This document shows positions 1-64,000 of a DNA stretch of 64,000 nt, piece after piece. The notes below the pieces were generated by a model that was not told the origin of the DNA, searched no databases, and saw only the letters and a program-made list of their open reading frames with translations. The stretch spans positions 192,911 through 256,910 of the forward strand of contig CACJML010000002.1 of assembly GCA_902594515.1 (NCBI GenBank). Direction: 5' to 3'. Each line of letters starts with the position of its first letter. The stretch's first letter is position 1. Made by a program: the position numbers and the translations under genes. The DNA is from an uncultured SAR86 cluster bacterium. Its GTDB lineage: Bacteria > Pseudomonadota > Gammaproteobacteria > Magnimaribacterales > D2472.

Positions 1-2
1 TA

Positions 3-1991
3 GAATTAGTAGGTCAGTGGCCATGGTCGAGAACAACTCTAGCAAGATTAACTGATCAAACTTACGCTGCAGCTGCTTTAGGATTTGATATAGTATTTGC
101 TGAACCGGATAGGACTAATCCACGCAATCTAATTAATCAATTCCCTGACAACCTAGCTTTAAAGCAGCAAGTGGAGCTGCTTCCTGATAATGATGAAGTC
201 TTTGCAAGAGCCATCGCCAACCATGGAACCGTTGTGTTGGGTGTTGCAGTTAATAATGCAGAAGAAACAACTGAATTTGCTAAAGCAAAATTTGGCCTAG
301 TGACTCAAGGGGACAATCCAAATCAATTTTTACCTACTTATACCGGCTTAAGAAGCAATATTCAAATGTTGGAAGAAGGTGCAGCGGGCCTTGGTACCAT
401 GAGCATCGGTAATAATGATTCAGTGGTGCGCAGCTTACCGACCTTTGATCGTGTTGGGGATACAGTGATTCCAAGTTTAGGTCTTGAACTTGCTCGAGTT
501 GCTATTGGAGCCTCAACTTTTCAAATCAAAGCTTCCAATGCTTCCAGTGAGGAAGCCTTTGGTGCACAAACTGGGATAAATAACATCAAACTTGGGCCGT
601 TGACGATGCCGACCACACCTGATGGGCAATCGTGGATTTACTTTGCGCCTACTGCAGACTTAGTGACTGTCTCCGCATGGGATGTTCTGTCTGGATCGAT
701 CAATCCTGATTTCTTTTCAGGTAAAGTAGTATTGGTTGGTACTTCGGCTGCAGGTTTATTTGATCTTCGATCCACTCCAATTGAAAAAAATATTCCAGGG
801 GTCACCGTTATTGGTCAATTTGTCCAACAAATTTTTGCCAACGAATTTTTGCAACGACCCGACTGGTTATTTGGAGCTGAATTCATTGCAGGATTGGTGT
901 TATCAATATTGATTACTTTTATGATCCAAACATTAGGCCCTATTGGAGGATTAACGGTTCTAGGTATTGGATCAAGCGGAATTATTGGTGGCAGCTGGTA
1001 TTTCTTTAAATCAAAATTGTTTTTAGTTGATCCTATTTCTCCACTTGTAATAATTTTAACTGTATACATAGCCGTAACCTTTTTTAACTTTCTTTTTACA
1101 GAATTGGAGAGAGGCCGGGTTCGTGGTGCATTTGCGCAGTATATGTCACCTGAAATGGTTAACCGTCTTGCAGAATCAAATGAATCCCTAAAACTCGGTG
1201 GTGAGCGCAAAGACATGACCATGCTATTTTCAGATATTCGCGGTTTTACCAAAATCTCTGAACAGTACAAAAAGGATCCAGAAGCCCTAACTGAACTTAT
1301 CAATCGCTTATTAACTACTCTATCTAATGAAATCTTAGAATGTGAGGGAACCATTGATAAGTATATGGGGGACTGCATTATGGCCTTTTGGAATGCGCCT
1401 GCCTCGCAAGAAAATCATGCTGAGCTTGCTATTCAAGCTGGTGTCAAAATGCGGAAGGCGCTTAAAAAACTTAATGACGAGTTGGTTGGTGAGGGAAAGC
1501 TTGCCATGGAAATTGGAATTGGCATCAATACTGGTGATTGTATTGTTGGCAACATGGGCTCTGACAAGCGCTTTGACTATACGGTTCTAGGTGATGCGGT
1601 AAATTTAGCGGCACGACTTGAAGGTCAATCAGGTTCGTATGGGGTCAACATTGTTCTAGGTGAAGAGACAGCTAAACAGATACCAGATTTTAAGTTAATT
1701 GAGTTAGATCTTCTTGCGGTGAAAGGAAAAACCGAACCTGTTAGAATTTATACCTACTTAAGCGAGTTGCATATTGATCAAGCTGCTAAGCTTAAAGAGC
1801 CTCAAAATGCAATGTTAGAAAACTACCGTGAACAAAATTGGGACGCAGCGGAACGGTATTTACTTACTGCAAAAGCCAAAGCCCCTGAATTAGAAAAATA
1901 CTATCAATACTTTCAAGAAAGGATAAATCAATTTAGAATACATCCCCCAAAAGATGATTGGAGTGGTGTGAATGTTGCAACAACTAAATAA
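3..1991 (+). CDS. CHASE2 sensor domain / class III adenylate (guanylate) cyclase, partial at left edge
   Basis: Frame is open from base 3 (ELVGQWPWSRTTLARLTDQTYAAAALGFDIVFAEPDRTNP..., CHASE2-like), so the listed GTG start at 171 is an artefact. Cyclase motifs MTMLFSDIRGFT, DKYMGDCIMAFW, GINTGDCIVGNMGS, VLGDAVNLAARLE. Confidence 0.93.
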   Translation, partial: ELVGQWPWSRTTLARLTDQTYAAAALGFDIVFAEPDRTNPRNLINQFPDNLALKQQVELLPDNDEVFARAIANHGTVVLGVAVNNAEETTEFAKAKFGLVTQGDNPNQFLPTYTGLRSNIQMLEEGAAGLGTMSIGNNDSVVRSLPTFDRVGDTVIPSLGLELARVAIGASTFQIKASNASSEEAFGAQTGINNIKLGPLTMPTTPDGQSWIYFAPTADLVTVSAWDVLSGSINPDFFSGKVVLVGTSAAGLFDLRSTPIEKNIPGVTVIGQFVQQIFANEFLQRPDWLFGAEFIAGLVLSILITFMIQTLGPIGGLTVLGIGSSGIIGGSWYFFKSKLFLVDPISPLVIILTVYIAVTFFNFLFTELERGRVRGAFAQYMSPEMVNRLAESNESLKLGGERKDMTMLFSDIRGFTKISEQYKKDPEALTELINRLLTTLSNEILECEGTIDKYMGDCIMAFWNAPASQENHAELAIQAGVKMRKALKKLNDELVGEGKLAMEIGIGINTGDCIVGNMGSDKRFDYTVLGDAVNLAARLEGQSGSYGVNIVLGEETAKQIPDFKLIELDLLAVKGKTEPVRIYTYLSELHIDQAAKLKEPQNAMLENYREQNWDAAERYLLTAKAKAPELEKYYQYFQERINQFRIHPPKDDWSGVNVATTK

Positions 1992-2718
1992 GGCTTTTAT
2001 TTTAGCCATTGCATTAATCGGTGTTCAGGCTTTTGCGTCTGCCATTATTAATATTGAAGATTTACGCCAAGAAGGTGAAATTGGTCTTTTTCAATCTATC
2101 TCAGGCAGTGTTGATGCCTCTCGAGGAAATCGTGATCGCGATTATTATTCCTTCACGTATCGAATTGATAATAATTCAGATTCAATAGACTCTTTTTTGG
2201 TGCTAAGTCAATCAGAGAGAAAATATGAAGGGAGTGATATTGATGAGTCTAATTTTTTTCATGGTCGATTAGTTTTTAAGAATGAAACTAAATTCCATTA
2301 TGAGCTCTTTGCACAACGCTCAGAAAATCCATTTAGAAATTACAGACAAAGAGAGGTTATGGGTCTTGGACTCAGATATCTGATCAACGATCACGCTAGA
2401 TTTGGATTTGCTATCATTAATGAAGACGAAGAAGATCTCAATATGATCAATACAAAAACAGACCGTTTAAATCTTTACTTTCATGATGATTTTGAAATCG
2501 GTAAGAATATTTTCTTCAATACGACCATTTATATTCAACCCTCAGTAGATGACTTTAGTGATGATGTTAAATCCAGTGCCATTTTTGCACTTGATTTTGA
2601 AGTTAATGAACAGGTGATGATTTCGGTGCAGTACTCAAGGTTTAATGATAATGCACCTCCAATGAATGCTGATAAAATGGATGAAAGTATTAGTACAAAA
2701 TTTTCATGGAGTTTCTAG
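1972..2718 (+). CDS. DUF481-like putative outer membrane protein
   Basis: N-terminal signal-like segment, alternating beta-strand pattern, terminal aromatic F (FSWSF), overlaps the end of the cyclase gene. Confidence 0.55.
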   Translation: MLQQLNKAFILAIALIGVQAFASAIINIEDLRQEGEIGLFQSISGSVDASRGNRDRDYYSFTYRIDNNSDSIDSFLVLSQSERKYEGSDIDESNFFHGRLVFKNETKFHYELFAQRSENPFRNYRQREVMGLGLRYLINDHARFGFAIINEDEEDLNMINTKTDRLNLYFHDDFEIGKNIFFNTTIYIQPSVDDFSDDVKSSAIFALDFEVNEQVMISVQYSRFNDNAPPMNADKMDESISTKFSWSF

Positions 2719-2727
2719 GAGAAATAA

Positions 2728-3894
2728 ATGTTAGATAGTTTTTTAGGTGTGGTTAATCAAGTTTGGAATGATGGTCTTTATGGAATTGGCATCACCGAGC
2801 TTATTGTTTCAATCGTCATTCTATTTACTGGAATTATTATTCGTGGGGTATTCATTGCACGTGTGTTTAAGTGGCTTGAAAAGCTCTCTGATCAAACAGA
2901 GTCTGAAGCCGATGATGCCGTATTAGAGACTCTTGAAAAGCCTCTTGGTTACCTCCCTATTACTTTAGCCCTTTACGTGATAACTCTTTACTTGCCTTTA
3001 AGTGGTACACCTGAGTTGGTTGCTCAAAACATCGTCAAGGCCGCGATTGCCTTCACCATTTTCAGCACTTTATCAAATTCTGTACAACCAATCTTTGGAA
3101 TGTTCTCAGCAACTAGCTTGTTGACTGCATCCATGACGATGTGGCTGGAAAGAGCTGCTAGAGTTCTTATTTGGGTGATCGGTATAGGGGTCATACTTGA
3201 TATCTTTGGAATTCAAATTGGTCCTCTTGTTGCGGGATTGGGTTTGTTTTCAGTGGCAGTAGCTCTCGGAGCACAGGACCTATTTAAAAATTTAATTGCT
3301 GGAATCCTAATCATAGGTGAAAACCGTTTCCAGCCTGGTGACAGAATTGAAATTGAAGGAGAACTTCATGGCGTTGTTGAGAATATTGGGTTTCGCTCAA
3401 CATTAGTAAGACTTTTTAGTACTGCGCCGATGCTGGTTCCCAATAAAGACCTTGCAGATTTTAAAGTTATTAACCATGGCGCAATGCAGTTCCGTAGAAT
3501 TAGCTGGACCATCAATTTGATATATTCAACCACACAAGATCAATTGGCAAAGATTTGTGAAGGTATTGAGGCTTTTATAAAAAGCTCTGATCAGTTTGCT
3601 GAAAATCCACGACAAGATTCCTTCGTAAAAACTGATGAATTTGGGGCCAGTTCAATTGATGTCAGAATACTTTGTTATACCGAGCCCTTGAACCTTACAG
3701 ATTTTACAAGAGTGAAGCAGTCTTTGATATTTGAAACCATTAAAATTGTTCGTGCAAATGGATCTGAGTTTGCTTACCCATCTACTTCGGTATACATGGA
3801 AAATACTGAAAAAAATCCTGAGGATTATGATGTAGTTCAAGAGCAATCACATGCGCCTCAAAAAATTGATCCTGATTCTGGCGGTGACGATTAA
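2728..3894 (+). CDS. MscS-family mechanosensitive ion channel protein
   Basis: Multi-TM N-terminus, then AGLGLFSVAVALGAQDLFKNLIAGILIIGENRFQPGDRIEIEG, typical MscS TM3/beta domain. Confidence 0.92.
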   Translation: MLDSFLGVVNQVWNDGLYGIGITELIVSIVILFTGIIIRGVFIARVFKWLEKLSDQTESEADDAVLETLEKPLGYLPITLALYVITLYLPLSGTPELVAQNIVKAAIAFTIFSTLSNSVQPIFGMFSATSLLTASMTMWLERAARVLIWVIGIGVILDIFGIQIGPLVAGLGLFSVAVALGAQDLFKNLIAGILIIGENRFQPGDRIEIEGELHGVVENIGFRSTLVRLFSTAPMLVPNKDLADFKVINHGAMQFRRISWTINLIYSTTQDQLAKICEGIEAFIKSSDQFAENPRQDSFVKTDEFGASSIDVRILCYTEPLNLTDFTRVKQSLIFETIKIVRANGSEFAYPSTSVYMENTEKNPEDYDVVQEQSHAPQKIDPDSGGDD

Positions 3895-4961
3895 GCTGAG
3901 CGGTTTTTAATTGTTTCCTCAAGCTCTCTAAAAAGTACTTCATGCTCATCAAAGAGTTCTTCGAGATCAGATTTTTTTAGTTCAAAGAGTTTGCTATCGT
4001 CAGTAGCAACTAAGGTTGCATTTCTAGCTGAGTTTGAGATCAATGCCATCTCTCCAAAAAAATCACCCGGGCCTAAATAAACAGGATTTTCAAGATCAAC
4101 TTTGACCTGACCCTGCTCAATAATAAACATCGCATCACCCTCATCGCCTTTTTTAAAAATCTCCTCATTTTTTTGGAAGAGTTTTACATCAAGCTTTTCG
4201 TTAATCTTATTGATCGCACCAACCGGTAATTGCTGAAATAAAGGAATGGCAGCGATGGCCTCAAAAGTAATTAAAAAATTCCTTTTTTGAATCTCCTCAT
4301 AATAAGCTGATGCCAAAATTGCGGCTGGCAAAGCAAACATTCCAATGCCAATGAACATGGTAAAGCTTGCAAGAATTTTACCTATTTCAGTGCTTGGGAC
4401 AACATCTCCATAGCCCACCGTAGTTAACGTCGCAATGCCCCACCACATTGCAGCAGGAATGCTACCAAATATTTCTGGCTGTGCTTCTGATTCAAGAAAA
4501 TAAATAAGTGTGGAAACAACTAATAAAATGGAGATCACCATCATTTGTGAGCCAAGTAATGCGTTACGTTGCATGACAATGGTCTTGATTAACGTATTGG
4601 TGGGGACTAAAAATTTTGAGGTTCTAAAAATTTGAAACAGTCGAAACAATCTCAACATTCTTAAATCAACCAACCCAACAAAAAGCGCATTAATCAGGAC
4701 AATAGCATCAACAGCCAAAAGAAAATCAAACTTTCTAATAATAATGGCACGCATTAAAAATTCCAAACAGAATAAGGTTATGGTGAGAAGGTAAAAAACA
4801 TCAAAAATCCTTTCCACCGTGCGGGTAAGTTCCATTGAAGTCAGCACCTGGTCAGCAATGGAAAGAATGATGAGGATGCCAATAATTTTAGAAAAGGTTC
4901 CTTCGAAAAAACTTTTGAGATTTTCCATAAGCGGATTATAGCCTAGAGCACTCGCGCACAT
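3891..4961 (-). CDS. Voltage-gated-type K+ channel with C-terminal cyclic nucleotide-binding domain
   Basis: S4-like LRMLRLFRLFQIFRTSKF; selectivity filter TTVGYGDVVP; CNBD GDEGDAMFIIEQGQVKV...GPGDFFGEMALISNSARNATLVA. The internal Met of MENLKSF (about 4928) is a likely alternative start. Confidence 0.93.
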   Translation of the reverse strand: MCASALGYNPLMENLKSFFEGTFSKIIGILIILSIADQVLTSMELTRTVERIFDVFYLLTITLFCLEFLMRAIIIRKFDFLLAVDAIVLINALFVGLVDLRMLRLFRLFQIFRTSKFLVPTNTLIKTIVMQRNALLGSQMMVISILLVVSTLIYFLESEAQPEIFGSIPAAMWWGIATLTTVGYGDVVPSTEIGKILASFTMFIGIGMFALPAAILASAYYEEIQKRNFLITFEAIAAIPLFQQLPVGAINKINEKLDVKLFQKNEEIFKKGDEGDAMFIIEQGQVKVDLENPVYLGPGDFFGEMALISNSARNATLVATDDSKLFELKKSDLEELFDEHEVLFRELEETIKNRSA

Positions 4962-5026
4962 AAAAAAAAATGTGTTTTTACCAAGTAAGTTTGTTAGTAT
5001 TTGAACTCTGCAGCTAAGGAGGAGAA

Positions 5027-5341
5027 ATGTTCGAAATTTATAAAGATAGAGGTGGTAAACATCGTTTTAGGCTAAAGGCTAAAAATGGAGAAAATATCAT
5101 TGCATCACAAGCTTATGCATCCCGTGCAACTTGCATGAAAGGGATTAAATCAGTTGCCAAACATGCTGCTACAAAAGATAACTTCAAAACCAAAGAAACT
5201 CGTGGCGGCAAATGGAGTTTTAATCTAGTAGCTGGAAATAACAAAGTGGTCGCAACATCACAAAGCTATGCCGATAGGTCTTCAATGAATAAAGGTATTA
5301 AAAGTGTTATGACCAATGCACCCAAGCTAAAGATCTCCTAA
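5027..5341 (+). CDS. DUF1508 / UPF0339 (YegP-like) protein, two tandem repeats
   Basis: FEIYKDRGGKHRFRLKAKNGENIIASQAYASRATCMKGIKSV repeated as KETRGGKWSFNLVAGNNKVVATSQSYADRSSMNKGIKSV; strong SD aaggagga. Confidence 0.85.
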   Translation: MFEIYKDRGGKHRFRLKAKNGENIIASQAYASRATCMKGIKSVAKHAATKDNFKTKETRGGKWSFNLVAGNNKVVATSQSYADRSSMNKGIKSVMTNAPKLKIS

Positions 5342-5350
5342 GACACTTCA

Positions 5351-7120
5351 ATGTTTACTGACCAAAATGTATTAGTTGTAACTATATGTGTTTTGGTTGG
5401 TCTATTGATTTGGGGTCGCTGGCGTTATGATGCTGTAACTTTAGTTGCACTGGCTGCTTTGGTTCTTTTTGAAGTCATTCCAATCAATAGTGCTTTTTCA
5501 GGGTTTGGTCATCCTGCAGTTATTATTGTGGCTTTAGTGCTATTAATCAGCAGGGGTCTTCAAGAATCTGGTTTTGTTGGATTAATAGGTGGGCAACTTT
5601 CTAAAATCCCATTAAGCGAGAATCAGTTTCTGCTAGTCATTCTAGTAACTGCTGCCGCATTGTCCTCGTTTATGAACAACATTGGAGCCATGGCAATACT
5701 ACTGCCAGTAACCATAGCGGTATGTCAGCAAAATAATTGGAATCCACCAAAATTTTTAATGCCGCTGGCTTTTGCAAGTATTTTAGGGGGGATGAATACC
5801 ATGATTGGAACCCCGCCCAATATTATTATCTCCCAATACAGAGAAACCTATACAGGGACCAGCTTTAATTTCTTTGATTTTTCTTTTGTGGGAGTTGCCG
5901 TAAGCCTATTGGGTGTTGTCTTCATTGCTTTTCTTGGTTATCGCCTGGTCAAAGTAAGGCAAGAAGCTGGGGATGAAATTAAGTTAATTGATCTGAAAAA
6001 CTATTTGTTTGAAGTCAGAGTAAAAAAAGATAGTAAAGCCATCGGCAAAAGATTATCAGAAATTAAAAAAGTAGCAGGCCCAGAAACTGAAGTGCTTGGT
6101 ATTGTTAATGAATCAGGAGCGGTCAGCAAGGTCTCAATGGTCACTAAGTTTGCCCATAATCAGGTGCTTGTGATTAAAACCTCGCCGGATGATATTTCGA
6201 GATTGCAAAGTGATCTTGATTTAGAGATTTCTGAGGATCTTAATACCATTAAAGAATCTGATCTTGAGGAGATTGAGGTAATGGTCACAGCATCTTCAAG
6301 ACTTATTGGACGTAAACAAGAATTTTTAAAGCGCCTAGCCTCAGAAGATCTTGCCCTGCTTGGACTTTGGCGACAAGGTGCAAAGTTTAGAACTAGGCTT
6401 TCACGTGAAATTTTTAGAGTTGGGGATGTACTTTTACTAGGAGTGCGATCCATTGATGAGGAAGGAGTTAAAGAGCGTATTAAGCACCTAGGCCTCATGC
6501 CACTGATGCAGCGAGAAATGCAGGTCATCCCCAGTCGTAGTCGACTGCTAAAAAGTATTATTTTCTTTGTAACATTCTTGCTGCTTGCTGCCTTTAACGT
6601 GATTAATATTGTGATTGCTTTCTTATTATGTGTCCTTGCATTTATTGGGGTTAAAGTCCTTAACGGAAACCTTTATCGAAGTATTGAATGGCCCGTCATT
6701 GTCATGTTGGCCGCAATGATTCCAATCGGCCAAGCACTCGAAACAACCGGCATCTCTAATAACATTGCAATGTTTATTTCAGGCTATACCGAAGCCTTAC
6801 CTGTCTACATGATCATACTTTTAATTCTTGTGGTAACTATGTTTGTCTCAGACATCATTAATAATGCTGCCACAGCCATTATCATGGCGCCGATCGCTGC
6901 AAATATTGCCTCTCAACTAGGCGCTCCTGTAGAACCTTTTTTAATGGCAGTTGCCGTGGGAGCAAGTTGCGCTTTTCTCTCACCCATTGGTCACCAATGT
7001 AATACCCTAGTTATGGCACCGGGAGGATATAAGTTTGGAGATTACTGGAGACTGGGGTTACCCCTGGAAATAGTTATTGCAGCTATTTCAGTGCCAATGA
7101 TTATGTACGTCTGGTTTTAA
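5351..7120 (+). CDS. SLC13-family permease with TrkA-C (RCK_C) domains
   Basis: Two TM halves flanking soluble region; GGMNTMIGTPPNIIIS and SDIINNAATAIIMAPIA motifs. Confidence 0.87.
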   Translation: MFTDQNVLVVTICVLVGLLIWGRWRYDAVTLVALAALVLFEVIPINSAFSGFGHPAVIIVALVLLISRGLQESGFVGLIGGQLSKIPLSENQFLLVILVTAAALSSFMNNIGAMAILLPVTIAVCQQNNWNPPKFLMPLAFASILGGMNTMIGTPPNIIISQYRETYTGTSFNFFDFSFVGVAVSLLGVVFIAFLGYRLVKVRQEAGDEIKLIDLKNYLFEVRVKKDSKAIGKRLSEIKKVAGPETEVLGIVNESGAVSKVSMVTKFAHNQVLVIKTSPDDISRLQSDLDLEISEDLNTIKESDLEEIEVMVTASSRLIGRKQEFLKRLASEDLALLGLWRQGAKFRTRLSREIFRVGDVLLLGVRSIDEEGVKERIKHLGLMPLMQREMQVIPSRSRLLKSIIFFVTFLLLAAFNVINIVIAFLLCVLAFIGVKVLNGNLYRSIEWPVIVMLAAMIPIGQALETTGISNNIAMFISGYTEALPVYMIILLILVVTMFVSDIINNAATAIIMAPIAANIASQLGAPVEPFLMAVAVGASCAFLSPIGHQCNTLVMAPGGYKFGDYWRLGLPLEIVIAAISVPMIMYVWF

Positions 7121-8295
7121 TCAGATAGTAAGGCTAGATTTTCAATAAACTTATAAATATCTTTTCTAAAAGTTGATTCATCGCCGTTTTCTTTGGTTAT
7201 TGGAGATGTGACGCCACCTTCACCCACTTTCATAATCTTTGAACTCTCAAGAAAGTCCCAAACTGCTAAGGTCACATCTGTATCACCAATTTCTTTCAAC
7301 CATTTAAACTCTTTAAAATCTTGAGTATCACCAGGAATGGGATCGTACTTAGTTATTTTAGTAACCACCACATCATTATCCCGATCTACAAAAATGTATT
7401 GTCCAAATTTACCACTGGCAAAAAAGATTTCATGATTTTCGTCATCAGCAGCCATCCACCAATGCAATGAGTATCCTCCTTGTCTTGGCGCTTTAAATCT
7501 CCACGATGTAGTAAAGGTCTCATCAATGAAGCCTTTTGGAACTAACGATTTATTATTCCAATTGCCGTTTCTTGCAAATAACAATCCAAACCTTGAAAAG
7601 TCTCTTGCACTCATGTCTATACAACAGTAGGTCATGACATTTCCTCGACCATCCTTCCATAGAGTTGATTTTTTGATGCCAATGGGCTGTAAGATTCTAT
7701 TCTCTAAAAGCTGATCTGCAGACTGACCGGTTGCAGCCTCTAAGATAGCTGCCAATAACATTGAATTAACATTGTTGTATTCCCATTTTGATCCAGGTTT
7801 TTTTTCTAATGGGACATTTAAAGCGTATTGAAGTTGATCTTCATTTAAAAACATTGTCTCGTGTTGAGTCTCTGGATACTGCAGACCGCTTTCCATATCA
7901 AGAATATTTCTTAGGGTAATAACTTTGCGCTCATCTTCTTTGTACACAGGCAGGTATTTGTAAACTGGATCATCAAGACTCTCTATTTCACCTTTTTCAA
8001 TAGAAATACCAATCAACGCAGCATAGAAACTTTTTGCAACTGACCATGAGGTACCGAAAGAATCTTGATTATAATTTTTAGCATATCGCTCACTTATAAT
8101 TTTCCCATTTTTAACAACTACCAAAGCCTGCGTTGCAGGATCTTTAAATGCAATATCTTCAAGAGCTTGGAGCCTCAACTCATTAACATTTTCTTGCGAT
8201 GCATTGGATAGCTCCCAGTTATCATCTGGAAAGTATTCAGCTAAAGCTACAGTTGAAAAAATGCTCACTGACAAACTCAAAAGTAAATGTTTCAT
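7117..8295 (-). CDS. Beta-lactamase class C-like serine hydrolase, exported
   Basis: SxxK motif in GTSWSVAKSFYAALIG, YNNVNS Y-x-N motif, signal peptide. Confidence 0.87.
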   Translation of the reverse strand: MKHLLLSLSVSIFSTVALAEYFPDDNWELSNASQENVNELRLQALEDIAFKDPATQALVVVKNGKIISERYAKNYNQDSFGTSWSVAKSFYAALIGISIEKGEIESLDDPVYKYLPVYKEDERKVITLRNILDMESGLQYPETQHETMFLNEDQLQYALNVPLEKKPGSKWEYNNVNSMLLAAILEAATGQSADQLLENRILQPIGIKKSTLWKDGRGNVMTYCCIDMSARDFSRFGLLFARNGNWNNKSLVPKGFIDETFTTSWRFKAPRQGGYSLHWWMAADDENHEIFFASGKFGQYIFVDRDNDVVVTKITKYDPIPGDTQDFKEFKWLKEIGDTDVTLAVWDFLESSKIMKVGEGGVTSPITKENGDESTFRKDIYKFIENLALLSD

Positions 8296-8308
8296 AAAGA
8301 TCCTTAGG

Positions 8309-8385
8309 TGGTAGACCCGAGCAGATTTGAACTGCTGACCTCTGCCATGTCAAGACAGCGCTCTAACCAACTGAGCTACGGGTCT
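8309..8385 (-). tRNA. tRNA-Val(GAC)
   Basis: Minus strand AGACCCGTAGCTCAGTTGGTTAGAGCGCTGTCTTGACATGGCAGAGGTCAGCAGTTCAAATCTGCTCGGGTCTACCA folds as cloverleaf; anticodon loop TTGACAT; encoded CCA. Confidence 0.96.
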
Positions 8386-8442
8386 AGGACGAAACTATTT
8401 TAAACTAGGTTGGTTTAAAGGCAATAAGCTTAAGGCCAAAAA

Positions 8443-8467
8443 AAAAAGGAGGCAAGGCCTCCTTTTT
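8443..8467 (-). terminator. Intrinsic terminator of the repeat-protein gene
   Basis: aaaaaggaggc-aag-gcctccttttt hairpin followed on the minus strand by a T tract. Confidence 0.85.
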
Positions 8468-8484
8468 CCTGAGAAAAGATAATA

Positions 8485-9093
8485 CTACTTATCGTCGTCG
8501 TCCCCGAGAATTGCGTCTTTAACGCTCTCAGCAACATCCTTAACCCCTTCAATAGCAGCATCAACTGTTTCACCAACAGTTTCAACCACTTCTTCAGCTA
8601 CGTCTTTGACGCCTTCAGCAACTTCACTAGCAACATCAACAACACCTTCAACTGCTGCAGAAGCTGTTTCCACTGCTCCTTCAACAACCTCACCTGCTAC
8701 ATCTGCTACTGCATCAACTGCTGCTCCAGCTGTCTCAGCTACGCCTTCAACAACTTCTTTAGCGGCACCAACAACATCGCCTTCTTTTAATTCATCTAAA
8801 ACTTCTTTTCCTGCTTCAGCAACTTCACCAGCTACATCTTTAACGCCTTCGATAGCAGCATCAACTGTTTCACCAACAGTTTCAACCACTTCGCCAGCAA
8901 CTTCTTTCGCTGTGTCTACGACTTCTTCAGCAGTTTCTTTAACGCCTTCTGCAGCTGCAGATGCTGTTTCAACAACACCTTCCACAGCTTCACTGGCTAC
9001 ATCACCAACAGCACCAACAGTTTCTTTGGTGACGTCTGCAACACCCTCAACAACGTCTTTAGCGCCATCGACAATTTTATTATCTTCGCTCAT
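8485..9093 (-). CDS. Low-complexity amphipathic repeat protein (LEA/apolipoprotein/synuclein-like)
   Basis: Repeated VVEGVKDVAxEVVETV-type units; start placed at MSEDNK with SD AAGAGGA just upstream, rather than the ORF-track start at 9126. Confidence 0.8.
   Translation of the reverse strand: MSEDNKIVDGAKDVVEGVADVTKETVGAVGDVASEAVEGVVETASAAAEGVKETAEEVVDTAKEVAGEVVETVGETVDAAIEGVKDVAGEVAEAGKEVLDELKEGDVVGAAKEVVEGVAETAGAAVDAVADVAGEVVEGAVETASAAVEGVVDVASEVAEGVKDVAEEVVETVGETVDAAIEGVKDVAESVKDAILGDDDDK
8552..8892. repeat. Direct DNA repeat inside the repeat-protein gene, two 41-bp identical copies 300 bp apart
   Basis: atagcagcatcaactgtttcaccaacagtttcaaccacttc at 8552-8592 and 8852-8892. Confidence 0.92.
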
Positions 9094-9231
9094 AAATATC
9101 CTCTTAAAAAAATTTAATATTCTCATGACTTTTTGTCAGTTTTCCCCAAAAAGGATACATAGATTAACAATTTCTGATCAAAAACAAAAGCGATTCTAGT
9201 AAATTTAAGTAAATTTAAAACGTTTTTTTGA

Positions 9232-10614
9232 TTAATTTCTTTGTTTGATGAAAGATTCCGTCGCATTCAAGATAGTTTGGTCCTCAGAATCTTTCAATTT
9301 TTCTATTTCTGCTAGGATTTTTTCAGTTGAACCCCAGGGCCCTTCCTCATTCAAACGTTGATTTAGAAAGCCCTCATACCTTTTTTGCATGTCTTCGGGA
9401 GCCTCTGAGGGATACATTTGACAAACCAGTCTTTCAGCAAAGAGTCTAAAACGCTCATCTTCAATGTTTCTTGCTATTTTAATTCGGTATGACGGCTCTT
9501 CAATACGATGAAAATCGTCCATTAGTTCCTTATCGGATGGTTTTGGGAAACCCCCTGCATAAATGAGCTGTTCAATATGTTCGGGTTCTTTAAAATTAAA
9601 AATACGATCTGCCATCGCATCGCTTACCAGCGCATGAAAGTCAGTATTATTTTTAACAAGCTCAGCCCTTTTAATAAGAACATTAATATCCATATCAAAT
9701 ATTGCATTATCCTGAATCATTTCTTGAGGACATATGGGAATGGTTTTATTAATTTTATATTTTTTAAGCGGTCCATCACGCCCTCCTTTATGAACCATGC
9801 TAAAGATATCCGAAGTTTCCAAAGAAAAAATCTCTTCGGGATCAAAACTTAAATCAAAAAACACTATTTCATTAGGTCGGGTAGCATCTGCCCCACAAAT
9901 AACTACAGGATATCTAAAACGTTCGCGACGATAGACTTCTCCAAGCGCTAAAAAGGTTTTGCAATTAATGGCAGCTTGCATTCCAGGCTTGGTTGCAGTT
10001 GAGATAAAAAAATCGATCCACTCAGGTATATGGCCATCAATAATTTTAAGGAGCTCTAACATCAATCTGCAGTCGGCTATCGCATCATGCGCATCATCAT
10101 TGCTAATGTTGTTTGCAGCCGCTAAATCCTCAAGCTTTAAACTAATGCCCGGACCGCCAGAGTGTAAAGGAATTTCAATTACATTATCAAAATAACATGC
10201 AAGGTTTTGCAGCATTAAAAAAAGATCAAGCCTGCCATTGCCGTTGGTATTGGTTAGATAGATATCTAATAGGTTCCAATAAAATTGTCTTCGAATTAAT
10301 TCCTCATCGAATGCATGACCGTTATAAGTCACGAAAGTACCTGGACCATCTACCGTCCACTCACGCCACTGTCGATGCAAGTCGCTCATCATTTGATAAT
10401 GCGAAGTATTTGATTTAAATAACTCAATTTTTTTATTGGTGAGCATAGCTTTGGGTTGAGGATTAACCCATGGGAGTGGTCTGCACCCAATATTTTGTTG
10501 TGCTAATTCTTCAAAACTGCGATTGGTTTGGATGGAACCGCACTGCAAAATTTGAGAAAAATCTTTCTGAATCCCTGAGGTCTCTGTATCGTAAAAGATC
10601 AGATTAGCTGGCAA
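9232..10614 (-). CDS. sbcB: Exodeoxyribonuclease I
   Basis: FYDTETSG exonuclease motif, YNGHAFDEELIRRQFYWNLLD, AHDAIADCRLMLELL. Confidence 0.92.
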   Translation of the reverse strand: MPANLIFYDTETSGIQKDFSQILQCGSIQTNRSFEELAQQNIGCRPLPWVNPQPKAMLTNKKIELFKSNTSHYQMMSDLHRQWREWTVDGPGTFVTYNGHAFDEELIRRQFYWNLLDIYLTNTNGNGRLDLFLMLQNLACYFDNVIEIPLHSGGPGISLKLEDLAAANNISNDDAHDAIADCRLMLELLKIIDGHIPEWIDFFISTATKPGMQAAINCKTFLALGEVYRRERFRYPVVICGADATRPNEIVFFDLSFDPEEIFSLETSDIFSMVHKGGRDGPLKKYKINKTIPICPQEMIQDNAIFDMDINVLIKRAELVKNNTDFHALVSDAMADRIFNFKEPEHIEQLIYAGGFPKPSDKELMDDFHRIEEPSYRIKIARNIEDERFRLFAERLVCQMYPSEAPEDMQKRYEGFLNQRLNEEGPWGSTEKILAEIEKLKDSEDQTILNATESFIKQRN

Positions 10615-10625
10615 TGCTCTATCGC

Positions 10626-11876
10626 TTAACTCTTGGAAATTTCAGATGATTCCACCTGATCATCTTGAACTGTATGTTTACCAAGCTCATATCTAGCAAC
10701 CGCTCTTCTGTGAACCTCGTCCGGTCCATCAGCCAAGCGAAGGGTTCTCATCCCAGCGTACATTCTTGACAGTGGAAAAACTTGAGAAACTCCAGCTCCG
10801 CCATGAATTTGAATTGCACGATCAATGATCTTGCAAACAATATTCGGAACCGCCACTTTAATTTGAGCGATCTCACTGGCCGCAACCTTATTGCCGACGG
10901 TATCCATCATGTGGGCAGCTTGAAGAGTTAATAATCTAGCCATATTCAATTCAATTCTTGAATCAGCTATCACATCAAAGTTTCCACCAAGTTGTGCGAT
11001 AGGTTTACCAAATGCTACACGGGTTTGGCCACGTCGACACATCATCTCAATGACTCGCTCACCCATGCCTATGGCCCTCATACAATGATGAATTCTACCC
11101 GGTCCAAGTCTGCCTTGAGCAATTTCAAAACCCCTTCCTTCACCCAAAAGCATGTTTTCTCTAGGCACCCTAACATTATCAAATTTTAGGTGCGCATGAC
11201 CATGAGGAGCATCGTCCCAGCCAAACACATGCATCATTTTACGAGTTTCAATGCCTGGAGTATCGGTGGGCACCAATATCATTGAATGTCGCTTATGTCT
11301 CGGTGAGTCAGGGTCTTGATCAGTGACACACATGAAAATAATGATCTTGCATCTTGGATCTCCAGCACCCGAGGTCCACCACTTTTCACCATTAATCACA
11401 TACTCATCCCCCTCAAGCACTGCAGTGGCCGCCATGTTGGTGGCATCAGATGAAGCAACACCTGGCTCAGTCATACCAAAAGCTGACCTAATTTCTCCAT
11501 TTAATAAAGGCGTTAGCCACTCATCTTTTTGAGCCTCACTTCCATACCTAACCAAAACCTCCATGTTTCCTGTATCGGGTGCCGAACAATTAAAAACTTC
11601 GGATGCAATTCCAGATCGACCCATTTGTTCTGCTAAATGTGCATACTCAAAATTGGTCAGCCCGGCTCCAAGCTCACTTTCAGGAAGAAAGAGATTCCAC
11701 AGTCCAGCTTTTTTTGCTTTCTCTTTCATTTCTTCAATGATGGGCGGGACGCACCATCTGCCACCCTCTTCTACCTGCTGTTCATAGAGAGATTCATTAG
11801 GAATGATTTCCTTGTTAATAAATTCAGTAACCTCATCTAATAATGATTGAGTTTTTTTGCTAAGTTCAAATTTCAT
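10626..11876 (-). CDS. Acyl-CoA dehydrogenase family protein
   Basis: [65 protein letters not shown]. Confidence 0.93.
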
Positions 11877-11902
11877 TTTTTTTCCTGGTTATAGTAATAG
11901 TA

Positions 11903-12832
11903 TCATTCATCAAAGGCTTGTTGACTCATGGATGAACAAATTTCATTAAATTCTTTGATGGTTTCAGAAATGATTTCTTTCACAGGCTTCATGCTGTTGA
12001 TTAATCCAACTGATTGGCCTGAAAGTGCAGGAGCTGCATTCATATTACCTCCAAAATACAAATCCTGAATGTTCACCATTGCACTCATATCCATTTCACC
12101 TGATTCATAAATGGGCTGGGTGTAATCTGTTTTCAGTGCACGTATACAAGGCTTACCTTTTTTATTTAATATCCAAGTGCCCTGCTCATCAGAATCGATG
12201 ATGTAGTTTTTAAAGTTTTCATGAACCGGGCTTTCTTTACAGGAAACAAATCGAGTCCCCATTTGAATGCCTTCAGCACCTGCTGCAAATGCAGCTGCCA
12301 TTCCACGTCCATCAACAATTCCTCCTGCAGCAACAATTGGCAGATCGGTGATATTTCTTATTGCTTGAATTAATACGAACAGTCCTACCTCTTCAGGACT
12401 TTTAAAACCGCCACCTTCAGTTCCCTCCACAACCAACCCATCAACATTTGCATCTACAGCTTTCTTTGCCCCTGTGACATTAGGCACAGCATGAAAGACT
12501 TTTATTCCTGCATCCTTGAGGATATGGATGTACTTACCGGGATCGCCTGCGGAAGTGGTAACAAACTTAATGCCAGCATTTAAAACAACATCAATCATGG
12601 ATTCGTCTTTTAAGAAAAGAAGTGGTAGATTTACTCCAAAAGGCTTATCAGTTAAGTCAGCCATTGCCATGATTTCATTCTTGCAGTTTTCAACTTCGCC
12701 TGAGGATGTTTCAATAATGCCAAAGCCGCCAGCATTTGATACTGCTGAAGCAAGCTTACTTCTTGCAATCCACCCCATGGGAGCTTGAATAATTGGGTAT
12801 TTTGAGCCTAGGATCTGAGTTACTCTATTCAC
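11903..12832 (-). CDS. Nitronate monooxygenase family protein
   Basis: PIIQAPMGWIARSKLASAVSNAGGFGIIE, VAAGGIVDGRGMAAAFAAGAEGIQMGTRF. Confidence 0.85.
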   Translation of the reverse strand: MNRVTQILGSKYPIIQAPMGWIARSKLASAVSNAGGFGIIETSSGEVENCKNEIMAMADLTDKPFGVNLPLLFLKDESMIDVVLNAGIKFVTTSAGDPGKYIHILKDAGIKVFHAVPNVTGAKKAVDANVDGLVVEGTEGGGFKSPEEVGLFVLIQAIRNITDLPIVAAGGIVDGRGMAAAFAAGAEGIQMGTRFVSCKESPVHENFKNYIIDSDEQGTWILNKKGKPCIRALKTDYTQPIYESGEMDMSAMVNIQDLYFGGNMNAAPALSGQSVGLINSMKPVKEIISETIKEFNEICSSMSQQAFDE

Positions 12833-12978
12833 GGTATTTTAGGAAGTATTGGCACATAGTATGTCACTATATTTAGACCCTAACAATCCTTTATTTCTAT
12901 TATACAAATTGCTAAGATGGCTTTATAAGTTTGATGAATAACATAGTCCCTATAATAAATCTTTAATACTATTCCACA

Positions 12979-13884
12979 ATGAAAATTAGCTCCTTTGATT
13001 TGAACCTCTTTGTGATTATGAATGCCATTTATACAGAGGGAAGTTTGACCAAGGCAGCAGAGGTTGTTGGAATTACACAACCTGCTGTTTCAAATGCACT
13101 TGCAAGACTTAGAGAGAGATTTAATGATGACTTATTTGTTAGAACTGGGACAGGAATGGTTCCAACGCATAAAACCGAGCATATGATCAATGATGTTCAG
13201 CATGCTTTAAGTTTAATGCAGAAGAGTGTAAATGAGCCTGATGAGTTTGATCCAAATACTTCGCAACGTACTTTTAGAATTTCCCTAGGTGATATTTCTG
13301 AAGGTAGGATATTGCCTTTTTTATTGGAGAAAATTAATAAAACTGCACCAAAAATTGCAATAGAAAGTTTTTTCACAACAAGAGAGGACTTGGTTCATGC
13401 GCTTGCTACTAATGAACTCAACTTTGCCATTGATCCCGTGATCCCTAGATCTAAAGATGTACTTTCAAAAAAAGTTTTTGAAGATAGATTTGTTTGTGCT
13501 CACAGAGCCAATCATCCTCTAACAAAGCTTCCTAATTTCGACATGGATGCGCTGCTTTCTCAAAAATTTATAAATATATCCAATCGAAAACGTGGGCCGG
13601 CTTTAATTGATTTAGAATTATCAAAAATTCAACTGCAACGAGAAGTTGCACTTCGAGCACAGCACTTTCTAGTGACCCCAGAAATTGTTCGATCAACTGA
13701 TTTAGTGTTGGTCTGCTCGCAAAGTTTCGCAAAAAAACATGGACTTCAATTCGAGGAGCTCCCTCTAGATGTTCCGCCAGTTGAACAATATCTAATCTGG
13801 CACAGCAGTGATGATAATGATGGTTCTCACATATGGATGAGAGAGCTCATTACTGAAGCTTTTGATGCTGCAAAAACAAGTTAA
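12979..13884 (+). CDS. LysR-family transcriptional regulator
   Basis: N-terminal HTH GSLTKAAEVVGITQPAVSNALARLRERFNDDLFVRTGTGMVPT. Confidence 0.94.
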   Translation: MKISSFDLNLFVIMNAIYTEGSLTKAAEVVGITQPAVSNALARLRERFNDDLFVRTGTGMVPTHKTEHMINDVQHALSLMQKSVNEPDEFDPNTSQRTFRISLGDISEGRILPFLLEKINKTAPKIAIESFFTTREDLVHALATNELNFAIDPVIPRSKDVLSKKVFEDRFVCAHRANHPLTKLPNFDMDALLSQKFINISNRKRGPALIDLELSKIQLQREVALRAQHFLVTPEIVRSTDLVLVCSQSFAKKHGLQFEELPLDVPPVEQYLIWHSSDDNDGSHIWMRELITEAFDAAKTS

Positions 13885-14498
13885 TTTTTTCCAGCGATAC
13901 CGTAATAATTGAAACAGGCTATTTTGGGTCCTTTGATGTATTTCTTTTGTAATTGATCAAATTTAAATCCTGACCTTAAAATAATATCTTCAGTATTACG
14001 ATTTATATTGCAGCCCCCTGCCAATTTACTCCAAATAGGGTTTATTCTATGTTGCCATCTGCGCACTGACTCCTCTGGAGAAATACCGTGCTCTGTAAAA
14101 AATAACTTACCGTTGTATTTCAAAACTCTTTTAATTTCTTTAAGTGCTTTAATCGGATCAGGGATAGTACATAAGCTGTAGCCCACAACAACTGAGTCAA
14201 AGGTATTATCTTTAAATGTGATTTCTTCAGCAGAGCCTTCCATTACCTCAACAGGAATATTCATCTCAATGATTCTTTTTTTTGCAATTTCAAGAGAACT
14301 TATTGCCGGATCAATGCCTTTTACTGAGGTAACTTTATCAAAATCATAAAACTTAAAATTTAAACCGGTGCCAACGCCAATTTCTAAAACCTCCCCAGAT
14401 GCATGAGGGAATATCTGTGCGCGCTTGTTTTGAAATCCCTCTTGCGAACAAACACAATCAAGAAACTTGGGAAGAATGTATGATTCGTAAAAACTCAT
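13881..14498 (-). CDS. Class I SAM-dependent methyltransferase
   Basis: VLEIGVGTGLNFKFYD motif I; Methyltransf_11-like. Confidence 0.87.
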   Translation of the reverse strand: MSFYESYILPKFLDCVCSQEGFQNKRAQIFPHASGEVLEIGVGTGLNFKFYDFDKVTSVKGIDPAISSLEIAKKRIIEMNIPVEVMEGSAEEITFKDNTFDSVVVGYSLCTIPDPIKALKEIKRVLKYNGKLFFTEHGISPEESVRRWQHRINPIWSKLAGGCNINRNTEDIILRSGFKFDQLQKKYIKGPKIACFNYYGIAGKN

Positions 14499-15298
14499 CC
14501 GCCGCTTAAATCATGACCTGATCTTGCAACCAATCCTCCGTCGCAAGTGATTGTCTCACCAACAGTAAAAGCTCCCGCTCGGGAACATAAAAATATTGTC
14601 AATCCAGCAATATCTTCTGGGGTGCCTACTCTGCTTCTTGGGTTTGCTTTCGCAATGCCTGAATAATCATGGCCAACTGCAGGCCCAAGCATATTACTTG
14701 GAAACGGACCCGGAGCAATTGCATTCACAATGATATCTTCCTTTACTAATTTTGCTGAAAGCACTCTTGTTAAATGATGCACTGCTGCTTTTGAGGGCCC
14801 ATAGGGATAGGTTTCAAATACTGGAGTGTTAATGCCATCAATTGATCCCACATTGATAATTCTTGAGGGGTCATCATTATCCGCATTAACCCTGAGAAGC
14901 GGTAAGAGTTGTTGAGTGACAAAAAATACGCTTTTTACATTCAAATCCATCACACGATCCCACCCTTCCTCAGAAAATGTATCTAGAGGTTCTGCCCATG
15001 CAGCGCCAGCATTATTAATTAAAAAATCTACAGAAGATTCTCTGGTTTTTAATTCATCTGCAAAATCCACAATTCCACCATGAGAACTTAAATCTGAAGG
15101 TATTGCAATGCACTCTTGTCCGTATTGATCAGAGAGCTCTTTAGCCTTATCAATTAATGGTCCTGCTTTTCTAGCAGTTATATAAACTTTAACCCCGTTA
15201 GCCAAAAAGCCAGCCGTAATCATCTCACCTATGCCTCTTGATCCACCGGTGACAACGGCTGTTTTACCATTAATACTAAATAATTGATCTAACTTCAT
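14495..15298 (-). CDS. SDR-family oxidoreductase
   Basis: TGGSRGIGEMIT Rossmann motif, NNAGAAW, YPYGPSKAAVHH catalytic Y-x3-K. Confidence 0.92.
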   Translation of the reverse strand: MKLDQLFSINGKTAVVTGGSRGIGEMITAGFLANGVKVYITARKAGPLIDKAKELSDQYGQECIAIPSDLSSHGGIVDFADELKTRESSVDFLINNAGAAWAEPLDTFSEEGWDRVMDLNVKSVFFVTQQLLPLLRVNADNDDPSRIINVGSIDGINTPVFETYPYGPSKAAVHHLTRVLSAKLVKEDIIVNAIAPGPFPSNMLGPAVGHDYSGIAKANPRSRVGTPEDIAGLTIFLCSRAGAFTVGETITCDGGLVARSGHDLSGG

Positions 15299-15366
15299 CG
15301 TGTTCCTTATTTTGTTTCCTGTTGAATCTAATATTAATTCTTTGTATTTGCAATTAAAATGCTCAG

Positions 15367-16311
15367 ATGTTGTTGCTGCATAATTTTCTTATTCTTTGTT
15401 TTGGATTGGCTATTCTTATTTGGGGTGCGGATAGATTTGTGGCTCAATCATCAATCATTGCAAAAAGAATTGGCGTCAGCGATTTAATCATTGGATTGAC
15501 TCTGGTTGCATTTGGCACCTCAGCTCCTGAGATCTTCATTGGTATCTCGGGTATTTTTAATGAAAGTGCAGCTTTATCGCTTGGCACAGTCATGGGATCA
15601 AACATTTCAAATATTGCTTTAATATTTGGTATTGCTTGCTTTTCTCTTAGGAAACAAATCACTGACTCTCTGATCAACCTTCTGCCATTTGTGATTTCAG
15701 TTGTATGGTTAGGAATTGCTTTATTTAATGGAAAAATAAATCATATTGAAGCAATTGTTTTTATCGGGATATTAGGTCTCTTCCTTTTCACCCTTTTCAA
15801 ATCCAATGATTTAAATGAAGAAAATATTCAAAATCAGGCCAGCAGCATATTTAAAGATATCTTTTGGCTGTCAATAGGATTAATTGGATTAATTTTTGGA
15901 TCACATCTTTCTGTTACACATGCCGAGAATATTGCTTTAATTCTAGGGGTCCCTGAAATGATTATTGGCTTAACAATCCTTGCCCTAGGTACAAGCCTTC
16001 CAGAGTTAGCTGCAAGCGTTGCTGCTTTAGTAAAAAAGAAAGCTCAGATGGTGGTGGGTAACATCATCGGTTCAAATATATTCAATCTAGTATTTGTGGT
16101 TCCAATGATTGGATTCTTTTCTACTTTAACCCTCGAAGATACTATCTTTGTAAGAGATTTTCTGGTTTTAGCTCTTCTGAGTACTGCGTTTTTAGCAGCG
16201 ATTATAGTGCTTAAATTTTCTTCCTTTAAGGGATGGGTAATGAAATTCTTTGGTTTAACTTTCGTTAGTAGCTACATCGCCTACATCATGCTTCTGAGCG
16301 GGCTGATTTAA
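15367..16311 (+). CDS. Calcium/sodium antiporter (CaCA family, YrbG-like)
   Basis: Two alpha repeats: LVAFGTSAPEIFIGISG...GTVMGSNISNIALI and LALGTSLPELAASVAALVKKKAQMVVGNIIGSNIFNLVFV. Confidence 0.93.
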   Translation: MLLLHNFLILCFGLAILIWGADRFVAQSSIIAKRIGVSDLIIGLTLVAFGTSAPEIFIGISGIFNESAALSLGTVMGSNISNIALIFGIACFSLRKQITDSLINLLPFVISVVWLGIALFNGKINHIEAIVFIGILGLFLFTLFKSNDLNEENIQNQASSIFKDIFWLSIGLIGLIFGSHLSVTHAENIALILGVPEMIIGLTILALGTSLPELAASVAALVKKKAQMVVGNIIGSNIFNLVFVVPMIGFFSTLTLEDTIFVRDFLVLALLSTAFLAAIIVLKFSSFKGWVMKFFGLTFVSSYIAYIMLLSGLI

Positions 16312-16716
16312 GGTCCTCAAATAGATCATAAAAAATATTGAAATAAAAAAAGTTGCTACTTCAAAAATAAAAAAGCTATTTAAAAAACCTGGTGCTGTAG
16401 GTATTAAAGATAACAGGTAACGGCCAGCTGCAATTGAGAAGGTTAAAAAGGCTAGTATAAATAGTGCTTTATTGGCTAAATATTTACTAAAAAGCCCAAG
16501 CAAACAAAATATTCCTACCATTAAGTTTATTCCCCCATACAATCCTGCTACCTCAGAGTAGCCTATTGGTGCTGATACGCTAAGACCAACAGCCAACATA
16601 AAAGAAGGAATATCAAATTCTAAAATTTCTCTAACTGGTTCGATAACAGCCCAAGCACCTATTCCAAAGTAAAGAATGAAGTACAAAAATAAGTAAATTC
16701 TTAATAGCCAGATCAT
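16255..16716 (-). CDS. DUF4345-like small membrane protein
   Basis: Four TM segments, GLYGGINLMVGIFCLLGL; 3' end overlaps the antiporter gene by 57 bp antisense. Confidence 0.6.
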   Translation of the reverse strand: MIWLLRIYLFLYFILYFGIGAWAVIEPVREILEFDIPSFMLAVGLSVSAPIGYSEVAGLYGGINLMVGIFCLLGLFSKYLANKALFILAFLTFSIAAGRYLLSLIPTAPGFLNSFFIFEVATFFISIFFMIYLRTLNQPAQKHDVGDVATNES

Positions 16717-16719
16717 TAT

Positions 16720-17112
16720 CTAAAAAATTTCATTTTTTCGTTTATTGTGAGCCCATCTCACAAGAACTATACCTAAGGTAGTAATTATAAAGAAGATAAC
16801 ACTAATTGTATGAATACCCATGGTAAAAAATGAAATAAATAGAGTTAATGTCCATGCACTATAAGCTACAAAAATTGGCCAAATTGGTGAGGTAGGATTT
16901 CTTCCAGAAAAATACCTAACAACAAAATATAGCATAGTAAGGTAAAAAGCTGGCATAACTGTTCTATGCCTAAATTCGTTGAGGAGTTCAGGATCAATAT
17001 TGACTGCAAAGTAAGGCACATCAAATGAGTCATAAAAGAATACTAATCCAATTGCTTGGATTGCTATCCAAATGGAAGCAATAACTAAAAAGATGTTTGT
17101 AAGCCTATCCAT
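16720..17112 (-). CDS. Hypothetical membrane protein
   Basis: About four TM helices, 3 bp from the next co-directional gene. Confidence 0.65.
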   Translation of the reverse strand: MDRLTNIFLVIASIWIAIQAIGLVFFYDSFDVPYFAVNIDPELLNEFRHRTVMPAFYLTMLYFVVRYFSGRNPTSPIWPIFVAYSAWTLTLFISFFTMGIHTISVIFFIITTLGIVLVRWAHNKRKNEIF

Positions 17113-17161
17113 AATTCAAACCTCTCTTGTAAAATACTATTTTTACAGCGAAATCGTGCTT

Positions 17162-17552
17162 ATGAATAACCAATTTAGTGGAAGAATCGAAAATCCTCAA
17201 GTTATTGAGCAGCTCATTGCAGATAAAAATTCAAATAAATTATTTATTTTTGGAGCAAATTGGTGCCCAGATGCTATGAATTTACTGCAAAAACTCAACG
17301 ATACAAGCGCAAAAAAGATACTAAATTATCAGTTTATTATCTACTTCGTAGATGTTGAAAAGTATTCCATTAATATGGAGATTTATAAATCTTTTGGTAT
17401 CGAGGCAATTGAAGGCATACCTAGAGTTTTTTTTGGTTAATAAAAGTGGGAAAGTCTTAAATTTAGAGACTAATGATTATTGGAGAGATTCAAGAAATAT
17501 TCCTGATACGGAGTTTGTAAAGTACTTACAAAGCTTCAGCTCTGAATTATAA
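17162..17552 (+). pseudogene. Thioredoxin-fold protein gene with an apparent frameshift at T8 (17427-17434)
   Basis: MNNQFSG...FIFGANWCPDAMNLL...GIEAIEGIPRVFF ends in frame at a stop just after T8; the neighbouring frame continues LVNKSGKVLNLETNDYWRDSRNIPDTEFVKYLQSFSSEL. Removing one T restores GIPRVFLVNKSGKV. Confidence 0.72.
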
Positions 17553-17559
17553 AGTAGCG

Positions 17560-19644
17560 TCAATCCTCAGCAGCTTCTTGTGATACCCCAGTTAATTTTG
17601 CCTGTGAAATTATGTAAGCTTGAATTTGGTTTGCCTGCTCGAGACTTAACACGTCTTTAAATGATGTCATTCCTTTTTCTGAATGCATGCCTCCCAAGAT
17701 AACTCCCATGAAAGTTTTGTGGCCGACCTCATCTAGATACCTTAAGTCAGGAATAACTCCACCTCCAATAACTCCTGCACCATGACAAAACTGGCAATGT
17801 TCATGATATTCATACTCGCCTCGGGCAATAGTGAGGGCATCTGTTGTCATTGAAGGTACAACCGGGTTAACTTGCGCAATAGATTGAACTGGTGCACTCA
17901 TCTCCTCTCCGCCTAACTTAAAAACAAGCATGCGACCATTTTGTGCCGGATTTTTATTTGCAGATGGAAATGCTCCCGCTAAGGCATAAGCTCCTCCATA
18001 ACCAACTTGAATGGCAATATATTGCTCTTCATCAATCATGTATGTAATCGGTGGAGCGATTATTCCTTGCCCAGTATCAACGCTCCACAATATTTCTCCG
18101 GAGGCAGCATCAAAAGCAATAAATCTTCCATCAGACGTTCCTTGAAGTACCAAGTCTCCAGCAGTTGATAAAAGTCCTCCGCTCCACGGTCTTTGATACT
18201 GCTCACGCCAAACTTCTTTTTGAGCAATTGGATCCCACGCCAACAAATACCCAAATGTAGCTTTATCAACCATAGCCAACTCATCTGGATTTTTTGGTAA
18301 ATAAGTCATTTCAATCTGTTGCCCTGTATTCCATGTCTTTGGATTGTATTCAAAGTCTTTATCATGGCTGTAAACGAAAAGCATTTCTTGAGCTGGAATG
18401 TAAACAAGTCCAGTATCAGGATTAAAAGCCATGGGTTGCCAATTATGGCCGCCAAGTGGACCAGGAGTTGTTAATGCTGGGGTATCAAAATAATTATTTG
18501 CTGGATTTTCGACTGGTCTTCCTGTTTCCATATCAACATGAGTAGCCCAGTTAATTGGTACATAATTCTCTGCTGATATTAATTCACCATTCGTCCGATC
18601 AATAACATAAAAGAAACCATTTTTTGGGGCCTGCATAATGACTTTTCGCATTTGACCATTAATTTCAAGATCGGCAAGGATCATATGTTGAGTAGCTGTG
18701 TAATCCCATGAATCCCCGGGCGTGGTCTGATAGTGCCACTTATAATCTCCCGTGTCTGGATCCAGGGCTACAATGGATGAAAGGTATAAATTATCTCCTC
18801 CTCCAGGACTTCTGACGTATCTATTCCATGGCGAACCGTTACCTGTACCAATATATAAAGTATCAAGGTCTGAGTCATAGGCCATGGAATCCCAAACAGT
18901 TCCACCGCCACCGTATTCCCACCATTTTCCACCCGACCAGGTTTTTGCAGCTATCTCCATTTCAGGAGATTCAAAAGGCTCATTAGGGTTGCCCGGAACA
19001 GTATAAAATCTCCACAATTCATCACCACTATCGACGTCATAGGCGGTAACATAGCCTCTTACCCCAAACTCACCACCACCATTACCAATGATAACATTTC
19101 CCTTAATAATTCTAGGTGCTCCAGTTATCGTGTATGGCCTCGATTTATCAATTGTTAAAATGCTCCAATTTTCATTACCAGTATCTTTATCTAATGAAAT
19201 TAATCTGCCATCAATCGTCCCAAAAAAGATAGAATTTTCATAAAGAGCTACACCTCTATTAACGACATCGCAGCAAGCATTATTTGCCCACGCACGCTCA
19301 ACCTTAGGATCATGAGTCCAAAGCAAATCACCCGTTTTTGCATCCAATGCATGCACTACACTCCATGGCGCTGTTATAAACATGACTCCATCTTTTACAA
19401 TTGGAGTAGTTTCATGACCCCTATTTGTGCCGGTCTCAAAAGACCAAGATAACCCAATCTGATCTACGTTAGAGGTATTAATTTGATCCAGTGGACTGTG
19501 CCTCTCTTCTGCATAAGTTCTTCCATGCAACAACCATTCATTTGGACTGGAATTAAAATCAACCAATGGGTTTTTTGAATCAACTGCCTCGCTACAGCTG
19601 AAAATTAAAAACAGTAATGGCGGGACAAGGAAATGATTTTTCAT
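17560..19644 (-). CDS. PQQ-dependent alcohol dehydrogenase (quinoprotein) with C-terminal cytochrome c domain, predicted lipoprotein
   Basis: Adjacent-Cys motif NNACCDVVNRG, beta-propeller tryptophan-docking repeats, PGDSWDYTA active-site region, CQFCHG haem motif. Confidence 0.92.
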   Translation of the reverse strand: MKNHFLVPPLLFLIFSCSEAVDSKNPLVDFNSSPNEWLLHGRTYAEERHSPLDQINTSNVDQIGLSWSFETGTNRGHETTPIVKDGVMFITAPWSVVHALDAKTGDLLWTHDPKVERAWANNACCDVVNRGVALYENSIFFGTIDGRLISLDKDTGNENWSILTIDKSRPYTITGAPRIIKGNVIIGNGGGEFGVRGYVTAYDVDSGDELWRFYTVPGNPNEPFESPEMEIAAKTWSGGKWWEYGGGGTVWDSMAYDSDLDTLYIGTGNGSPWNRYVRSPGGGDNLYLSSIVALDPDTGDYKWHYQTTPGDSWDYTATQHMILADLEINGQMRKVIMQAPKNGFFYVIDRTNGELISAENYVPINWATHVDMETGRPVENPANNYFDTPALTTPGPLGGHNWQPMAFNPDTGLVYIPAQEMLFVYSHDKDFEYNPKTWNTGQQIEMTYLPKNPDELAMVDKATFGYLLAWDPIAQKEVWREQYQRPWSGGLLSTAGDLVLQGTSDGRFIAFDAASGEILWSVDTGQGIIAPPITYMIDEEQYIAIQVGYGGAYALAGAFPSANKNPAQNGRMLVFKLGGEEMSAPVQSIAQVNPVVPSMTTDALTIARGEYEYHEHCQFCHGAGVIGGGVIPDLRYLDEVGHKTFMGVILGGMHSEKGMTSFKDVLSLEQANQIQAYIISQAKLTGVSQEAAED

Positions 19645-19694
19645 ACAAAGATTCTAGCAAAAAAATCATTGTTATTTAATTTAAGAAGATCTAA

Positions 19695-20975
19695 TTATTT
19701 TGCTAACTTTTTTAGTCTTGATGATAGGAGATTTAACTTTAAATTATTTGCAGACCCAACCGATGAAGCATTTGTTTTTAAAAACAGACTTTTATGCTTG
19801 TTAGGATTATTCTTTACTGACCTATAAGCATCTCTAAAAGGTATGCCTTGCTGAACAAGCACATTTGCCTGGTCAGTCATTTGCATATCGGAGTCAATCA
19901 TCTCTGCAGCCCTCTTTTTATTGATTTTTAATGATTTGATTAATGTAGGTGCCAGAGAAAATGAAGATTCGCATAGATTAAATGCATTTATGATTGCTCC
20001 CTTAGATAGCTGTAAATCCCTGTGGTAGCCGCTTGGAAGTGAAATTAAGTTCTCAATTTCAGAATAATAACCTGCCAGTTTTGCATAATTTGCTCTCATT
20101 ATCTCTACGGTATCGGGGTTTGACTTATTGGGCATAATAGAAGATCCAGTCGTAAATTCATTACCAATCTCAATTAAATTAAATTCAGTTGAAGTAAATA
20201 AACTCAGATCCCATGATAATTTTCTTAAATCCAAGAAAGGTTGCTTCAAAGCACCTAAAATTTCTAAATCCATTTTGCCTCTGCTATTTTGAACATATAA
20301 AGCATTTACTTGAGGTCTTCTAAAGCCTAGCTTCTTGGTTGAAAGCTCTCTTTTGATAGGTAAATTAACTCCATAGCCTGCAGCTGTTCCAAGGGGATTG
20401 ACATTAATCCAATCTGAAATTGCATCCAATAACTCAACATCATCTAAAAATGCTTCCACATAAGAAGAAAACCATAACCCCCATGTTGATGGCATTGCTC
20501 TTTGCAGATGGGTATAACCAGGCATTGGTAAATATTCATTTTGCTTTGACTTGTTTAAAAGTTCTTTTGCGAGCTTAAGCACTAAATCCCTAATTATTTT
20601 TAAATAGTTTTGTTGGTAAAGTCTAAGGGCAACCAGTACCTGATCATTTCTACTTCTTCCGGTATGTATTTTCTTGCCAATATCTCCAAGCTCCTTGATT
20701 AATAAATATTCAATAGCGGAGTGGCAGTCTTCAAATTTTTTATTAAGAGTAAGCTTGCCAGATAAAAAATCTTTTTTAATTTTCCTAAGCTCTCTTTTTA
20801 ACAAAGAAGCTTCATTTCCTGTAAGTATTTTTATTGCAAGCAATTCCTCAGTGTGCGCAATCGATGCATCTACATCAAATATAAATATCTCATTATCAAG
20901 ATGTATATCTTCACCACTTAAAAAGGTATCAACTTTTTGATTTATTTTTTGATTCTTAGAGTTCCAGATTTTCAT
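19695..20975 (-). CDS. argH: Argininosuccinate lyase
   Basis: GSSIMPNKSNPDTVEIMR signature, TGRSRNDQV. Confidence 0.93.
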   Translation of the reverse strand: MKIWNSKNQKINQKVDTFLSGEDIHLDNEIFIFDVDASIAHTEELLAIKILTGNEASLLKRELRKIKKDFLSGKLTLNKKFEDCHSAIEYLLIKELGDIGKKIHTGRSRNDQVLVALRLYQQNYLKIIRDLVLKLAKELLNKSKQNEYLPMPGYTHLQRAMPSTWGLWFSSYVEAFLDDVELLDAISDWINVNPLGTAAGYGVNLPIKRELSTKKLGFRRPQVNALYVQNSRGKMDLEILGALKQPFLDLRKLSWDLSLFTSTEFNLIEIGNEFTTGSSIMPNKSNPDTVEIMRANYAKLAGYYSEIENLISLPSGYHRDLQLSKGAIINAFNLCESSFSLAPTLIKSLKINKKRAAEMIDSDMQMTDQANVLVQQGIPFRDAYRSVKNNPNKHKSLFLKTNASSVGSANNLKLNLLSSRLKKLAK

Positions 20976-20989
20976 AGCTTCTATCTCTT

Positions 20990-21913
20990 TTATAGTCCTA
21001 ACTTTTCGTCTAAATTCATTGCATTATTCAAATTTTGTATGGCTTGTGATGCTGCTCCTTTTAGCAGATTATCAATTGAACAACAAAAGCTTAATCGCTT
21101 TTTTGATTCATCAATGTTAAATCCACCAATCATGGCATTGGGTGTGTTGATAACCTCAGATATTGAGGGAAATTCTTCTTTTATAACTATAAAAGAATGC
21201 TCATCATAAAAATCATCAAAGATTTTCCTAGTCTCTTGTAAAGAATATTGGCCCTTTAAAGAAAAATTTCCGGTGATTAAAATTCCTCTAAAGAAATTTG
21301 CTACATGGGGCATAAAGTTTATTTCCCTTTGCATATGAAAACTTACCTCTCTTTCATGAATATGATTATTAAGTGAATAGGGAATAATATTATTTTTTAA
21401 TTTATCAGGATCATTTCTATCATTTGGAGTTGCACCCGCTCCGCTGTATCCAGAAATCCCAAAAAAATTCACCTCCCCACCAATCATGTTATTTATGGGT
21501 GCAAGCATTAATTGCATTGCTGTAGCATAACAACCTGGATTGCTTATCTTATTACCACCAATGGTCTTAGCTAACTCAGGAACACTATAGTGCCATTCAG
21601 CATCAAAACGATGATCAGCACTCAAATCAAGAATAATAGCTTGAGAGTTTTGTTTAGATATCTTATCAGCCCATTTAGCGGCTTCATTGTTTGGAAGAGC
21701 CAAAACAACTGCATCCTCCTCAACAAACTCAGTATTTTCATGAAGCGAGACATAAGTTTTTTCAAGATTCCACTCATCGATCATGATTTGCTCGCCTGCC
21801 ACTGATGACGAAAATGCTTTTGCAAGTTCAAATTTCGGATGAGAATCAATAAGCTTGATAAGCTCTTGGCCAGTAAATCCTCTTCCTCCAATGATGCTAA
21901 TTTTCTTTGACAT
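20990..21913 (-). CDS. argC: N-acetyl-gamma-glutamyl-phosphate reductase
   Basis: MSKKISIIGGRGFTGQELIKLI, SNPGCYATAMQL active-site motif. Start MSKK preferred over the ORF-track start at 21964 because of the argB junction. Confidence 0.92.
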   Translation of the reverse strand: MSKKISIIGGRGFTGQELIKLIDSHPKFELAKAFSSSVAGEQIMIDEWNLEKTYVSLHENTEFVEEDAVVLALPNNEAAKWADKISKQNSQAIILDLSADHRFDAEWHYSVPELAKTIGGNKISNPGCYATAMQLMLAPINNMIGGEVNFFGISGYSGAGATPNDRNDPDKLKNNIIPYSLNNHIHEREVSFHMQREINFMPHVANFFRGILITGNFSLKGQYSLQETRKIFDDFYDEHSFIVIKEEFPSISEVINTPNAMIGGFNIDESKKRLSFCCSIDNLLKGAASQAIQNLNNAMNLDEKLGL

Positions 21914-21914
21914 G

Positions 21915-23228
21915 CTAATAACTGATAGTTCCCTGTTTTGATACTGCAAAATTAATGCACTCATTTAATTTGCTATAGTCATTAATTCCCATCCAGAAAA
22001 TATCCCACTCTCCTGTTTTTTGATATCCATCTGCCATGGAAAGGTAGAATTTATTGATTGGATTATTTGATTTAGAGCGCCAAAAAATCTCAGGAAATTC
22101 TTTTTTCATTTCATGAAAAATTGCAGAGCCAATTCCCTCACCTTTAGCTTCAGCAATAACACCAAATTTATCCATGTAAGGAACTTTGTATTCCATAGAG
22201 ACTGCAATTGCTGCTCGTTCGCAGGTCGTCATAAAAATTGTGTAATCGCCATCATTAAAAAAAGACTTATTTAAAATTCCATTAAATGAACTTTCTATGA
22301 TGCTAAAAAATTTTTTCTGAATGTCCTGATCTTTGGACTCAAAAATATCTATACCATGCCCACGCTTTATCAGACTCCCTGATCCAGAGTCAGTAAATAA
22401 TTCTTTGGGTAGGTCAATAGGTTTTGTAATTGATACTGATGATGATCGAGGCAATAAATCTAATAACTCCTTAATCTGTTTTAGTTTTAATTGCATTCCT
22501 GAATGCAGCCAATCAGCATTCATCATTTCCTCATACTCTAGATCAAGGTTAATCGATTGTATTAAGGATTCATTATTGTCATAGATTCCTCCAACTTGAG
22601 ATAAAAATATAACTTTATAGGGCTTAATTTTCTCAACGAGGTTTATAGTGGCAACATCTGCATTGATATTAACCAACTCATTAGTTTCAGTAATTCCTAA
22701 CGGTGAAATCACCGGAATAAAGCCATCCTTAATAGCTTCATTGATAGGCTTAATATTTACTTCCTTAATTTCTCCGACATAACCAAGTTCTTCTGATTTT
22801 TTTTTAGATTTAAATATTTCATCTTTAAAACCAATTGCCAATGCTCCTTGTTCGTTTAAACGTCTGACTAATAAAGAGTTAATATCACCGAAGACATTGA
22901 TTGCTACATCCCTGACTGCTTCAGATGTAACTCTTTGACCATCAACAAATGAAAAATCAATTTTCTTTGCATCAAGTTCCTTAGAAAGTCCAGGCCCTCC
23001 CCCATGAATAATAATTGGCCTTAACCCAACTTGATTTAAAAAAACTAGTGAGGAAATAAGATTATCAAGATCCTCTTCAACAACCGCGCCACCAACTTTT
23101 ATAACAGCAAATTGTTGTTCTGTTGAAGAGAACTTATTTATATATTTTTTGATTTCTTTTTCTGACCCAATTGCAGTCAAAAGTTTAATGATGGTATCTT
23201 TGATAAAGATATTTGAGGCTTGTGTCAT
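21915..23228 (-). CDS. argB: Bifunctional N-acetylglutamate kinase / C-terminal NAGS-type (vertebrate-like NAT) acetyltransferase domain
   Basis: Kinase: FAVIKVGGAVVEED, IIIHGGGPGLSKEL. C-terminus: FWRSKSNNPINKFYLSMADGYQKTGEWDIFWMGI, like Xanthomonas NAGS/K. Confidence 0.9.
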   Translation of the reverse strand: MTQASNIFIKDTIIKLLTAIGSEKEIKKYINKFSSTEQQFAVIKVGGAVVEEDLDNLISSLVFLNQVGLRPIIIHGGGPGLSKELDAKKIDFSFVDGQRVTSEAVRDVAINVFGDINSLLVRRLNEQGALAIGFKDEIFKSKKKSEELGYVGEIKEVNIKPINEAIKDGFIPVISPLGITETNELVNINADVATINLVEKIKPYKVIFLSQVGGIYDNNESLIQSINLDLEYEEMMNADWLHSGMQLKLKQIKELLDLLPRSSSVSITKPIDLPKELFTDSGSGSLIKRGHGIDIFESKDQDIQKKFFSIIESSFNGILNKSFFNDGDYTIFMTTCERAAIAVSMEYKVPYMDKFGVIAEAKGEGIGSAIFHEMKKEFPEIFWRSKSNNPINKFYLSMADGYQKTGEWDIFWMGINDYSKLNECINFAVSKQGTISY

Positions 23229-24289
23229 TTTAAAAGCCCTTTATATATTTCAATTGATTCCTCAACCTGACTCAAATGGATAAATTCATTTGCTTGATGT
23301 GCATTTTCAATGTTTCCTGGTCCTATAACGATTGCAGGATAGCCGGCTTCATTGAATAAAGATGCTTCGGTCCAAAAATTTACAGGGGATGATAATGACA
23401 AATTTAGTTTGTTTGCGAAAGCCTTTAGATCATTATTTGATCCTTGTGCTGGCAGACTGGGACCTGAAAATCCTTGAATAAACTCCTCCTCATTGGAATC
23501 AGTTAAACCTAACTCAGCCACTAACTCACTGATGTCCTGATTTGGCAATGGTCTTAAGCCAAGTCTCACTTCTGCAGACTCAGCAATGATATTAGGTTTG
23601 ATGCCGCCGTTGATGTAACCAAGATTGAAAGCTAGGCCTTGAAGGTTTTCATAAGACGTTTCTGCATGATCTTCAGCTACCTTTAATGCTTTTTTTGACC
23701 AATGAACCAGTTTATGGATAGCACTATCTTGAAGGCCTCTTTTCTCTGAACTGTGTCCAGCTTTACCCTTAAATTTTTTTGTACCAGTAAAAATTCCTCG
23801 ATGGCATGTAACCGCAAGATTGTTTGTTGGCTCTGCGACTATAATGCCTTCGTAAGGATGATCTAATTCTAAGAACTTCTTGATGCAAGTACTATTGCCT
23901 GCTTCCTCATCTGTGCTAAAGAAAATCGCATACTCAGAATCATAGGATTCAATCAATGATAAAAGTACTGCTGCAGCTCCCTTTATATCGCATGCTCCGA
24001 GTCCATAAACAACTTCATTGTCTTGGTGTAATTTAAAAGGATCTGTTTCCCAACCGTCTCCTGCTGGAACAGTATCTAAATGAACATTAATTAAATGCTT
24101 AGGATTACCTTGCTTGATTAGGCAATTAAAAGAACCATTACCATGATCAGTGATTGATAAATTATGACCAGCTATAGATTCCAAATAATCTAACAATCCT
24201 GATTCTGAAATTGCTCTCGGAGGATTTGAGGTATCAAATGAAACCAATTTTTCTAGATGATTGATAGCTGAATTAAATAGATCTTCCAT
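23225..24289 (-). CDS. M20-family deacetylase; acetylcitrulline deacetylase by context
   Basis: INVHLDTVPAGDGWETDPF, YGLGACDIKGAAAVLL, FSTDEEAGN; sits between argG and argB. Confidence 0.85.
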   Translation of the reverse strand: MEDLFNSAINHLEKLVSFDTSNPPRAISESGLLDYLESIAGHNLSITDHGNGSFNCLIKQGNPKHLINVHLDTVPAGDGWETDPFKLHQDNEVVYGLGACDIKGAAAVLLSLIESYDSEYAIFFSTDEEAGNSTCIKKFLELDHPYEGIIVAEPTNNLAVTCHRGIFTGTKKFKGKAGHSSEKRGLQDSAIHKLVHWSKKALKVAEDHAETSYENLQGLAFNLGYINGGIKPNIIAESAEVRLGLRPLPNQDISELVAELGLTDSNEEEFIQGFSGPSLPAQGSNNDLKAFANKLNLSLSSPVNFWTEASLFNEAGYPAIVIGPGNIENAHQANEFIHLSQVEESIEIYKGLLK

Positions 24290-24292
24290 GTC

Positions 24293-25492
24293 TTATCTAT
24301 AAAGTTTTGCCCAAGTAGAAGTACTTTGACCTAAAAGTTTGATGAAGCCCTTAGATTCATCATCTGACCATTTGGCTGACTGAGCATAAGATCCTTCTGC
24401 ACTAATAAGTATATTTTTTGAATCAACTGCAATTGCTTCTGCTTTACCTGGCTCAAGTTGAATAGTTACATCTCCGGTGACTTTTGTTTGCGATGAGTTT
24501 AGGTATGCTTCAAGATCTTCTCGCTGCGGATCAAAAAAGAAGCCGCGATAAACAAGGTTTACCCATTCTTGACCAACTATTGATTTAAAGTGATTTTGTT
24601 TATCCGTAAGAACACTTTCCTCTAGAGCTCTGTGCGCGGTCATTAAAATAGAAATTCCTGGCGCTTCAAACACAAATCTGCCCTTTAATCCTATGATGGT
24701 ATCGCTGGCAAAAACACTCCTTCCAATGCCATATTTGCCCCCTATTTTATTTAAATGGCGTAGCAACTCAGGTCCTTTGACTTTTGAACCGTTTATAGCA
24801 ACAGGCTTTCCTTTATTAAATTTAATTGAAATTTTTTTTGTTTTTTTAGGATAATCTTCAGGTAAGTTACATAAGACATAACTCTCTGCTTTTGGAGCCT
24901 TCCATACATCAATCTCTGATCCAGAAATAGTTGCTCCCATTAGATTTTCATTGATGCTATATTTCTTATGAAGGCTTGAGACACTAATCCCTTTTTGCTT
25001 CAAATATTTGATTTCATAGTCCCTGACACTATCAGTAATATTTTGAATATCTCTGATTGGAGTAATAATGTTGAATGAGCCTAAGGCATTAATAGAGGTA
25101 TCAAACCTTACCTGATCATTTCCCATACCAGTGCACCCATGAGCAATATATTTAGTATTAAGCTTTTTACATAATTTGATGGACTCACTAACTATCAAGT
25201 ATCTGTCCGAACATAGGACAGGATATCTATTTTGGTAAAGTGCGCCTGAAAAGATTAACGGAACTAAAACTTGATCCCAAAGCTTAGTTTCAACATTTAC
25301 ATTCTTGTGCTTTTTAGCACCAAGTTGAATTGCTCTATTGGATAAATGTTTTTCCTCACTGATTGAAATACCGCCGGTATTGACAAATAAGGTATGCACT
25401 TCATAACCTTGCTCAATAAGGTAAGGGATACAAAAACTTGTATCTAAGCCTCCCGAAAATGCTAAAACTATTTTTTTCATAGATTTCCTCAT
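24293..25492 (-). CDS. argG: Argininosuccinate synthase
   Basis: LAFSGGLDTSFCIPYL, IAHGCTGMGNDQVRFD. Confidence 0.94.
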   Translation of the reverse strand: MRKSMKKIVLAFSGGLDTSFCIPYLIEQGYEVHTLFVNTGGISISEEKHLSNRAIQLGAKKHKNVNVETKLWDQVLVPLIFSGALYQNRYPVLCSDRYLIVSESIKLCKKLNTKYIAHGCTGMGNDQVRFDTSINALGSFNIITPIRDIQNITDSVRDYEIKYLKQKGISVSSLHKKYSINENLMGATISGSEIDVWKAPKAESYVLCNLPEDYPKKTKKISIKFNKGKPVAINGSKVKGPELLRHLNKIGGKYGIGRSVFASDTIIGLKGRFVFEAPGISILMTAHRALEESVLTDKQNHFKSIVGQEWVNLVYRGFFFDPQREDLEAYLNSSQTKVTGDVTIQLEPGKAEAIAVDSKNILISAEGSYAQSAKWSDDESKGFIKLLGQSTSTWAKLYR

Positions 25493-26490
25493 AAGATTTT
25501 TGTTAAAAGTGACTTTTGCACATGTTTTCTATTTGCAGCCTCTTGAATGGCTACGCAATTAGGAGAATCCATGACCCCATCTGTTGCCTTTACATTTCTT
25601 CTTAAAGGGAGGCAGTGACTGAAAAGAGCATTATTGGTTAACTCCATTTTTTCTTCATCTACGATAAAGTGTTTAAAGTTTTTTCTAACCTCAAATTCAT
25701 CTTTTGGATTCCCATAAAAATTTAGAGACCCCCAGCTTTTTGCATAAACAATATTGACTCCATCATAGCCAACATTAATATCATGGGTGATTTCAAAGCT
25801 TTTATTATTTTTGCTGCAGGCCTCTTGAGCATACTCAAGATATCGTCTATCCAGCAAGTAATCCTCAGAGGGACAAAGAAGCTTAACATTCATTCCAAAC
25901 TTGCTTGCAATTAGAAGGCTAGAATTTGCTACAGCAGTATTTAATGGTTTGGGATGATAAGTCCAGGTGAGCAAATAATCTTTTCCCTCAAGTGATCCTA
26001 ACGTTTCCTGTAAAGTCATTAAGTGAGCCAATTCCTGACAGGGATGCTCAATGGTTTCCATATTAATTACTGGAACGGATGCATATTTTGCAAAACTTTT
26101 AATTACGTGATCAGTCCTGTCAATATTCCAGTCTATAAACTTTGGGAAAGCTCTGATGGCAATACAATCACAGTATTCTGAAAGGACTTTTGCAACTTCT
26201 TTAACATGCTCCTCAGGATCTTTATTCATAATGACCCCATTCTCAAACTCGATTGGCCAAGCATCCTTACCAGGTTGTAAAAAAACAGCAGTGCCAGATA
26301 GCTCGCTGATACCCACTTCAAAACTTGTTTTAGTTCTGAGTGATGGGTTAAAAAATAACATTGCAACTGATTTATTCTTAAGCAAATCCTTAAAAGGTGA
26401 AGCTTTTAATTTTATTGCTCCGTCAACTATTGCTTGCAAATCATCCTTACTCCAGTCATAAGTCGAAATAAAATGTTTTATATTATTCAT
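25489..26490 (-). CDS. argF': N-acetylornithine carbamoyltransferase (argF'-type)
   Basis: Carbamoyl-phosphate loop FFNPSLRTKTSFE, HPCQELAHLMTLQE, HCLPLRRNVKATDGVMD; AOTC-like features and operon partners. Confidence 0.85.
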   Translation of the reverse strand: MNNIKHFISTYDWSKDDLQAIVDGAIKLKASPFKDLLKNKSVAMLFFNPSLRTKTSFEVGISELSGTAVFLQPGKDAWPIEFENGVIMNKDPEEHVKEVAKVLSEYCDCIAIRAFPKFIDWNIDRTDHVIKSFAKYASVPVINMETIEHPCQELAHLMTLQETLGSLEGKDYLLTWTYHPKPLNTAVANSSLLIASKFGMNVKLLCPSEDYLLDRRYLEYAQEACSKNNKSFEITHDINVGYDGVNIVYAKSWGSLNFYGNPKDEFEVRKNFKHFIVDEEKMELTNNALFSHCLPLRRNVKATDGVMDSPNCVAIQEAANRKHVQKSLLTKIL

Positions 26491-26513
26491 AATTTTTTTA
26501 AGCCCTAAGAAAC

Positions 26514-26542
26514 AAAAAACCCAGCAATCGCTGGGTTTTTTT
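26514..26542 (-). terminator. Intrinsic terminator in the arg operon leader (attenuator stem 3:4)
   Basis: Minus strand AAAAAACCCAGC-GATT-GCTGGGTTTTTT, 24 nt before the argF' start. Confidence 0.88.
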
Positions 26543-26558
26543 ACAACGTAATTCCCAG

Positions 26559-26603
26559 CTATATAAGCTGTCTCCGAATTATGCTGTTGTCTATAAATTT
26601 CAT
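26559..26603 (-). CDS. Putative arginine leader peptide MKFIDNSIIRRQLI*
   Basis: Minus strand ATG AAA TTT ATA GAC AAC AGC ATA ATT CGG AGA CAG CTT ATA TAG; tandem Arg codons directly before attenuator stem 1. Confidence 0.6.
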   Translation of the reverse strand: MKFIDNSIIRRQLI

Positions 26604-26609
26604 ATCATC

Positions 26610-26637
26610 ATAATAAGTAATTTATATAATAAGTAAA
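26610..26637 (-). promoter_or_regulatory. Possible arg leader promoter
   Basis: Minus strand TTTACT - 16 nt - TATTAT; AT-rich, so weak evidence. Confidence 0.3.
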
Positions 26638-26648
26638 TAGAAAACATA

Positions 26649-27623
26649 TCAATTCTTTAAAGATTCATACTCTATCCAATCAATTAAAAATCTTGATCCA
26701 TCAGGATCAATTTTATTTGAACAAAAAGAATTCTTACAAAATGCTTCCTCATCAACTAAATAATTATCATAAATTCCTCCAACTGCTACATTAATAATTA
26801 AATAAAAAGATGAATTAAATGGGTAACCAAACTCTTTAAAAATATCCATATCTGAATTAACTACGAAATATGGTGATGGATCACTATCCATGTAAAAACT
26901 TAGTGAATCCTCTTGCCACTCAAGCGTAATTGAATGGAACGCATCTTGGAAGTTAACTTCACTGGGTATGATAGCCTCGCCAACTAATGTTGCCTTATTG
27001 TTCCATTTAAATCCAAAGTGAAGTGCGGAACTGGAAACATTAGTAATTCTTCCTCTGTTTTCCATAATATCTATTTCGCCGCCCCTTGGCCATTCGATTT
27101 CTTTGTCAGGCATCAACCAAAAAGCAGGCCAAAAACCAATACCCTTTGGCACTTTATAGCAGAACGTTATTCTAGAGGGATAAGAAAAAGAAACTTTTGA
27201 TTTAGTATTAATCCTTGCTGAGGTAAAGCTATGGCCTCTATATTTTGCAGCATGATGGATAGGCTGAATCTTTAAAAGCCCATCTTCTATAAATAAATTA
27301 CTATTTATATTTTGCGAGCCCTTTCCTGTCCTGTAAAACTGAAGTTCATTATTTCCCCAGCCACCTATAATATTTCCTTTATGAACAAAACTATTACCTT
27401 TTGAGTAATTCCAATTATTTTTTGATAAGTTATTTATTTCAAAATCTTCATGCCATTCTAGATTTTCTTTATTTGATTTAGGCCTACAAAAAGATGGTTG
27501 CTGATTTTGATATTCATCCAAATTTATTGATGTTGAAATAGTTACTTCTTCTGCACTTAATGCTTGAAGCAATAACCAGGAACTTAGAAAGAAACAAATT
27601 ATTAAGTAATTATAAAGTTTCAC
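26649..27623 (-). CDS. Glycoside hydrolase family 16 (laminarinase-like), exported
   Basis: Catalytic motif GEIDIMENRG (ExDxxE), signal peptide. Confidence 0.9.
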   Translation of the reverse strand: MKLYNYLIICFFLSSWLLLQALSAEEVTISTSINLDEYQNQQPSFCRPKSNKENLEWHEDFEINNLSKNNWNYSKGNSFVHKGNIIGGWGNNELQFYRTGKGSQNINSNLFIEDGLLKIQPIHHAAKYRGHSFTSARINTKSKVSFSYPSRITFCYKVPKGIGFWPAFWLMPDKEIEWPRGGEIDIMENRGRITNVSSSALHFGFKWNNKATLVGEAIIPSEVNFQDAFHSITLEWQEDSLSFYMDSDPSPYFVVNSDMDIFKEFGYPFNSSFYLIINVAVGGIYDNYLVDEEAFCKNSFCSNKIDPDGSRFLIDWIEYESLKN

Positions 27624-27636
27624 CGTATTTTTAATT

Positions 27637-27721
27637 TGGTAGGGATGGAGGGAGTCGAACCCCCACGCCTTGCGGCACTTGGTTCTAAGCCAAGCGTGTC
27701 TACCAGTTCCACCACATCCCC
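27637..27721 (-). tRNA. tRNA-Leu(UAG)
   Basis: Minus strand GGGGATGTGGTGGAACTGGTAGACACGCTTGGCTTAGAACCAAGTGCCGCAAGGCGTGGGGGTTCGACTCCCTCCATCCCTACCA; long variable arm; anticodon TAG. Confidence 0.95.
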
Positions 27722-27784
27722 AAAACTGAAGAAGAATTATATTATAAAAAAGAATAAGTACTAGAAAGAATTCAATCTATTAAA

Positions 27785-27997
27785 TTATAAAATCCCCAAA
27801 ACAAATAAAGATACTATGAAAGCAATGACACCAATGATAAGCCAAAAATATAATTCTTTTTCATTGTTATATCGATAAGCATTCATTGCAAAGCCAAAAC
27901 AGATGATTGGGCCCAAAATAAGAAAGCCCCATCCAATTACCAACATAATAGGAATGACTGCTAATAATAGAAATATTTGCAACAAAACTCTGTTCAT
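27785..27997 (-). CDS. Small hypothetical membrane protein
   Basis: 70 aa with two predicted TM helices; clean gap before the next gene. Confidence 0.5.
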   Translation of the reverse strand: MNRVLLQIFLLLAVIPIMLVIGWGFLILGPIICFGFAMNAYRYNNEKELYFWLIIGVIAFIVSLFVLGIL

Positions 27998-28016
27998 ATT
28001 TTTATATTATCAGAAA

Positions 28017-29768
28017 TTAGTTTTGATCAATCCAAATTGGTGAAGTCCACGCCCTTTCTTGTATAGATTTTGAAAATTGGCTGTGGTCTTCACAAAAATT
28101 AGGATTTTGAATGCAAAGTTCATGAGACCATCTGCAGGTTGGTGCAGATATTACTCTTAAATAGTAATATGCATCTTCATCTTTTTTAAAATCCTTATCT
28201 TCCCAAACCGAACAATAATTTTTCTTCTTTATCCCACTAACCCTGCATGAAGTTTCGTCCAATTGATATGAATTAGACAAATCAAGGACTTCAATAACTT
28301 CAGAATGGAGAGTTTGATCTCCATAAGAGGATTTGATGATCTGAATACTGGAAATATATTGATTATTATCACTCTGATCAGCTATCGCAGAAATTAAGAA
28401 CCTAGGTTTTCCGCTAATTTTATTAAGTGTGCCGCCCATTGGAACGCCATTTTGATAAGCAGATGGGATAGCAGTTTCTAGCTCGCATGAGTCCTCATGG
28501 ATTTCTTCACCCCCAAAAAACCTAACAATGTATCTCGGGCCTGATGTGGCATAAGCTTCTTTTGACTTTAATGAATGGAAGATACTCTTTCGAGAATTAT
28601 TTGTGGCCCAAACAACTGCTAAACCACCTGGATTAAACTCAATATCATCGGGTAGTCCTTTCGGCAGCTTTTTACTTAGGGATTTTCCTGCTCCACCGTG
28701 TCCGGGCATAGACACTTCATCTGTTGCACCTGGAATAGCTAAATGAGTGTCAGTGCTGGCTATGAACCCAAACCTAAAAGGGTTTGCAGTATAATTTTTT
28801 AACTCAAGACCACGATTCAAGCCATACCTTGCAAAACTTTCTTTAGGTATTTCTTCATCACCCCCAGTAAACTTTGCAGCAAAGTCTGTATATTCTAGTA
28901 ATTCAAAATCACAATAAGGATCATTTTCATCAATGCACTCAGATGCTCCCTTATGCTGAAATATTTCTATCAATGGCTCTCGATCAGCAATGCGTTGGTA
29001 ATCCTCAGAATTAGGATCTTCAAACATTAATCCATTAGATAAATTTGAATTGTGAGGGATAACAACGTAATCACAATCCTCAGTACATTCACTATCAAGT
29101 TTATTCCATAGCTCTTCTCTTGAAGTTGCGTCATAGAAACTTACTGGGAGTTCAGGTACAAAGCTGTTCTTAAATATTATATTTCTGTGGAGATTATTTC
29201 CAGAATATTTTGCTCCCGTCCATTCGTAACCTATAAAGGTAGTAAACTTACATGGGGCATTGTGCCGCTCAGCGCTTTTAATGATTTCTTGCCATGGTGT
29301 TTTAGTGGCTTCTTTGCAATTTTTTCTATCATCCCCACAAAGGCTCATGGGTTTAGCAAGGCTTGCCATTCCATTCATGTAAAAATAGGCAAGTTTTGGG
29401 AAATATCTGTAACCCAAACAAACTAAATTTGAATATCCATCTAATTCTGGACTCTCACAAATGTTTACTTCTCCAAGCAATTCCGCATGGTCAGTAACAG
29501 ACATAAAATCTAATGGCTGAGATAATTTAGAGGTTCTTTGACCAATGCCATCCTTGTAAGGTTGAATTGAAATCGATTCTCCTTTGCCATACCTATATGC
29601 ATCTTCTGGCCTATTAATTGTGCCTTGTGTTGCAGCGTCAAGTGATAGTGCAGTATGAACATGTAAATCACCAAATAAAGGAATTTTATCTGGATAGTTT
29701 TCTTCACAAATTTCAGCAAATAATCTAAATGAAAGGATGCAATAAAAAAATAAATACTTTTGCATCAA
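28017..29768 (-). CDS. DUF3604 domain protein, exported (PHP-like metal motifs)
   Basis: LFGDLHVHTALSLDA, VTDHAELLGE, GYEWTGAKY, VVIPHNSNLSNG, IEIFQHKGASEC, ASTDTHLAIPG. Confidence 0.88.
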   Translation of the reverse strand: MMQKYLFFYCILSFRLFAEICEENYPDKIPLFGDLHVHTALSLDAATQGTINRPEDAYRYGKGESISIQPYKDGIGQRTSKLSQPLDFMSVTDHAELLGEVNICESPELDGYSNLVCLGYRYFPKLAYFYMNGMASLAKPMSLCGDDRKNCKEATKTPWQEIIKSAERHNAPCKFTTFIGYEWTGAKYSGNNLHRNIIFKNSFVPELPVSFYDATSREELWNKLDSECTEDCDYVVIPHNSNLSNGLMFEDPNSEDYQRIADREPLIEIFQHKGASECIDENDPYCDFELLEYTDFAAKFTGGDEEIPKESFARYGLNRGLELKNYTANPFRFGFIASTDTHLAIPGATDEVSMPGHGGAGKSLSKKLPKGLPDDIEFNPGGLAVVWATNNSRKSIFHSLKSKEAYATSGPRYIVRFFGGEEIHEDSCELETAIPSAYQNGVPMGGTLNKISGKPRFLISAIADQSDNNQYISSIQIIKSSYGDQTLHSEVIEVLDLSNSYQLDETSCRVSGIKKKNYCSVWEDKDFKKDEDAYYYLRVISAPTCRWSHELCIQNPNFCEDHSQFSKSIQERAWTSPIWIDQN

Positions 29769-29776
29769 TGAACTAA

Positions 29777-30565
29777 TTAATTTCCTTTAGGTGGTGTTAG
29801 AAATTCTTCAAATTGTTTTTGCAGCCTTTGCATACCCTCAATCCAACGATCTCGGTCATTGCCTTTTCGTTTGACATACTCTATTACCTCTTCATGTGGA
29901 GTAACTAAGAAAACTTCATCTTCGATGGCTTGCAAAACATCTGCGGCAACTTTCTCAGGTTCCAACATGCCATCTACACCCGCAACACCTGCTCCACCTG
30001 CAGTCATCGCAGTTCTCACTGCTTGAGGACAAAGACAGGAAACACCAATACCTTTTTCTCCGTAAGTGATTTTTACCCATTCAGCAAAACTTACAGCTGC
30101 TGATTTTGTAACCGTGTAAGGCGCAGCTCCAAGTGTTGTTAGTAATCCCGCAGCTGAGGCAGTATTCATAAGATAACCCTCTCCTCTTTCCAGCATTTGA
30201 GGCAACACTGCTTTGGCTGCATAAACATGTGCCATCACATTTATTTCCCAAATTGATTGCCACTTTTCTGAGGATGTTTCCAATAATCCTACCTCTCCCA
30301 TAATGCCTGCATTAGAACAAAAAATATCTATTCCACCCATCCAATCAGTACTTTCTTTGACTAAACTTTGAATTTCATTTTCATCACCAACATTACATTT
30401 AATTGCCAGGCCTTTAAATGAATCTGCAGTATTTTGTGCTTCCTCAAAATTTAGATCCGCGCATACTACTTTACTGGCACCATTATCATTAAAAGCATGA
30501 GCTAATGCTCTACCTATGCCACTTGCTGCACCTGTAACAACTATTCTTTTACCTTCGATCTTCAT
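29777..30565 (-). CDS. SDR-family oxidoreductase
   Basis: TGAASGIGRALA, CSNAGIMGE, YTVTKSAAV. Confidence 0.9.
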   Translation of the reverse strand: MKIEGKRIVVTGAASGIGRALAHAFNDNGASKVVCADLNFEEAQNTADSFKGLAIKCNVGDENEIQSLVKESTDWMGGIDIFCSNAGIMGEVGLLETSSEKWQSIWEINVMAHVYAAKAVLPQMLERGEGYLMNTASAAGLLTTLGAAPYTVTKSAAVSFAEWVKITYGEKGIGVSCLCPQAVRTAMTAGGAGVAGVDGMLEPEKVAADVLQAIEDEVFLVTPHEEVIEYVKRKGNDRDRWIEGMQRLQKQFEEFLTPPKGN

Positions 30566-30831
30566 AATGTCTTAGATTTATCATAGTTAAAAGTTTGATT
30601 CTCATTTGTGTGATTACTCTTGTTGAGAGATATATCGTATCCATCAACCTGATTAATCTCCTTAATACCATCAATGTGCATTTGTTTGGATTTAAATTCA
30701 TCTCTGGACATCAGTTCTTTTTTGGCGGACTTGGGATCAGTCGCGACTACAAAATAATTTGTATGAAACTCATATATGCCCTCACCCAACGCAGGATCAT
30801 AAAACCCAACATGAATCATAAATAATTTCAT
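30562..30831 (-). CDS. DUF1543-like small protein
   Basis: MKLFMIHVGFYDPALGEGIYEFHTNYFVVATDPKSAKKE; 4-bp overlap with the SDR. Confidence 0.65.
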   Translation of the reverse strand: MKLFMIHVGFYDPALGEGIYEFHTNYFVVATDPKSAKKELMSRDEFKSKQMHIDGIKEINQVDGYDISLNKSNHTNENQTFNYDKSKTL

Positions 30832-30844
30832 TTTGATTGATTGA

Positions 30845-31330
30845 CTATGTCTCTCTTTTCAACCATTGAACTTGCCAAAAATATGAAAAAATAAAAATTA
30901 AAAAAAATAAAGCATGAAAACTAATTACCAACGGATCATCAAGACTGCTCGCAAAAGGATCGCCAACGGGAAGTCTTCTTAGAGTATCCGTAATAGCAGG
31001 AATCATATGAAATAAAAAAGTTGATGTGTAACAAAGAGTGAAAAAATATTTTGAAAGTGATCCTAACATATAGGTCTTTTCAACAATTATTCCAGCTATT
31101 AAAGCAAGTAATGTGAGGACGGCAAGAACATGGGCAATCCTAAAACCACCTTGATTATAAATAGCCAATGCTGTCGCAGCGGTAATGAATGTAAGAAGTA
31201 AGTATATTTTTGCTGCTCGCTCAGAAAAGGATATAACTTTGTATTTATGTAATGCGTATCCACCTATCAAAATAGCGGCAATTCCACATCCTGTATGCAT
31301 CCATCCCAGATAAGTTATTGGTGGCAACAT
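30845..31330 (-). CDS. Hypothetical membrane protein (DUF2306-like)
   Basis: Five predicted TM helices; GWMHTGCGIAAILIGGYAL. Confidence 0.6.
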   Translation of the reverse strand: MLPPITYLGWMHTGCGIAAILIGGYALHKYKVISFSERAAKIYLLLTFITAATALAIYNQGGFRIAHVLAVLTLLALIAGIIVEKTYMLGSLSKYFFTLCYTSTFLFHMIPAITDTLRRLPVGDPFASSLDDPLVISFHALFFLIFIFSYFWQVQWLKRET

Positions 31331-31332
31331 TT

Positions 31333-32271
31333 TTATTTCTCCTCCAAGAAAGATACGATCATCTTACCAATTTTAGTTGGCTGGACAAAGGTAATATTGT
31401 GACCACCTCCTTCGATAGTTTTTAAATTAGTTGAGGGTATTACTTCCAATAATCTATTGCTACCAGAAAAGGGTGTAACCTGATCATTTGTGCCCCAAAC
31501 TGCTAAAACAGGAACATTCAATAAATTAAGAGACCTGTATTCATCTTCTGTATTAAACATATCAAAGTGCCTCACAGTCGATAGTAAGGATTCAATGAAT
31601 CCTTTATATTTGCTTTGCTCAGATAAAAGTTCCACGTATTCAAGTGGAAGTAATCCTCGCGGATCAGTAACTTCATAAACTTGATCATCAACATAAAAAC
31701 TTCCCAATACATGCCAAAACCATTCACCTATTAAGGGCTGAACTGCCCAAAAGTTAATTTCAGGCTCTTTAATCATTGTTCCAGCTGGAGCAATAAGGGA
31801 AACGCTTTTGATCTTTTCTCCATATGAATCAGCAAAATGAGCAATCACTGCACCACCCATAGAATAACCCACAAGATGAACCGGAGTATCAATTGACTGA
31901 GATTCTAGAAGGCCATTAAGAGTTCTAATGTAAAGATCATGATCATATTTGATTCTTGGTCTTTCTGAATAGCCTCTGCCAAAATGGTCATAAGCTAAAA
32001 CGCTATAACCTGCATCGACAAGTAATTCAGTAATGCCATCCCAAACAAATTGTGGACTTGAGAATCCATGCACTAGGACCACAATATTATCTTTTGAAGG
32101 CTCTTGAGGATAATGCCACGTAAAAAAAATGTTCCCATCTTCAAGTTGAGCCCATTCACCAGATTCGGGAATGTCCTCTATTGAAATATTTTTTAGATAA
32201 TATGTATTTAAATAAAAAGGTATCCATAGCAGTGCGAAAATAATGACTGCAATACGGATGGATAATTTCAT
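31333..32271 (-). CDS. Alpha/beta hydrolase
   Basis: VLVHGFSSPQFVWDG, nucleophile elbow VGYSMGGAV, GGGHNITF. Confidence 0.9.
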   Translation of the reverse strand: MKLSIRIAVIIFALLWIPFYLNTYYLKNISIEDIPESGEWAQLEDGNIFFTWHYPQEPSKDNIVVLVHGFSSPQFVWDGITELLVDAGYSVLAYDHFGRGYSERPRIKYDHDLYIRTLNGLLESQSIDTPVHLVGYSMGGAVIAHFADSYGEKIKSVSLIAPAGTMIKEPEINFWAVQPLIGEWFWHVLGSFYVDDQVYEVTDPRGLLPLEYVELLSEQSKYKGFIESLLSTVRHFDMFNTEDEYRSLNLLNVPVLAVWGTNDQVTPFSGSNRLLEVIPSTNLKTIEGGGHNITFVQPTKIGKMIVSFLEEK

Positions 32272-32274
32272 TAA

Positions 32275-33099
32275 CTATTTAGCTACCCTTTTTCTAAAAA
32301 TATCTCCGGTAAGTTTAATGATTCTATCTCTTGAGAGAATTCGAGGTAAGAAAGCGAATTTTTTGTTTCCTTTGCCCGTAATGAATGATGATTTATTTTT
32401 TAGGAAAGCATCAAGCCCATCTCTTGCTACAAGCTCACAACTATCTCCAAGCTGACCTTTATCTTTTAAGGCTTGATTTAGCGCCTTCAAGGCATCGGAT
32501 GATTTTTCACTGGCAACCTCACTAAATTTAGATGCAGTTCCTCCAGGACATAAGGTCATAACTTGAATATTCTTATCTTGGTATTCATAGCGTATAGCAT
32601 CTGAAAACATTAAAACAAACGCTTTCGAGGCCGAATAAACACTCGCAAACGGAACTGGCAAAAAAGAGGCAGTTGAACCGACATTAATTACTCCACCGCC
32701 GCCCCTTTCAATCATTTGCGGAATAAACATATGTGTAAGCTCTACGAGAGAATTAATATTTAAATGAAGCATTTTTGAGTAATCAGATCTTTCAAATTCA
32801 GTGAATTCACCCCACCTCCCATATCCAGCATTATTAACAAGCAAGTCAATTTTGATGCCTTCGCTGGAGATTTTTTCAAAAAGTTCATCTGCAGAGCCAG
32901 AAATACTAAGATCGCTGTTAAAAGTATAAGCCTTGCCTCCCTCAGATCTTATTGAGCTAGCTAAAGCCTCCAATTTTTCACCTGATCTAGCAGCAAGAAT
33001 AAGATGAGCTCCCCTGCTTGCTAATTCTTTTGCAATTGCTAAACCAATTCCATATGACGCACCGGTAACCAGTGCTACTTTATTTTCGAATGTGTTCAT
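32275..33099 (-). CDS. SDR-family oxidoreductase
   Basis: TGASYGIGLAIA, NNAGYGRWGEF, YSASKAFVL. Confidence 0.9.
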   Translation of the reverse strand: MNTFENKVALVTGASYGIGLAIAKELASRGAHLILAARSGEKLEALASSIRSEGGKAYTFNSDLSISGSADELFEKISSEGIKIDLLVNNAGYGRWGEFTEFERSDYSKMLHLNINSLVELTHMFIPQMIERGGGGVINVGSTASFLPVPFASVYSASKAFVLMFSDAIRYEYQDKNIQVMTLCPGGTASKFSEVASEKSSDALKALNQALKDKGQLGDSCELVARDGLDAFLKNKSSFITGKGNKKFAFLPRILSRDRIIKLTGDIFRKRVAK

Positions 33100-33147
33100 G
33101 AATTTCCCCTTTAGATAAGAAGTAATTTAAATGATTTGATATGAATA

Positions 33148-34491
33148 TCAACTACTTCGTTTTGTGATCTCTTCTTGAATCAACCACATCCGATCTTGAC
33201 CCCACACATAAAAGGGATTGCCACCATCATCGTTAGTTAATTTGAAGCTAGGCACTCCCCAACAGTTGCCTGCATACATCTCTTGAAGGTTATTATTTAG
33301 ATCTTTTTTCCATTGCTTGCTGTTGAGATGTTTTTTTACTTCACTCCAATCTAATTTAAATGAGGAAACTAAGTCTTCTAAATATTTATCATCACCAATA
33401 TTGATTTCATTCTGAAAAGATGCAACCAACAATGCTTCAATATATTCAAAGCCTTTTCCCATTTCATCAATAATTGGAAACAATGAATAAGCTTTGCGTG
33501 CTGGTTTTCCAATAGGTGAGTAAATTCTTTTAATCTCATGTTGGTGTGTTCTGCCTTCTCGAGCTGCATCTGAAATGATGTATTTTGCCTTGAAAGTTGG
33601 GATGGTCATCATTCGCATTAACATTGGAAGTACAGGTTTGGTTATAAGATTAATAGGGTAATTTTCTTGAAGTTGTCTAACCCTTTTTGTGCTTACAAAC
33701 GTATATGGGCTATTCAATGAAGGATAATAAGTAAGATTAAACTTTTTTGAGGAGTATAGTTTTGACGGAGCAACTAATCTAGGTTTGCAGGTAGGAGTGT
33801 ATTCGTGAGCTGCTCCCAGCTTTAATTCTGAAAGCCTTCTCTCCAAATAATGTAATCGATCAACTCCCCAGTAAAGCTCATTTTCATAATAGAAAGCTGA
33901 TCCAAAGTAATAGTCTTTTTTATCCCTAATAGAGTTCCCATCTTTAATTTTCTGTTGAGCATCTTTTTCACTTACGTTGTATTCCTCTAATAATGCATCA
34001 AGACAAGCTTCATCAGAAGACCACAATGCAGTACTCACTTTTTTACCAATCTCACCAAAATTAGCATCTTTGACAGCAGACAAAATCCTATTGGCTTTAG
34101 TTGAAAGATCTTTTGTAGGGTAAGAGTTAGCTGAAAAACTTACATCATAATAAGGAGCTATTCTTCTAACATCCTCAAGACAATAAATATGGTATAAGGA
34201 AGGTTCGTGAACAGTTTCAGGATTTTCTTCTCCAACTAAGATAGGTTTAAATTGAATGTTATATGAAGATCGAAAGCGATCAATAAATTGAATGGTTAAA
34301 TGTGAGTAAGGATCATCAACTTTATGAAAATATAAGATTTCATGAGGCCGATTTTCTGAGCTTCTTACTGCCTCGCTTTTTTTTCGATTTTCTTTAAAGA
34401 CTTCATAACTTGCAAAGTGGTTCATGACTGCATTTCGAACCTTTGCGCTCGCAGTGCGCCTGTTCATGAAGTTTCTTAACCACTTGAGCAT
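33148..34491 (-). CDS. Tandem DsbA / 2-hydroxychromene-2-carboxylate isomerase-like protein
   Basis: Two thioredoxin-fold halves: YFHKVDDPYSHL...GSAFYYENELYWGVDRLHYLERRL and YYPSLNSPYTFV...GNCWGVPSFKL...FYVWGQDRMWLI. Confidence 0.75.
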   Translation of the reverse strand: MLKWLRNFMNRRTASAKVRNAVMNHFASYEVFKENRKKSEAVRSSENRPHEILYFHKVDDPYSHLTIQFIDRFRSSYNIQFKPILVGEENPETVHEPSLYHIYCLEDVRRIAPYYDVSFSANSYPTKDLSTKANRILSAVKDANFGEIGKKVSTALWSSDEACLDALLEEYNVSEKDAQQKIKDGNSIRDKKDYYFGSAFYYENELYWGVDRLHYLERRLSELKLGAAHEYTPTCKPRLVAPSKLYSSKKFNLTYYPSLNSPYTFVSTKRVRQLQENYPINLITKPVLPMLMRMMTIPTFKAKYIISDAAREGRTHQHEIKRIYSPIGKPARKAYSLFPIIDEMGKGFEYIEALLVASFQNEINIGDDKYLEDLVSSFKLDWSEVKKHLNSKQWKKDLNNNLQEMYAGNCWGVPSFKLTNDDGGNPFYVWGQDRMWLIQEEITKRSS

Positions 34492-34506
34492 CGATTTAGT
34501 TTTTAT

Positions 34507-35475
34507 TTAGAAATTACTTAGTCGCTTTGAAATAATCGCATCAGCTTCATCCATGATTTTATCGATTAATTCTTTGACGGTAGGAATATCATTAACCAAT
34601 CCAGCAACCATTCCGCAAGACCATGCGCCTGCATCCATGGTTCCTTCATGCATAATCTTTGGATAAACACCAGCAACTTCGTCAACAATATCAGCAAATG
34701 TTAACTGATCTCCAAGAGCTTTTTCTTTTTCCATTAAGCGCTCAACAGCATCATTATTCATAACTCTTTCGGTATTTGTTAGAGATCTCATAATTAGACG
34801 GGTATCCAGCTCTGATGCTCCAACTATGGCTTCTTTAACATTCTGATGAACAGGAGCATCTTGTGTAGCTATAAATCTTGTGCCCATGTTCATTCCTTCA
34901 GCTCCTAGCGCCATTGCTGCCACTAAACTTCTTGCGTCTGCCATGCCGCCTGATGCCACAAAAGGTATCTCAAGTTCGTCTGCTGCTCTTGGTAAAAGAA
35001 TAAAGTTAGGAATATCATCTTCACCAGGATGACCTCCACATTCAAAACCATCCACAGACACAGCATCACAACCAATAGATTGAGCTTTCAGTGAATGTCT
35101 CACAGAAGTACACTTATGGATAATTTTAATTCCCGCATCTTTAAGTGCAGGTAAATACTCAGCAGGATTTCGTCCCGCGGTTTCTACGATTGGGACGCCT
35201 CCATCAATAATTACATCAACTAGACCAGGATAATCAGGAGGAGTAAGTGATGGAAGAAATGTTAGATTCACTGCGAAAGGTTTATCGGTCATCTCTTTGC
35301 AACGCGCAATTTCATTAGCAAGTTTTTCTGGTGTTCCTTGAGTTAAACCTGTTATGGTTCCAAGTCCTCCAGCATTTGATACCGCAGCTGCAAGCTCGGC
35401 AAACCCAACATGATGCATACCACCTTGAATAATTGGATGCTCAATTCCAAACATTTCTGTAATTTTAGTTTTCAT
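34507..35475 (-). CDS. Nitronate monooxygenase family protein
   Basis: HPIIQGGMHHVGFAELAAAVSNAGGLGTI, VASGGMADARSLVAAMALGAEGMNMGTRF. Confidence 0.87.
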   Translation of the reverse strand: MKTKITEMFGIEHPIIQGGMHHVGFAELAAAVSNAGGLGTITGLTQGTPEKLANEIARCKEMTDKPFAVNLTFLPSLTPPDYPGLVDVIIDGGVPIVETAGRNPAEYLPALKDAGIKIIHKCTSVRHSLKAQSIGCDAVSVDGFECGGHPGEDDIPNFILLPRAADELEIPFVASGGMADARSLVAAMALGAEGMNMGTRFIATQDAPVHQNVKEAIVGASELDTRLIMRSLTNTERVMNNDAVERLMEKEKALGDQLTFADIVDEVAGVYPKIMHEGTMDAGAWSCGMVAGLVNDIPTVKELIDKIMDEADAIISKRLSNF

Positions 35476-35484
35476 AGTTATTTC

Positions 35485-36546
35485 CTAATTAATTGAAGTA
35501 ATTTTTATTTCATCAGAATTTAATGGCAGAACAATCAATGTTCCATCCTTAGAGAACGTCCATTTATCTTTTGGCCTAACTTCATTGACTCCTCTTAAAT
35601 GTACTCTTTCCATAATTGATATTCTAGGATAGGGAACATGATGATAGAAGACTAAGTGATCGACATTAGCTTTATTTGCAATATCTGCAGCCTCTGTTGG
35701 CGTCGTATGATAAGTAACAATATCTTTCATAACAGTAGCTGCTTGAGGTCGACCTGCATTCATTAAGGGTTTATGCATCATTTCTAGAATATGATTTGCT
35801 TGGTTTTCATGAAAAAGAACATCGGCATCTTTAGCTCCATCAATAACCTTTTGGGTATATTTGGTATCTCCACTTAGTACAATTGAACGTCCCTTGTACT
35901 CAAACCTAAAACCAACTGCTGGCACTGGGTCATGCTCAACTTCGAAGGCAGTGACCTTTAAATCATTTTTATTATAAATAACAGGCTCATCAAGGTTGAT
36001 GGTGTAAGGATCAAATCCAGCCACTTCGATGGGAGCAATCTCATTACCATGATGCTCATTTCTAAATTTATAATCCAATGCATAAGTAGCTTCAAATCCC
36101 TCAGTAACACTAGAAACGCCCTCAGGACCAAAAACTTTTAATTTACTCTGTCTTGAAGCCGTCACCCAGTTCATGAGATGCAGCTCAGCTAAGTCAGCAA
36201 TATGATCAGAGTGCAGATGCGTCAAGAAAACAGCTTTAACTTTTTGTACATCAATCCCCCAATTCATCAAATTAGCAGAGGCACCATCACCTATATCAAC
36301 AATAAAATATTCATCACCAGCCTTAATGAGAACGCATGTCTGTGCAGCTCCAGGTGAGGCCAACGGTGGTCCTGAACCGCATACTAGTGCAGATAATGCA
36401 TCATCGGGAAGCTCTGTAGTGGCATTTACTGCATTATTTAAAGCCGTCATCATAATTCTATCTTGAACCATAGGTAGTCGTGTTAGAACATTTACTAAAA
36501 TAAAAAGAATGAAGATGATAGCAGCTAAATATTTTAAAAGTTTCAT
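35485..36546 (-). CDS. MBL-fold metallohydrolase (RNase Z-like), membrane-anchored or exported
   Basis: FLTHLHSDHIADL (HxHxDH), SGDTKYT, HENQANH. Confidence 0.89.
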   Translation of the reverse strand: MKLLKYLAAIIFILFILVNVLTRLPMVQDRIMMTALNNAVNATTELPDDALSALVCGSGPPLASPGAAQTCVLIKAGDEYFIVDIGDGASANLMNWGIDVQKVKAVFLTHLHSDHIADLAELHLMNWVTASRQSKLKVFGPEGVSSVTEGFEATYALDYKFRNEHHGNEIAPIEVAGFDPYTINLDEPVIYNKNDLKVTAFEVEHDPVPAVGFRFEYKGRSIVLSGDTKYTQKVIDGAKDADVLFHENQANHILEMMHKPLMNAGRPQAATVMKDIVTYHTTPTEAADIANKANVDHLVFYHHVPYPRISIMERVHLRGVNEVRPKDKWTFSKDGTLIVLPLNSDEIKITSIN

Positions 36547-36549
36547 AGT

Positions 36550-36927
36550 TTAGGACTCCTCTGAAATTCTTGACCCAGCAAAGATTAAAAATAAACCTAC
36601 AATTATTTCAATAGCAATTGAAGGGAGTGCAAATGCAGCTCCATGAAGAACTGTTGAGAGGATTCTATACAAAGCTGCCACAAGCAAGAGCATTGAAGGT
36701 GCATAAAGCCAATAGCGTTTCTGTTTGATTACGCCGATTAAGGTCATTGCGCCAATTGTGATAAAGAAACTCCCTACATCGCCAATTTGAGTACTTAACC
36801 CCGCTCCATCTAACAGAGGCATGCTGAGCGATGCCGCCGCTGAAGATGGATCAATGATCCAGCGCAAACCCATTAGCAAAAAAAAGGCTCCAAAAAAACC
36901 TGCCAATACTCTTAAAAAATTTTTCAT
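36550..36927 (-). CDS. DUF4345-like small membrane protein
   Basis: Four TM helices; 125 aa; packed in the operon. Confidence 0.6.
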   Translation of the reverse strand: MKNFLRVLAGFFGAFFLLMGLRWIIDPSSAAASLSMPLLDGAGLSTQIGDVGSFFITIGAMTLIGVIKQKRYWLYAPSMLLLVAALYRILSTVLHGAAFALPSIAIEIIVGLFLIFAGSRISEES

Positions 36928-36936
36928 TTTTACTCC

Positions 36937-38589
36937 TTAGTTAGACCAATAAATATATTCATCCTGCTCTTCAATGTTTTGACCCTCATATTTATCTATT
37001 AAAACTGGTAATTCTGTACTTGAGGGGAACAATGGGTCTTTTTGTTCCGAATTAAATTTTGCTAATAAGTTTTCTAGAAGAACTCTTTCTTCAGGATTGC
37101 TGTCAATTAAATTATTTTTTTCTAATGGGTCTTGATCGGTATTAAATAACCATCTCATATTTTCTTTTTTGCTGATTAAGTATTTCCAGTTTTTATGCAA
37201 GACCGCTTGATGATTTCCAGATCGCCAATAGAGGGTTTCATGCGGGTTTGAAGATTTCTCCCTTTTGATGAATGGAAGTAAGTCTACTCCATCAATCTCC
37301 CTATCCGTTGGTATTGAAGCATTTGCAGCAGAAGCAATTGTCGAGAAAATATCAAAGTGATGGATTGGTTTTTCAAATTTTAAACCTGCATCAATTTGAT
37401 CAGGCCAACTTAAGATAAATGGAACTCTGATACCACCCTCAAAGAAACTTATTTTCCAGCCACGAAATGGTTTATTAATATCATCTAATTCAACATAGTT
37501 TGCGCCACCATTGTCACTGGTAAAAAAAATAAGAGTCCTGCCATAGATATTTAACTCTTTTAATTTCTTAACAATCTGTCCAACGCTTCTATCAAGCGCA
37601 TTAATCATTCCTGAATAAACTTGTAAATTATGTCCTGACATATGACTCATTTGCTCTACATCGCTTCTCAATGCTTGTAATGGATTATGAATTGCCCAAT
37701 GGCTTAAATATAAGAAAAAAGGTCTATTTTTATTTTTTTCAATAACTTTGATTGCTTCATCAGTATAGTAATCAGTGACATATTTTTCTGGAGCAAAAAG
37801 ATCACCACCGTTAAACCTTGCGGCATATTGACTGCCTGACCAAACCATCTTATCAATCCTTCTATTTAATTTTGCATTAACAACGTTTGGATGATCTTCT
37901 GGTAAATATGAAGTACCTGCTAAAGTTAAAGAATCATCAAACCCTTGATCAATCGGAGACATTCCAGACGAGTGGCCTAAGTGCCATTTCCCTATGTGAG
38001 CAGTGTAGTAACCTGCTGTTTTTAGGGTCTCTGCAATAGTAATTTGATCTGAAGGCATACCCTGATCCATAAATGGAGGGAGATTCATAGCAATCTCATT
38101 ATCGATTCTTGCCCTAAGGCCTCTATCATCCTCCTCAAGAAGCCAACGAATAACTAAATTACGCGAATCAGGAATTGGAGTGAACTCAAAACCAAATCTT
38201 GTGGCGTACCTTCCAGTTAGAATTGATGCCCTTGATGGAGCACATGTTGCATTTGCTGCATAACCTTTTTCAAACCAAACGCCATTCTTTGCTAACAAGT
38301 CAATATTTGGCGTCTTCAGGGAGCCATCAGCAGCGCCACCATTATGTAAAGAAATATCGTTATACCCAAGATCATCAGCCAAAATTAAAATAATATTTGG
38401 TCTAGTATCACTTTCATCTAATCTCTTTAAAGGTCCTTCAGACCAATCTGTAGGTATATTATCTTGGATGGGATTTATAATATTAATAATTTTTGGTAAA
38501 CCCCAAACAATTAGGTTTACTTTGTATTCCCAGAGCAACAGTCCAGATATTATTATTATTAAAACAAAGGTGAATAATTTCTTAAGCAT
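36937..38589 (-). CDS. Type I sulfatase
   Basis: Formylglycine motif CAPSRASILTGRY, ILADDLGYNDIS, IGKWHLGHS. Confidence 0.93.
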   Translation of the reverse strand: MLKKLFTFVLIIIISGLLLWEYKVNLIVWGLPKIINIINPIQDNIPTDWSEGPLKRLDESDTRPNIILILADDLGYNDISLHNGGAADGSLKTPNIDLLAKNGVWFEKGYAANATCAPSRASILTGRYATRFGFEFTPIPDSRNLVIRWLLEEDDRGLRARIDNEIAMNLPPFMDQGMPSDQITIAETLKTAGYYTAHIGKWHLGHSSGMSPIDQGFDDSLTLAGTSYLPEDHPNVVNAKLNRRIDKMVWSGSQYAARFNGGDLFAPEKYVTDYYTDEAIKVIEKNKNRPFFLYLSHWAIHNPLQALRSDVEQMSHMSGHNLQVYSGMINALDRSVGQIVKKLKELNIYGRTLIFFTSDNGGANYVELDDINKPFRGWKISFFEGGIRVPFILSWPDQIDAGLKFEKPIHHFDIFSTIASAANASIPTDREIDGVDLLPFIKREKSSNPHETLYWRSGNHQAVLHKNWKYLISKKENMRWLFNTDQDPLEKNNLIDSNPEERVLLENLLAKFNSEQKDPLFPSSTELPVLIDKYEGQNIEEQDEYIYWSN

Positions 38590-39688
38590 TTTTTAGGTTT
38601 ACGATAATTCCTTCGTTTGGATTAATTTTTCCAGAAACTACTTCTTCGTATGTACTGATAAAGTTTTCTAAACCATCAATCTCTTTGATCTGCATCCAGT
38701 TATTGCTCTGCAGCGCTCTTGCAGTCATGAATAAGTTTGTTTTCTCAGCATAACCATCATGTCCCCAGTCTCCTATTCGTTTTTGAATATGAGCAGGGGC
38801 AAAAAAGAATTCAGTCCTTTCTCTTAACATTGCTTGCCCGAGTGCATCTTCAGCAGTTGTTTTATTATCCCAATGAGTCATCCCAACCGTAAGGCACTTA
38901 AGCATGTTGTCTGCGAGCTTGTCATGCAGGGTTCCCAAGATCGCTCGATTACCTGCCATGTCTACCATTACAGTGCCTTGTGAATAATCAATTTTTTCTA
39001 GTTGATCATAATTAATGACCTCATCGTAACAACCGAGATCTTCAACAAATTTTGAGTTTGTTACAGAAGTCAATCCAACTACTTTTGGTGAAATTTTTGA
39101 ATCTGCAAGGCCTTGAGCCAAGCCAATAGCCGTCTTGCTCGAAGCACTTATAATGATTATCTGTGATGCACCTAGATATTGGTCTTCCTCTAAGGAGTCA
39201 CATAAACAAAAAGCAGTAATATGAAGTGGAAACAAAAGCGCTCTGATTGGATCCATTGATGGGTCATAGTTGCTTTCACCTTTAAGTCTTAGATAGTTAT
39301 TGTATACGGGAGGCAGCTCTTTTCGATGAGCTTTGCCATCACTAAAGCTCTGATCAGAAATTTTGACTGGGCTTAAGACCAGTGAATCTGCTGCAGGAAA
39401 ATATCCAAATAACCTCTCACCAACATCTAGATTCTGATTATTTGATTCAACTATTTCTGCAAATCCCCACATGGGTATGCAACCCCAACCGTTGTCACCA
39501 TTTTGTGCAGCTGGAAAAAATTTCCAGTATCCAATTGTGTCTCCAGCAACTCCGTAGGTAACGTTATTAGCCGTAAATGCAAAGCTTTCAATTTTCAAAA
39601 GAATTTCTCCATCTTCAATAATTGGGAGATCTGCGTTAATAATTCTTGATTTTGTAAGGTCAGATTTAAAAGTTTGAAACTGATTCAT
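38582..39688 (-). CDS. DUF2855 family protein (MDR-like)
   Basis: IESFAFTANNVTYGVAGDTIGYWKFFPA, quinone-oxidoreductase-like N-terminus. Confidence 0.82.
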   Translation of the reverse strand: MNQFQTFKSDLTKSRIINADLPIIEDGEILLKIESFAFTANNVTYGVAGDTIGYWKFFPAAQNGDNGWGCIPMWGFAEIVESNNQNLDVGERLFGYFPAADSLVLSPVKISDQSFSDGKAHRKELPPVYNNYLRLKGESNYDPSMDPIRALLFPLHITAFCLCDSLEEDQYLGASQIIIISASSKTAIGLAQGLADSKISPKVVGLTSVTNSKFVEDLGCYDEVINYDQLEKIDYSQGTVMVDMAGNRAILGTLHDKLADNMLKCLTVGMTHWDNKTTAEDALGQAMLRERTEFFFAPAHIQKRIGDWGHDGYAEKTNLFMTARALQSNNWMQIKEIDGLENFISTYEEVVSGKINPNEGIIVNLKNA

Positions 39689-39694
39689 AATTGC

Positions 39695-40180
39695 CTAAAC
39701 ATTATTTTTTAAAATTGATAACCCAAAAAGAACCAATAAAATAATTGAAATATATGGTGCTCCCACTGAGCCTGGAGTCATTCCATAAGTGTAAAGACCT
39801 TGTACAGCTATTTCTTCTCTGATCAGTGGATAGCCAAAGGTTCTAAAAGCCCACTCAAATATCCATAACAAATACATCAGCGGAATCAATGCTCTGTACC
39901 TAAAAATAACTATCCAACAAACTATGCAAAATATAAGCTGAGCAAAGCCCCATAAAGAAAAAAATCTATAAATTAGGAGCATTGGATCAGGGTCGCCTGA
40001 TATTACTTGAAAATTTGCTATTTGATGAAATCCATATTGCTCAAACAGCATATGAATAATTGCTCGCCATGACATTAAAAGTGTAAAAAGAATAAATCCC
40101 CACAAGGCAAATCGATGTCCTTGAAAATTATTATCAGCAATTTTTGGCAGAATATTTTTAAAAGCTAAATTTGCCATCAT
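39695..40180 (-). CDS. Hypothetical membrane protein
   Basis: Several TM helices; overlaps the upstream DUF1330 gene. Confidence 0.65.
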   Translation of the reverse strand: MMANLAFKNILPKIADNNFQGHRFALWGFILFTLLMSWRAIIHMLFEQYGFHQIANFQVISGDPDPMLLIYRFFSLWGFAQLIFCIVCWIVIFRYRALIPLMYLLWIFEWAFRTFGYPLIREEIAVQGLYTYGMTPGSVGAPYISIILLVLFGLSILKNNV

Positions 40181-40661
40181 CCTTAATTTCGATATTGAGT
40201 TGTCCAGCTAAACCAGCTATTCGGTGTTTTTCACTTTCTAAATATTCTTCACTCGTTGCCATTTGATACATAGCTTTCCTGCTTGGATAACGTACAACTG
40301 CAACAACATCCCATAAATCCTCAACATCTCCAAGAATAAGTCTTTGAACTTCTCCAGCAAAAATTGGTTCAGCGCCTACCTTTGCTAAATGAGCAGTAAC
40401 TTCATTGGCATAAATGGTGTAAGCTTCCTCGCCAGTAAGATTGGTCTCTCTTCCATCTTCGTACTCAGCTTTATCTTTGAAGGTAAGAAGATTTACTGCC
40501 AGGAAAGACTCATCCTCTCCTAAAGCAAAACCTGCAATCTGAAGAGGAGTTGGTGAAACTGCATTTGTAAAGGAATTGGATTCGTTTGAATATGAAGTAT
40601 TGTTGATTAAAAAAAATATTAAGCCACTAATGATAACTAAGCCTATTAAGTACTTCTTCAT
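40158..40661 (-). CDS. DUF1330-like protein with N-terminal signal/anchor
   Basis: EYEDGRETNLTGEEAYTIYANEVTAHLAKVG...VVRYPSRKAMYQM. Confidence 0.78.
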   Translation of the reverse strand: MKKYLIGLVIISGLIFFLINNTSYSNESNSFTNAVSPTPLQIAGFALGEDESFLAVNLLTFKDKAEYEDGRETNLTGEEAYTIYANEVTAHLAKVGAEPIFAGEVQRLILGDVEDLWDVVAVVRYPSRKAMYQMATSEEYLESEKHRIAGLAGQLNIEIKDDGKFSF

Positions 40662-41071
40662 AGGTCTCCTTCTTTAATTTCTATATTCAGTTGACCTTCT
40701 AATCCAGCTGCACGGTGGGCTTCACTTTTTTGATAGTCAGGATCCATTAACATTTCAAGCATTGCCTTCCTGCTGGGATATTGTGCAATAGCAACACTGT
40801 CCCAAAGATCTTCAACCTCACCGATCATTAAACGACTTATCTTGCCACCAAAAACCAATTTACCTCCAATTTTTGCTAAATGTTTAGTTACCTCCTGGCC
40901 GTAAATTGAATAAGCCTCTTTGCCGGTAAGATCTGTTTCTCTTCCATCTTCATATTCTGCTTTTTTCTTGAATTTCAATAAATTCAACATAGCAATGGGT
41001 GTTTTAGTATCGCCTTCAAAAAAACCCTCCATTTGTGTTTGATGAGGACGTGTGTGATTTTTTACTTTCAT
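40658..41071 (-). CDS. DUF1330-like protein, cytosolic paralogue
   Basis: EYEDGRETDLTGKEAYSIYGQEVTKHLAKIG...AQYPSRKAMLEM. Confidence 0.8.
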   Translation of the reverse strand: MKVKNHTRPHQTQMEGFFEGDTKTPIAMLNLLKFKKKAEYEDGRETDLTGKEAYSIYGQEVTKHLAKIGGKLVFGGKISRLMIGEVEDLWDSVAIAQYPSRKAMLEMLMDPDYQKSEAHRAAGLEGQLNIEIKEGDL

Positions 41072-41073
41072 GC

Positions 41074-41688
41074 TTACTCCCCCAAAGTGATTGCTTTTGC
41101 AAAAGCTGGTCTTGCTTTGATCCTTTCAACATAAGCCCTAATGTTACTCATGTCATCACCGACGCATCCGAGTCTATTAGCCATAAAACATGAGTGGCCA
41201 AGCATCAGATCAGCAGCAGAAAATTTACCAATTAAGTACTCTTTGTCAGCTAAGTTTTCATTAACGGGCACCAATGATTTGGTGAGTAAGTTTTTGGCTT
41301 GGTTTAAGACAGTCTCATCCCTTCGATCAGGTGGCAACAAAAGAGTCTGAACAACTATCTGATTCATTGGTGGCATTACCATACCCTCACAATAGTGATA
41401 CCACTGCAAGTAGTAGGGAAACTCAGCAGCATCTGAGCTGGGTTTTAATCCACCATTTTTATGGCGCTCCAGAATGTAATCAATGATAGCCCCGGATTCA
41501 AAAATTGATACCTCACCATCCTCTAATACCGGAACCCTACCCAGTGCATGCCTTGCTCTATGTTCTGGAGATTTTAGCCCCTCTTTTGTAAAAGGCATGA
41601 TATTGACCTCGTATTCCAAACCTAACTCCTCTAATAACCAGATCACTCGACCTGCTCTAGTTCCTGCAACAAAGTGAACTTTTAACAT
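41074..41688 (-). CDS. Glutathione S-transferase family protein
   Basis: [25 protein letters not shown]. Confidence 0.9.
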   Translation of the reverse strand: MLKVHFVAGTRAGRVIWLLEELGLEYEVNIMPFTKEGLKSPEHRARHALGRVPVLEDGEVSIFESGAIIDYILERHKNGGLKPSSDAAEFPYYLQWYHYCEGMVMPPMNQIVVQTLLLPPDRRDETVLNQAKNLLTKSLVPVNENLADKEYLIGKFSAADLMLGHSCFMANRLGCVGDDMSNIRAYVERIKARPAFAKAITLGE

Positions 41689-41700
41689 AATTTTTTCCCC

Positions 41701-42384
41701 TTATTTTTTAACCATTTTTTCAGCATTTTTTGCAAATTCTTTTGCTTTCTCATCGTCATCCAACATGCTTTCTATCTTAATAGGAACCTCAATGCCTTTG
41801 ACCATGCCTGGCTGTTCGTACATAGCTTTTATCCACCTATCTAAGTGATCAAGACCATCAACATTGATGCCGGACCATTTATGCGTTCGAACCCAGCACC
41901 AGTTTGCAATATCAGCAATTGAAAATTCTCCAGCCAACCATTCATTGTCTTTTAGATGTGTATCTAAAACTTCAAAAAGTCTTCTGCCTTCATTTTGATA
42001 GCGATCAATAGCAGGTTGAATTTTTTCTGGAAAATACCTAAAAAATACATTGGCTTGTCCCATCATAGGACCAACACCACCCATCTGAAACATCAACCAC
42101 TCAAGGACTTTAGCTTTTTTAGTAGGATCTGAAGAGATTAGTTTTCCTGACTTTTCAGCCAGGTATATCATAATTGCACCAGATTCAAAGATAGATAAGT
42201 TATCTGCACTCTTATCAACAATTGCAGGAATTCTCCCGTTGGGGCTAATTTTCAAAAAATCAGGCTTCTTTTGTTCGTTTTCCATGAGGTTAACAACATG
42301 AACCTCATAGTCCATATTTAAGGCTTCTAAAGTACATGAAACCTTGTGCCCATTAGGTGTGGGTGCTGTATAAAAATCGATCAT
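41701..42384 (-). CDS. Glutathione S-transferase family protein
   Basis: [47 protein letters not shown]. Confidence 0.91.
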
Positions 42385-42386
42385 GG

Positions 42387-43454
42387 TTACTCCTTAATAA
42401 AGTTTATTAAAATATTAGATAATTGTTTTGGCCTAGTCCACTGATAGAAATGGCCTCCTCCTATGTGAGGGGCACTTTTAGCATTGGGAGCCATTCTCAA
42501 CACATCTTTTTCAATGCCATTGGTTACAGGATCATCTCCAGCAAATACTGAAAGAAAAGGTAATGATGATGTAGCAAAAAAGTCCCTAGCTTTTTTTTGT
42601 GCCTCTAGAGACTGATCTGGAATAATGGGTACATGGCTTGGCATTGCTCTAGGACCCATCTTGTAAGAGGGATTTGGAAAGGGAGCTTCGTAAGCTTTTG
42701 CGAGATTTGTTCTAAATGGAGAGATGCTTTCTAAGCCAAGTTTAAAAAATAAATAGTGTCCTATAGCTGATAGCCTTGATCTCTTTTCCATCATCATTGA
42801 GTTGAGCATGCCTATTGGTAAATTTTTTGTGTCCCAGCAAAATTTTTGCCAATACATAAATTTCAAAGCCACATGATCTGATGCCCCATCAGCATCCATC
42901 TTTCTTACCTCTTTTGCCATACTGTAAGGTGTTAACTTAATTGAGCTCGCTCTAAATTCTTTAATTTGATCTATGACGTCTTGAGGAACATCTGGGTTGT
43001 ATGGTAATCCGGTATTCCCCATCGAAACTTTCTTAAACCGATGAGGAGCATTTGCAATCATTCTAAGACCAATTAGGCCTCCCCAATCTTGACCAAAAAA
43101 TGTCAGTTCTTTGAAATCATTAACTTCAAGCCAAGCTGACATCCAATCTACTTGATTTTGATAAGAGTAATCATCTCGGGCAGCAGGCTTATCCGATTTG
43201 CCATAACCCACAAGATCTGGAGCAATGACTCTTACTCCTGCGTCATTAAGAACAGGAATCATGCGAGCATAAAGATAGCTCCAAACAGGCTGACCATGCA
43301 TTGCTAATAAAACAGGACCATCCCTTGGGCCTTCGTCAATATGATGTATTCTTAAGGGAGTTCCATCGCTTGAAATTATCTCTGTGTATACTGGTTTAAA
43401 AGGATAATCCTTTATGCCCTCAAAACATTTATCAGGTGTACGTAAGACTTGCAT
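42387..43454 (-). CDS. Haloalkane dehalogenase-like alpha/beta hydrolase
   Basis: [38 protein letters not shown], nucleophile [19 protein letters not shown]. Confidence 0.83.
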
Positions 43455-43480
43455 TAGTAATGAATCCCTAAGACATAATG

Positions 43481-43507
43481 ACTATTGACACTATATATGT
43501 CAATAGT
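43481..43507. promoter_or_regulatory. Perfect inverted repeat, candidate TetR operator with divergent -35 boxes
   Basis: ACTATTGACA-CTATATA-TGTCAATAGT; + strand TTGACA-17-TAATAT, - strand TTGACA-17-CATTAT. Confidence 0.78.
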
Positions 43508-43519
43508 TAATATATTTTG

Positions 43520-44122
43520 ATGAGCAATCAACCTGCGTTAAAGATAAAAACTAGCGATGGTCGTTTCGCTAGAAGCCAAAAAACAAAAGACGCTATTGTA
43601 AAAGCTCTACTTAAACTCCTTAACGATACACCTTTCCCAACAGCAGAACAGGTAGCCAAGGAATCAAAGATTGGCCTTAGAACTGTTTACAGACAATTTA
43701 AAGATATGGAAAGCATCTATCTCTCCTTACATGAAGAATGTCTATATTTTCTAAACAAAATGTTTGAAAATGAAATTGACGTTAATCAATCTTTTGAGGA
43801 AAGAATAAATTTTGCTGTTTCCGAAAGACTGAAAATTTATAGCGAATATGAAACTTTATTCATAGCTACTATTTCAAATGCTGCTCGATTACCAATCCTT
43901 GTTGATCAAGTGGCTGCATCCTATCAAATCATGCGTAAGAGATTTATTAAGATTGTTCCTGAAATTAAAAATCTTTCCGGTATTAAATCTGATCTTCTCT
44001 TTACAAGAATTCTATTTCCGACATGGTTTTCATTGCGTAACGTCCTGAGGCATGATCAAAAAACAATCATTAATGAACTCTCGATTGATTTAATGGAATA
44101 CATCAAATCTAATATTAAATAA
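43520..44122 (+). CDS. TetR/AcrR-family transcriptional regulator
   Basis: HTH FPTAEQVAKESKIGLRTVYRQFKDMESIYLSL; ATG at 43520 preferred over TTG at 43517. Confidence 0.88.
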   Translation: MSNQPALKIKTSDGRFARSQKTKDAIVKALLKLLNDTPFPTAEQVAKESKIGLRTVYRQFKDMESIYLSLHEECLYFLNKMFENEIDVNQSFEERINFAVSERLKIYSEYETLFIATISNAARLPILVDQVAASYQIMRKRFIKIVPEIKNLSGIKSDLLFTRILFPTWFSLRNVLRHDQKTIINELSIDLMEYIKSNIK

Positions 44123-44161
44123 TTTTTATTACCTCGATAAGATATATCTTTGATTTAAAAA

Positions 44162-44185
44162 AAAGGCAGCCAAAAGGCTGCCTTT
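44162..44185. terminator. Bidirectional intrinsic terminator between tetR and the TonB receptor
   Basis: AAAGGCAGCC-AAAA-GGCTGCCTTT, flanking A tract gives a T tract on the minus strand. Confidence 0.87.
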
Positions 44186-44206
44186 ATAAGTTATGAATTA
44201 ACTAAC

Positions 44207-46747
44207 TTAAAAGTTAAATGTCACTTGGAAACCAACTTGCCTACCTCGGTTGGTAGATGCTTCATAAAATTTTGAAGGCAATCCACTGCCGCCAGGCATA
44301 CCATATTCAGTGTAGTAATTTGGTACGAAAGCTAGGTCGACATCATCAAGCATATTCTTAACAAATACGTTTACATCCCACTGACCATCAGCCGATCTCC
44401 ATCCAAGGAAAATATTTGCAAGATACAGCTCTTCAATTGAAAGCTCTTTATTAAGACCACTGTCTCTGGCATCTCTCCAATTAATGTTGTATCGAGTATA
44501 TCTTTCTCCACCAGCATAAGATGGAACTGTATGATCGAGGTAGAACGTCCAAGAAGTTTCAGCGGCATCGTTTAATGGCATTCCACTCACGTCCATTGAT
44601 GCAACAGTTGGTCCTGAATATGTTGGATCATTAATGTATCCAATAGAACCAGAGTCAAACTCGCTTTCACTCTGAGTAAAGCTACCACCAAGAACTAAGT
44701 TTTCATTAACAATATATTTATACTCAATATCCATACCTGTCATTGAGGCATCGTTATTGTTAAAGATTCCACCCTGAACCTGCGCAGTTTGACCTGTAGC
44801 ACCTGTAGCGCCATAGGTCATTGCAGTAACGTCATCCCACTTACGTTGGTAATTATCAAATGTGTAATCATAATAGGCAGCATTCAGTCTTAATCTGCCA
44901 TCAAGGAAAGTACCTTTCATACCAATTTCTGTCATGTCAGTTTCTTCTTCTGCAAAAGGAACAAGACTTGGTGCTATAGGCGTATTCGCTAAGGTTCCAC
45001 CAGGACTTCTGTAACCTTGCTCAACGGCAAAGTATAGAAGCACATCATCATCAACAAAGTGTCCAATTTTAAAATTACCGGTAGTTGATTCACTGCTCAA
45101 TGCCATAAGGTTCTGAGGAATTAATTCAAACGAACTTCCGCCACCATCCATGATGCCAACAAGTTGTGTTAGTGGAAGATATATCTGTTGAGATCTATAA
45201 CCCTCTAATTCCTGCTCTCTAAAACCAAATTGAACAAAAGTTTGATCGCTGATGTTATATTTAAAGTTTGCAAAAACAGCCTCAGTTTTGTTATTAACAA
45301 TGTAATCCGTACATGCCATCACCACGCTTCGTGCGGCAAATATACCTGGGCTTGCTAAATCAGCTTCGCAAGCATTAAAAGGTGTTTTGTAATCAAATGG
45401 CACCAATGGTTTGTATAAAAAAGGTGCAACTTCGGTAATAGAGTATGATCTATCTAAATCAGCATGTGTAAATGTTTCAGAATCTCTGTTAAAAACACCA
45501 ATTGTGTACTCTAACTTATCGTTATCTTGATTAGATAATCTTGCCTCAAATGTTTCGATTCCAGCATTGGTTCTGACCTCTTGAGGATATCCGTACACAA
45601 AAGCACCAGCATAGTCCCTATCAATAAGGCCCAATGTGTCATTTTCATAATCTGAAACTCTTAAAGAGAAAAGATGTGAACCCATATCATAATCCACCAT
45701 AAGATTTAGGGTCTCGCCTGAATTATTTTGATATGCTCTTTGGAAATGAAGTGCTTTCCTATCTTCAGGATCTAGAGGTCCTGAAAGATCACTGTAGTTA
45801 GGTCTATGCAGTGTTGCAAGCTGAGCTGCTCCAGCTGCTCCTCCTGGTAACATGGCTAAAAAACCAAGATAAGAACCAACAAAATGTGCATAAGAATTGT
45901 AGGTTTGAGCTGGTCCAAGCATACCAGCTGTTGCAGGATTCACATATCCAGCTAGGTCTATTGTAATTGGCCCTTCAGAACCAGCAACGGCTCGAGGCGC
46001 CTCGCTGGTTGATTCCATGTTCTGATACTTCAGCCTGACAGACATGTTATCACTTGGCTCCCAATTCAGGGAAATCCTAAAAGAATCGTACTCATGATCC
46101 TCTTCTTGACCATTTCGTATATTTCTTACTTCATTACCTCCTGTGTCATTAGTCACGGCAGCAAATCTTAGTGCCATGGTATCGCTAATGCCTACATCGG
46201 AGGCATATTCTAAAATGGATGTATTATTATCTGCGAATGAAGTTTTAAGATAACCATTTCTAGCATCGCTTCCAATTTCTGCATCACGGGTATAAATTTG
46301 TAAGGCACCACCAGTACTCACAACACCTTGAAGTGTTCCTTGAGCACCTTTAAGAATTTCAACTCTTTCGGTGTCATACATCTGATAAAAAGCAACTTGT
46401 GGTCGAACTGGCATTTCATCAATGTAGGCTTGAATTGGTTGGTCATTACCGCCGTCAGGATCAACTTTTTGCCCTCTGATAGTAATGACTGATCTGCGTG
46501 GATCAATTTGAGTAAATTCAACACCTGAAACTAGTTGAGAAAGCTCTCCTAGTTCACGAATTTGATAATCATCAATGTCGGCACCGGTAACTGCATTAAC
46601 GGTCTGTGCAATGGATTGAACATTTTCTTCCTTCTTTGTTGCGGTTACAACAACCTCTTCTAGGACAAGCTCATTGTTTTGAGCATATACAGCAGAAGAA
46701 ATTATGCCGATAGGCAACAATAATAATATAGATAATAATTTGCGCAT
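44207..46747 (-). CDS. TonB-dependent receptor
   Basis: Signal peptide, plug EEVVVTATKKEENVQSIAQTVNAVTGADI, C-terminal VGFQVTFNF. Confidence 0.95.
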   Translation of the reverse strand: MRKLLSILLLLPIGIISSAVYAQNNELVLEEVVVTATKKEENVQSIAQTVNAVTGADIDDYQIRELGELSQLVSGVEFTQIDPRRSVITIRGQKVDPDGGNDQPIQAYIDEMPVRPQVAFYQMYDTERVEILKGAQGTLQGVVSTGGALQIYTRDAEIGSDARNGYLKTSFADNNTSILEYASDVGISDTMALRFAAVTNDTGGNEVRNIRNGQEEDHEYDSFRISLNWEPSDNMSVRLKYQNMESTSEAPRAVAGSEGPITIDLAGYVNPATAGMLGPAQTYNSYAHFVGSYLGFLAMLPGGAAGAAQLATLHRPNYSDLSGPLDPEDRKALHFQRAYQNNSGETLNLMVDYDMGSHLFSLRVSDYENDTLGLIDRDYAGAFVYGYPQEVRTNAGIETFEARLSNQDNDKLEYTIGVFNRDSETFTHADLDRSYSITEVAPFLYKPLVPFDYKTPFNACEADLASPGIFAARSVVMACTDYIVNNKTEAVFANFKYNISDQTFVQFGFREQELEGYRSQQIYLPLTQLVGIMDGGGSSFELIPQNLMALSSESTTGNFKIGHFVDDDVLLYFAVEQGYRSPGGTLANTPIAPSLVPFAEEETDMTEIGMKGTFLDGRLRLNAAYYDYTFDNYQRKWDDVTAMTYGATGATGQTAQVQGGIFNNNDASMTGMDIEYKYIVNENLVLGGSFTQSESEFDSGSIGYINDPTYSGPTVASMDVSGMPLNDAAETSWTFYLDHTVPSYAGGERYTRYNINWRDARDSGLNKELSIEELYLANIFLGWRSADGQWDVNVFVKNMLDDVDLAFVPNYYTEYGMPGGSGLPSKFYEASTNRGRQVGFQVTFNF

Positions 46748-46843
46748 TTTTCCCCCTAAAATGAAAAACTTACCAAGAATATACCTTTTTTTATCGTAAA
46801 TATAAACTTTTTTGATGTTTTGAAACCTTGTCAGTTTGACAGT

Positions 46844-47482
46844 CTAGGGTTGGGAAATAATATTTTGTGAATTATTTAATGATGCCTGAATATCTAGAAT
46901 TGATTGGTTGGTCTGCTTTCTGTAATTATCAAAAGCTTCAATGGTCTCATCTAAGAGCAACAACCTTCTTTGTAATGTGTTAATTTGCAGCGCCAGTGCT
47001 TTATATTCCTCACTTTCAACATTAAGTCTGTTTGTAATACCTTCCAAACTGTCCAACTTGGAGCTTAATTTTTTAAAATCGTCCTTCAAACCCTTGATGG
47101 TCTTATTTAACTCTTGATTTTGCTTTTTTAAACCATCAAGCTCAACAAAAATCTTGCTGATATTTACCTTATTTCTTTTATTACTCAGATCCCAAAGCTT
47201 TTTTATTTCTTTGTCTAAAAATTGAAGTTGGGCTCCGGTATCTGTGAGGAATTCTGTACTAACTTCGTCTGCTAATTGAAATTCTTCTTCTAAACTAATG
47301 AGTCTTGATTCAAGGTCTGTTGTATTAACGCCGGTATTTTTAGAAATTTGGCCAACCCATAGCGATAGAAAAAGCATCCCGAATAAAATAATGATAAATA
47401 CGATTGCTAGGATCATACCGCCCTTTTCTTCTATAACTTTATAGATTCTTTGGAAGTCTTCAGGTGATATTTTATCTGTCAT
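46844..47482 (-). CDS. Hypothetical single-TM coiled-coil protein
   Basis: TM MILAIVFIIILFGMLFLSLWV followed by long heptad-rich region. Confidence 0.7.
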   Translation of the reverse strand: MTDKISPEDFQRIYKVIEEKGGMILAIVFIIILFGMLFLSLWVGQISKNTGVNTTDLESRLISLEEEFQLADEVSTEFLTDTGAQLQFLDKEIKKLWDLSNKRNKVNISKIFVELDGLKKQNQELNKTIKGLKDDFKKLSSKLDSLEGITNRLNVESEEYKALALQINTLQRRLLLLDETIEAFDNYRKQTNQSILDIQASLNNSQNIISQP

Positions 47483-47556
47483 GATAGGGGCATTTTGTGT
47501 TTTAATATGTTAATCAATTAACTAACTAATTACTAAAGATTTTTAAATATTAGGCT

Positions 47557-48672
47557 ATGAACTTAGATTTTTCTGACGATCAAAAATTCTTACAAGATGA
47601 AGCACGTAAATTTTTCGATAAGGAAGGTGGTTTAGCTAATGCAAGAAAAGTGATGGATGAAAGTATCAGTCATGATGATTCTCTTTGGGCCAAAATAGTT
47701 GAGCTTGGTTGGACTGGCATAAGAATACCAGAAGAATATGATGGACTTGGGCTTGGGCACCTTGAGTTGTGTGTCATTGCTGAGGAGATAGGTAGAGCTT
47801 TAGCACCTATACCTTTTTCTTCCTCAGTGTATCTTTTTACAGAAACCATCATTAAATATGGGTCTGATGAAATAAAAAAAGAGATTCTACCTAAGCTCGT
47901 GACCGGCGAGGTTGTCGGAACATACGCAGTTGCTGAGGATATGGCAGCTGTTTCAGAAGCTAACCTTTCATGCTCTGTTGATGGGGATGCAATTAACGGT
48001 ACTAAAATTGCTGTCCCTGATGCTGATCTTGCTACTCATGCAATTGTGCTTGCTAAAGCTTCATCAGGTATCGAGCTCAGATTAGTTGACCTCAATGCAG
48101 AAGGTGTCTCTACATCCCTTCAAAAGAACTTAGATAAATCAAGATCATTTTACAAAGTGGAATTTAATAATTCTAAATCATCTTTATTAGGTGAATCGGG
48201 TGCAGGATGGGATTCCCATGTGCATATTATGGATCAGGCAGCGGTGCTTTTTGCTTTTGAGCAGGTGGGCGGATCTCAGCAAGCACTGGATATGGCCAAA
48301 CAATATGCTATGGAACGATATGCATTTGGAAGACAAATTGGTTCATACCAAGCAATTAAGCATAAACTTGCGGACATGTATGTTGCTGTAACGCTCGCAA
48401 AATCAAATTGTTATTATGGTGCTTGGGCACTATCATCGGAGTCATCTGAGTTACCCCTTGCTGCTGCAACTTCACGAGTTAGTGCTACTAAAGCATTTCA
48501 ATTGTGTGCCAAAGAAAATATTCAAACACATGGCGGAAATGGCTTTACTTGGGAATATGATTGTCATCTTTTTTACAAGCGCTCAAAAGTCCTTTCACTA
48601 AACTTAGGATCAGAATCAAGCTGGAAAGAAAAGCTTGTTACTGCAATGGAAAAAACTAATACACTTAATTAA
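47557..48672 (+). CDS. Acyl-CoA dehydrogenase family protein
   Basis: RYAFGRQIGSYQAIKHKLADMYV, IQTHGGNGFTWEYDCHLFYKRSK. Confidence 0.92.
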   Translation: MNLDFSDDQKFLQDEARKFFDKEGGLANARKVMDESISHDDSLWAKIVELGWTGIRIPEEYDGLGLGHLELCVIAEEIGRALAPIPFSSSVYLFTETIIKYGSDEIKKEILPKLVTGEVVGTYAVAEDMAAVSEANLSCSVDGDAINGTKIAVPDADLATHAIVLAKASSGIELRLVDLNAEGVSTSLQKNLDKSRSFYKVEFNNSKSSLLGESGAGWDSHVHIMDQAAVLFAFEQVGGSQQALDMAKQYAMERYAFGRQIGSYQAIKHKLADMYVAVTLAKSNCYYGAWALSSESSELPLAAATSRVSATKAFQLCAKENIQTHGGNGFTWEYDCHLFYKRSKVLSLNLGSESSWKEKLVTAMEKTNTLN

Positions 48673-48684
48673 TAGGAAAAAAAT

Positions 48685-49917
48685 ATGGATTTTAATGATA
48701 CCCCCGAACAAGCTAAATTTAGAGCCAAATGTAAGGAATGGTTAGATGCAAATGCTGAGCTGAAAGATACTGGAAAGCGCCTAAATGTTGAAAGCAATTT
48801 AGAAGATCTAATTACAAAAGCTAAAGCATGGCAAAAAAAGAAATATGAGGCTGGATGGGCAATGTTGCATTGGCCGAAAGAGTACGGCGGCATCAATGCT
48901 TCACCTATAGAACGTATTATCTGGGGTCAAGAAGAATCTAAATATGATGTGCCAGGAAGTGTATTTGAAATTGGTCTAGGCATGTGCGGTCCGGTAATGA
49001 TGCAATACGCATCTGAGGATCAAAAGGAAAGATACCTTCCTCCAATGGCTGAAGGAAAGGAGATTTGGTGTCAATTATTCTCAGAACCATCTGCTGGCTC
49101 TGATGTAGCAGGACTTAGAAGTAAAGCCGTCAAAGATGGTGATGAGTGGGTCATTAATGGTCAAAAAGTTTGGACTTCAGGTGCTCATTATTCTGATTAC
49201 GGAATTTTAGTGGTCAGACATGATCCTGATCTTGAAAAACATAAAGGCCTTACGTTCTTCTTTGTTGATATGAAATCGCCAGGCATTACTGTAAAACCGA
49301 TTAAACAGATTACTGGAACCGCAGGTAGTGGAGCTGGCTTCAATGAAGTTTATTTTGATGATGTAAGAATTCCTGATTCACAAAGACTCGGTGAGATTGG
49401 TGATGGCTGGAAAGTTGCTATTACAACATTGATGAATGAAAGGTTAGCGGTTGGAGACGCCAAAGGTGCTGATGTAAATGAGGCGCTTTCACTAGCTAAA
49501 GATAAAGATGACTTTGGTCAGCTTATGATTAAAAATCAAGCAGTCAGAGATAAATTAGCTGACTGGTTTTGTGAGGCTAATGGTCTTAAATACACAAAAT
49601 TTAGAACCATGTCAGCTCTCTCTAAGGGAGAAGCACCGGGCCCAGAAGCTTCAATTACTAAAATAGTTAGTGCCAATAAACTTCAAGCCATTGGTAATTT
49701 TGGAATTGACTCTGGTGATATGGCAGGAATGTTAATAGATGAAGAGGATGGTATGAGTTCTTTCCAAGCTGCATGGCTTGGCGCACCAGGCCTCAGAATA
49801 GCCGGTGGTACAGATGAAATTCTCAAAAATATTATTGCTGAACGGGTATTAGGCCTCCCTCAAGATCCAAGAGCTGATAAGGGATTACCTTTTAAAGATA
49901 TCCCCTCAGGTAAATAA
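48685..49917 (+). CDS. Acyl-CoA dehydrogenase family protein
   Basis: QLFSEPSAGSDVAGLRSKAVKDGDEWVINGQKVWTSGAH, GGTDEILKNIIAERVLGLP. Confidence 0.94.
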   Translation: MDFNDTPEQAKFRAKCKEWLDANAELKDTGKRLNVESNLEDLITKAKAWQKKKYEAGWAMLHWPKEYGGINASPIERIIWGQEESKYDVPGSVFEIGLGMCGPVMMQYASEDQKERYLPPMAEGKEIWCQLFSEPSAGSDVAGLRSKAVKDGDEWVINGQKVWTSGAHYSDYGILVVRHDPDLEKHKGLTFFFVDMKSPGITVKPIKQITGTAGSGAGFNEVYFDDVRIPDSQRLGEIGDGWKVAITTLMNERLAVGDAKGADVNEALSLAKDKDDFGQLMIKNQAVRDKLADWFCEANGLKYTKFRTMSALSKGEAPGPEASITKIVSANKLQAIGNFGIDSGDMAGMLIDEEDGMSSFQAAWLGAPGLRIAGGTDEILKNIIAERVLGLPQDPRADKGLPFKDIPSGK

Positions 49918-49951
49918 TCTTTCATATATATTTCTAAAGGCTAAGCAAGTC

Positions 49952-51724
49952 ATGTCTGATGCCTTTAAAAAACTTACTCTAGAGAACCATCAACTTCAGT
50001 GGAAAGATGAACTGCCATTTTCATTAGATGCTAACGATATTTTTTTTCAAGATGAGGCATTGAATGAGATTGAACATGTATTTATTAAACCCAACAAGAT
50101 TAAACATCGCTCATCAGTTGAAAAAAATTTAATTGTTGGAGAGATTGGCTTTGGATTTGGGCTAAATTTTCTTTCCACATGCCAAACCTGGATTCAAAAT
50201 TCAAATGAAGGTCTCCTAACTTATTTGAGTATTGATCATAAAATTGCTTCTCATGATGAGATAAAAAAGCTATTTAAAAAATTTAATGAGCTTAGTGATC
50301 TTGAAATAACTTTCTTTGATTGTTTTGAACCTATTCATCAAGGAATAAATAAATTTTTTTTTCCACAATGGAATGTTGAATTAATTTTTTATGTTGGCGA
50401 TGTGTTAGATGCGATTTCAGATTTAAATAATAATTTTAAGGTAGATGCATGGTATTTGGATGGCTTTGATCCTAAATTAAATAACGTGATGTGGTCTGAT
50501 CCTGTTTTAGATTTCATTCAAATGCATTCTTATAAAAATACGACAATATCAACATTTACTGCAGCCGGTTTTGTTAGAAGAGGTCTTACTCAAAGGGGTT
50601 TTGAAGTTGAACGAAAAAAAGGTTTCAAATTTAAGAGGCATCACATTGCGGGCAGGTACTCAAAACTATCTAAAGAGAAAAATCCTAAAAAAATTGCAAT
50701 CATAGGATCAGGAATAGCGGGATGCTCGACTGCATATCATCTTGCAAAAAATGGTCATATCGTTGACATTTTTGAAATAGAGTCAGAAATTTCATCTGGA
50801 GCTTCTGGAAATCCTCTGGCAGCGCTTTATCCTCGATTTAACTTAAATAATAAGCCTATCAATCTTTTAAATTTCTTTAGCTTTTATTATGCGGATAGGT
50901 TTTATAAGTCTTTGGATACTGATGGTTACTTTGAAACAGGCATTGGTTTTAAAGCTAGTGATGAAAGAACACAAAGCTGGATTAAAAAATTAAAAGCGCT
51001 TAACAGAAAAGATCTTTTTAGCTTTTCTGATAATCAAAACAAAAGTGGGCTAAAAGATTTTAAAGGAGTAATTTTTAAGCATGGTGGATATTTAGATCCA
51101 AAAAAAATCAATCAATCACTAATTTGCAATGAGAATATAAGCATTCATCTGTGTCATGAATTTAAAAATTTTGAAATTGAATCATCAGACATAACCTTAA
51201 GATTTGACGATAGTAATGAATGCACTTATGACTATCTAGTTCTTGCACACGGGTCAGGTTTAATTAATTTCTCTAGTGATTTATCACTTTCTAAGGGGCA
51301 ATTAGTAGCAACAAAGATCTCGGATTCCATCAAAATGCCTATTAACTCTAGTGGTTACATTCTTCCCGCAAAAGATGGGCTTAATTGGATAGGTGCGTCC
51401 TATGATAATCAGTTTGAAAACCTCGATGTTGATAAAGATACACTTAAAAAAATGATCACTTTCCAAGAGGATCAATATGAAGTTAAGAAAAAACTCCATC
51501 AGTATAAATCAAGAGCGCAGATAAGAACTGTCTCGAAGAATAAGTTACCAATAGCAGGAAAATATAAACAAAATGAAAAAATCTTTATCCTGGGAGGGCT
51601 TGGATCTAGAGGCTTTTGCTACGGTCCGATATTAGGAGACCATGTAGCGAATATGATTGATGGAAGCATAAGCCCATTAGAAAAAAATATTGCCGAAAGT
51701 CTGATGTCAAAAAACTTTAAATAG
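49952..51724 (+). CDS. mnmC: Bifunctional tRNA 5-(methylaminomethyl)-2-thiouridine methyltransferase / FAD oxidoreductase
   Basis: N-terminal MTase WYLDGFDPKLNNVMWSDPVL, C-terminal FAD motif IAIIGSGIAGCSTAYHLA. Confidence 0.93.
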   Translation: MSDAFKKLTLENHQLQWKDELPFSLDANDIFFQDEALNEIEHVFIKPNKIKHRSSVEKNLIVGEIGFGFGLNFLSTCQTWIQNSNEGLLTYLSIDHKIASHDEIKKLFKKFNELSDLEITFFDCFEPIHQGINKFFFPQWNVELIFYVGDVLDAISDLNNNFKVDAWYLDGFDPKLNNVMWSDPVLDFIQMHSYKNTTISTFTAAGFVRRGLTQRGFEVERKKGFKFKRHHIAGRYSKLSKEKNPKKIAIIGSGIAGCSTAYHLAKNGHIVDIFEIESEISSGASGNPLAALYPRFNLNNKPINLLNFFSFYYADRFYKSLDTDGYFETGIGFKASDERTQSWIKKLKALNRKDLFSFSDNQNKSGLKDFKGVIFKHGGYLDPKKINQSLICNENISIHLCHEFKNFEIESSDITLRFDDSNECTYDYLVLAHGSGLINFSSDLSLSKGQLVATKISDSIKMPINSSGYILPAKDGLNWIGASYDNQFENLDVDKDTLKKMITFQEDQYEVKKKLHQYKSRAQIRTVSKNKLPIAGKYKQNEKIFILGGLGSRGFCYGPILGDHVANMIDGSISPLEKNIAESLMSKNFK

Positions 51725-52226
51725 TCTCAAGAACTAAACCAACCAGGTTTTCAGCTTTTTCAACATTTGATGGCTCAAAAACCGAGCCTGGTCTCCACCT
51801 TGTTAATCCTGTCCACAAAGTTTGATCAGCTGCCTTATCAAAGATAGATATTCGTAAATAATATTCATCAATTGATCGAATACGATTAAGGTCGTAAGGT
51901 GATCGATAGTAATAAGGATATCGATAATAATTACCATCATCACGAACAAATTCTTCTGAGCTAACTGAGATATTTACGAGTAGATTAGCTTGATCTGAAA
52001 TAATATTTCCTCTATCTGTTAAATTTGATTTGATAGCTTCTTTAATCAGATCAACAAAAATTGGATCTATTTTTGCAGGAACATCACCTTCAAGAATTAC
52101 ATTTAACGAAGCATCTAATGGTAAGCTATAAGCGTCAATTGAGTTTGTTTTTAAGTAAGGTTGAGCGGTGCAACTCAGCAGAAATATTGTGGCGAGAGCA
52201 CAAAAAGCTATAGACTGAAATTTCAT
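51717..52226 (-). CDS. DUF4136-like lipoprotein
   Basis: Lipobox LLSC, DLIKEAIKSNLTDRGNIISDQANLLVNISVS. Confidence 0.8.
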   Translation of the reverse strand: MKFQSIAFCALATIFLLSCTAQPYLKTNSIDAYSLPLDASLNVILEGDVPAKIDPIFVDLIKEAIKSNLTDRGNIISDQANLLVNISVSSEEFVRDDGNYYRYPYYYRSPYDLNRIRSIDEYYLRISIFDKAADQTLWTGLTRWRPGSVFEPSNVEKAENLVGLVLETI

Positions 52227-52292
52227 AATTTAAATAAAAGTTAATTGATTTTTTATTATAATATTTTACTCAAAATTTTCTAAATATTTAAA

Positions 52293-55126
52293 ATGTTTGA
52301 ACTTATAAATAGTAAAAAAGTTGATCTATTAAATCTTAGTGCAGACCTTTACGAGCACTCCAAATTTAAAACAAAACATTTACATCTTGCATCGGAGAAC
52401 ACGGAAAAGGTTTTTATGGTTGCATTTAAAACAGTACCGGAAGATTCTACAGGTGTTGCACATATCCTTGAACATACAGCATTATGTGGATCAAAAAATT
52501 TTCCAGTTAGAGATCCATTTTTTATGATGTTAAGGCGCTCAATTAATACATTCATGAATGCATTTACATCTAGTGATTGGACGGCCTATCCATTTGCTAC
52601 CCAAAATCCCAAAGATTTTGAGAATCTTTTGAAGGTTTACACAGATGCCGCATTTTTTCCAAATCTTGATGAATTAGATTTTTATCAGGAAGGTCATAGA
52701 CTTGATATAAACGATAAAGATGAATTAGAAATCAAGGGCGTTGTTTACAATGAAATGAAGGGAGCAATGAGTGCTCCAAGTTCTCAACTCTGGCATGGAA
52801 TGACTAAGCACCTTTTTCCAGGAACAACTTATCAGTTTAATAGCGGTGGTAATCCCAAGGATATATTAAACCTTACACATTTAGATCTAGTTAACTTTCA
52901 TAGAAGTCACTATCATCCAACGAATGCATCATTTTATTCATTTGGTGATATGAACGTAGATGAATTGCAGATGTACTTAGAAGAGAATGTTATGAGTCAA
53001 TTCAATCCGTTAGATACGGCATTAAGTGTTCCATTAGCTAAGAAATTTGATTCTCCAAAATACTCTTTTGAATACTATCAACCTTCTGAGTCAAAACAAG
53101 CAAATAATCATGTTGTTGTTAGTTGGCTGCTCGGAAAAAGTTATAACTCTTTTAATTTATTAGAAAAATATTTTTTAACCAGTCTTCTAATAGATAACTC
53201 ATCCTCACCGCTACGCCAAGCCCTTGAAACCTCTGATCTAGGTTCTGCTACATCTCCAATTATGGGCCTTGAACCGAGCAATAAAGAGCTTGTTTTTACG
53301 GTTGGACTTGAGGGCGTCATACCAAATAAAGCTAAAGATATTGAAAAGTTAATTTTGGATACAATTAAATCGACACTTAATGGGGGGATATCTCAGTCTA
53401 AAATAGATGCTGCACTTCATCAGCTTGAGATTAGTCAAAGAGAAATATCTGGAGGAACCATGCCATATGGCTTGCAGCTTATCCTTGGTGCGATGGGTGG
53501 ATGTATTCATGATGAGGACCCTATTTCACTTCTAGACATTGATGAAAATATTGAGATCTTAAAAAACAAAATTAAAGAGACCGGATACATAGATTCACTT
53601 ATAAATACTTCATTTATCACTAATAATCACAGACTCTTATTTGAATTAAAAGCAGATCCTAAATTTAATGATAAGGAGAACTTTTTTTATAAAGAGTATC
53701 TAAAGCAAAAGAGTGAAGACCTTGATGAATCAAGCAAAGAGGACCTTAAGAAACTTTCATTAAAACTTGATGCTAGACAAAATCAAGTTGATGACGAATC
53801 GATATTGCCAAAAGTAGAAAAAGAAGACATCCCTGCAACAAAGTTATTTCCTAAAGTATCCGGTGATAAAGATAAAAAATACTACAAAGTTGGTACCAAT
53901 GGCATTATTTATCATGATTATATCTTTCCTATTAAAAACCTTAATGATCAAGAATTAAGCCTAGCTTCTTTGTATGCTTATTTGCTTACGAATGTTGGTT
54001 TAAAGAGAAAAAGTTATGAAGAAATTCAGGAATACCAGTCTCTCATAACAGGCAGTATTAATGCTTCAATAAAATCAGAATTTAATGACATCAATGAAAA
54101 GCCAAGTCTTTCGTTGGTATTTTCAGCAAAATCTCTCGAAAAAAATGCATCTCAAATGAGGGATCTCATTAGCGAAACTATTAGTCATGTCAGATTTGAT
54201 GAGAAAAAAAGAATTCAAGAATTAATACAACTTGTCATTGCAAGAAATGAAGAAGCTATTAGCTCTAATGGTCATGGACTAGCAATGGAGTATGCCGCTG
54301 GTGGTGTATCGAGTTATGCAGCATTAAATGCATCTATATACGGCATTAAAAAACTTCAAGATATAAAACTTATTATCAGCAAACTTGGAATTGATAAAGG
54401 GACAGATGCGATAATTGAAATCCTTAAAAATATTCATATCAAAGTGATAAAAAATCCTGATGAAGTACTTACGATACTCTCAGATGAAACTGCTCTCTCC
54501 AACAGATTATCTGTTAATCAGAACGAATATAATTTTCAAGATGAGGTAGTAAAATTCAAAAATGAGACTGCGTGGATAATTCCTTCGCAAGTCAATTACT
54601 GTGCAGAGATCTTTAAAGGAGTAAATTTCCTTCATGGTGATGCACCTAAACTTTCTCTTCTTGGGGCTGTACTTAGAAATGGATACTTGCATACTGCGAT
54701 AAGAGAAAAAGGTGGTGCTTATGGAGCCGGTGCGATGCACGATTCTAGTACTGGAGTTTTCAAGTTCTTTTCATACAGAGATCCTAATTGTCTTAACACC
54801 TTTGAAGAGTTCCAAAAATCAATTAATTGGTTAAAAAATAATCTGAAAGAAAAGCATCTTGATGAGGCTGTTCTAAATGTTATATCGAGTGTTGATAAGC
54901 CATTATCACCTGCAGGAGAGGCAAGATCAGATTTTTATCAAAACCGAATAGGAATAAACCACGCAATGCGATTAGATTTTAGAAATAATATATTAAACAC
55001 AAAGCTTAATGATCTTTATGATGTAGCAGAAAAATATCTTATTAAAAAATCATTTAAGTCAGTGATCGGTAGTAAGGATTTTGAGTCCGACTTTAAAAAT
55101 CTTGAATTTGTTCAAGAAGAATTAAA

Positions 55127-55130
<4 letters not shown>
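52293..55130 (+). CDS. M16-family (PreP-like) insulinase metalloprotease
   Basis: HILEHTALCGSKNFPVRDPFFMMLRRS inverted zinc motif HxxEH; 945 aa. Confidence 0.93.
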
Positions 55131-58446
<3,316 letters not shown>

Positions 58447-58447
<1 letters not shown>

Positions 58448-60630
58448 TAAGAGGCAGCAAGCTCAAGCGCTTCACTTACATCAACGGATACAACTCTCGA
58501 AACACCAGCCTCTTGCATTGTAATCCCCATGAGATGATCACTTTTCTCCATCGAGATCTTATTATGCGTAATAAATATAAATTGGACTTCAGGTGACATT
58601 GATTCAACCATATTTACAAACCGGGTAGTATTTAGATCGTCTAATGGAGCATCGACCTCATCAAGCATGCAAAACGGTGCAGGATTGAGTTTAAACAAAG
58701 CAAAAACTAGTGAAAGTGCAGTTAAAGCTTTTTCGCCACCAGAAAGTTGAGAAATATTTGAATTCTTCTTACCAGGAGGTGTTGCCATAAGAGCAACTCC
58801 ACTCGAAAGTGCATCACCTTCTAAAAGTCTTAGCTCAGCTTTACCACCCCCAAAGAGTGTAGGAAAAATTTCAGATATTTTTTCATTCACTGCCTTAAAG
58901 CTTGATTCAAATTTAGATCTTGATTCATTATCAATTTTTTGAATAGCTATCTGCAATTTATCTAACGCATCATTAAGATCATTGATTTGGCGATCCAACT
59001 CTAGCATCCTTTCTGATTCAGACTTAATTTCTTCTGGAGCGGCCAAATTTATTGCTCCTAAAGAGGTAATTTTATTTTGTACAGAATTTAGATCGCTTTC
59101 CAAGCCATCAAGTGAAAGATTGTTATAGTCGGTGGGATCTAATTTCTCAACATTAATGTTATTTTTTTCTAGTAATTTTGATGAGTTTTCTAAATTTATT
59201 TCAAAAGTCCTCAAATCAAGTTTATTTTGGTTAATCTTTTCTTCTAAATTCTTTTCATCAATTTGAAGTAATCCTTTCTGGTTTTCTAAGTGATTTATCT
59301 CGTCATTGACTTTAGATTGAGCTTGCTTAATTTTTAGCAACCCTGATTCTGATGATGATTTCATCTCAACTTGTTTTGTAAGCAGATCTTGAGTTTCAGA
59401 TTTCTTCTTGGAAATTTCATCCAGTTTTAGCTCAAGCTCATCTATTCTTTGCTTGAACTCTTGAGCAAAGTCCTTTGTTTGTTCTGAAGCAATATTCAGG
59501 ACTTTGTGGAGGATCTCTTTTAACTGCAAAGCTAATTCTTTCAATTCGCTTTTGTTAATTGAAGAAATTAATTTATCAAGAATATGAAGAGCTTTCTCTT
59601 TCGGCGACAATTCTTCAAAATCAGTGGCTTTTTTCATAGCATCTTCATAAGCCTGATTTGCTTTAAGAATATCGGTTTTTGTATTCGCTTCAGCCGAGGT
59701 AAGGTTTTGCAAGCTTTCTTCTAATCGAGCTAACTCAGAACCTACACCATAAAAGGATTTTTGAGCTTCATCATAAGCAGCAAGAGTATCTTGATGCTCT
59801 GTTTTAATCTGATCAATCTTCGATTGAATCGTTAAGACTTCACCGTTAGCTACCTTAAGCTTACTGGTTAAATCTCTGAGACTTAAATTAATCTTATCTC
59901 TTTGGGTCTTAGCTGAAAGTGAATTCAATATTGAAATTTTGAGTTTTATGTCTGTTTCTTGAGAACTCAATTCATTATATTTTTCTGCAGCCTTTGCCTG
60001 TCTTTCTAAACGACCAATTAAACGCTTAATTTCATCTCTTATATCTTTTACCCTTGAGATGTTCTCTTTAGTTCGTTTAACCTTAGATTCAGTTTCTTTG
60101 CGTCTTTCTTTGTACTTGGAAATACCAGCAGCCTCTTCAATATAGATTCTCAAATCCTCAGGTCTTGCTGAGACGATTTTCGAGACCATCCCTTGCTCAA
60201 TTATTGCGTAACTATTTGGTCCTAGTCCTGTTCCCAAGAAAATATCTTGAACATCCTTACGCCTGACCTTCGCTTTATTTATAAAATAGTTTGATTGACC
60301 ATCTCTAGTCATTACCCTCTTAACAGATATTTCGTTATATTTTGAATATTCTCCACCCAATTTACCCATTGAGTTGTCAAAGAGTAATTCTATGCTGCAC
60401 TGACCAGATGCCTTTCTTAATTCTGAACCGTTAAAAATTACATCTGCCATTGACTCGCCTCGGAGATTTTTAGCAGATAACTCGCCAAGAACCCACCTAA
60501 CTGCGTCAATAATATTTGATTTACCACATCCGTTAGGGCCTACTACAGCTACCATATTTGTGGGGAAGGATATCCTCGTTGGATCAACGAAACTCTTAAA
60601 GCCAGCAAGTTTAAGATGTTTAAGCTGCAT
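58447..60630 (-). CDS. smc: SMC-family chromosome segregation ATPase, short form lacking a visible hinge
   Basis: Walker A VVGPNGCGKSNIIDAV, signature LSGGEKALTALSLVFAL, Walker B FCMLDEVDAPLDD; 727 aa. Confidence 0.93.
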
Positions 60631-60646
60631 GTATAGTTATTTTAAA

Positions 60647-61438
60647 CTATTGTTCCCTTTTAGACCATTCAGAATCACTAATATTTACCTGCCATGGTGC
60701 CGCCTCTATGGGCTTAGAAAAGTTAATATTTGACTCGTAATCATAAGTTCCATCATTGCATTTTAGTTCTATAACAAGTGAGGTAGTTTCTTTATTAAGC
60801 GCTGCTGATGGTATATCAAAACCTCGAACAACAGCATTGGTCTTATCCAGCATTATGTTATTGTTTTTTATATCACTTAAACTATCTGAAGACACAGCTA
60901 GTGGTACTAAGGGTCCCTTTTTAAGAAACACTTGTGTGTTAATAGTTCCAGTTATGCATTTAGGTTCATCTATTAAATTAAAGCTAATCAGAACAGATGC
61001 CTGAGAATATTCCGGGTATTTGGTATCTCTAAGGTCTGCTAATAAATTAAAAGTATCAACTTGAAACTCTTCTTCCTTAAAGTTTTGATTTATAAACTTT
61101 AGTAAACTTTCCGCTGAAATCAGTGAATTATTTGAAATTGCTTCATTTACCTTTTTAGCAATATATAAAAAACTTAATTCTTGGCTCTGCAGCTTTGAAA
61201 CCTCAGCTAATGCCTCGAAAGAAACATCAGTATTTTCAAAAATTTCTGAATCGATTGAATTTATAAGCTTAACCTCTCTATGAGATCCAATGATTTGATA
61301 GCTAGAGAAATAGGAAAAATAAATAAATCCATAGATCAAACTTGCAGATAATAAAACCACTGACTTGTGATTCACTCCTCTTGAAAACATGTAAAAAAGT
61401 ATAGGTATGAGAGAGATTACAAATACTAAATACAGCAA
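60647..61438 (-). CDS. CcmI-like cytochrome c biogenesis protein (short)
   Basis: Two N-terminal TM helices, C-terminal periplasmic domain, located immediately after ccmH. Confidence 0.6.
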   Translation of the reverse strand: MLYLVFVISLIPILFYMFSRGVNHKSVVLLSASLIYGFIYFSYFSSYQIIGSHREVKLINSIDSEIFENTDVSFEALAEVSKLQSQELSFLYIAKKVNEAISNNSLISAESLLKFINQNFKEEEFQVDTFNLLADLRDTKYPEYSQASVLISFNLIDEPKCITGTINTQVFLKKGPLVPLAVSSDSLSDIKNNNIMLDKTNAVVRGFDIPSAALNKETTSLVIELKCNDGTYDYESNINFSKPIEAAPWQVNISDSEWSKREQ

Positions 61439-61439
61439 T

Positions 61440-61844
61440 CTAAATCCTTTTTTTTAGGGCAAAAAAAATAATGAAGGAAATGAAAAATATTAATGGCATT
61501 AACCAGAGAAACAAATTTTCTGAGAATGAAGGATTATAGTCAGACTGCTTGCCATATCTTTGAGTAACAAAATCTTTTATCTCCTGATCAGATTTTTCAT
61601 CGAGGATCATAAAATAGATTCTATCCTTTAAGTCTTTTGATACCGGTGCATCCGAACTAGCAAGGCTTCCACTGGTGCACTTTGGACACCGAATCTCATC
61701 AATCAAGCTGAAAAATCTTTGCTCTTGATAGGAGTCTTTAAATTCATAGATGTCATTACCGAACGAATCTAAATGAAATAAAAAAAATAAAATAATTAAA
61801 GATTTTCTAGAAAAAATCTGCAAAATCTTGCCTCCACTTTTCAA
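61440..61844 (-). CDS. ccmH: Cytochrome c maturation protein CcmH
   Basis: IRCPKCTSGSLASSDAPVSKDLKDRI...VTQRYG. Confidence 0.9.
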   Translation of the reverse strand: MKSGGKILQIFSRKSLIILFFLFHLDSFGNDIYEFKDSYQEQRFFSLIDEIRCPKCTSGSLASSDAPVSKDLKDRIYFMILDEKSDQEIKDFVTQRYGKQSDYNPSFSENLFLWLMPLIFFISFIIFFALKKRI

Positions 61845-62307
61845 TATTCAGTTCGCCAATATGTCTTCTAACAATAATGCCATCTTTTAATAGATAAGTT
61901 TCAGGTGCACCCGTCACACCTAAATCTAATGCTAATGTTCCATAAAAATCATGTATTGAAATTTCATATGGACTTTTAAAGCTTTTCAGCCAATTTATCG
62001 CATCATCTTTATTGTCCTTATAATTCAAACCAATAATGGGAACTCCTTTATTTTTTAAATCAATCAGAAATGGGTGCTCAACTCTGCAGGTAATGCACCA
62101 ACTTGCCCAAACATTTATAAGATATGTACCAGAGGAAATATCTTTTTTACTTAAAGTTTTGTTATCAAGCGTTTGAAGTTGAAATTCTGGTAACTCTAAA
62201 TTTAATGGTTGGCTTGCTTCATTTTGACTTTGAGAAATTACATAAGCAAAGAAAACAATTATCGAGATTGGAACTAATAGAAATATATATCTTATTTTGG
62301 ATTTCAT
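61807..62307 (-). CDS. ccmG: Thiol:disulfide interchange protein CcmG/DsbE
   Basis: WASWCITCRVEHPFL, GVTGAPETYLLKDGIIVRRHIG; start MKSKIR preferred over the 62370 start. Confidence 0.91.
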   Translation of the reverse strand: MKSKIRYIFLLVPISIIVFFAYVISQSQNEASQPLNLELPEFQLQTLDNKTLSKKDISSGTYLINVWASWCITCRVEHPFLIDLKNKGVPIIGLNYKDNKDDAINWLKSFKSPYEISIHDFYGTLALDLGVTGAPETYLLKDGIIVRRHIGELNIEKWRQDFADFF

Positions 62308-64000
62308 ACCACTGCCCTTGATCTTATTAGTATTCCAAGAATCATTAGTAATATAGAAAACCAAATCCATTTAATTAGATAGTTAAACTGGACCCTAAAG
62401 GTCCAGCTCCCATCATCAAGCTGTTCGCCAATGTTGATATAAATATCTCTTAAAAATGTGGCTTCAATATCTGTTTCAGATGTAACTTGACCCCGTGTGA
62501 AATATTTCCTTTTTTCTGGTGAAAAACTAATTATTTTGTCATGGATCTTCATATTGATTTGAGCAATTATTCGTTGATGATTTGATTCATCCTTTAGGGA
62601 TAAATCATCAAAACTAATTTCAAGTTCCTCACTGATATATTCCTCATTTACATTTAATTTAAGGTTCTTTTCATAACTAAAAATGGAGTTACCAGCAATA
62701 GAAAAAAGTAGTAAGCCAAAGCCTAAATGAGATATTGCGCTCGACCAGTTAATAAATTCCCTATTTACTAAATTCATTAGTAGCTTCAATGCGTATATTA
62801 AAATTATAAAAATGCCAGAAAAAAGTCCGATAATTTGGATCAAGCTAACACTGTATTGGTGAAGGCTTTGAACTATAAAAGTTAAAAAACATGATATTAA
62901 TATTGGAATACCTAATTTGGAAAGTGTTTCTGTGAGCTTCCACTTACGCTGCCATTTAGATTCAACTGATAATGCTATGAAACATGCTGCAATGAAGATC
63001 AATGGTGCAAAGATTGTATTATAGTAAGGCGGGCCGATGCTGACTTTTGTAGAATAAAAATATTGCGTAATTAAAGGATATATAACTCCCAGGAAAACTG
63101 AAAATATACTCGTAATCATTAGGATATTGTTCAATGAGAGGAATGATTCTTTCGAACCTGATACCACAAGCCTTGAATTTACAATCTTGGTAGACCGGAA
63201 ACTAAACAAACCAAAGCTTATGAGTGCTATCACTCCAGTGATTAATAACAACGTTAAGCCTCTTTGAGGATCATTGGCAAATGAATGCACGCTATCAATA
63301 ATCCCAGATCTAACAATGAATGCTCCAAAAAGGCTGAGAATAAAGACTGAAAGCCCCAAAAAAAGAGTCCAGGATTTGAGTACGCCTGATTTAGTGGATG
63401 CATGAATTGAATGAGTAAAAGCTGTTGCTGCTAACCATGGCATCAGTGCTACATTTTCAACAGGATCCCAAAACCAATAGCCTCCCCAACCAAGCTCATA
63501 ATAAGCCCACCAACTTCCAAGCCCTATTCCTAATGTTAAGAATGCCCAAGCATAAAGACTCCACTTTTGAATAATATTTTCCCATCCTTGTCTAAATTCT
63601 CCGTCTGCCAAGTAAGCACAGATATAAACAAATGGAACAGCAAAGCCAACATAGCCTAGATATAGCATTGGGGGATGAATTACTAATGCAGGATCTTGAA
63701 GAACGGGATTTATATCTCCTCCATTAATTGGAGCAAGTGGCAATATTCTCTCAAAGGGTGATGAGGTTACTAGCAAAAATAACAAAAAGAATAATAAAAC
63801 CATTGCAGAGAAAAAGATTACATACCTGAATAGATTAGATTGAGTATCTAATCTGTTAACAAATAACCATAACCATATTGAAAGAAACAAGATCCATAAA
63901 AACATTGATCCTTCATGAGAACTCCAAATCGATGAAATTTTATAAAAAATAGGTAGATCTGAATTTGAATGCATGGCTATATATTTCACTGAAAAATCAT
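62304..64000 (-). CDS. ccmF: Haem lyase CcmF, partial at right edge
   Basis: Frame stays open to base 64000 (DFSVKYIAMHSNSDLPIFYKISSIWSSHEGSMFLW); WGGYWFWDPVEN haem-handling motif. Confidence 0.96.
   Translation of the reverse strand, partial: DFSVKYIAMHSNSDLPIFYKISSIWSSHEGSMFLWILFLSIWLWLFVNRLDTQSNLFRYVIFFSAMVLLFFLLFLLVTSSPFERILPLAPINGGDINPVLQDPALVIHPPMLYLGYVGFAVPFVYICAYLADGEFRQGWENIIQKWSLYAWAFLTLGIGLGSWWAYYELGWGGYWFWDPVENVALMPWLAATAFTHSIHASTKSGVLKSWTLFLGLSVFILSLFGAFIVRSGIIDSVHSFANDPQRGLTLLLITGVIALISFGLFSFRSTKIVNSRLVVSGSKESFLSLNNILMITSIFSVFLGVIYPLITQYFYSTKVSIGPPYYNTIFAPLIFIAACFIALSVESKWQRKWKLTETLSKLGIPILISCFLTFIVQSLHQYSVSLIQIIGLFSGIFIILIYALKLLMNLVNREFINWSSAISHLGFGLLLFSIAGNSIFSYEKNLKLNVNEEYISEELEISFDDLSLKDESNHQRIIAQINMKIHDKIISFSPEKRKYFTRGQVTSETDIEATFLRDIYINIGEQLDDGSWTFRVQFNYLIKWIWFSILLMILGILIRSRAVV

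Follow-up and report, generated by a model that had tools for sequence, protein, structure and literature searches.

An arginine-codon leader peptide and predicted transcription attenuator before the acetylcitrulline-type arginine operon of SAR86 bacteria

Introduction

Attenuators of the trp, his, leu, thr, ilv and phe operons share leader codons for the operon's own amino acid, a four-segment protector, antiterminator and terminator arrangement, and a leader stop codon at segment 2. They have been named for his, thr, phe, trp, leu, ilv and others, with arginine given under T-boxes only (PMC1262725; PMC1183508), and Vitreschak et al. 2004 reportedly does not list arginine. Arginine synthesis is usually presented as controlled by ArgR or by T-boxes, the arginine T-boxes of Firmicutes being a form of RNA control by tRNA-Arg charging. 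Arginine T-boxes are named in PMC1262725. These elements bind tRNA directly and have no leader ORF.

Arginine codons are known to act in a leader peptide of another kind. In Salmonella speF, consecutive Arg codons (AGG CGG) at codons 12-13 of orf34 sense arginine via ribosome pausing, and this 34-residue conserved peptide regulates ornithine decarboxylase by means of Rho, RNase G and occlusion of the ribosome binding site (PMC6386406). Unlike the SAR86 leader described here, the speF system involves neither an arginine biosynthesis operon nor a switch between an antiterminator and an intrinsic terminator. In Pseudomonas carAB, a leader peptide and possible attenuation precede genes that feed arginine synthesis (PMC4997734, citing Kwon 1994); however, the stem-loop is described as needed for the pyrimidine response, and arginine control is ascribed to ArgR (PMC4997734).

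The leader described here resembles the trp- and his-type attenuators but differs from them in its amino acid, which is arginine. We found no prior leader-peptide attenuator on arginine biosynthesis genes in the open-access literature that we searched (arginine attenuation, Xanthomonas, SAR86, acetylornithine carbamoyltransferase). As far as this literature shows, arginine is a new amino acid, and its biosynthesis a new target, for classical ribosome-mediated attenuation.

Results and Discussion

Anatomy of the leader

The window, the whole 64,000-nucleotide stretch of DNA analyzed here, belongs to a SAR86 genome of 1.36 Mb that is 93% complete. On its minus strand lies an acetylcitrulline-type operon that starts with argF', encoding N-acetylornithine carbamoyltransferase (25489..26490; NF003384, 517 bits, cut-off 288). 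The rest of the operon (19695..25492) consists of argG (25492-24293), an acetylcitrulline/acetylornithine deacetylase gene (24289-23225), fused argB/argA (23228-21915), argC (21964-20990) and argH (20975-19695). The leader is located between this operon and a GH16 gene that ends at 26649, just 5' of it. A tRNA-Leu(TAG) gene (27637-27721, minus strand) lies just upstream of the GH16 gene, and in several relatives a tRNA-Leu gene is found directly 5' of the leader promoter.

The initial annotation of this locus had claimed a 14-codon ORF with tandem CGG-AGA codons, four pairing segments, a 12-bp terminator and a stop codon overlapping segment 2; all of these held exactly, base for base, when the sequence was re-read. 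The ORF (26559..26603, minus strand as are all features below) encodes MKFIDNSIIRRQLI followed by TAG and reads ATG AAA TTT ATA GAC AAC AGC ATA ATT CGG AGA CAG CTT ATA TAG (26603-26559). Its regulatory codons, supported by conservation and codon counts, are CGG at codon 10 (26576-26574) and AGA at codon 11 (26573-26571), together 26571..26576. Segment 1, CAGCT (26566..26570), is the inner protector arm. Segment 2, AGCTGGG (26554..26560), overlaps the TAG stop codon and is followed by segment 3, CCCAGC (26530..26535), and by segment 4, GCTGGG (26525-26520), which runs into a T6 tract ending at 26514. Segment 4 and the T6 tract (26514..26525) form the distal part of an intrinsic terminator whose whole stem spans 26541-26514, placed between the leader ORF and the first structural gene, argF', which starts at 26490. 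The protector, annotated as a CAGCT/AGCTG pairing, also held but proved to be longer. An outer stem joins leader codons ahead of the Arg codons (5' arm, leader nt 17-21, 26583..26587) to GTTGT in the segment 2-3 spacer (3' arm, leader nt 57-61, 26543..26547), as supported by folding, a clade-level duplex test and pair counts.

A sigma-70-type promoter, TTTACT-16 nt-TATTAT (26610..26637), is predicted by sequence match and ends 6 nt 5' of the leader ATG, so that the ORF, the terminator and the operon would share one transcript; this promoter has not been mapped. In 27 relatives the leader ORF is preceded by TTTACA-16-TATACT/TATAAT or close variants, with the -10 element ending 7-9 nt before the ATG. 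In the window, an alternative promoter-like site located 22 nt 5' of the ATG scores one match higher than TTTACT-16-TATTAT. With only 6-9 nt separating the conserved promoter from the ATG, the leader transcript is probably leaderless. The start site at or near the ATG is likely, yet it is a prediction inferred from sequence alone. The same geometry is known for Sinorhizobium meliloti trpL, which has a 14-residue leader peptide and an RNA that begins with the ATG (PMC7298713), although that system is alphaproteobacterial and responds to tryptophan, and the SAR86 start site is only predicted.

The 91-nt leader has a folding energy of -31.2 kcal/mol compared to -13.9 +/- 3.0 in dinucleotide shuffles (z -5.8, 0/200). 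Seven terminator-like hairpins were found in the window, and only that of the arg leader is accompanied by a third, segment-2-like copy of its arm, at most 60 nt upstream. Among sense codons in the genes of the window, CGG is used least (13 of 17,962). The source genome encodes tRNA-Arg species UCU, CCU, UCG and ACG; a tRNA-Arg(CCG) was not found in this 93% complete assembly, and CGG is therefore probably read by wobble. Rfam produced only sub-threshold matches on the leader, the best being Leu_leader on the opposite strand (32.9 bits, threshold 50). No family exceeded its gathering score and no T-box was among the matches, so a T-box fold is absent by this search. No phage match was found.

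Conservation in the SAR86 family

We detected argF' in 47 of 108 SAR86-family genomes, and a strong argG match in the same 47. The attenuator precedes argF' in 28 of these 47 genomes, representing six genera (g1, g2, g4, g7, g8 and g9) and 23 distinct sequences. The 28 are the SAR86 argF' genomes outside genus g5, and in every one of them leader ORF, Arg codons, segments 1-4 and argF' are kept together. Leader length is invariant at exactly 14 codons from an ATG start, and the stop codon, TAG and once TAA, lies in or next to segment 2. Despite its rarity, CGG occupies codon 10 in 23/23 distinct leaders; most also have AGA at codon 9, while two g1 genomes carry a single Arg codon only (CGG GGT). 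The leader frame is open in all 23, and the other two frames are interrupted by stops in 22 and 18 of them. Since the first eight residues are variable, selection acts on the frame, the Arg codons and the RNA, not on the peptide as a whole. The terminator starts 33-45 nt before argF'. The upstream neighbor changes between genomes (GH16, tRNA-Leu or other genes) and leader and terminator stay with argF', indicating that the element belongs to argF'.

Sequence covariation within SAR86 requires a careful reading. RNAalifold applied to the leader alignment returned the invariant terminator only and no covariation, and covariation was therefore assessed by duplex tests at clade level and by counting pairs directly. 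For the outer protector stem, complementarity of the arms is higher within clades than between them (permutation p 0.005), with changes on both sides of the stem. No clade-specific covariation was seen for the inner 1:2 arm in the duplex test (p 0.42). The 2:3 and 3:4 cores are nearly invariant, with one mismatch to segment 3 in about half of the segment-2 copies, so evidence for covariation comes from the outer stem and from setting SAR86 beside other lineages.

Leaders outside SAR86

A scan of named genomes yielded argF' from Kangiella, Stenotrophomonas, Luteimonas, Pseudoxanthomonas, Rhodanobacter, other Lysobacterales and one 'Alcanivoracaceae' MAG, and nearly all of these loci have an Arg-rich leader ORF and a terminator. 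The leader peptides are dissimilar except for Arg clusters encoded by mixed Arg codons: RRRSR in Kangiella (..QQRRRSR..), RARR in Lysobacterales (..GMTSRARRPE.HI.AG before the stop codon) and RRLRR in the 'Alcanivoracaceae' MAG, with ..RRARRR.., ..RRVRR.. and ..RRLRR.. at loci L155, L179 and L186. Segments 2, 3 and 4 change together between lineages, as GCTGGG/CCCAGC/GCTGGG, GCCGGG/CCCGGC/GCCGGG and GCCAGG/CCTGGC/GCCAGG. These compensatory triplets show that mutually exclusive pairing of 2:3 and 3:4 has been maintained. The initial annotation had proposed looking in relatives for the Arg codons and for complementarity of segments 2, 3 and 4, and both are conserved: in 28/28 SAR86 genomes outside one genus and in Kangiella, Lysobacterales and the 'Alcanivoracaceae' MAG.

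Selection on coding capacity is directly shown only in Lysobacterales leaders. Pairwise differences in their (G/S)MTSRARRP motif number 19/0/485 at codon positions 1/2/3, and since almost all are synonymous, this ORF is translated and its peptide is conserved beyond its arginines. At L157-L185 and L187-L190 the motif is more conserved than codon counting needs, and the Lysobacterales leader could conceivably be an arrest peptide.

Three other argF' loci, L128, L143 and L144 (from two SAR92-labelled MAGs and one Porticoccaceae-labelled MAG), had no terminator that we could find. The covariance model also gave weak order- and class-wide hits below about 42 bits, and only strong hits were used; those of the weak hits that were inspected (L089, L090, L209 and L210) have a terminator-like hairpin with no obvious Arg leader.

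Folding states

Three states were folded in silico for the 23 distinct SAR86 leaders, and each formed in 23/23. When a ribosome is placed at CGG and the RNA ends before segment 4, 2:3 folds; with a ribosome at the stop codon, 3:4 folds; and the ribosome-free RNA folds 1:2 together with 3:4. The same three states were obtained for 16/16 leaders from Kangiella, Lysobacterales and other groups with different segment sequences. Blocking of the 1:2 protector by a ribosome at the regulatory codons is thus met in silico, with weak inner pairing in g8 and in L047. When segment 4 is present and the ribosome is at CGG, 3:4 is the lower-energy state in 18/23 leaders. The switch must therefore be kinetic, with 2:3 winning by forming first.

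Proposed mechanism and alternative explanations

Taken together, the evidence makes the element very likely a ribosome-mediated transcription attenuator, with charged tRNA-Arg as its signal and the acetylcitrulline-type arg operon as its target. It has the short leader ORF with codons for the operon's own amino acid that such an attenuator calls for, and the other sequence-level criteria are fulfilled as well. Its function is inferred from sequence, in the absence of expression, Term-seq or ribosome data. In the proposed mechanism, transcription would start at or a few bases from the leader ATG and a ribosome would translate at once. When arginine is short, the ribosome would wait at CGG/AGA (codons 10-11) and cover segment 1; segment 2 could then pair with 3 before segment 4 is made, no terminator would form and the operon would be transcribed. 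When arginine is plentiful, a ribosome at the stop codon would cover segment 2 and leave 3:4 to terminate. Without a ribosome, the long 1:2 hairpin would form and 3:4 would again terminate. Ribosome positions and the arginine response remain inferences. The arginine attenuation proposed in the initial annotation is accordingly strongly supported by comparative sequence, with no expression data.

ArgR repression requires that ArgR be encoded in the genome, and this was not met. No match to PF01316 exceeded the cut-off in any of 108 SAR86-family genomes, and none was found in 20 genomes reached via named loci, including Stenotrophomonas, Kangiella and Luteimonas, while a control search found ArgR in E. 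coli and others. The earlier remark that arginine biosynthesis is usually ArgR-repressed, which would make a leader-peptide attenuator unusual here, therefore holds, with the addition that ArgR was not found in the SAR86 family. A speF-type leader, which would be recognized by orf34 (DUF2618) with its HIRRT-HIMM core before ornithine decarboxylase, does not fit either; the peptides differ and the downstream gene is argF'.

One alternative is arrest by the nascent leader peptide, which would respond to free arginine or a different ligand and not depend on slow decoding of Arg codons. In its favor, (G/S)MTSRARRP of Lysobacterales is kept beyond the Arg residues through synonymous change, and orf34 of Salmonella speF shows that Arg-containing leader peptides can act otherwise (PMC6386406). 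However, SAR86 leaders have only 8-9 variable residues before the Arg codons, which is short for specific arrest, and Kangiella and others share little beyond Arg clusters. We consider this reading very unlikely. Equally improbable is that, owing to its rare CGG, the leader responds to the overall rate of translation or to the supply of a single scarce tRNA instead of to arginine. The rarest codon is always codon 10 in SAR86 argF' leaders and is the sole Arg codon of the leader from two g1 genomes and of most TonB-receptor copies described below; against this, the link to arginine biosynthesis recurs in several lineages, and the clusters found outside SAR86 consist of mixed Arg codons. The weakest alternative, also raised in the initial annotation, is that the hairpin merely ends the GH16 transcript, where a terminator just after the gene end at 26649 would be ordinary, with a chance leader ORF and an arg promoter downstream; this is contradicted by the varying upstream gene, by the conserved predicted promoter, frame and CGG, and by the third arm copy unique among the terminators of the window.

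An Arg-codon attenuator is conserved in several gammaproteobacterial groups for which our searches returned no ArgR, among them abundant ocean bacteria and Stenotrophomonas, and is a candidate answer to how arginine synthesis is controlled there. Culturable organisms are among the carriers and would allow the mechanism to be tested, and the element would merit an Rfam family.

Exceptions and possible re-use

In genus g5 the operon is present but the attenuator is absent (18 loci: L013-L024, L026-L031). Eight of these loci have an ORF of 37-56 residues, mostly ending RRRRSI and a stop; seven have a 129-residue ORF ending QR(L/I)RS(L/V) and a stop, which we take by eye to be panD-like; three have neither. 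Arg-ended ORFs (RRRRSI, KLRSL) or the panD-like gene with its Arg-containing C-terminus lie directly before argF', with no intrinsic terminator. It is possible that g5 uses a different control, perhaps translational or Rho-linked.

Neither argF' nor a strong argG match was found in 61 of the 108 SAR86-family genomes, some of which are more than 90% complete, and these are likely arginine auxotrophs. The argG match of G047 is split and contains two in-frame stops (G047:C1:605604-606054) and could be a pseudogene or an assembly error. Copies of the attenuator also occur in g8 genomes that have neither argF' nor a strong argG match, and there they lie in front of a TonB-dependent receptor (21 copies inspected: L079, L085, L088, L191-L208). 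The G061 receptor (L212:5544-8585) matches PF00593 and PF07715, and the other receptors begin alike. CGG is present in 21/21 copies and is the only Arg codon in most; 15 copies have it as codon 10 of 14, five of these when counted from a GTG start. This placement hints at arginine-responsive uptake in auxotrophs, an inference that gives a prediction for pathway-less SAR86 lineages when arginine is scarce. In G061 the upstream gene is that of the g1 genomes L005/L007 and the MFS gene resembles the one at the G063 arg locus, as if, possibly, the operon had been replaced behind its attenuator.

A bolder reading takes ArgR-free control by an Arg-codon attenuator to be the ancestral state of the acetylcitrulline-type operon in several gammaproteobacterial orders. 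The attenuator would then have outlived the lost pathway in some SAR86 lineages and been re-used there for a TonB-dependent receptor switched on at arginine shortage, and the Lysobacterales leader would now be a conserved peptide that may aid stalling. Taken jointly, we regard this as about an even bet, with shared ancestry not backed by a tree. Our confidence in the wider ancestry and re-use story is moderate, compared to high confidence in the attenuation mechanism itself.

A further arrangement was seen at L072. There, in G051, an attenuator with a leader peptide identical to that of G101 runs directly into a truncated MFS gene, which may be the scar of an operon deletion or a MAG chimera.
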